Part shown: piece after piece, positions 1 to 34,829 of the stretch | How positions within the stretch are numbered: the stretch's first letter is position 1 | How the letters are laid out: the number at the start of each line of letters is the position of its first letter | The notes under the pieces: generated by a model | What the model saw: the letters and a program-made list of their open reading frames with translations, nothing else | Databases searched by the model: none | Told to the model about the DNA's origin: nothing | Made by a program: the position numbers and the translations under genes | DNA from: Candidatus Tayloriibacteriota bacterium | Lineage (GTDB): Bacteria > Patescibacteriota > Minisyncoccia > Phycocordibacterales > PALSA-1337 | Direction of reading: 5' to 3' | NCBI GenBank assembly: GCA_903839695.1 | Contig: CAIMDI010000016.1 | Span: 1 to 34,829, forward strand | DNA length: 34,829 bases

Positions 1-191
1 ATCAAACACCGTATAGCTGCTTTTCAAATGAGAAGTTTATATCTATCTTTCTGGGAAAAGGGTCGACATTCTTCTCAAAATTTATAACTTGTCGAGGAGC
101 GACTTCTTTTTTACATTAACTTATATTTGGTTTGGTGTCAACTTGATATATTATATTAAGTGTGTTATTGTTTAAATAGAAAGGATTAATA

Positions 192-1385
192 ATGAATAGA
201 AAGAATAAGAACAATGAAGCAAAGTGGCTTAGAAAAACATACGGCCAGAGAGTGTTGGTGAGGCCGGAGGACATTGAAAAACTTAAGAGTCTGAATTCTA
301 CTTTGGTCGAGCTCTGGAACATGGGTATTGATCAATGTAATGTCTGGTTGGCATTGGAAAAGGGGAATGTTGAAAAAAAACATATTACACCTATTAGCCT
401 GAATTATTGGCTGACTGGTGTGAGGAGTAACCCCAGATTTTCCGCGATCATCGCGGGGCTGGAAAGGGAGATGCTTCGCCGACTTGCTGGCGGTTTCTCT
501 TCGTATTTTGCCCTTCTGAAAAATAAGGACAACGAAGCAAAGCCACCAGGCAAAAGGAATGAGGGTTCATTCATCACGCTCACATGGACAAGTTTTGATG
601 TGACGAATGACGGAATTCTTTCAGCCTCGATAGGATCAAAACAGGAAGTCAAATTTGTCTTGGGTCAGTTCATAATGGACAAGATTAAAGAACTTCCAAA
701 GGGATCGAAAATTGCTCAGGTCACAGTCTCCAAAAGAGAAGGTGAATACTGGGCGAACTTCGTTTTTAACATCCCCATGCCAATGCCGGGTCCAGTTCCA
801 CAAAAGGGTGTTCTTGCAATCGACCTTGGTTCTGGGGACATCGCAATAAGTACATCAGGGGAACCTGTTGGGTCAGAGTTTTTGATTCCCACAAGACGTC
901 CTGACAAAAAATGGAATAAGGAAATCGCAGTCGTCAAGGAACGTGTCGAGAGATGTAAAAAATACTCTCGATCATGGAAAAGACGAATGGGTGCTCGCCG
1001 AATCATGCACAGGAAATCACTGAATCAGCACACCGATCACCAGAGAAAGCTGGCGGTATGGCTAGCTAGTCAGAGGATGACGATTGTAGTCGGTAAAATG
1101 AAGACGCGTCTAGGTCTGTCAAAGTCTTCTGGAACCGCTGAACAACACTGGGGTGTCCAAAACACTGGGTATGCATTTAGATTACTCATCTTTCTCAGGG
1201 AGAAAGCTGCCGAATACGGGATTCGTCTGATTGAACTTGCTGATCCCGCAAGAAAAGGAGACACAAATGATCCTGAGTCAAAGTTCACAGCGTCACGTGA
1301 ACTTCTCAAAAATGGCTGCGAACAGTTGAAGATCCCATTCCCGAGTTCGTGGAAAAGGATTGATAAGCCTTTCATTCCGGGATAA
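192..1385 (+). CDS. TnpB/Cas12-like (IS200/IS605 OrfB-type) protein, predicted nuclease-inactive
   Basis: 397 aa. TnpB-like order of segments: GVLAIDLGSGDIAISTSGEPV (RuvC-I), Arg/Lys-rich bridge, KLAVWLASQRMTIVVGKMKTRLGL (RuvC-II position, E replaced by G), WGVQNTGYAFRLLIFLREKAAEYGIRLIELADP, then FTASRELLKNG (RuvC-III-like helix, D replaced by K). No CxxC pairs. AAAGGA ribosome-binding-like sequence just upstream of the ATG. Confidence 0.75.
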   Translation: MNRKNKNNEAKWLRKTYGQRVLVRPEDIEKLKSLNSTLVELWNMGIDQCNVWLALEKGNVEKKHITPISLNYWLTGVRSNPRFSAIIAGLEREMLRRLAGGFSSYFALLKNKDNEAKPPGKRNEGSFITLTWTSFDVTNDGILSASIGSKQEVKFVLGQFIMDKIKELPKGSKIAQVTVSKREGEYWANFVFNIPMPMPGPVPQKGVLAIDLGSGDIAISTSGEPVGSEFLIPTRRPDKKWNKEIAVVKERVERCKKYSRSWKRRMGARRIMHRKSLNQHTDHQRKLAVWLASQRMTIVVGKMKTRLGLSKSSGTAEQHWGVQNTGYAFRLLIFLREKAAEYGIRLIELADPARKGDTNDPESKFTASRELLKNGCEQLKIPFPSSWKRIDKPFIPG

Positions 1386-1392
1386 TGCGCAA

Positions 1393-1430
1393 GCGGGCGA
1401 GTCGTTTTACGACTCGCCCGCCTTTTTCTT
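1393..1430 (+). terminator. Rho-independent terminator downstream of the TnpB-like ORF
   Basis: Perfect 12-bp stem GCGGGCGAGTCG-TTTTA-CGACTCGCCCGC (1393-1421) followed by CTTTTTCTT, 7 bp after the stop codon. Confidence 0.9.
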
Positions 1431-1458
1431 ATTAAATTTTATAATTTATTTAATTAGA

Positions 1459-1929
1459 TTACCACGCAAAGTGAGCAAATGCTTTGTTTGCCTCTGCCAT
1501 TTTGTGAGTATTTTCACGCTTCTTTACTGCTTCTCCTTCATTCTTTGAAGCTGAAATAATTTCATCTGCCAATTTTTCTGCCATTCTCTTCCCTTTCTTT
1601 GATCTTGCTGCTAAAACAATCCATTTCATAGACATAGAACGTTGTCTTTCAGGGCGAACTTCTCTAGGAACCTGATAATTAGCACCTCCGACACGTCTTG
1701 ATCTTACTTCCATAAGTGGAGTTGTATTTTTTAGGGCTGTTTCGAAAACTTCCATAGGATTTTCTGTCTTTGTCTTTTCCTTTATAACATCAAAACAATC
1801 ATAAACAATCTTTCTTGCTGCATTCTTCTTACCTGAGTCCATAACATAGTTTATAAGCTTAGAAACCTTTACGGATTCGTAAACTGGCTCTGGTTTGATT
1901 ATTTTCTTATTCTTTATTTTTCTTCTCAT
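1459..1929 (-). CDS. rpsG: 30S ribosomal protein S7
   Basis: 156 aa with S7 motifs ([23 protein letters not shown], ...[24 protein letters not shown]...). Confidence 0.97.
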
Positions 1930-1962
1930 TTTTTTTAATTAATTTAAGATATTATAATAGGA

Positions 1963-2382
1963 TTAAACCTTTGCTGCCTTTGGTTTCTTGTTTCCGTATT
2001 GACTTCGACCCTTTCGTCTCTTCTCTACTCCTGCTGCATCTAATACACCTCTTACAACTGTGTATCTTAGACCTACGTCTTTTACACGACCACCTCTTAG
2101 AAGTACAACTGAGTGTTCTTGTAAATTGTGTCCTTCTCCTGGAATATATGCTGTAACTTCAAGACCATTTGAAAGTCTAACACGCGCAATTTTTCTAATA
2201 GCTGAGTTAGGCTTCTTTGGAGTCTTTGTAGTCACCTTTATACACACGCCTCTTTTAAAAGGAGATGGAAAAAAGTTAGGACGATTTTTAATTGTATTAA
2301 AACTTCTTGTTAAAGCAATAGACTTTGGCTTTCTCACGAAACGTGAACGATTTTTCTTAATTAACTGATTAATTGTTGGCAT
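1963..2382 (-). CDS. rpsL: 30S ribosomal protein S12
   Basis: 139 aa with S12 motifs ([61 protein letters not shown]). Confidence 0.97.
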
Positions 2383-2570
2383 TCTTTATTTATATTTAAT
2401 AATAAAAACATTAATAATACTCAAAAACACTAATAAAACCCTACTTAATTTCTTAAAAACTTGATTTTACAGAGGATTGATTGTTTTCACCAAGCGGTTA
2501 CTCACTCCTACTGCTGTTTTTAATGTGAAATCACTTTATCACAAATGAAGGAAAAGGCAAGGAAATACGT

Positions 2571-3404
2571 TCAAACAGAAGCAGTTTTTAATCTTTTTTC
2601 TACATTCATCCCCAACAGAGATTTCATCTGAATAATAGCCGTCTCATTCAATTTTCTTAACCTTTCGCCTTGTGTCATACCCATTCTTATAAACTCCGCA
2701 TTCACACTTTCCATATTTGCCAATACAAGCAACTGTTCAATAGATGCATAATCACGAACATTCCCCTCTTTTCCTTTATTCTCATCTCTCCAATGTTTTG
2801 CTATCTTTCCAAATAGTGCCACATTCAGAACATCTGCCTCATCGGCGTAAATAAATGATTCTTGTTCTTTGGTTATAAGTGCAGGAATAATATGCTCCTT
2901 GATAGCATCTGTATGTATTTTGTAATTTAGTTTGGTCAAAGTACGTTTAATATTCCAATCAAGTGATAGCCTGCGATTTTCATCTTCCTTTAAACGCTGA
3001 AATTCTTTTATTAAATAGAGTTTGAATTCTGGCGAGAGCCATGTAGCAAATTCAAAAGCAATGTCTTTATGGGCATAGGTACCGCCATAACGACCTGCAC
3101 TGGATCTGATACCAATAGCGTTTGTTAGATTTATCCAACGTTCCGGTGACAACATAAACGAAGGAACGCCTGCTTCATTCCTAACCGTACCGAATTCGGT
3201 ACGGTTAAAAATTGGATTATACATTTCCTCCCAAATTCCAATAAATTGAATTGTATACCTTGCAGATAGCCATTTTTGAACTACGAATCTTGGCTCGTCT
3301 TTATTTTTTAATTTGGCCATATCTGTTAAACAAATATAGTCATTATTGTCCTTCGCTGTTCTAATTTTAACCTCGATATCCTTAATTATTATTGATTTTG
3401 ACAT
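2571..3404 (-). CDS. KilA-N domain-containing protein (phage-type DNA-binding)
   Basis: 277 aa; ICLTDMAKLKN..., ...SPERWINLTNAIGIRSSAGRYGGTYAHKDIAFEFATWLSPEFKLYLIKEFQRLKEDE is typical of bacterial KilA-N proteins. Confidence 0.85.
   Translation of the reverse strand: MSKSIIIKDIEVKIRTAKDNNDYICLTDMAKLKNKDEPRFVVQKWLSARYTIQFIGIWEEMYNPIFNRTEFGTVRNEAGVPSFMLSPERWINLTNAIGIRSSAGRYGGTYAHKDIAFEFATWLSPEFKLYLIKEFQRLKEDENRRLSLDWNIKRTLTKLNYKIHTDAIKEHIIPALITKEQESFIYADEADVLNVALFGKIAKHWRDENKGKEGNVRDYASIEQLLVLANMESVNAEFIRMGMTQGERLRKLNETAIIQMKSLLGMNVEKRLKTASV
3182..3207. repeat. 26-bp perfect palindrome within the KilA-N CDS
   Basis: TAACCGTACCGAATTCGGTACGGTTA equals its own reverse complement. Confidence 0.95.
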
Positions 3405-3481
3405 AATAAAATATAGATTAATTATTAATAAAACCTTTATAGAGTGAGAGATACCACTGAAAAATGGTATTAAAAAAATAT

Positions 3482-3504
3482 TGATGTGACCTCTAGTGAC
3501 ATCA
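3482..3504. promoter_or_regulatory. Operator-like inverted repeat upstream of the KilA-N gene
   Basis: TGATGTGACCTCTAGTGACATCA; arms TGATGTnAC / GTnACATCA are symmetric around a 5-bp centre, in the 5' region of the minus-strand gene. Confidence 0.4.
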
Positions 3505-3566
3505 TTATATCAAATCAGTTTTTTCTGACTATTTACTTTATTAGATTTAAATTTAAAAGTATTTAA

Positions 3567-4193
3567 CTAAACCTCCACCCCAGTAATCAACTTAAATATA
3601 AATAGTATTATTGGATCTATAAATTTCCACAAAAACAAAACTATAAACAGAAAAAAGAAAATAGAATATTGTTCAATGGTCTCTCGAATCTTGATCATAC
3701 TTTGTGGCAATATTGCAAAAAGCACCTTTGAGCCGTCTAGGGGTGGTAGGGGTATCATATTGAATACTGCCAATATTATATTTATATTTACAATAAATAA
3801 TGAAATACGTATAAAAGGAATATTCAATGATGAAGCAGGAAGAACGCTCAAACCATATCTGACTAATAATCCAAAGAATAAGGCTATTAATAAATTTGAT
3901 GCTGGACCTGCAATAGAAATAAGAAATTCACCCCATCTTTTATTTTTTACATTGTATGGGTTCCATATTATGGGTTTTGCCCACCCGAAGGTTAAACCCA
4001 AAAAAGACGTAATAATTGGTACTATCACGGAACCGAACATTTCTAGGTGTTTTAAGGGATTTAATGTTAATCTTCCCTGTAATCTAGGTGTCGGGTCACC
4101 CAGTAATTCAGCCGTATAACCATGAGAAAGCTCGTGAATTACCACGGACATTATGAGTATGAATATTGAAACGATAATGGTTAATATGTCCAT
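3567..4193 (-). CDS. Site-2 protease family (M50) membrane metalloprotease
   Basis: 208 aa membrane protein with HELSH near the N-terminus and NMIPLPPLDGSK, as in M50 proteases. Confidence 0.92.
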   Translation of the reverse strand: MDILTIIVSIFILIMSVVIHELSHGYTAELLGDPTPRLQGRLTLNPLKHLEMFGSVIVPIITSFLGLTFGWAKPIIWNPYNVKNKRWGEFLISIAGPASNLLIALFFGLLVRYGLSVLPASSLNIPFIRISLFIVNINIILAVFNMIPLPPLDGSKVLFAILPQSMIKIRETIEQYSIFFFLFIVLFLWKFIDPIILFIFKLITGVEV

Positions 4194-4247
4194 AATTTAT
4201 TCTTCTTACTTGCTAAATATATTATCTATGATAGCATATCTACCACT

Positions 4248-4493
4248 ATGGCTAAAGTTTGTGCAATAACAAAAAGAGGTTCAATACGAAGTGGCGGGTA
4301 CTCTAACAGAACTCGTGCTACTCAGTTTAATCCTACTGGAATCGTTAGAAGTTATGTAAATCTTCAAAAAAAGAAGATCTATGTTCCTGAACTTAAAAAA
4401 TCTTTCATTCTAAATATTTCTACTCGCGCATTAAAAACAATTCAAAAAAGAGGAGCTTTCGCAACATTAAAAAAAGCAGGAATAATAAAATAG
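4248..4493 (+). CDS. rpmB: 50S ribosomal protein L28
   Basis: 81 aa; MAKVCAITKRGSIRSGGYSNRTRATQFNPTG..., basic, L28-like. Confidence 0.85.
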   Translation: MAKVCAITKRGSIRSGGYSNRTRATQFNPTGIVRSYVNLQKKKIYVPELKKSFILNISTRALKTIQKRGAFATLKKAGIIK

Positions 4494-4494
4494 T

Positions 4495-5259
4495 CTATAT
4501 TTTTTGAAAGAACAGTCCATTTGAAACAAAGTGTACTGTTTTTTCTTTTGTTGTAAATATAAATTTTGGCTTTATTTTTTCTATCAAATCTGCTGAAACT
4601 TTACTATCTCCACCGCTATTATAAAACTCGATTAAATTTTGATCAGTTTTTGATTCCATTGAATTTGCTATATCTTTTTGTATTGTTTTAGACAAATTCC
4701 CCATCAAAAATATACTCGTATTATTATATAATATCGAAAATCCTAGCTCTGGTAAGCTTGTTTTATTGAATTTAAAATCTGAATATGGAAATAGTACATT
4801 CATTATTATTGAGTTATCTAAATCTATTTTATTTCCCTTTTCCACTTCTTCAATATGAATTTTCTTTTGCCGAATCTCTTTCATCAATAAACTTAAAACT
4901 GTGCTTGTAGACATTACTTTTGGTAAAACTATATTATCTATTTCATATCTATTAATAATTTCTATCAAAGCACCAATTTGTGCAGGCAATGCGCTTGGCA
5001 AAAATACATAATCAATTTTTCTATTGTAAAAAGGCATAACATTCGTCAATTCTCTAATAATTTCAGAATTTTGTCCTCCACCTATTAAAATCGTCTTATT
5101 GCTTGGCGTCCTTATAAATACTGCCCTGCCCTTATTTAAACTAAAAAAATATACTTCTAAAACAGGCTTTCTATATTCCCAATGATAAATATAAATAGAA
5201 AGAATAATTAACCCTATCAATATTATCCCGATCAATAAATAGATTTTAATGTTTTTCAT
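4495..5259 (-). CDS. ComEC C-terminal-like metallo-beta-lactamase-fold protein with degenerate metal site
   Basis: 254 aa; N-terminal TM; LEVYFFSLNKGRAVFIRTPSNKTILIGGG and IDYVFLPSALPAQIGALIEIINRYEIDNIVLP occupy the positions of the ComEC MBL motifs but lack HxHxDH. Confidence 0.6.
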   Translation of the reverse strand: MKNIKIYLLIGIILIGLIILSIYIYHWEYRKPVLEVYFFSLNKGRAVFIRTPSNKTILIGGGQNSEIIRELTNVMPFYNRKIDYVFLPSALPAQIGALIEIINRYEIDNIVLPKVMSTSTVLSLLMKEIRQKKIHIEEVEKGNKIDLDNSIIMNVLFPYSDFKFNKTSLPELGFSILYNNTSIFLMGNLSKTIQKDIANSMESKTDQNLIEFYNSGGDSKVSADLIEKIKPKFIFTTKEKTVHFVSNGLFFQKI

Positions 5260-5275
5260 GATATAATTTTTTTAT

Positions 5276-5860
5276 ATGAATAAATTTAATGAAATAAAGT
5301 TTAATATACCTGTGCTTAAGGGAATCTCTGCAAAAACCATAGAGGAACATTTGAAGCTATATTCTGGCTATGTTAAAAATTTGAATGAAATTCACGAAAT
5401 TGTTGAAAACCAAAATAATCCTGAGTATGCAAGAAGAGAATCATACCGTCGACAAGGATTTGAATTTGCTGGTATGCGTAATCATGAATACTACTTCTCA
5501 CAGTTTGAGGGAGGTTATACAGCACCTTCTACAGATTCATTACTTTATAAAAAAATTACTGAATGGACTGGCGATTTTAATTTTTTTATTCAAATATTTA
5601 AAAATCTAGCAACCACTCGTGGAATCGGCTGGGCTATGCTTGGTTACGACAAGAAAACCGATAAACTGATTCAATATTGGGTTGATGAACAGCATATTGG
5701 TCACCTACCTGATGTATCTATTATCCTCGCTCTAGATATGTGGGAACATTCTTATGTTGCAGACTATCAACCTTCTGGAAAAAAGAATTATGTTGAAGAC
5801 TTTTTCCTAAATCTAAATTGGGAAAAGGTTGAAGGTAATTTTATTAATGCTATAAAATAA
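5276..5860 (+). CDS. Fe/Mn-type superoxide dismutase
   Basis: 194 aa; ISAKTIEEHLKLYSGYVKNLNEI, RNHEYYFSQF and ILALDMWEHSYVADYQPSGKKNYVEDFFLNLNWEKVEGNF match SOD regions; the four expected metal ligands (H, H, D, H) are present. Confidence 0.85.
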   Translation: MNKFNEIKFNIPVLKGISAKTIEEHLKLYSGYVKNLNEIHEIVENQNNPEYARRESYRRQGFEFAGMRNHEYYFSQFEGGYTAPSTDSLLYKKITEWTGDFNFFIQIFKNLATTRGIGWAMLGYDKKTDKLIQYWVDEQHIGHLPDVSIILALDMWEHSYVADYQPSGKKNYVEDFFLNLNWEKVEGNFINAIK

Positions 5861-7143
5861 CTTCCATAAAATCCGACCACAATCCAAAATGAAAATTTTG
5901 GTAATTCTATAGAAGCAAAAGGTAGATTTGCAAAAAATCTAACCATAGACAATTCATATGAAAGCATAATATATGAAATCCATCCGGTAATTTCTGATGC
6001 AAAATATGATAAAAAACCCAGTACACCAGTAAGAGAAACAAATAACATTGTCATGGGAATAATTGGTAATACAATAATATTTACCACTATTCCAATAATA
6101 GATAATTGACCCATCATATAGAGAATATAAGGTGAAACAAAAACTTGTGTTGCCAATGTAGAAGCCACGAGCCCTCTTATACCAAGTTTTTCAGTAATAA
6201 AACCAAGCTTTTTTTCAATTGGTGATGACAATAAAATAAGCCCGAGTGTCGCAAGAAAAGATAATTGAAAAGATGGATCATAAAAAAGAATTAATGGGTT
6301 TTGAATAAGCATAAGCGCGGCAGCTATAAATAATGCTCTGCTGACGTTATAGTCTTTTCTAAGTAATGAAGCTGTTAGAGCAATAATCGCCATTATGCAA
6401 GAGCGCACCACTGTCGCTCCCCCGCCTACAAGTATTCCGAAAGCTAAAATACCAATTCCTCCCAAACCTATTCCTATTGTCCTTGGCAAAAATGACAATA
6501 TTCTCCTTATGGTGTCTGCGACAATAGTGATATTGTATCCAGACAAAACAACTATGTGTATGAGTCCAGCTTTTCTAAAATCATTTATCAAATCTTTACC
6601 AAGCGCACTCTTTTCACCAACCACCAATCCCCCAGCGAGTGCTGCATGTGGTTCACCCATTACCTTTTTTATATTTTCCAAAAAACCTTTTTTTATTTTA
6701 AATAAATATTTTGATACAAAATTTCCATTTTCTTCTTCCAAAATATTTATAATAGGCTTTTTCATCTCAAATGATATCCCATCCTTTAAAAGAAAATTGG
6801 TATAATCAAAAGTCCTTCCACCATTACTTTTAAAGTTTCTTGGTGTATTGATCTTACCAATAATCTTCAAGTGTTGGCCGTAATTGTATTCTGTGTACCT
6901 ATCTGGAGACACTTTTATATATATTTCTACAGAGTCTCCGGAAATTTGCTCCGCCTTTAATGTAAAACTCTGATTAAAGTCTTTTATTTGTGGTTCATCA
7001 GAAATATAGCCATATACCTCAACGCTTTTGCCGGAATATTTATTTATAATATTACTTTGATCAAAAGATAATGCAAAGTAAATTCTAATTATAACAGCCA
7101 AGACCAATACAATATTTATTATTATATTTACTTTTTTATTCAT
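5788..7143 (-). CDS. comEC: ComEC/Rec2 competence-domain membrane protein (lacks the C-terminal MBL domain)
   Basis: 451 aa; GLVVGEKSALGKDLINDFRKAGLIHIVVLSGYNITIV and multiple TM helices typical of the ComEC competence domain. Confidence 0.9.
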   Translation of the reverse strand: MNKKVNIIINIVLVLAVIIRIYFALSFDQSNIINKYSGKSVEVYGYISDEPQIKDFNQSFTLKAEQISGDSVEIYIKVSPDRYTEYNYGQHLKIIGKINTPRNFKSNGGRTFDYTNFLLKDGISFEMKKPIINILEEENGNFVSKYLFKIKKGFLENIKKVMGEPHAALAGGLVVGEKSALGKDLINDFRKAGLIHIVVLSGYNITIVADTIRRILSFLPRTIGIGLGGIGILAFGILVGGGATVVRSCIMAIIALTASLLRKDYNVSRALFIAAALMLIQNPLILFYDPSFQLSFLATLGLILLSSPIEKKLGFITEKLGIRGLVASTLATQVFVSPYILYMMGQLSIIGIVVNIIVLPIIPMTMLFVSLTGVLGFLSYFASEITGWISYIMLSYELSMVRFFANLPFASIELPKFSFWIVVGFYGSYFIALIKLPSTFSQFRFRKKSST

Positions 7144-7178
7144 ATATTGATTTTATTTATTATTGGTTTATAATGTGA

Positions 7179-7622
7179 TCACAGTAGGCTAACGCCTCCG
7201 AGATTCCCCGCTTTTGCGGGGTTTCGTTTTTTATTGATCAGCAATTCAACAACTTTATCTATAACGGAGTTAAATTCACCATCAGAAATTTTGGTGATTT
7301 TTCTTAATAATCTTTTTGTACTTATTGTGCGTAATTGGGAAAGTACAATTTGCGCGTGCATTTCCTCGATAGAATATCTATATTTATCTAACTTACTTTT
7401 ACTAGAAAGAGGTAGGGACCATATCGTGTAATGATTAATTCGATTAAGGACTAAAATAGGTCTTTCAAAATAGTCGTTCTTTCCGTTTTGTTCAGTACCT
7501 ATATTTTTCCCAAGAGAACACCACCAAACCTCTCCCTCCTGACAAGGTAATTCCTTCAAATTCTTTTGAATATGTTGTTTTTTCTCGTTCCAAGAATCAA
7601 ATAATTCACTTCCCATTCCCAC
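7179..7622 (-). CDS. MazF/PemK-like toxin family protein
   Basis: 147 aa; CQEGEVWWCSLGKNIGTEQNGKNDYFERPILVLNRIN..., ...AQIVLSQLRTISTKRLLRKITKISDGEFNSV resembles the PemK/MazF fold. Confidence 0.7.
   Translation of the reverse strand: MGMGSELFDSWNEKKQHIQKNLKELPCQEGEVWWCSLGKNIGTEQNGKNDYFERPILVLNRINHYTIWSLPLSSKSKLDKYRYSIEEMHAQIVLSQLRTISTKRLLRKITKISDGEFNSVIDKVVELLINKKRNPAKAGNLGGVSLL
7206..7233 (+). terminator. Hairpin plus T-rich tract, overlapping the 3' end of the MazF-like CDS
   Basis: CCCCGC-TTTT-GCGGGG (7206-7221) followed by TTTCGTTTTTT on the + strand. Confidence 0.6.
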
Positions 7623-7684
7623 ACCATAGCAAAAAGTTCTTAAGAACTTCTAAAGAAATACATAAGAAATGATAAAGATTATGT

Positions 7685-8380
7685 TTATGACACACTTTTC
7701 ATGAAATCAGCAATGATTTCTTTTTCTTGATCTTGAGAAATAGCTTTTTTAAATCTAGTTCCACTTTTTCCTTTTACACGCGCTTCACATTCTGCCCAAG
7801 TAGGATGTATTTGTATTTTTCCTTCAACCATACTTATATATGAATATGCTTTAGCATTTGAATGTGATTTTTTTGAAACTTTTTCAACTGAATGAGACAA
7901 ATCAAGTATGTTTTTTATTGAATAATCGGAAAGAGCACCATTGAATAGTTTTATTTCTACCTTGTCTGCAAAAGAAGTAGCAATTTCATCGCATCTTTCA
8001 TTCCCAGCAATTCCAGAATGCCCTCCAACATATTCCCAAACTACATTTTTACCCTCAGTGACAGTCACAAGCTTTTCCCATAAGTCTTTATTTAATACTT
8101 CATCTTTTGTTTTTGTAAGCCAACCATTTGCTTTCCAACCTCTAACCCATTTCGTAATTCCATTGATTACATAAGAAGAGTCCGTATAAACAGTTATCTC
8201 CGCGTCTTTTGCAGTCTCCAATGCTTCAGTACACGCTGTAAGTTCCATTCTATTATTTGTTGTATTGTCAGAACGCCCTCCAAGCTCTTTTACTCTATCG
8301 TTAGAAATGACAACGCTTCCCCATCCACCAGGACCAGGATTTCCCCTTGAAGCTCCATCAGTAAAAATTTTTATTTGCAT
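7685..8380 (-). CDS. rnhA: Ribonuclease HI with C-terminal viroplasmin-like extension
   Basis: 231 aa; IKIFTDGASRGNPGPGGWG, NNRMELTACTEAL, VYTDSSYVINGITKWVRGWKANGW; C-terminal IHPTWAECEARVKGKSGTRFKKAIS resembles the caulimovirus viroplasmin / RNase H1 hybrid-binding domain. Confidence 0.92.
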   Translation of the reverse strand: MQIKIFTDGASRGNPGPGGWGSVVISNDRVKELGGRSDNTTNNRMELTACTEALETAKDAEITVYTDSSYVINGITKWVRGWKANGWLTKTKDEVLNKDLWEKLVTVTEGKNVVWEYVGGHSGIAGNERCDEIATSFADKVEIKLFNGALSDYSIKNILDLSHSVEKVSKKSHSNAKAYSYISMVEGKIQIHPTWAECEARVKGKSGTRFKKAISQDQEKEIIADFMKSVS

Positions 8381-8387
8381 AAGAGTA

Positions 8388-8918
8388 TTATACAGTATCT
8401 ACTTCTTTATTAAAAAATAAGTCATAAATACCTATAGCCAAACCAGAAACTAAAGATACTATACCAAGAAAGTATATTGATGAGGAAATTTGCGCAGTAT
8501 ATTTTAGAACACCCAAAGTTGATAAAAGATAATTCCAATCATGTATAGCGTTATCTCCTCCCAATAAATCCAAATTCATTAGAATTGCATCTTTGGCATA
8601 AGCTGCAACATCAAAAAAACTAGAAGCCAACCAAAGAATAATAAAAGCTGTAGAATAAATATCTCTTTTACTAAAAAAATAATAAATAAAGACTAATGGA
8701 ATTAATAATTGCATTATAGTACCACCAGCCATTTGAAGAAATTGAATACCCAATAAACCAAAAGTGGGATGTCCAGCCTCATGAAAAACTAAATGAATAG
8801 AATGAACGATACTGTATTCTAAGGGGTTATTACTAATCAAATAAAAATAATATGCTGATATTAATAAAAAAGATAATTTAATTATTTTTTTAATTTTTGT
8901 ATTTATATTATTCTCCAT
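8388..8918 (-). CDS. Hypothetical integral membrane protein with HEAGH motif
   Basis: 176 aa with several TM segments and HLVFHEAGHPTFGLLG. Confidence 0.6.
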   Translation of the reverse strand: MENNINTKIKKIIKLSFLLISAYYFYLISNNPLEYSIVHSIHLVFHEAGHPTFGLLGIQFLQMAGGTIMQLLIPLVFIYYFFSKRDIYSTAFIILWLASSFFDVAAYAKDAILMNLDLLGGDNAIHDWNYLLSTLGVLKYTAQISSSIYFLGIVSLVSGLAIGIYDLFFNKEVDTV

Positions 8919-8947
8919 ATATATTTACTATTGTATACTAAATATAA

Positions 8948-10654
8948 TCAAACAACATCAACAATCCTCAACCTCAACTCTGTTCTACCACCAAACAGTG
9001 ACTTCTCCATTGTCGCGATCAAATCAATAATATCGCCAATCTTTAGAAAATCACCTTCCCTGTTTTTAAAATACTCTTTATCCATAAAAAACCCAATCGC
9101 TTTTATTGCCTGACCATTTTCTTTTTTAAAAGTTAATTCCAAATGATTCTTTTCCTTTCCAAATTCCTTTATTCCAAATATTTTTATATTTTTAAAAATG
9201 AAAACTGGCTTTTTATTACCAACTCCAAACGGCGAAAGTTTTTCAATTTCCGCATAATTATTCCAATTAGCATATTCCAAAGGAATTTCCATATCAATAT
9301 AATCTGGCTCAATCATTACCTTCCCATCCTTCATGTCTTTAACTAAAATATCAAAAGCATTATTTAAATTATTCTCCAAATAGTGAATAGATTCATTTGA
9401 AACAGAAAAACCACCCGATGCAGAATGACCACCATATTGAAGCATTGTCTCCGAAGAAGCCTTATTCATTATTTCTACAACACTTACGGTGCCTCCAGAT
9501 CTACAAGATCCTTTAATAACACCATCGCCATCCCTTCCCCACAAAAATACAGGTTTATTAAATTCTTCTGCCAAAGTGTTAGCAACAAGACCAAGTAAAG
9601 ACGGTCTCCATTCAGGATTCCCCGCCACAATTACATTTCTAGAATTATCTGTATGTCTTTCTTTAATTATTTTTTTTACTTCTTTTACAAGTGAAGCAAC
9701 AACACCTTTTCTTTCATTATTTATTTTATCAAGATGTTCAACATATTTATGTGCCTCAATATCATCATCAGTCGCCAACAAACAAAAAGCATCCATAGGT
9801 AAACCCATTCTAGACGCAGCATTGATACGCGGAGTAATCATAAAACCAATATCATCCTCCGTTAAATGTTTTTGATCAATTTTTAAATGTCTTAATAAAC
9901 GCATTAGTCCTTTTCTTGGGCTAATTTTTAATACCCTTAAACCAAAATGTGCCAATGCCCTGTTTTCTCCAGTCAAAGGGACCATGTCTGAAAGAGTAGC
10001 AATACCAACCATATCCAATAGCCACTTTTCTTGACCTTCTTTTAAATTAAATCTATTAATTTTTAAAATTGCTTGTATTAATTTAAAACAAACGCCCGAA
10101 CCACAAAGAATTTTTTCTGGATATTTACAATCTTTCTGTTTATGATCAACGATAGCAAAAGCTGGAGGAATTTCCTCATGTGGTTCATGATGATCCGTAA
10201 TTATTACATCTATTCCATTTTTTTGAGCTAAACTGACGGCCTCAATGTCTGATATTCCACAGTCCAAAGTCACCAAGAGCTGAACCCCGTCTTTCACGAA
10301 TTGCTCTACCGCATCAGTATTCAGACCGAAGCCTTCATCGTGTCTGTGGGGAATGTAATTTGTAAAATTCTTAAATCCTATTTTTTTAAAAAAATCATGA
10401 AAAATAACTCCAGCAGGAATACCGTCTGCATCATAATCACTATAAATAACAATCTTTTCATTGGCATCTATGGCCTTGATTATCCTCTTCGCGGCCTTTT
10501 CTGCATCTTTTAACAGGAATGGATCATGAATATGCTTTTCATAATTCGGATTGAGAAATTCAGCCTTATCTTCTAAAGTCTCTATGCCTCGATGAAATAA
10601 TATATGATCAATAAAGGGCTTGTTGGTCTTTTTTCGTATTTCATATCGTGGCAT
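8948..10654 (-). CDS. recJ: Single-stranded-DNA-specific exonuclease RecJ
   Basis: 568 aa; IVIYSDYDADGIPAGVIFHDFF, LLVTLDCGISD, IITDHHEP, QYGGHSASGGFSV. Confidence 0.95.
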   Translation of the reverse strand: MPRYEIRKKTNKPFIDHILFHRGIETLEDKAEFLNPNYEKHIHDPFLLKDAEKAAKRIIKAIDANEKIVIYSDYDADGIPAGVIFHDFFKKIGFKNFTNYIPHRHDEGFGLNTDAVEQFVKDGVQLLVTLDCGISDIEAVSLAQKNGIDVIITDHHEPHEEIPPAFAIVDHKQKDCKYPEKILCGSGVCFKLIQAILKINRFNLKEGQEKWLLDMVGIATLSDMVPLTGENRALAHFGLRVLKISPRKGLMRLLRHLKIDQKHLTEDDIGFMITPRINAASRMGLPMDAFCLLATDDDIEAHKYVEHLDKINNERKGVVASLVKEVKKIIKERHTDNSRNVIVAGNPEWRPSLLGLVANTLAEEFNKPVFLWGRDGDGVIKGSCRSGGTVSVVEIMNKASSETMLQYGGHSASGGFSVSNESIHYLENNLNNAFDILVKDMKDGKVMIEPDYIDMEIPLEYANWNNYAEIEKLSPFGVGNKKPVFIFKNIKIFGIKEFGKEKNHLELTFKKENGQAIKAIGFFMDKEYFKNREGDFLKIGDIIDLIATMEKSLFGGRTELRLRIVDVV

Positions 10655-10686
10655 GAATAACAGTATAGCAAGTTTTTAAGCTTTGC

Positions 10687-10835
10687 TTACTTTACTTCTA
10701 TGGCTTTTCCTTCTTTAATCTCAAACAAAGTATATGCTATATCTTTTCTATCATTCCTCTCATCGAATGATATTTGACCACTTGGCCATGAGTATCTATA
10801 GATGCATTGATTGTGTTTATAATTCCAATTAATAC
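10687..10835 (-). pseudogene. C-terminal remnant of an ABC-type (receptor-family) solute-binding protein
   Basis: Manual minus-strand translation ends ...YSWPSGQISFDERNDRKDIAYTLFEIKEGKAIEVK*; the GxIxFDExxDRK...YxLFxIKxGK pattern resembles the C-terminus of branched-chain amino acid-type binding proteins; no full-length ORF. Confidence 0.45.
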
Positions 10836-11968
10836 TAAATCCCCAAAAACTCCTTATAATTACTCCTATTTATAATGGACACGTCACTATTTTTATATTC
10901 ATTAATAAAACTTTTAGGAATATTGTATGTTTTATTCCCCCACTTAAATTCATAACCGTGTAATCTTCCATCATAATCTTCAACATAATCTATTTCCTTT
11001 TTGTCTTGAGTTCTCCAGAAATATCTATTTCTATACCATTTCTTTTTTTCTATTAACTTTTTTCTCTCAATTATGAGAAAATTCTCCCAAAGAGCACCGA
11101 TATCATTTCTATTTTCAAGTTTATCAAATGAATTTATTAGAGCATTTCTAACTCCAAGATCATAAAAGTATATTTTATTTTTTCTTCCTATTTCATTTCT
11201 AATATTTCTAGAAAATGGTGGCAGCCTGAATATCACAAAAGCTTGTTCTAATAAATATATGTAGTTCATAACAGTTTTTCTTGTTGTTTCAAGCTTTAAT
11301 GCAAGTTCATTGTATGAAACTTCTCCTCCGATCTGAAGAGCTATCAATTGTAGAAGTTTTACTATCATCTCTGGTTTCTTAAGACCTTCAAACTCTAAAG
11401 CATCTTTATAGAGATAATTACTAGATAATTCTTGAAGATACCCGATCTTGTCATCTGTTGCACCACTTGCTATTTCTGGATAATTTCCAAATAAAAGCAT
11501 ACTTTCCAAATTGGTGTCTATACCTTGATTATTTCCATACACTGCACTCATTTCAGAAACAGATATAGGATAAAGCATGAAAGTAATATTTCTTCCGGTT
11601 AATGGTTCATTTATTTTATTAGATAAATCAAAGCTTGATGACCCTGTAGCAATGATTTGAATATCGGGGTATGTATCTACTAGTATTTTCAAATTAATTC
11701 CTATATTTTCTACTCTTTGAGCCTCATCAATGATAAATATCTTTCCCTCGCCTAGAAATTCTCTAAGCTTCTTATCATCTTGAGATTCTAAACCTTGCTT
11801 ATTCTGTAAAATGTCACAGTTTATATACTTACCATCATTGCCATATTTACTAAGTATTTCTTTTACAAGAGTAGTCTTCCCAACACGACGAGGTCCATAA
11901 ATAATAATGATCTTCCCCTTAAAGAGCTGCTCTTCAATTTCCTTTTTTATACTTCTTTCTATTATCAT
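10835..11968 (-). CDS. AAA ATPase with C-terminal DUF4143-type domain
   Basis: 377 aa; Walker A GPRRVGKTTL, Walker B IFIIDEAQRV, ATGSSSFDLS, GALWENFLIIERKKL, WRTQDKKEIDYVED. Confidence 0.92.
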   Translation of the reverse strand: MIIERSIKKEIEEQLFKGKIIIIYGPRRVGKTTLVKEILSKYGNDGKYINCDILQNKQGLESQDDKKLREFLGEGKIFIIDEAQRVENIGINLKILVDTYPDIQIIATGSSSFDLSNKINEPLTGRNITFMLYPISVSEMSAVYGNNQGIDTNLESMLLFGNYPEIASGATDDKIGYLQELSSNYLYKDALEFEGLKKPEMIVKLLQLIALQIGGEVSYNELALKLETTRKTVMNYIYLLEQAFVIFRLPPFSRNIRNEIGRKNKIYFYDLGVRNALINSFDKLENRNDIGALWENFLIIERKKLIEKKKWYRNRYFWRTQDKKEIDYVEDYDGRLHGYEFKWGNKTYNIPKSFINEYKNSDVSIINRSNYKEFLGI

Positions 11969-12098
11969 TAGATTTTTTGATTATTTATATAGTAGCAATA
12001 TTAGCATTTATATTCAATATAATCAAGTAAAATGACAGATAATTATAATCTGATACCATAATATGGCTTATTATATAGATATAATTAATATCAATAAT

Positions 12099-12116
12099 AT
12101 GCTACTTTGGTAGCAT
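12099..12116. repeat. Perfect inverted repeat in intergenic region
   Basis: ATGCTAC-TTTG-GTAGCAT; the right arm overlaps a direct repeat TAGCATTTATATT present at 12002-12014 and 12111-12123. Confidence 0.8.
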
Positions 12117-12190
12117 TTATATTAAAATATACCTAAAAATATAGTATTGGCAATGATTATCTCTACCAGTAGAATTCTTTGTGAATAGTA

Positions 12191-12568
12191 ATGTATAATA
12201 TATCCATGGAATCATGTATATTTTGTAAAATCATTAAAAAAGAAATCTTTTCTCACATTGTCTATGAGGACAATGATTTTATAGCATTTATGGATATTCA
12301 CCCTATCTCCCCTGGTCATACTTTAGTTATACCCAAAGAACATTATCGTTGGGTATGGGATGTTCCAAATACAAAAGACTATTTTGAAGTGACAAAGAAA
12401 ATTGCATTAGCCCAAAGAAAAGCTTTTGATACAGACGCTATTTCAATAAAAATAGTTGGTGAAGAAATACCCCATGCTCATATATGGGTATTCCCAAATC
12501 CCGAAACAGTAAAAGGAGAAAAAAGTGATTTCGAAGGAAATAAGAAAAAGATAATCGATAATTTATAA
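12191..12568 (+). CDS. HIT family protein
   Basis: 125 aa; CIFCKIIKKEI, VIPKEHY, EEIPHAHIWVFP (HIT-like histidine motif). Confidence 0.92.
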   Translation: MYNISMESCIFCKIIKKEIFSHIVYEDNDFIAFMDIHPISPGHTLVIPKEHYRWVWDVPNTKDYFEVTKKIALAQRKAFDTDAISIKIVGEEIPHAHIWVFPNPETVKGEKSDFEGNKKKIIDNL

Positions 12569-13633
12569 TCCTTTCTCCAAAGCCTCAATCCCCGGCAATG
12601 TTCCCTTAGCGAGAAAATCTAGCATAGCCCCACCACCAGTAGAAACGAAAGTGAATTTATTTTCTAATTTTAATTCAGCTATTGTGGCAATAGTATCTCC
12701 CCCTCCAACAATAGTCCTTGAACCTCTTAAAGTGGCCTCTGATAGTATTTCTGCAAGCTGTAGGGTAGAAGCTCTATAACCTGTCTCATACGCACCTAAT
12801 GGCCCATTCCATAATATATATTTTGCTTTTTCTATTTCCACTCTCAACATATCAACTGTTTTCATACCACAATCCATAACTGCATCGTCTTTTATCAGGC
12901 TATCTATAGGTAAAAGGATTTTATTTGATGCGGAAAATCTACTTAAATTGAAATTTTCTAATGAAACCATTGATTTGCCGATTCTATCTCCTCTTTCTTT
13001 AAAGAAATTATTTGCCAATGCCCCTCCAATAAATACTTTATCTGCAATGCTAATAAACTTTTCTATCAAAGGTAATTTTGTTTCAAATTTTGCACCTCCA
13101 AGTATAAATAAAAATGGATGTTCGGGATTAAATGCTGAACTTAGATGTTTTACCTCCTCTTGAAACTGTATCCCAGCGTAACTAGGTATAAATTCTGTAA
13201 TTGCACAAACCGATGCATGCTCTCTATGAGAAACTGGAAATGCTTCGTTTACATAAATATCAGCCAAAGAAGCTAGCTCTTTTGCAAAATCCTTATCATT
13301 TTTCTTTTCACCCTCATAATCTCTAAGGTTTTCCAATAGAGTTATTTTGTTTTCTGTATTTAAAGCCTTTTTATAATTTTTTTCAAAAACGCATTCCACA
13401 CCTAATTTATTCAAATATTTAGCAATAGGTTCAAGAGTAGGATTATCCTTGGTTTCTATATGGCTTACAAGAATCATTTTTGCACCCTTATCAGATAGAT
13501 ATTTTATAAGGGGCAAAGATTTTTGAATACGAAAATCATCAACAATGATACCATTTTGAACCGGCACATTGAAATCTAGACGCACAAGAACTTTTACACC
13601 ATCAAGCTTTTCTACGTCTTTTATATTTTTCAT
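12563..13633 (-). CDS. pgk: Phosphoglycerate kinase
   Basis: 356 aa; VLVRLDFNVPVQNG, ENLRDYEGEKKNDKDFAKELASLADIYVNEAFPVSHREHAS, LGGAKFETKLPLIEKF, GGGDTIATI, STGGGAMLDFLAKGTLPGIEAL. Confidence 0.96.
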   Translation of the reverse strand: MKNIKDVEKLDGVKVLVRLDFNVPVQNGIIVDDFRIQKSLPLIKYLSDKGAKMILVSHIETKDNPTLEPIAKYLNKLGVECVFEKNYKKALNTENKITLLENLRDYEGEKKNDKDFAKELASLADIYVNEAFPVSHREHASVCAITEFIPSYAGIQFQEEVKHLSSAFNPEHPFLFILGGAKFETKLPLIEKFISIADKVFIGGALANNFFKERGDRIGKSMVSLENFNLSRFSASNKILLPIDSLIKDDAVMDCGMKTVDMLRVEIEKAKYILWNGPLGAYETGYRASTLQLAEILSEATLRGSRTIVGGGDTIATIAELKLENKFTFVSTGGGAMLDFLAKGTLPGIEALEKGL

Positions 13634-13641
13634 TTTTATAA

Positions 13642-14400
13642 TTATAAAGAATCAACTGTTTTTAATAATTCGACAAAACCAGAGGAATTTACGCTCTCAC
13701 GTCCCACCAATAAGCCATTAACTTTACCTTGCTGAATAATATCTGTAGCATTTCTAAAATTTACTGATCCGCCGTAAAGGATTTTTGTAGATATAGCTTC
13801 ACTGTGCCCATACATATCAGACAATACTTTTTTTATAAACAAACACATTTCATAAACATCTGGAGCGTTCATTGCTTCTTTTGCACCTATAGCCCAAAGT
13901 GGTTCATAGGCTATTATTAATTTGCCTATATTTTTTTTATTTACTTTATTTAAAGAATTCTTTATTTGTTCTTTTATTATATTTAAATAATTACCACTTG
14001 CATCTCTTTCCTTCTCACCAATACAAAGTATAGGACTCATTCCTGAATTTAAAACTATTTGAACTTTATTTGAAACTATTTCATCTGTTTCTCCTCTTGC
14101 CCTTCTCTCTGAATGACCGACTATTACATAGGAAATACCTAGGTTTTTTAGCATTAATGGACTTATCTCTCCAGTAAAAGAACCTTGTTCTTCTGTATAT
14201 ACATTTTGTGCTCCAACAGAAATTTTGGTTTTGCTATTTTTATTTAAAAAAGACTTTAAATATACAAAGGGTGGACAAATAACAATATCAGTAGAGTTTA
14301 TTTTTTTTGATATTGAGTTAACTGAACGATAAATACGTTTTGCTTCTTCTAAAGAGACAGGGTTCATTTTCCAATTACCAACTATCAATTTTTTATTCAT
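13642..14400 (-). CDS. tpiA: Triosephosphate isomerase
   Basis: 252 aa; LIVGNWKMNP, GAQNVYTEEQGSFTGEIS, VIVGHSERR, AYEPLWAIG, ILYGGSVN. Confidence 0.97.
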   Translation of the reverse strand: MNKKLIVGNWKMNPVSLEEAKRIYRSVNSISKKINSTDIVICPPFVYLKSFLNKNSKTKISVGAQNVYTEEQGSFTGEISPLMLKNLGISYVIVGHSERRARGETDEIVSNKVQIVLNSGMSPILCIGEKERDASGNYLNIIKEQIKNSLNKVNKKNIGKLIIAYEPLWAIGAKEAMNAPDVYEMCLFIKKVLSDMYGHSEAISTKILYGGSVNFRNATDIIQQGKVNGLLVGRESVNSSGFVELLKTVDSL

Positions 14401-14463
14401 TTATACATGATAACATGCGAAATTGTAGTCGTCGAACAATAGATTTAACGGCCTATATAATAG

Positions 14464-15927
14464 CTATTTTAGCTCTTCCCAAGACAGAGTAGAATATTGA
14501 TTTGAGGTCAAAGGAAAACTTGGTGGAGGAGCATATAGAAGATTTCCATCATATATAATATTTCTTAAAAGATATCCATTAGAATACACGTCATTTCCAT
14601 CAACATAAGAAAATCCATATCTTTCACTAGAAGCTATCATCCCGTACAAAGTAATTGTGCTTCTTTTATAATTTGTGCCACATTGTGAAAAATATGCATA
14701 TCTACCTATGCGACCCTTTTGCGCCACCAATGCGGCATCAATTCTCAAAATATTATTACTATTTAATCCGGTTGTTATATTCCCTTGAGCAATTAGAGAT
14801 ATTGAATCTGTGCCATCGTAATTTGTATACAATAAATCTTTATTTACAATGATATTTTTCCAAGTATTTAAATCTTCTGGAAATGTAGCTGCCACAATGG
14901 ATAGTCTAGCTCCGTTTATTTTACCATCTACCCATACATTATCCTCGAAAAATATAATTCCATTTTCTGGAAATGTAACTCCTGATTTAAAAAGTGTTTC
15001 TGTGCTTATGCTCCATGTACCCCAATTTGTTTGTCCGTCATAAGTACAAGTTTTAGAAGCAGATACTAATGTATTTACCATATAAATATCATAAGTATCA
15101 TTCTCTTTTAAAACAATATGATATCCCTGCAGTCCAGAAGAAGTATAATATCTTCCGGCAGATCCTGCATCTACTGCAATAGTTTTCATAGCAGACAAAG
15201 AAGCCGTGATACCAGCAAAATCAACTTGCGCTACTGGGAATTGTCTACCAGCCATGAATACATCTGGTCTACTAGGTACAGGAGTAGGTGGATTAGGATC
15301 ATCTGTACCTACATTAGTATAAACCCCCCATTTTTGCCTATTAACCCCCACATCAGTATCTATGTATTTCTCTACGGCACTTGTTACTGTGTTATGTGCT
15401 AAACCATCAAAACGAATTCCTGAATTTGAATGAATCGGTCCGAAAACTTCAGTACCTACTCCAAAACGCGAAGGTGCATTTGCAACCATAGCAAATCTGG
15501 CAAAAGATGGTATGGCAAAAGTCACCTGAATACTTCTTGAAACATTTGCATCACTTAATACTGTTCCTTTAGAAACTACTTTTGTGAGAGTTGAACCCGT
15601 AATTGGAGGAGTGATAGTTAATTCAAATGAACCTATAATAACACCGTCTTTATCTTCAAAAGTATGAATAAAAGGACCATTTGATGTTGTTGTTCCAGTT
15701 CCATCTTTAAAATCGGAAGTTGCATGCGCTAAATGCCATCTATAATAGTCTATTCCGGCTTCAGCGATTTGGAATGCTTGCTCTCTGGCAGTTAATTGTC
15801 TTGTGTTTTTTAGCATTGTGGCAGCCCAATTCACAAGAGAAGTAGTAACGATTATGGCAATCACACCAAAAACCAATACATTTACCAAAATCATACCTTG
15901 ATTGTTTGAATCTGATTTAATAATCAT
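14464..15927 (-). CDS. PilX-like pilus assembly / minor pseudopilin-type surface protein
   Basis: 487 aa; N-terminal hydrophobic helix QGMILVNVLVFGVIAIIVTTSLVNWAATMLKNTRQLTAREQAFQIAEAGIDYYRW (PilX-like), within the pilus gene cluster. Confidence 0.65.
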   Translation of the reverse strand: MIIKSDSNNQGMILVNVLVFGVIAIIVTTSLVNWAATMLKNTRQLTAREQAFQIAEAGIDYYRWHLAHATSDFKDGTGTTTSNGPFIHTFEDKDGVIIGSFELTITPPITGSTLTKVVSKGTVLSDANVSRSIQVTFAIPSFARFAMVANAPSRFGVGTEVFGPIHSNSGIRFDGLAHNTVTSAVEKYIDTDVGVNRQKWGVYTNVGTDDPNPPTPVPSRPDVFMAGRQFPVAQVDFAGITASLSAMKTIAVDAGSAGRYYTSSGLQGYHIVLKENDTYDIYMVNTLVSASKTCTYDGQTNWGTWSISTETLFKSGVTFPENGIIFFEDNVWVDGKINGARLSIVAATFPEDLNTWKNIIVNKDLLYTNYDGTDSISLIAQGNITTGLNSNNILRIDAALVAQKGRIGRYAYFSQCGTNYKRSTITLYGMIASSERYGFSYVDGNDVYSNGYLLRNIIYDGNLLYAPPPSFPLTSNQYSTLSWEELK

Positions 15928-16559
15928 AAATTATCTTTTAAATTTCTTATACTTACTTGTGTTGTATATGTTCTAGTTACTGGAGCCTTGTTTGGATCAG
16001 AATCTATAATTAAATTTATTTTTACTAAACTTATTAATAATAATGATGATATGGGTTGTGTTAAAGGTGATCCTGTACCAGAATACTTATTGTCAAAATA
16101 TTCAAACAAAGGCAATAAGGAAGTATTTTTTACATTATACGCTAAAGTTGAAATAACCTCATTAGCAGAATTATAAGCAAGTGGAGATCCTGTTGGAGAT
16201 ATCAAACCCTTTTTTAAAATACCATTTAAGATAAAATATCTTATTTGTTCTTTTTTACCGTCACCATTTATATCACTGAAAAAAGATATACTGTCTGCAT
16301 TTGCTGTCTCTATCGGATATGCTCCGTTATTCCCTCTCGATGCTGTTCTTATTTCTTTTACCATAGTTCTAATAACAACTCTGGCATCTTGAGCGCTGGA
16401 TAATGAATCTTGAGAGTATTTATTATTTGTTATAACTTTAACACTAAAATCACCTACAGCGATCATAATTATTCCTAATATAGCAATCACCACAATCAAT
16501 TCAATAATTGAAAATCCTTTAATGTAATTATTTTTATAATTAAAAAACAATTTATTCAT
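15924..16559 (-). CDS. Type IV prepilin-like protein
   Basis: G/FSIIELIVVIAILGIIMIAV prepilin cleavage motif. The ORF track runs to 16595; an internal ATG (16559, MNKLFFNYK...) is the more likely start. Confidence 0.75.
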   Translation of the reverse strand: MNKLFFNYKNNYIKGFSIIELIVVIAILGIIMIAVGDFSVKVITNNKYSQDSLSSAQDARVVIRTMVKEIRTASRGNNGAYPIETANADSISFFSDINGDGKKEQIRYFILNGILKKGLISPTGSPLAYNSANEVISTLAYNVKNTSLLPLFEYFDNKYSGTGSPLTQPISSLLLISLVKINLIIDSDPNKAPVTRTYTTQVSIRNLKDNL

Positions 16560-16561
16560 GA

Positions 16562-18349
16562 TTATGGTGATAAAATAATTTCTTTTTCTTGCCATGAACT
16601 TTCTATATTTGCATCTGCACTAGAAGTGGTATATCCATCCTTTATTACTTGTATATTATAATTTCCTTCAGAAAGTCCCGAGAATATTACTTGACCTGGT
16701 GGTGTACATGAAGTCGTAGCAGTAAAAGAAATATCTGAAACATTTGGTGATGTAGAAGTAGATGTTGATTCTAAAAATACTTTATACCTGGCATATCTAT
16801 CACCATTATGAATGGTGGAAATTGTTGAATTTGAAGTTGTGTAATATGTTGCAGACGTTCCATCTGGTCCCTTGAAATCCCAAGTTGTTGGAGGTGAAGA
16901 TGAACTAGCAAATTGGAATTTTATGCTTGTATTTGCCAATTGACTTGCTGGTAACCAAGAAAAACTATAGAAATTACTTGCCATTCCAGTATCCATAGTT
17001 GATGACTCAAGCCAACCGCTTAGATTGTATGAATCAAAAACTTTTTTTAATTTTATATCTCCCACTGATATGGAGGTATCGATATTCCCATCATCATTTG
17101 CATATTTTGTTAAATCAGTTGAAGACGCTTGACCACCACCACCAGACCAATCTGTTTGTGTAATAAAACCTCTACCTGTGACTTTTGTTACATCATAACC
17201 TGAAGAATTTGTAACATTAACACTTGCATCTGTTATGGGAAGTTTTGTAGCACTATCTTTTACAGTTATGAGTAAACTCTTTGAATTTTTAGGAGCTACT
17301 ATAATGGAAACATTCTGATTGCTATTTGGACTTAATGCAAATGGGTTTAATGGATTTAATCCGACAATATCATAGTTAGAATCTAAACCTTTTACAGTGT
17401 ATGAATCCCATTCCATATTTGGAATTGCTAAACTACCCTTACTATCTGTAATATGGTTTTTTAAATATTTTGGTATATCTTTACCTATTTTTTTTGAACC
17501 TGTAAGAGAAAAATCCATACTTGGAACAGCTGTGCAAGATGCAGTAACACTTGAAAATGATAATGTGCTCAATTTATCAATAAAAAAACTTATTGGAGTT
17601 AATTGTTGCAAAATAACTGTAGCGTCAGGGTTTGTGGGTGAAGCATTGTCTATTTCTGGTGTATAAGTTCTATCAGTTGAATATCCTGATTTAGTAACTG
17701 TAATCTTATAAGCATTTGTTCCTGGTGGCGCATCTACAATTTGCAAAAAACCATCAATATCAGTTACATCGTCAATAACTATATTTGGATTTACTTGAGA
17801 ATTTACGACATGAACAGAAGCATCTTGAACTGGTGCACCGTTTGAATCAAATACTTTAATAAGCAATGCCCCATTTGTTGAAGCTGTCTCTAGGTTTTTT
17901 GGTGAAACAATAGTAGATAAGATTATTGGAGTAAAATTTTTACATGTCGCACATTGAATCTCAACTTCAACTGTTTTACTATCTGCAGGAGAAAGATCTG
18001 GTTTGGTCGTACTGCCCATGGCTCCATCAAATGGCAAATCTATATTTCTGATTGTGGTAATTACAGTAAAAACAATTCCACTTCGTGTTAAGTCTTGTGT
18101 GTGTGTCAATTTTCCATTTGGAATACCTCCTGCCAAACCAACATCCGAATAGGAAAGATTTCTTATGATTTCAAATTGCTCATTTGCAAGATTTAAAGCA
18201 ATAATTTTATATTGATTCAAATTTATTATATTAAAAAGACTTACGTATGCTTGAAATGCAGCAATAGAAATGACAAGAAAAACTGCTACTCCAACAAGAG
18301 TTTCAATTAAAGTAAAACCATTTTTCTTAAATATTTTTTTAAAAATCAT
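16562..18349 (-). CDS. Large prepilin-type protein with carboxypeptidase-regulatory/Cna-B-like repeats
   Basis: 595 aa; KKNGFTLIETLVGVAVFLVISIAAF prepilin N-terminus; LLIKVFDSNGAPVQDASVHVVNSQ...DIDGFLQIVDAPPGTNAYKITVTKSGYSTDRTY and similar segments. Confidence 0.75.
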   Translation of the reverse strand: MIFKKIFKKNGFTLIETLVGVAVFLVISIAAFQAYVSLFNIINLNQYKIIALNLANEQFEIIRNLSYSDVGLAGGIPNGKLTHTQDLTRSGIVFTVITTIRNIDLPFDGAMGSTTKPDLSPADSKTVEVEIQCATCKNFTPIILSTIVSPKNLETASTNGALLIKVFDSNGAPVQDASVHVVNSQVNPNIVIDDVTDIDGFLQIVDAPPGTNAYKITVTKSGYSTDRTYTPEIDNASPTNPDATVILQQLTPISFFIDKLSTLSFSSVTASCTAVPSMDFSLTGSKKIGKDIPKYLKNHITDSKGSLAIPNMEWDSYTVKGLDSNYDIVGLNPLNPFALSPNSNQNVSIIVAPKNSKSLLITVKDSATKLPITDASVNVTNSSGYDVTKVTGRGFITQTDWSGGGGQASSTDLTKYANDDGNIDTSISVGDIKLKKVFDSYNLSGWLESSTMDTGMASNFYSFSWLPASQLANTSIKFQFASSSSPPTTWDFKGPDGTSATYYTTSNSTISTIHNGDRYARYKVFLESTSTSTSPNVSDISFTATTSCTPPGQVIFSGLSEGNYNIQVIKDGYTTSSADANIESSWQEKEIILSP

Positions 18350-19576
18350 TTATATAACATTTACCAGAGAATACATAGGTGAAATCATTGATATAGCAAA
18401 GAATCCTACCGCAGCACCGATAATAACCATTAGGAAAGGCTCAATAATAGTAGACATGTCTTTTGTTCTTTGCTCGACATCATCCTCATAAAAAACTGCA
18501 ACGCCCATAAGCATTTCACCAATTTTACCAGTTTCTTCTCCAACACTCATCATTTCCCCTAGAAAAATGGGGTATAGCTTTGTATTTTCAATAAATATTT
18601 TTGAAATAGGTTCTCCTTTTGTGATCGTTCCTTCTGCTTTCTCCAATACCGCTTTGTAATACATATTTTGAACAACATCTTTTGTAATACGAACAGATTC
18701 AACCATATCTACTCCTGAAGTTAAAAGCGAGGAAAGTGTTCTAGCGGTTCTGGCTGAATTGACCTCTTTTACTATTTCTCCAATAACAGGAATTTTAAGT
18801 ATTGCATAATGAATAATCTTTTTTCCACCATTACTTTTTGACCATAAAATATATACAACTACCAATAAAACAAAAACAAGAAATACCAATATTCCATGCT
18901 CGATAACCATAGAACTTGACCACAAAACAAATTTTGTAGAAGCTGGCAAGCTTAAATTCATTTCAGTGAAAGTTTTCATCAAAGTCGGAACAATGAAAGT
19001 AAGCATTAAAATAGCGATTATTATCATAGCCCCAAGTATGATACTTGGATACATCATGGCACCCTTAACTCTACGCTGAAGTGAATATGATTTATCCATT
19101 TGCAAAGCAACAATTTTTAATGATTCTGCCAAAGTACCACTTTGCTCCCCTGCTGCCACCATAGAAATAAATATTGGTGAAAATACTTTCTTAAAATTAC
19201 CCATTGCTTCACTCAATGTCTTTCCTTCATTTATACTTGTTTCAAGAGCAATTAGAATTTTTTTTAATTCTTTATTTTTTGTTTGTCTCTCCATAACAGT
19301 CAATGCGCGAGACATGGATAGTCCAGCTGTTATCATAGATCCCAGGCTTCTTGCAAAGGTAATTTTTTCATGTGTCTTTATAGAATGTAATGAAGGAAGT
19401 GAAAAAGATAAATCCTTAAACCGAGAAAACTTCTTTTCTTTTACATTTATTATCTCTCCAACATCCTCTCCTGACTGTTTCCACATTTTGTACAATTCAT
19501 AACGATCGGCAGCGTCTTGTTCGCCCTTTACTATTTCTCCATTATTTTTTCTTGTTTTATAAATAAAATGAGACAT
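18350..19576 (-). CDS. pilC: Type II secretion system F / PilC family inner-membrane protein
   Basis: 408 aa; two GspF-type domains (FARSLGSMITAGLSMSRALTVMERQTKNKELKKIL; TARTLSSLLTSGVDMVESVRITKDVVQN). Confidence 0.93.
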   Translation of the reverse strand: MSHFIYKTRKNNGEIVKGEQDAADRYELYKMWKQSGEDVGEIINVKEKKFSRFKDLSFSLPSLHSIKTHEKITFARSLGSMITAGLSMSRALTVMERQTKNKELKKILIALETSINEGKTLSEAMGNFKKVFSPIFISMVAAGEQSGTLAESLKIVALQMDKSYSLQRRVKGAMMYPSIILGAMIIIAILMLTFIVPTLMKTFTEMNLSLPASTKFVLWSSSMVIEHGILVFLVFVLLVVVYILWSKSNGGKKIIHYAILKIPVIGEIVKEVNSARTARTLSSLLTSGVDMVESVRITKDVVQNMYYKAVLEKAEGTITKGEPISKIFIENTKLYPIFLGEMMSVGEETGKIGEMLMGVAVFYEDDVEQRTKDMSTIIEPFLMVIIGAAVGFFAISMISPMYSLVNVI

Positions 19577-19578
19577 TT

Positions 19579-21327
19579 TTATTCTGAAATTACACGCAAT
19601 ACTTCTTCGATTGTGGTATTACCCTGCACCGCATTGAAAATACCGTCTTCAATCATTGTAAGCATTCCCTCTTTCTTTGCTTGAGCTTCAATTTCTGTTG
19701 ATGTAGCGCCCTTCATTATAAGATTCTTAATTCCTTGGCTGACTTTTAATACTTCATGAATTCCAACTCTGCTTTTGTATCCATCATCATCTTTTGAAAC
19801 TACCGGCTTCCAAAAATATATTTTGTCCCAATTATCTGTAGACTTAACTATTTTTTCAACCTTTAATGCCTCCAAAACTCTATTTAAATCAACAGTTTTT
19901 CCCAATGAAGCCAATTCATCCTTTGAAAGTAAATATTTTTCTTTGTGTTCAGACAATTTTCTTACTAGTCTTTGTGCAACAATAACCTCAATAGTAGATA
20001 CAAGTAAGAATGGCTCTATTTTCATATCAAGCAAACGAGGTATAGCTCCAGCAGCACTATTTGTGTGAAGTGTTGATAATACAAGGTGACCTGTTAATGC
20101 CGCATTAACAGCCAAAGATGCAGTTTCATTATCTCGAATCTCACCCACCATAATAATATCTGGATCCTGACGAACAAGAGTTCTGAGTCCAGATGCAAAA
20201 GTAAAACCAATATCTGGCTTAACTTGGGTCTGATTTATTCTTTTCATTTGATATTCCACTGGATCTTCAATAGTAGAAATATTTACATCTGGCTGATTTA
20301 GAATATCTAAAATTGTGTATAGTGTAGTGGTTTTTCCAGATCCTGTAGGTCCTGTTGTAAGGATCATACCTGTAGCCAATGTAGTAGCATGATGTATTCT
20401 TTCTAATCCTTCTCCATGAAATCCTAAATATTCTAGAGTAAAACCAGAAACACTTTCACGCAAAAGACGCATAACAGTTTTTTCTCCATAATATGTTGGC
20501 AATAATGAAACACGGAAAGAAACCTTTTCTCCATTCATGTCAATTTTAAATCGTCCGTCTTGAGGTAATCTCTTTTCGTCCAATTTAAGATTTGAAAGTA
20601 CTTTTATACGTGCAGTAATAGAAGCTTCTGCATTTCTAGGCAAAACCATGGCATCATGAAGCATTCCATCAATTCTGTATCTAACGAGCAATTGATCCTC
20701 CATAGGTTCTATATGAATATCTGAAGCATTTTGGATAATCGCATGTTTCAATAACGTATCTACTATACGAATAACTGGCAAATCCTCTGCGATTTTCTTT
20801 AAATCCTCTTCGGTAGCTCCATCACCATTACCCTCGTCTATTGTCTTTAATGTATCTGATTCTTTTTGAATAATATCTCCAAATTCTGCCTTAAGACTTT
20901 TTTGATATTGGATAATAGCATTCTTCATAGAATCCGCATCAGTAAGTCTAGGAAGAATTTTTAAATTTACTTTCTTTTTTACAAAATCGATAGCGGACAA
21001 ATCGTCAACATCTAGCATGGCTATTTCTAGCTTTTCACTATCACTTTTAAAGGCAATTATATTGTGATTACGAGCCACCGGTTCTGGAATAAGGGAAAGC
21101 GTCTCAAACGGGATTTTTCTATTTTTCAAATCAACGAATGGTATTCCCAATACATAGGCCTGCATTCTTCTCAAATTATCCTGAGTTATTTTTCCCTGTT
21201 TAACCAATAAATCTCCCAACCTAACGCCAGTTTTGACAGCTTCACTTTCAGCTAAATCAAGATCAGCCTTCGAAACCAAACTCGAATCAAGAATAAATTT
21301 ATTTAATTGTAAATCTTCAACATGCAT
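19579..21327 (-). CDS. pilB: Type IV pilus assembly ATPase PilB / GspE
   Basis: 582 aa; ASDIHIEP, TGPTGSGKTTTLYTIL, STIEDPVEYQ, RQDPDIIMVGEIRDNETA, TGHLVLSTLHTNSA. Confidence 0.96.
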   Translation of the reverse strand: MHVEDLQLNKFILDSSLVSKADLDLAESEAVKTGVRLGDLLVKQGKITQDNLRRMQAYVLGIPFVDLKNRKIPFETLSLIPEPVARNHNIIAFKSDSEKLEIAMLDVDDLSAIDFVKKKVNLKILPRLTDADSMKNAIIQYQKSLKAEFGDIIQKESDTLKTIDEGNGDGATEEDLKKIAEDLPVIRIVDTLLKHAIIQNASDIHIEPMEDQLLVRYRIDGMLHDAMVLPRNAEASITARIKVLSNLKLDEKRLPQDGRFKIDMNGEKVSFRVSLLPTYYGEKTVMRLLRESVSGFTLEYLGFHGEGLERIHHATTLATGMILTTGPTGSGKTTTLYTILDILNQPDVNISTIEDPVEYQMKRINQTQVKPDIGFTFASGLRTLVRQDPDIIMVGEIRDNETASLAVNAALTGHLVLSTLHTNSAAGAIPRLLDMKIEPFLLVSTIEVIVAQRLVRKLSEHKEKYLLSKDELASLGKTVDLNRVLEALKVEKIVKSTDNWDKIYFWKPVVSKDDDGYKSRVGIHEVLKVSQGIKNLIMKGATSTEIEAQAKKEGMLTMIEDGIFNAVQGNTTIEEVLRVISE

Positions 21328-21410
21328 GAGTTATATATGTATGCATATTATAACAGAAAAAAGAGTTAGAGTTTGGGGATAAAAACAATTTTATTCAAAA
21401 CTAAATTAAA

Positions 21411-22688
21411 TTATAGAGCGTATGTCCAAGAATATGTTACAAAACCAACTATTGTTCCATTTACACTTACACTATATGTCGCAGAACCTGTACCTCCGTA
21501 TTGTGCTGGTGGTACTGGTACGCAACCAGAAAATACAAGATTACCAAATCCTCCTTTAGATACAGTTGTATTGCTTGGTAATGTAAATGATGCTGGTGCA
21601 GTTTCTAGAGATATGGGATTAAATGCCGTTCTGGTAAATGTGGCTACACTACTGTATGGATTATTTATATTAAAGGTTGAATAGAATGTTGTTGTCTTAC
21701 CACTTACACATGATCCAGTTGCCTGAGCGCTTTTATCAACAAAGTAATATGAAAAATCTGTAAACTTTCTAAGAGCCATAATAACTCCATTGCCTAATTT
21801 TATGAGAGCTTTGGTGGCATCAGGGTCTGTTGGGCTGACTAAAGCTACCTTGTAGGCAATACCATTTTTATAAATGCGCAAATTAGATGATTCGGCTGTT
21901 ACATTAGCAGGATTAATAATAGCAATATTTTGTATTGCACTTGGGTCTTTTACATGAAAACCTATGTCTATATAACTAGAAGATGGTTGACTGATAACTG
22001 TAAGAGTAAAACTAGTGGTTTTAGATGATGATGGTCTATATGTATCACAAGATATATTTGCATTTCCCGTTATAGCTGAAATTACAGAATATCCAGTGGA
22101 ATTACATAAAGAATTTGCTGGATTAAAGGAAGATGCGTTACTTGGAAGATACCAACTTGCACTACCAATAGTAGCACTTAATTGATTTCCTATACTGTCC
22201 AAACAAGTAATTGGGTGATTATAATTCCAAGAATCTGCTGGTGCTTCCTCGGTACATGATGCTGTAATTAAAGGAGGCTGGGCACTTAAGGTTATGGTAT
22301 AAGTTCCGGCAGGAGTTGATGGTGATGTAATAATGTTTATATTGCCATTTGCTGACACCGGAGCAGAAGGAACTAATACATCTATACCCAATGAAGCCGG
22401 ACTCATATTAATTCCTGATGCATCAATTAATGATGTAATATTTAAAATTGGGTGCAAATTAGGTCGACTTACGGTATTAAAACTAGCGGTAACTGTATTT
22501 GTAACTGAATTTCCAGCCATTACAGTTTTATTTCCCCCATTTGTAAGAGTATAATCAAAAGATGAAGATAGCACGATCGCGTTGGCGACTTTACTGAAAA
22601 ATACAGATAAAATAAAGATAGGAATTAAAAGTAAAATAATTTGTATTCTTATTTTCTTTAACATTTTATTTATGGTGTAACTATCCAC
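21411..22688 (-). CDS. Hypothetical secreted protein, pilus-cluster associated
   Basis: 425 aa; N-terminal hydrophobic signal (IQIILLLIPIFILSVFFSKVANA), Ser/Thr-rich beta-type sequence. Confidence 0.55.
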   Translation of the reverse strand: MDSYTINKMLKKIRIQIILLLIPIFILSVFFSKVANAIVLSSSFDYTLTNGGNKTVMAGNSVTNTVTASFNTVSRPNLHPILNITSLIDASGINMSPASLGIDVLVPSAPVSANGNINIITSPSTPAGTYTITLSAQPPLITASCTEEAPADSWNYNHPITCLDSIGNQLSATIGSASWYLPSNASSFNPANSLCNSTGYSVISAITGNANISCDTYRPSSSKTTSFTLTVISQPSSSYIDIGFHVKDPSAIQNIAIINPANVTAESSNLRIYKNGIAYKVALVSPTDPDATKALIKLGNGVIMALRKFTDFSYYFVDKSAQATGSCVSGKTTTFYSTFNINNPYSSVATFTRTAFNPISLETAPASFTLPSNTTVSKGGFGNLVFSGCVPVPPAQYGGTGSATYSVSVNGTIVGFVTYSWTYAL

Positions 22689-23089
22689 ATCTGTCCTGTT
22701 ACCGCAGATCTACCTGCATCTCCTGGGCATAATCCTGTAGCGCATCTTTGTATTATCAAACCTCCTGCTGTATCTACAATACCAGCTGAAACTATTCCTC
22801 CACTTCCTACACCCAATCCATTTAACCATGTTGAACCATTTGGTACTGATAGTGCATAGCTTGTTGTCGAATAACTAATACTCAAATATCCAGCCTTTGT
22901 TTGTGCTGATGTGCCGACATTTAGTGGTGCGCTACATGCTGGGTTATAGCCTGGGGCAGTAGGATCTGTTACACAGGTTGGAGCTGTACTATTGGGTGCA
23001 GTCCAATCAGCTGAAACATAACTAACACCCCAGACTAAAACCATCGCTAACATTATTGATTTTATATTTTGTGTTATTTGTCTTTTCAT
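22670..23089 (-). CDS. Hypothetical secreted protein
   Basis: 139 aa; signal peptide (IKSIMLAMVLVWGVSYVSA) then PTAPGYNPACSAPLNVGTSAQTKAGYL. Confidence 0.55.
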   Translation of the reverse strand: MKRQITQNIKSIMLAMVLVWGVSYVSADWTAPNSTAPTCVTDPTAPGYNPACSAPLNVGTSAQTKAGYLSISYSTTSYALSVPNGSTWLNGLGVGSGGIVSAGIVDTAGGLIIQRCATGLCPGDAGRSAVTGQMWIVTP

Positions 23090-23090
23090 A

Positions 23091-23456
23091 TTATTTTTTA
23101 TTTAATAAATTTGCTATTTTTTCTCTTTCTTCTGCCGTCATTGGTTTGCTACTTTTTGCTTGTTTACTTAATTTCTCTGCAATACTATTTTGCTCTGTGA
23201 TTGTTGGTGGAGCCTTTATTTTACTATTTTCATTTAATTCTTTGGCTACTCTTGCCATTTCTTCACTTTGTTTATCTACCACCTGTACTATTACCCTTTC
23301 ATCAGTATTAGCTTTATTTGTAACGTTTATTTGATAAAAGATAATATAACTAGCAACCATAACCATCAATAGAACAGAAAGTAATATATAAAGTGTTCTA
23401 TGTGGATGATTTGGCATTACCTTTGCAAACAAATCTTGATTATTTTTATTATCCAT
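23091..23456 (-). CDS. Hypothetical single-pass membrane protein
   Basis: 121 aa; one TM (TLYILLSVLLMVMVASYIIFYQI) and a charged C-terminal region. Confidence 0.5.
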   Translation of the reverse strand: MDNKNNQDLFAKVMPNHPHRTLYILLSVLLMVMVASYIIFYQINVTNKANTDERVIVQVVDKQSEEMARVAKELNENSKIKAPPTITEQNSIAEKLSKQAKSSKPMTAEEREKIANLLNKK

Positions 23457-23482
23457 TATATTAATTTAATTTAAAAAATAAT

Positions 23483-24709
23483 TTATCTATTGCCGGCATC
23501 TGGATCTGTAACCTTTATAGATATAGATTTTGTACTACTTGCTGCCCCACATTTTATAGATAATATGTAGTCTCCTGCCTTATTGTTTTTCAATGTTGCA
23601 AGGCTTGATACAGGAAAAATAATGTCATTCCATCCAGCGACAAGTTGGTCTGCAGAATTTGGTGATACTGAACAACCTGTCCATCCACCAGGTAAACTCC
23701 ATGCGACATTTGTCTTTATGTTTAATCTCACTTGCTTAGTTGTGGTTGTAGATGAATCTAAGTTTACAAACCATAATTTACCAATATCAGCAGATCCGCC
23801 ACCGCCAGGAGCAACAGGAGGAGTAGGGTTTGTTATATTTACAGTTACAGAATCTGTTACGTCTGTACTTCCAGATTTAGTACAGGTCATAAAATATATT
23901 GTAGGATTATTTGCTGCATATGTTAAATTTCCTGAAGATACAGAGCCATTTGCTATATAAGGAGAACCGATTTGAGAAACTGTTCCCGCTACATTCTTTT
24001 TTAATAAACAACTATCAGGACCACCTGTAAGTGTCCATGAAACATTCACAGAGGTATTGTCACTTATAGTTACAGGTCCGTCTGAATTATTTACCCTAAG
24101 ATCTACACTTATAGTAGGAGGTGTAACTACAGCCAGACCAACACATGCTGGGCAAGAAACATTGAAAGATAGCCATCCTACCATATCACCAAACGCATAT
24201 CCGTTTATTAATCCTGTTGTTGTAGAAAGAGTAACGCCACCAGACCCTGTTATACTTGGTGATGAGTGATTTGATCCAGAAAGCTCTATCCATCCATCCC
24301 ATCCATCTGTTCTTTTTGCACTATTACAATCATTGTTTATGGTACCAGCACATGCACGAGCCCAACCAGTTATTGCTCCGGTATTTAGATCTGCTTTTCC
24401 TATACAAGTACCATTTATTGGCGTAGGACAACCAGTCACAGAATTGAAGCTAATCCAACCGATATTTGAAGACCAAGCATAACCACTAAATGTACCTATA
24501 CCCGAAGAAGTAGCTATAGTTACGGGTTGAGAGCTTCCTGTATCAAATTTTACCCAACCGATATTTGAAGACCAAGCATAACCTGTGACATTTGCAGCAT
24601 TAACCTTTGAAGCGTTAATAGAAAATATAGTTAAGAATAAAATGACAATCAAAAATAGTTTTTTATAATACATACTATATATATTACTACTAAAATTAAC
24701 ACTACTCAA
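23483..24709 (-). CDS. Secreted protein with GYAWSSNIGW-type repeats
   Basis: 408 aa; signal-like N-terminus; GYAWSSNIGWVKFD, GYAWSSNIGWISFN, GYAFGDMVGWLSFN, GWDGWIELSG. Confidence 0.7.
   Translation of the reverse strand: MSSVNFSSNIYSMYYKKLFLIVILFLTIFSINASKVNAANVTGYAWSSNIGWVKFDTGSSQPVTIATSSGIGTFSGYAWSSNIGWISFNSVTGCPTPINGTCIGKADLNTGAITGWARACAGTINNDCNSAKRTDGWDGWIELSGSNHSSPSITGSGGVTLSTTTGLINGYAFGDMVGWLSFNVSCPACVGLAVVTPPTISVDLRVNNSDGPVTISDNTSVNVSWTLTGGPDSCLLKKNVAGTVSQIGSPYIANGSVSSGNLTYAANNPTIYFMTCTKSGSTDVTDSVTVNITNPTPPVAPGGGGSADIGKLWFVNLDSSTTTTKQVRLNIKTNVAWSLPGGWTGCSVSPNSADQLVAGWNDIIFPVSSLATLKNNKAGDYILSIKCGAASSTKSISIKVTDPDAGNR
24455..24583. repeat. Two exact copies of a 30-bp sequence in the GYAWSSNIGW protein gene
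   Basis: CCAACCGATATTTGAAGACCAAGCATAACC at 24455-24484 and 24554-24583. Confidence 0.9.
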
Positions 24710-24756
24710 ATATACTTGTGGACAAGTTATTATTATGCTATTATAAATAGGTAATG

Positions 24757-24782
24757 GGTTCGCCGAAAGCGAGCTATTTTTT
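24757..24782 (+). promoter_or_regulatory. Putative leader hairpin/attenuator upstream of nusA
   Basis: GTTCGC-CGAAA-GCGAGC stem-loop (24758-24774) followed by a T-rich tract (TATTTTTTAT), about 20-30 nt before the nusA ATG. Confidence 0.5.
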
Positions 24783-24804
24783 ATAAAATATTAAATAAAT
24801 AAAC

Positions 24805-25947
24805 ATGTTTGACTTAAAAGTAATACATTCCGTTCTCCAACAATTAGAGGACGAGCGAGGAATTCCAAAGGCTAAAATGCTTGAGGCCATAGAACTAGCT
24901 TTGGCTACTGCATACAAAAAGGAATATGGTAAAAAAGGCCAGATTATAAGGGCTGTTTTCGATAATGACAGTGGAAAAGTAGAGTTTTATCAAGTAAAAA
25001 TTGCCGTTGATGAAACAAAGGTAATAATGGAAGATGAGGAGGACGAACAAGATTTAAAAAACATTGCTGAAGAAAATATTCGTGTACGATTCAATCCCGA
25101 ACATCACATACTTTTAAACGATGCTAAAAAAATTAAAAAGGATGCAAAAGTTGATGATGAAGTAATATTTCCCCTTGAAGAAAAAGGTGATTATGGAAGA
25201 ATAGCTGCACAAACGGCAAAACAAGTCATTATTCAAAAAATCCGCGAAGCTGAAAAGGTTTCAGTTCTAAATGAATACGGCCAAAAAGAAGGAGAAATTG
25301 TCACAGGAATAACTCAAAGAGTAGAAAGAGGCTCAATATTCGTAGATATGGGAAGAGCTACTGGTATTATTCCTTATGAAGAACAAATTCCAGGAGAACA
25401 TTATAAACAAGGAGAAAGAGTTCGCGCATATCTTTATGCAGTTGAAGAGTCTCCAAAAGGCATATTATTGAAGCTTTCACGCGCTCATCCAAAGTTTTTA
25501 GCAAAATTATTTGAAATTGAGGCTCCAGAAATAGCTCAAGGAGTAGTAGAAATAAAAGCAATAGCTCGCGAAGCAGGAGCTAGATCAAAAATCGCTGTAT
25601 TTTCAGCTGATGCTCATATTGATCCTATCGGCTCTCTCGTAGGTCAACGTGGAGTAAGAGTTTCAACAGTTATGAGCGAATTACGTGGAGAAAAGATAGA
25701 TATTATTCAATGGAATGAGAATACGGCACAATTTATTGAAGAATCACTTTCTCCAGCAAAAGTTATCAGTATAGAACTTAGAGATACGGAAAAAAGGGCT
25801 ATAGTTCAAGTTTCTGATGATCAACAATCATTGGCTATAGGTAAAGGAGGACAAAATGTCAGACTTGCAGCCAAATTAACAGGATGGAAAATCGATATTC
25901 AATCAGTGCCTATATCAAGTATAGCCGAAGAAAAGGAAACTGAATAA
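24805..25947 (+). CDS. nusA: Transcription termination/antitermination protein NusA
   Basis: 380 aa; LEAIELALATAYKKEYGK, GIIPYEEQIPGEHYKQGERVRAYL, DPIGSLVGQRGVRV, AIGKGGQNVRLAAKLTGWKIDI. Confidence 0.96.
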   Translation: MFDLKVIHSVLQQLEDERGIPKAKMLEAIELALATAYKKEYGKKGQIIRAVFDNDSGKVEFYQVKIAVDETKVIMEDEEDEQDLKNIAEENIRVRFNPEHHILLNDAKKIKKDAKVDDEVIFPLEEKGDYGRIAAQTAKQVIIQKIREAEKVSVLNEYGQKEGEIVTGITQRVERGSIFVDMGRATGIIPYEEQIPGEHYKQGERVRAYLYAVEESPKGILLKLSRAHPKFLAKLFEIEAPEIAQGVVEIKAIAREAGARSKIAVFSADAHIDPIGSLVGQRGVRVSTVMSELRGEKIDIIQWNENTAQFIEESLSPAKVISIELRDTEKRAIVQVSDDQQSLAIGKGGQNVRLAAKLTGWKIDIQSVPISSIAEEKETE

Positions 25948-25969
25948 TAAAGACAATAATAGCAAAAAT

Positions 25970-26005
25970 GTTAAAAAGGCTCTCTACTATTGAGGGCTTT
26001 TTTAA
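25970..26005 (+). terminator. Probable terminator downstream of nusA
   Basis: AAAAAGGCTCTC-loop-GAGGGCTTTTTT imperfect stem with T-run. Confidence 0.6.
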
Positions 26006-26062
26006 TGTATAATAAATTTGTCGGTTAGTATTACTTAAATTAATTTAAAAAATAAAATACAA

Positions 26063-26845
26063 ATGAATAAAATTAAAATCTTATCAATAATTTGTGCTAC
26101 CGTAGTGCTATCTATAGTTATTACAGCAAATGCTGCTGAAGTTAACTCTTCTAGTAGCAAAAAAATATTACCAGCAGTTAGAAAAAACTTTGAGCAAAAA
26201 GATATAAGGAACAACAATCTTGAGCAAAAAGACAGAAAAATGGGTATTTTTGCTTCGAGTACCGAGCGTGAAAGGAAAATGGGTATATTTGCATCAAGTA
26301 CAGAGAGAGAAAGGGAGGGTGAAAGAGAAATAGAAAGAGCGGGAGAGGTACGAAAAGGAATGAGAGCTTCTACAACAATGATGTTCAAGGAAATCAAGGA
26401 TCAAAAGAAAGAAATGTTGAAAAAGATGAAAACGAATGAATTCCAAATTCGAAAGAACGCTTTATTGAAAGAGCTTGAAATTTCTATTTCAAACCTAATG
26501 AAGTCTAGAGAACAAATTTCAAAAAGAGTTTCAATGATGGCAAGCAGTACAAATGAAAAACAAGTTCAAAGAGCCAATCAAGCCAAAACCGCACTTACAA
26601 TTGCTGATGAAAAAATAATAAAGGCAAAAGCAGCCATTGATCTATTTTCAAAAACTATATTTGTCCCTGTAACAAATACAAATTCCACAAGCACAGATAT
26701 CAGCCTAGATAAACCTAGAAAAATAGGAGACGAGGCTATAAAAGCAGTGAAGGAAGCTAGAGACTCATTAAAAAAAGTATTAGAAGTATTTTCTGATTCC
26801 CCTATTATTAAAAATTCTACAGCCTCATCAACAAGAGATAATTAA
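26063..26845 (+). CDS. Hypothetical secreted coiled-coil-like protein
   Basis: 260 aa; signal-like N-terminus (IKILSIICATVVLSIVITANAAE), highly charged; tandem 13-aa repeat. Confidence 0.55.
   Translation: MNKIKILSIICATVVLSIVITANAAEVNSSSSKKILPAVRKNFEQKDIRNNNLEQKDRKMGIFASSTERERKMGIFASSTEREREGEREIERAGEVRKGMRASTTMMFKEIKDQKKEMLKKMKTNEFQIRKNALLKELEISISNLMKSREQISKRVSMMASSTNEKQVQRANQAKTALTIADEKIIKAKAAIDLFSKTIFVPVTNTNSTSTDISLDKPRKIGDEAIKAVKEARDSLKKVLEVFSDSPIIKNSTASSTRDN
26234..26311. repeat. Tandem 39-bp repeat (2 copies, diverged)
   Basis: Encodes RKMGIFASSTERE twice in tandem (26234-26272, 26273-26311). Confidence 0.85.
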
Positions 26846-26862
26846 TAATTAAATAAAATAAT

Positions 26863-27159
26863 ATGGATTTAAACACAAAAAATTCAAGCGGTATGATGAA
26901 CGGACTTCCACCAACAAATAAAGAGGATAGAAAAGTTGGACCTATACTCGGAGCACTTGTTGTTGTAACAATAATAATTGGTGTAATGTTATTCTTCTTT
27001 GGTCAAAGATTAAATGTACAAAACTCAAAAATTACTCCAACTCAAACACAAAACACCACAGCAGTTACACAACCTGTAACAGTATCAACGACTTCAGAAA
27101 TTGAATCTATCAACAAAGACTTAGACAATCAATTAAAAGATATTGATTATAGTTTCTAA
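26863..27159 (+). CDS. Hypothetical single-pass membrane protein
   Basis: 98 aa; one TM (GPILGALVVVTIIIGVMLFFFG), Thr-rich C-terminus. Confidence 0.5.
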   Translation: MDLNTKNSSGMMNGLPPTNKEDRKVGPILGALVVVTIIIGVMLFFFGQRLNVQNSKITPTQTQNTTAVTQPVTVSTTSEIESINKDLDNQLKDIDYSF

Positions 27160-27171
27160 ATCGAGTTAAAC

Positions 27172-27206
27172 AAAAAACACCTCTAAAAATCATAGAGGTG
27201 TTTTTT
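27172..27206 (+). terminator. Rho-independent terminator
   Basis: AAAAAACACCTCTA-AAAATCA-TAGAGGTGTTTTTT, 14-bp perfect stem. Confidence 0.9.
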
Positions 27207-27236
27207 ACTTGCCAAAAATAGTAAATAAGGTAGACT

Positions 27237-28316
27237 TTGAAAATCATGCAAAAAAACAATATTGAAAATATAAATATCAAGAAACTTGAGAAGTCGAAAA
27301 TAGAAATTACAGGCTCTATTCCTGTAGAGGCTTTTTCTTCATTTAGAAAAAAGGCATTAGAAAATATTAATAATGAGATTACTGTAGATGGTTTTAGAAA
27401 AGGTAAAATAACAGAAAGTGTATTGGTCTCTAAAGTTGGTGAAATGTCAGTATTAGAAGAGATGGCAGAAATAGCATTATCAAAATTCTATCCAGAAATT
27501 ATTGAAAAGGAAAAAATAGATGCTATAGGATATCCAGAAATCAGCATAACAAAACTTGCAGCAAACAATCCTTTAGAATTTAAAATCATTACTACAGTCA
27601 TTCCTGAAATTAAAATTGGTGATTACAAAAAAATCGCTTTAAAAAATAATAGTAAAAAAGAAGAAAAAATAGAAATTACTGAAAAGGAAATTGATGATGC
27701 AATATTAAGAATTAGAAAATCTAGAGTAGATCATACAGGTCATGATCATGAAAGACTTACACCTGAGGAACATGAGAAAATTGTTGAGTCTTCAATGCCA
27801 GAACTTTCTGAAGATTTTGTTAAAAGTCTAGGTGACTTTAAAGACATAAATGATTTCAAGGAAAAAATAAAACTTTCTTTGTTAGAAGAGAAAAAAATAA
27901 TGGCCCAAGAGAAAAAGCGAATCGCTCTCTCGGACGCAATTTTAGAAGCATCTTCGGCTGAAATTCCAGAGTTACTTATTGAAAGTGAAACTCGTAGAAT
28001 AGAAGCTCAGTTTTCTGATGATATATCTCGCATGGGTGTGAAACTAGAAGATTATCTAAAGCATGCCAAAAAAACTATTGATGATCTTCGCGCTGAATGG
28101 AAACCTCACGCAGAGAAGAAAGCTAAACTTCAACTTATTCTCAATGATATTGTTAAGTTAGAAAAAATTAATGTTGATGCTAAAGAGATCGAGAATGAAG
28201 TTAAAGCAATATTAGCACATTATAAAGATGCGAATCAAGAACAAGCATATACATACGCAGAAACAGTTCTTACAAATGAGAAAGTATACAAATTTCTAGA
28301 AGAAATAGAAAAATAA
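27237..28316 (+). CDS. tig: Trigger factor, apparently lacking the FKBP/PPIase domain
   Basis: 359 aa; ribosome-binding domain (VEAFSSFRKKALENINNEITVDGFRKGKI) and C-terminal SurA-like domain; short HTGHDHERLTPEEHEK linker where a PPIase domain is expected. Confidence 0.9.
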   Translation: MKIMQKNNIENINIKKLEKSKIEITGSIPVEAFSSFRKKALENINNEITVDGFRKGKITESVLVSKVGEMSVLEEMAEIALSKFYPEIIEKEKIDAIGYPEISITKLAANNPLEFKIITTVIPEIKIGDYKKIALKNNSKKEEKIEITEKEIDDAILRIRKSRVDHTGHDHERLTPEEHEKIVESSMPELSEDFVKSLGDFKDINDFKEKIKLSLLEEKKIMAQEKKRIALSDAILEASSAEIPELLIESETRRIEAQFSDDISRMGVKLEDYLKHAKKTIDDLRAEWKPHAEKKAKLQLILNDIVKLEKINVDAKEIENEVKAILAHYKDANQEQAYTYAETVLTNEKVYKFLEEIEK

Positions 28317-29009
28317 TTAGAATACTAATTGAGAAATAACCGCGATAACAGCTGTTTCTGATTTTAGTATTTGTGGACCCAAAGATCTAGTATGAATACC
28401 GTGCTCCTTAAATAGTGATAATTCTTGTGGTGACCAACCTCCCTCTGGTCCAACGTACGCACCTATAGATCCAACCAAATCTTGTGAAACAAATTTTGGA
28501 GCTTGTGGATCCCATGCTATAGATTTTACATGGCCGTAATTTAATATTGCGGAATTTAAATCTGTTATCTCATATAATATCGGTAATGTTCCCCTGCCAG
28601 ATTGTTCTGCAGCCTCTATAATAATTTTTTGTATTCTATCAATATTTAAATCTTTTTTTTCACTTCTCTCAGAGATAATGGGAATTATATGTGAAACTCC
28701 GATCTCTGTTGCCTTTTGTGCTATCCATTCAAAATTATCTTTCTTAACTAAAGATGCAAAAAGAAATGTTTCTCGAAGTGGTAAAACAATGTTTTCATGA
28801 GAATCAACTCTTGTCAGTGAAACAGAATCTTTGCCATAATCATTTATAGAGAAAGTAAAATCGTAGCCAGAATTATCAAAAAGTATAACTTGATCTCCCT
28901 TAGTAAACCGAAAAACATTTTTAAATTGATTGATCATCGACTCAGAGGTGATTGTTATTGATTCATTTGAGCCTATTTTATCGTGTAAAAAAAATCTATG
29001 TATTTTCAT
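28317..29009 (-). CDS. rsmE: 16S rRNA m3U1498 methyltransferase (RsmE family)
   Basis: 230 aa; IAQKATEIGVSHIIPIISERSE, AAEQSGRGTLPIL, GAYVGPEGGWSPQELSLF, LGPQILKSETAVIAVIS. Confidence 0.93.
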   Translation of the reverse strand: MKIHRFFLHDKIGSNESITITSESMINQFKNVFRFTKGDQVILFDNSGYDFTFSINDYGKDSVSLTRVDSHENIVLPLRETFLFASLVKKDNFEWIAQKATEIGVSHIIPIISERSEKKDLNIDRIQKIIIEAAEQSGRGTLPILYEITDLNSAILNYGHVKSIAWDPQAPKFVSQDLVGSIGAYVGPEGGWSPQELSLFKEHGIHTRSLGPQILKSETAVIAVISQLVF

Positions 29010-29096
29010 ATGTTAAGTTTATACCCGAAATCAAAAGTTGCCAAATGTGAAACATGATGTATTATAAAATTATTATCTATATAAAAATTAAAAAAC

Positions 29097-29666
29097 ATGT
29101 TAATACCAACCGTTATTGAGAAGACAAATTTTGGCGAAAGGGCTTATGACATTTATTCAAGACTATTAAAAGAGAATATCATTTTTCTTGGTGGTCCAAT
29201 AGACGATCATGTAGCAAATATTGTAATAGCTCAACTTCTTTTTTTACAATCTGAAGACCCAAAAAGAGATATTACATTATACGTAAATTCCCCGGGTGGA
29301 GTCGTGACTGCAGGGCTAGCTATTATAGACACAATGAACAATATTAAAAACGATGTTTCTACTGTATGTGTAGGAGTGGCAGCATCAATGGGTGCATTAA
29401 TATTATCCTCTGGAAAAAAGGGCAAAAGATTCGCATTACCAAATTCTGAAGTTATGATTCATCAACCTCTTGGTGGTGCTGAAGGTCAGGCTTCTGACAT
29501 AGAGATAAGTGCAAAGCATATATTAAAAACTCGAGAAAGTATAAATAAAATGTTATCAAGAAATACTGGACAAACACTATCAAAAATTGAAAAGGATGTT
29601 GATAGAAATTTCTTTATGGATGCTGAAGAAGCAAAGAAATATGGTATCGTAGACAAAATTCTCTAG
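29097..29666 (+). CDS. clpP: ATP-dependent Clp protease proteolytic subunit
   Basis: 189 aa; [53 protein letters not shown]. Confidence 0.97.
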
Positions 29667-29797
29667 CCGTGATACAGTAAAAACGTTATAAATTAATTTC
29701 AAATTCGCTTTTTAAAACTTAAAAACTACCGTGTCTTTCAAAAAATTAACAATCAACGCACAAAGTTATAGTTGAAAAATAGCGGATTAACATTCGC

Positions 29798-31333
29798 ATG
29801 ATATTATCATTAAAATTAGTACTGCCCTTATTAGGCATAGCAGGTATCGCTGGAATAGCAATTGGATATTATTTACGCCTCATTATTTCTCTTGGAAAAA
29901 AGGGTTCAATGGAGCTTGAAATAAAGGAAATGCTTCTCACTGCAAAAGAAGAGTCAAAAAAGATAACTACAGAAGCAGAAGTAAAAGCAAAGCAAATTAT
30001 CGATGAATCTCGCATAGAGATTAAAGAGAAAGAAGAAAAAGCATTACAAACTGAATCCCGCCTTATAAAAAAGGAGGATATTCTTGATAAAAGACAAACA
30101 GATATTGATAAAGAAGTTGAATCAATAAAAGAAAAAATCATTGAAATAAAGTCTATAAAAGAGCGTGTAGAGAAAATGGAAGGCGAGAAAGCAAAGGAAT
30201 TGGAAGAAATAGCAAAAATGAGTGTAGAAGATGCTAAACAATCTTTACTTAAAACTGTTGAGAAGAATTATGAAGAAGACATACTTGTTCGTATACAAAA
30301 ATTTGAGCAAAACGGTGAGGAAATACTAGAGAAAAAAGCGCAAGAAATTCTATCAACGTCTATACAACGCCTTGCAAATTCTGTTGCATCAGATGCTATG
30401 TCTACTTCTGTTTCAATTCCGAATGATGAAATAAAAGGTAAAATAATTGGAAAAGAAGGAAGAAATATAAAGGCTTTTGAAAGAGTAACTGGTGTTGAAG
30501 TAATAGTAGATGATACCCCAGGAACTATTACAATATCTTCATTTGATCCAGTAAGAAGACATATTGCAAAAACAGCTTTAGAAGAGTTAATGAGAGACGG
30601 GCGTATACAACCAGCTAAAATAGAAAAGGTTGTTGAATCAGCAAATGCAAGTATAAATAAAACAATAAAAGAAAAGGGTGAACAAGCAGCATACGAATGT
30701 GGTGTTATTGGTCTCGATCCAAGAATACTACTTATATTAGGTAGATTACATTTTAGAACAAGCTATGGCCAAAACGTTCTACAACACTCTATAGAAATGT
30801 CACATATCGCTGGTATGATAGCTGAGGAAATAGGAGCAAATGTTGCTGTATCAAAGGCAGGTGCCCTTCTGCATGATATTGGCAAGGCATTGGATCATGA
30901 AGTAGTAGGAACACATGTAGAAATCGGTAGAAGAATATTACAAAAATTTGGCGCGAATGAAGAAATAATAAAAGCAATGCAAGCTCATCATGAGGAATAT
31001 CCTTATGAAACAGTTGAGTCACGCATAGTTCAAACGGCTGATGCTATATCTGGTGCACGCCCTGGCGCAAGACACGACAGCATAGAAAATTATCTAAAAC
31101 GATTGGGAGATCTAGAAGCAATAGCAAATGCATTTACAGGAGTAGAAAAGTCATATGCCCTTCAAGCTGGCCGTGAAATACGTATTTTTGTTACGCCAGA
31201 AAAGGTTACAGATTTAGAAGCAAAAAATATGGCAAGAGAAATAGCAAATAAAATAGAGAAAGATCTAAAATATCCAGGAGAAATAAAAGTAACAATTATC
31301 CGTGAAACTCGTGTAATTGACTTTGCAAGATAA
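29798..31333 (+). CDS. rny: Ribonuclease Y
   Basis: 511 aa; N-terminal TM and coiled coil, KH region GKIIGKEGRNIKAFERVTGVEVIVDDTP, HD domain GALLHDIGKALDHE. Confidence 0.96.
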   Translation: MILSLKLVLPLLGIAGIAGIAIGYYLRLIISLGKKGSMELEIKEMLLTAKEESKKITTEAEVKAKQIIDESRIEIKEKEEKALQTESRLIKKEDILDKRQTDIDKEVESIKEKIIEIKSIKERVEKMEGEKAKELEEIAKMSVEDAKQSLLKTVEKNYEEDILVRIQKFEQNGEEILEKKAQEILSTSIQRLANSVASDAMSTSVSIPNDEIKGKIIGKEGRNIKAFERVTGVEVIVDDTPGTITISSFDPVRRHIAKTALEELMRDGRIQPAKIEKVVESANASINKTIKEKGEQAAYECGVIGLDPRILLILGRLHFRTSYGQNVLQHSIEMSHIAGMIAEEIGANVAVSKAGALLHDIGKALDHEVVGTHVEIGRRILQKFGANEEIIKAMQAHHEEYPYETVESRIVQTADAISGARPGARHDSIENYLKRLGDLEAIANAFTGVEKSYALQAGREIRIFVTPEKVTDLEAKNMAREIANKIEKDLKYPGEIKVTIIRETRVIDFAR

Positions 31334-31355
31334 AATTGTTCTAATTTTAACCCCC

Positions 31356-31383
31356 TTGCTTATAAAATGGCTTATTATATAAT
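31356..31383 (+). promoter_or_regulatory. Candidate sigma70-type promoter of the HU gene
   Basis: TTGCTT (31356-31361), 16-nt spacer, TATAAT (31378-31383), upstream of the ATG at 31430. Confidence 0.5.
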
Positions 31384-31429
31384 TATACCGAGGTTAGAAA
31401 ACATTATTAATAAGTAATAAAAAACAACT

Positions 31430-31702
31430 ATGAACAAAGCAGGAATTGTAGATGCAGTACATGCAGTATTAGGAGGAACAAAGGTCCAAGCAGAACAAGC
31501 GGTAGAGGTAGTATTGAGCTCAATCGTTGATTCTCTAAAGAAGGGCGATGAGGTTTCAATCGCAGGACTAGGTATCTTCTCAGTAAAGCAACGTGCTGCA
31601 CGAGAGGCTCGAAATCCTAGAACTGGAGAGGCTATTAAGGTACCAGCCATGAAGGTTCCTAAGTTCCGAGCTGCAAAGGCTTTGAAGGATGCTGTAAAAT
31701 AA
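31430..31702 (+). CDS. HU family DNA-binding protein
   Basis: 90 aa; MNKAGIVDAVHAVLGGTKVQAEQAVEVVLSSIVDSLKKGDEVSIAGLGIFSVKQRAAREARNPRTGEAIKVPA. Confidence 0.95.
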   Translation: MNKAGIVDAVHAVLGGTKVQAEQAVEVVLSSIVDSLKKGDEVSIAGLGIFSVKQRAAREARNPRTGEAIKVPAMKVPKFRAAKALKDAVK

Positions 31703-31784
31703 GACACTCTTAGTCTTATCAGCTTCTAAAATACTTTTCAAACCTGTTCGAGTATTTATCAAATACAATTTTATACAGGATAAC

Positions 31785-31812
31785 AAAAAGCCACCATAGG
31801 GTGGTTTTTTGT
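31785..31812 (+). terminator. Rho-independent terminator
   Basis: AAAAAGCCACC-loop-GGTGGTTTTTTGTTTT. Confidence 0.8.
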
Positions 31813-31818
31813 TTTAAT

Positions 31819-32583
31819 TTATCCTTGAAGAGCTTTTACTTCACTTATACCCTCTACAAAGTCCCTTATTTTTGTTGAGTATTTATAAAAATTTTCCTTA
31901 TCTGAGCTAAATGAAATTGACATTGTATTATTATTTCCATCAATAAAATACCAATCATACATTTTATCTTTGTCCTCATACTGTATATGATAAATTCTTG
32001 TATTTGTCTCTGTAACTATTTTTATACCGCCTTCTGTGTGTTTATTAAGAAGAACTTCACTAATGATTATTGGTGTTTTCTTAAGATTTTCAAATAGAGT
32101 ATTTGCATTAAAGGTTTCACCACTCTTTCTAATTGTGACCACAATATCAGACAGTTTTTTATCTAAAATAGGAGTTATAGGATGAATAATTACTCCCAAA
32201 TTGTCTGGATCATCTTTTACGCTGTCAATTTTCCATTTATTAACTATCCAATCTGGAACATAAAAAGCAAAAGCCCCTCCACCAAGGTAACCAACAACAT
32301 TACTGACATTTGGTTCTCTATAACTTGATTCGAACAAATATGCATAATTTGTGTTGATTTTATTAGTCGTAGTCGTCGAAAAAACCTTATTATCAACTAC
32401 TATCTTATCGGCAACCACCTTATCAGTAACTATTTTATCTTTATTATGAGAAATAAATTTTGGAACAACAACAATCTCATCTTCATCAACTTTATTTCCG
32501 TAATAGTAAATCAACGAAGCTGAGACTAAGACAATACATAATAAAATTGGTATCGATAAACTATTTTTTATTTTTTTATTCAT
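31819..32583 (-). CDS. Hypothetical membrane-anchored protein
   Basis: 254 aa; N-terminal TM anchor, no recognised motif. Confidence 0.5.
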   Translation of the reverse strand: MNKKIKNSLSIPILLCIVLVSASLIYYYGNKVDEDEIVVVPKFISHNKDKIVTDKVVADKIVVDNKVFSTTTTNKINTNYAYLFESSYREPNVSNVVGYLGGGAFAFYVPDWIVNKWKIDSVKDDPDNLGVIIHPITPILDKKLSDIVVTIRKSGETFNANTLFENLKKTPIIISEVLLNKHTEGGIKIVTETNTRIYHIQYEDKDKMYDWYFIDGNNNTMSISFSSDKENFYKYSTKIRDFVEGISEVKALQG

Positions 32584-32671
32584 AAATTATTATTGCTAAT
32601 CAAACTTCCTTACTAAACCAAACAAAATAGCCATTTATCTAATCCCTAATTTTATGGGGTGCATTTCACTG

Positions 32672-32742
32672 TGCGGGGTGCGGGAGTCGAACCCGCGACA
32701 ACTGTTTGGAAAACAGATATTTTACCGTTAAACTAACCCCGC
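32672..32742 (-). tRNA. tRNA-Gly (anticodon TCC)
   Basis: Minus strand folds as cloverleaf: GCGGGGT acceptor, anticodon loop TTTCCAA, T-arm GCGGG-TTCGACT-CCCGC; no encoded CCA. Confidence 0.93.
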
Positions 32743-32746
32743 TCTA

Positions 32747-33412
32747 CTACCTTAGAACAGAATCTATACTAGCAAGAATTTTGCGATGTAACAAGACTCC
32801 CAGGTTTTTATCTCCATTACTGACAACCGACAAATGTGCAGTGCCATAAGGTAATGTATTTTTGTTCTTTGCTTTCTTATTAGAACGTCTATCAAGAGAA
32901 GAGCTGTAGAAAGATTCCTTACTGAGACCTAACTGCTCCATCCAAAATTTAATTACATCACTATCATTACGATCTGGGTATGTATGAATTCTTATTTTAA
33001 AATTTTGTGTAGTTAAATCAAAACATCTAATCATCCACTTCATTACAAATTTTATGATCCTTGGATCTGAATTAGCAATCCTAACAAAATCACCAATTTT
33101 ACTTCCTTCACCTATATATATACCAATGCCCAACATAAATAAATCTCTATTTGAAATTTCTCCTATATTTTTGTTAGCATAATCGCTCGCTAAACTGATT
33201 GACTGAAGTTTATCGACCCTTTTTATTTCTATAAATTTCCTATTACTTTTATTTATTCTATCAATCACCAAATCGTTTGGAATAAAAACAACATGCTTAA
33301 GCCAACCACTCAATGTGCTTTTTGCGATATTTAACTTTGAGGAAATATCGTTATAAGAAAAACCATCTTTTCTTAATTTTATCGCCTCATTTTTTTTAAT
33401 TTTAGAGTACAT
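32747..33412 (-). CDS. HTH plus LAGLIDADG-like protein (putative homing-endonuclease-family)
   Basis: 221 aa; N-terminal HTH (KLRKDGFSYNDISSKLNIAKSTLSGWLK), LFMLGIGIYIGEGSK LAGLIDADG-like segment. Confidence 0.6.
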   Translation of the reverse strand: MYSKIKKNEAIKLRKDGFSYNDISSKLNIAKSTLSGWLKHVVFIPNDLVIDRINKSNRKFIEIKRVDKLQSISLASDYANKNIGEISNRDLFMLGIGIYIGEGSKIGDFVRIANSDPRIIKFVMKWMIRCFDLTTQNFKIRIHTYPDRNDSDVIKFWMEQLGLSKESFYSSSLDRRSNKKAKNKNTLPYGTAHLSVVSNGDKNLGVLLHRKILASIDSVLR

Positions 33413-33468
33413 TAATGAATTAATTATAGTTGCACAACCATAATTATATCATCTACGCAAAAGTGAAT

Positions 33469-33885
33469 CTACTTTTTCTCTACTGCATCCCTTATTTCAT
33501 CTACCTCCTTTTTGATTTCCTTTACAGCGGCTTTAATACTTGCCAATTGAGCTTCCTCTTCTTCTATCTCTTTTTCTGTCTTATCAGCTATTTTCTTTTG
33601 ATGCTTTAGACCTGACATTAGAACGGTATCACCAATGAACACAGAGACAAGAAGACCTGTTGCCAATAAGATTATAGCAACAATAATCATATTTACTGGC
33701 TCATAAAATACAAATCCCAATATTCCTCCCTTGGCCTGAAGAATATCTGCTGTATGCCATACCCCCCTCCAAAATAGAACAATAGCAACACCACCAATCA
33801 TAGAATACAATATTGGAAAATGACTCAGATGACCACGAATTTTATCCTCAAACTTGTCAAAAAAATTCAAAATTTGTTTAAACAT
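33469..33885 (-). CDS. Hypothetical membrane protein with C-terminal coiled coil
   Basis: 138 aa; two TM segments, charged C-terminal helix. Confidence 0.5.
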   Translation of the reverse strand: MFKQILNFFDKFEDKIRGHLSHFPILYSMIGGVAIVLFWRGVWHTADILQAKGGILGFVFYEPVNMIIVAIILLATGLLVSVFIGDTVLMSGLKHQKKIADKTEKEIEEEEAQLASIKAAVKEIKKEVDEIRDAVEKK

Positions 33886-33890
33886 ACTTG

Positions 33891-33963
33891 TCGGAGCGCC
33901 GGGATTCGAACCCGGAGTCGCCTCTTCCCAAAAGAGGAATGTTAGCCGTTACACCACGCTCCG
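33891..33963 (-). tRNA. tRNA-Pro (anticodon TGG)
   Basis: Minus strand: CGGAGCG acceptor, CCTCT-TTTGGGA-AGAGG anticodon arm, CCGGG-TTCGAAT-CCCGG T-arm; no encoded CCA. Confidence 0.95.
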
Positions 33964-34017
33964 ATATTCAACTATATTAGCACAGCAATGAATAAAAATC
34001 CAAATTTATAGGCTTTA

Positions 34018-34392
34018 TTACAAAATAATGTTTTCAAGCATTTTCACAAAAAACTTTCTAGTCTTTTCATTATATCTAACAGCAATGACATGAAACTTGA
34101 ACTCGGCATCTAAACCATATTTTTTATCATTTAAATATGTCTGTATTATTCTTCTCAATTTCCTTTGTTTAAGATCATGGACATTCTCTTCCGGCCTATG
34201 ACCTTTTGAATTACCTTCACTAGCAACACTTTTTACCTCTACAAAATGAAGTATATTATCCTTAACCGCAATTATGTCTATTTCACCCCATTTTTTATAA
34301 TAATTTCTGTCCTGAATTAAATACCCATGCTTAACTAAATAAACACAAGCAATTTCCTCACCAATATTCCCCTTTTCCCTATTATTTTTCAT
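34018..34392 (-). CDS. YraN family (UPF0102) endonuclease-like protein
   Basis: 124 aa; REKGNIGEEIACVYLVKHGYLIQDRNYYKKWGEIDIIAVKDNILHFVEVKS. Confidence 0.92.
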   Translation of the reverse strand: MKNNREKGNIGEEIACVYLVKHGYLIQDRNYYKKWGEIDIIAVKDNILHFVEVKSVASEGNSKGHRPEENVHDLKQRKLRRIIQTYLNDKKYGLDAEFKFHVIAVRYNEKTRKFFVKMLENIIL

Positions 34393-34470
34393 ATATTAGT
34401 AATTTATAAAATGATAATTAATAAGACATCAGACACGAATATAAGCCATATTTTTGCTGTCTTATAAACA

Positions 34471-34513
34471 TTGTCCACAGAGTTATCCACAGTTTAAGGA
34501 TAATTGTTAACAA
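34471..34513. promoter_or_regulatory. DnaA-box-like pair with adjacent palindrome
   Basis: TTGTCCACA (34471-34479) and TTATCCACA (34483-34491), then the palindrome TTGTTAACAA (34504-34513). Confidence 0.55.
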
Positions 34514-34557
34514 ACAAGCCGTATTATAAAAAGGACTTAATAAAAGACTAACTAATG

Positions 34558-34628
34558 TGCGGGTAAGGAGAATCGAACTCCTACCTCAACCTTGGCAAGG
34601 TCGTGTCCTACCACTAAACGATACCCGC
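34558..34628 (-). tRNA. tRNA-Gly (anticodon GCC)
   Basis: Minus strand: GCGGGTA acceptor, CGACC-TTGCCAA-GGTTG anticodon arm, AGGAG-TTCGATT-CTCCT T-arm; no encoded CCA. Confidence 0.95.
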
Positions 34629-34759
34629 ATATAATTCAAAAAACATTAAAAGTTATTATAAACTAATTCATAAACTTTTACCAGAAAACGTTCTAGCTAG
34701 CAATAAATGATACCCAAATCATACTGGATATCTAATAAATAGGTTACCGTAGTCTCCAT

Positions 34760-34829
34760 ATGAAAATGGAAACAAAACAAGAGGTATTCGATCGTTACAA
34801 GAAGGATTACTTTAAGGCGAAAAAAGAGC
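34760..34829 (+). CDS. Partial ORF truncated by window end
   Basis: Open frame MKMETKQEVFDRYKKDYFKAKKE... to the window edge; possibly a transposase/integrase N-terminus, but too short to assign. Confidence 0.3.
   Translation, partial: MKMETKQEVFDRYKKDYFKAKKE

What the first reader, a model, noticed from the sequence alone, without database searches (positions are those of the whole stretch)
192..1385. TnpB/Cas12-like protein with two of three RuvC catalytic residues lost and no zinc ribbon: candidate RNA-guided, nuclease-dead regulator
Seen directly: RuvC-I keeps Asp (LAIDLGSG, codon 822-824, D211). At the RuvC-II position, where TnpB normally reads (I/V)(I/V)E(D/N)L, the protein reads IVVGKMK; codon 1092-1094 is GGT, so going from GAA/GAG needs two base changes. 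In the RuvC-III segment, normally D-x-N-A-A-x-x-(I/L)-L, it reads KFTASRELL, with Lys (K364) in the Asp position. The CxxC...CxxC ribbon between them is absent, leaving a short ADPARKGDTNDPES linker. Established: nuclease-dead TnpB homologues (TldR) can act as RNA-guided repressors, and Cas12m binds DNA without cutting. Inference: the intact reading frame despite loss of the catalytic site suggests a retained non-cleaving function. I do not know of a described representative in this kind of genome.
Basis: partly seen in the sequence, partly recalled or inferred. Interest (0 to 1): 0.88.

Follow-up and report, generated by a model that had tools for sequence, protein, structure and literature searches.

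The report
Orphan, probably nuclease-dead mini Cas12
A tiny-genome bacterium of the candidate phyla radiation carries one recently acquired gene for a small Cas12/TnpB-like protein that has probably lost DNA cutting; its nearest relative sits beside a CRISPR array, so it may bind rather than cut DNA, but no guide RNA for it was found here.

Summary
It is a foreign gene (GC3 46% against 18-27% in neighbours) inserted between rpsG and fusA of a 732-kb Patescibacteria-type genome. It scores best to PADLOC's uncharacterised CRISPR type V profile 'Cas12_x1'. Its closest relative (Parcubacteria Greene0416_36, 29-32% identity) lies beside cas1 and a three-repeat CRISPR array. Next come archaeal plasmid TnpBs that also have Gly at the canonical RuvC-II position because their catalytic Glu lies elsewhere ('Ealt', six residues before the zinc ribbon). 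The real losses are the zinc ribbon and RuvC-III Asp; the Ealt Glu column holds Asp351. The CRISPR-linked relative lost all three. Codon-position evidence shows long protein-level selection. No cas1, array or omegaRNA exists in the assembled genome, and the contig ends 191 bp upstream. Best reading: an orphan, probably non-cutting, RNA-guided DNA-binding Cas12 with a missing or trans guide. Rivals: a relic, or weak residual nuclease. The nuclease-dead reading is partly supported; the TldR-like reading is not.

The parts
192..1385 (+). TnpB/Cas12-like gene P0001 (397 aa), Cas12_x1-like; D211 (822-824), Gly301 at canonical RuvC-II Glu (1092-1094), Asp351 at the alternative-Glu column (1242-1244), Lys364 at RuvC-III Asp (1281-1283)
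897..905 (+). Codons for R236-P237-D238 of the RPDxxW motif shared only with the Parcubacteria and Methanomethylovorans relatives among the sequences compared
1158..1169 (+). Codons for QNTG (323-326), an N[T/S]G..R motif shared with the same relatives
143..171 (+). Promoter-like site TTGATA-17-TATTGT with extended -10 TG; starts 2 bases after the end of repeat X
   Evidence: consensus match only
181..185 (+). AAGGA, likely ribosome-binding site 6 nt before ATG
   Evidence: sequence
1393..1421 (+). 13-bp G+C-rich stem, 3-nt loop, then a T run: intrinsic terminator close after the stop codon; leaves little room for a 3' omegaRNA
1..141 (+). End of a sequence (X) identical to the first 141 bases of contig C18, which continues into fusA: an assembly fork at a two-copy sequence. 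Bases 1-87 could encode the last 28 residues of an unidentified protein

Best explanation
P0001 is an orphan, horizontally acquired member of a small, uncharacterised CRISPR type V effector family (PADLOC 'Cas12_x1') that descends from TnpBs with a relocated RuvC-II glutamate (Ealt TnpBs). It has lost the zinc ribbon and the RuvC-III Asp and most likely cannot cut. If it works, it most likely uses the retained WED/REC/RuvC scaffold to hold a guide RNA and bind matching DNA, blocking transcription or replication, as shown for Cas12m. Shown here: the ORF, the residues, the kinship, the CRISPR neighbourhood of the nearest relative, the insertion site, and the absence of cas1 and an array from the assembled genome. 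Inferred: loss of cleavage, RNA and DNA binding, and where the guide comes from (a trans source or the unassembled gap just upstream).
For: Best profile Cas12_x1, 128 bits for P0001 and 487 for the G353 relative, against 24-26 bits for ordinary TnpBs. The G353 relative lies beside the cas1 3' end (Cas_Cas1 1.2e-7) and three perfect ~38-nt repeats with 34-36-nt spacers. P0001, G353 and the two Methanomethylovorans TnpBs form a group at 97/95, and each of the two long rows joins Methanomethylovorans when the other is left out (97/92 and 94/87). Shared motifs RPDxxW and N[T/S]G..R. P0001 versus G353: nucleotide identity by codon position 43/55/28%, and 56 of 83 identical residues use different codons, so protein-level selection acted. 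Models resemble Cas12f, TnpB, Cas12k and Cas12m, with WED, REC and RuvC elements present. G353 has lost all three catalytic positions (RuvC-I Ala, canonical RuvC-II Thr, Ealt column Ala, no RuvC-III Asp) yet keeps an open frame beside a CRISPR array. Inactivated Cas12s that interfere by binding are established (PMC12669027; PMC11013384).
Against: No cas1 in G000, no array of 3 or more repeats in the ~732 kb assembled, and the G353 repeat is absent: a lone effector without a known guide. No biochemical data. The C-terminal model (352-397) has pLDDT below 50, so RuvC-III cannot be judged in three dimensions. The G353 contig is only 2,563 bp of a metagenome bin. Only two genomes with clear family members were found, and P0001 itself is single and recent in its host (GC3 46%), so selection in this host is unproven.
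Confidence: 0.5

Rival explanations
1. Relic: a horizontally acquired effector cut off from its array and adaptation genes, not functioning in this host and on its way to decay; the frame is open only because it arrived recently.
For: No cas1 and no array in the assembled genome; host-unlike composition suggests recent arrival; absent from the genus mate G506, where rpsG and fusA are 59 bp apart; single copy.
Against: Open over 397 codons, with a promoter-like site, RBS and strong terminator closely fitted to it. The family-level losses are shared with a CRISPR-associated relative and lie behind a long history of protein-level selection, so they are not signs of decay in this copy.
Confidence: 0.3
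2. Still a nuclease: D211, D351 at the Ealt column and one of the acids just before the RuvC-III helix (D357, D360 or E362) rebuild a metal site.
For: D351 falls in the column that holds the catalytic Glu in Ealt TnpBs; D211 is kept. Cas12m keeps altered triads (H-D-D, N-D-D) (PMC11013384).
Against: The aligned RuvC-III Asp is Lys; the zinc ribbon is absent; the closest CRISPR-linked relative has Ala at RuvC-I and at the Ealt column, so the family does not depend on the site. Even Cas12m with D-E-D triads does not cut dsDNA.
Confidence: 0.08
3. TldR-like domesticated regulator with one fixed guide encoded next to the gene.
For: Nuclease-dead TnpBs with adjacent guide RNA are established (PMC13418256); P0001 stands alone without an array.
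Against: The terminator close after the stop and rpsG on the other strand 73 bp after the stop leave no room for a guide; no Rfam match of weight; no conserved partner gene; the relative is CRISPR-linked.
Confidence: 0.07
4. Part of a larger machine, such as RNA-guided transcription (dCas12f-like) or RNA-guided transposition (Cas12k-like).
For: The top structure match of the P0001 model is an entry titled dCas12f-gRNA, with Cas12k entries also high.
Against: These matches share 8-17% identity and reflect the common fold; no sigma factor or transposase gene lies beside it; the G353 model does not rank dCas12f first.
Confidence: 0.05

Closest known systems
PADLOC-DB profile Cas12_x1 (PDLC01225, filed under CAS-V-F)
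   Same: Best-scoring profile, E 1.9e-37 over residues 74-348; the G353 relative scores 487 bits and is beside cas1 and an array.
   Different: P0001 is far from the profile core (128 bits), unmatched at both ends, and has no array or cas1. The profile's seed sequences could not be seen.
Ealt TnpBs, nearest: Methanomethylovorans hollandica pMETHO01 WP_048831345 and WP_245546408
   Same: 25-27% identity, Gly at canonical RuvC-II, RPDxxW and N[T/S]G..R motifs, same clade.
   Different: They keep the relocated Glu, zinc ribbon and RuvC-III Asp, and have near-identical hairpins right after the stop that look like omegaRNA or element ends.
Cas12m (subtype V-M) and DNase-free Cas12c
   Same: Type V effectors that interfere by binding DNA without cutting.
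   Different: Cas12m is ~600 aa with a zinc finger; no sequence match between the P0001/G353 profile and any solved Cas12m.
TldR nuclease-dead TnpB regulators
   Same: TnpB scaffold with inactivated RuvC.
   Different: No adjacent guide RNA or target gene; the relative is CRISPR-linked.
dCas12f (PDB 9n9c, 9n9m)
   Same: Top fold match, E 8e-14; title indicates a dead Cas12f with guide RNA.
   Different: 13% identity, no sigma factor beside P0001. That 9n9c is the natural sigma-linked dCas12f is my recollection, not checked.

Membership tests
CRISPR type V effector family Cas12_x1 | Profile match as best hit | tested here: met
   1.9e-37, next best 3.9e-12
CRISPR type V effector family Cas12_x1 | CRISPR array and adaptation gene in the same locus or genome | tested here: not met
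   No Cas1 in G000, no array in the assembled genome; contig ends 191 bp upstream, so an unassembled array is not excluded. Met by relative G353.
CRISPR type V effector family Cas12_x1 | Guide-bound DNA targeting | not testable with these tools
   needs RNA and binding assays
IS200/IS605 TnpB | TnpB fold with RuvC-I/II/III and zinc ribbon | tested here: not met
   Fold present; ribbon and RuvC-III Asp absent; NCBIfam and Pfam below cut-off
IS200/IS605 TnpB | Element ends and 3' omegaRNA | tested here: not met
   Terminator close after the stop, no omegaRNA-like region
Ealt TnpB | Glu six residues before first CxxC, Gly at canonical site | tested here: inconclusive
   Gly yes; Asp351 in the Ealt column, no CxxC
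TldR | Inactivated RuvC in a TnpB | tested here: met
   RuvC-III Asp to Lys, no Glu at either RuvC-II site
TldR | Guide RNA encoded immediately beside the gene | tested here: not met
Cas12m (V-M) | Sequence relation to Cas12m | tested here: not met
   Profile search of solved structures finds no Cas12m; fold match only

The most novel reading that the evidence does not exclude
A distinct, very small (about 400-450 aa), ribbonless, naturally non-cutting type V CRISPR effector lineage that arose from relocated-glutamate (Ealt) TnpBs, with a member that escaped from its array and acts in a candidate phyla radiation bacterium with guides supplied in trans, as a programmable DNA roadblock.
Probability: 0.2. 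Interest if true: 0.75.

Novelty: new variant of a known kind. Interest (0 to 1): 0.5.

Why it matters
If it binds DNA with a guide, this would be among the smallest natural non-cutting Cas12 proteins and would show that RNA-guided binding can persist without a zinc ribbon or any catalytic site. It would also link a CRISPR effector lineage to Ealt TnpBs, the type of TnpB from which eukaryotic Fanzors are thought to come (PMC10711439). It is also a caution: a Gly at the canonical RuvC-II site must not be read as inactivation until the alternative glutamate has been checked.

Tried and rejected
RuvC-II Gly as evidence of loss: rejected after Ealt relatives were found. Intact array or cas1 elsewhere in G000: not found. 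Weak Cas12_x1 hits in other genomes (G627 an ordinary canonical-Glu TnpB, G1335 an ATPase-like ORF, G615 and G114 short frames with stops): rejected. Relatives in viral contigs, phages and GTDB contigs: only G353 and Ealt or ordinary TnpBs. Identity of X: no Pfam match, no phage match, no viral-contig match, no second source in loci held. Rfam hits around the gene: below gathering scores, taken as chance. A CRISPR-repeat-like sequence in the window upstream: only a 12-nt match of no significance. Literature search for a description of Cas12_x1: none found in the held library; the two papers most likely to hold one (Altae-Tran 2023 PNAS; CRISPR J 2025) are not held.

Full report
Observation. 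The ORF at 192-1385 is intact, 397 aa. The protein is a genuine TnpB/Cas12 relative: guided_TnpB 5e-14, OrfB_IS605 7e-5, PADLOC Cas12_x1 1.9e-37. An AlphaFold2 model (mean pLDDT 74) has WED, REC and RuvC elements and matches Cas12f and TnpB structures at E around 1e-13. The RuvC-I strand is 207-212 (D211 inside) and the RuvC-II strand spans 297-302; residues 352-397 are modelled with pLDDT mostly below 50, so RuvC-III cannot be judged from the model.

Relatives. In five overlapping samples of 247 to 387 genomes from the same phylum, class and order and from the relative's class, only one other genome has a clear homologue: G353, which is Parcubacteria group bacterium Greene0416_36, VMEV01000025.1. 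Its 2,563-bp contig carries the 3' end of cas1 (Cas_Cas1 1.2e-7), three perfect repeats of about 38 nt (GGTCTCAACCCCTAGCAAGGATTAGAGGGGGGTAGGCTA) with 34-36-nt spacers, a degenerate fourth repeat, a terminator-like hairpin, and then the effector on the same strand. It scores 487 bits to Cas12_x1. This ties the family to CRISPR rather than to transposons.

The RuvC-II question. The next closest proteins are two tandem TnpBs on a Methanomethylovorans plasmid (3e-20). They read IIIGKL at RuvC-II, with Gly where Glu is expected, but they carry ESYTSKKCCIC, the alternative glutamate six residues before the zinc ribbon described for Ealt TnpBs and Fanzors (PMC10711439). Halococcus, Halolamina and two near-identical phage TnpBs show the same pair of features. 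Gly301 in P0001 is therefore best read as inherited from Ealt TnpBs, not as a lost catalytic residue. At the Ealt column P0001 has Asp351, if the strand is aligned without a gap; G353 has Ala. At RuvC-III P0001 has Lys364 and no ribbon, and G353 has also lost RuvC-I Asp (Ala).

Kinship and selection. A maximum-likelihood tree joins P0001, G353 and the Methanomethylovorans TnpBs at 97/95; because the two long rows might attract each other, each was left out in turn and the other still joined Methanomethylovorans (97/92 and 94/87). The motifs RPDxxW and N[T/S]G..R occur only in these four among the sequences compared. P0001 and G353 share 83 identical residues in 269 aligned positions, 56 of them with different codons, and nucleotide identity by codon position is 43, 55 and 28%. 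That is the mark of long protein-level selection. It does not show that selection still acts on P0001 in this host.

Context. In the genus mate G506, rpsG and fusA are 59 bp apart, and the gene is absent. In the window the gene lies convergent to rpsG, and its composition (GC 45%, GC3 46%) differs from its neighbours (33%, GC3 18-27%). It has a promoter-like site at 143-171, an RBS, and a strong terminator at 1393-1421, so it reads as a one-gene unit with no room for an omegaRNA. Bases 1-141 are identical to the start of contig C18, which continues into fusA; this 141-base overlap is an assembly fork, since the same length recurs at other contig ends. So two copies of X exist near this site, or strain variants do, and the stretch between the gene and fusA is not assembled. 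The genome has no Cas1 match, no array of three or more repeats, and not the G353 repeat (the scan recovers the G353 array as control).

Mechanism. Most likely, if functional, P0001 holds a guide RNA and binds DNA as a roadblock, as shown for Cas12m and Cas12c. Steps shown: protein family, residue states, CRISPR neighbourhood in a relative. Steps inferred: loss of cleavage, RNA binding, DNA binding, and the source of a guide. The absence of any guide in the assembled genome makes a relic the main rival. A TldR-like use is disfavoured by the terminator and the lack of an adjacent guide. A residual nuclease built on D211 and D351 is possible but unlikely.

Novelty. A profile for this family already exists in PADLOC-DB, and inactivation of Cas12 is known to have occurred repeatedly. 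What I did not find described in the papers I could read is a CRISPR-linked, ribbonless, non-cutting effector descended from Ealt TnpBs; two papers that may describe it were not available. I therefore rate it a new variant of a known kind, of moderate interest.

Noticed in passing
window 1-141 and L024 (G000 contig C18) 1-141: Identical 141 bases at the starts of two contigs, one running into the TnpB-like gene and one into fusA; may hold the end of an unidentified protein (IKHRIAAFQMRSLYLSFWEKGRHSSQNL) in two copies or strain variants.
   Followed up: partly
L064 about 1119-1208 (5' UTR of the G353 effector): TCTCACCCCTAG in the leader of the effector gene matches the CRISPR repeat TCTCAACCCCTAG (score reached in 0.2% of shuffles); may be a degenerate repeat used for self-regulation or a tracr-like element.
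   Followed up: partly
L110 3543-4922 and 5938-7272: Two tandem Ealt TnpBs on Methanomethylovorans plasmid pMETHO01 with near-identical hairpins right after each stop codon; a third similar hairpin lies at 9891-9923.
   Followed up: partly
L106 1153-2238: Viral TnpB with Thr at the canonical RuvC-II Glu and no Glu at the alternative position, ribbon and RuvC-III Asp kept; possible inactivated TnpB.
   Followed up: no
L074 about 3590-4265: In the related genome G581 the same rpsG-fusA gap holds a different inserted ORF (by eye an ORF6N/KilA-type regulator, not tested), so this gap may be a repeated insertion site.
   Followed up: no
window 2571-3404: KilA-N domain protein (Pfam 2.3e-22) next to rpsL, a domain common in phages and mobile elements.
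   Followed up: no
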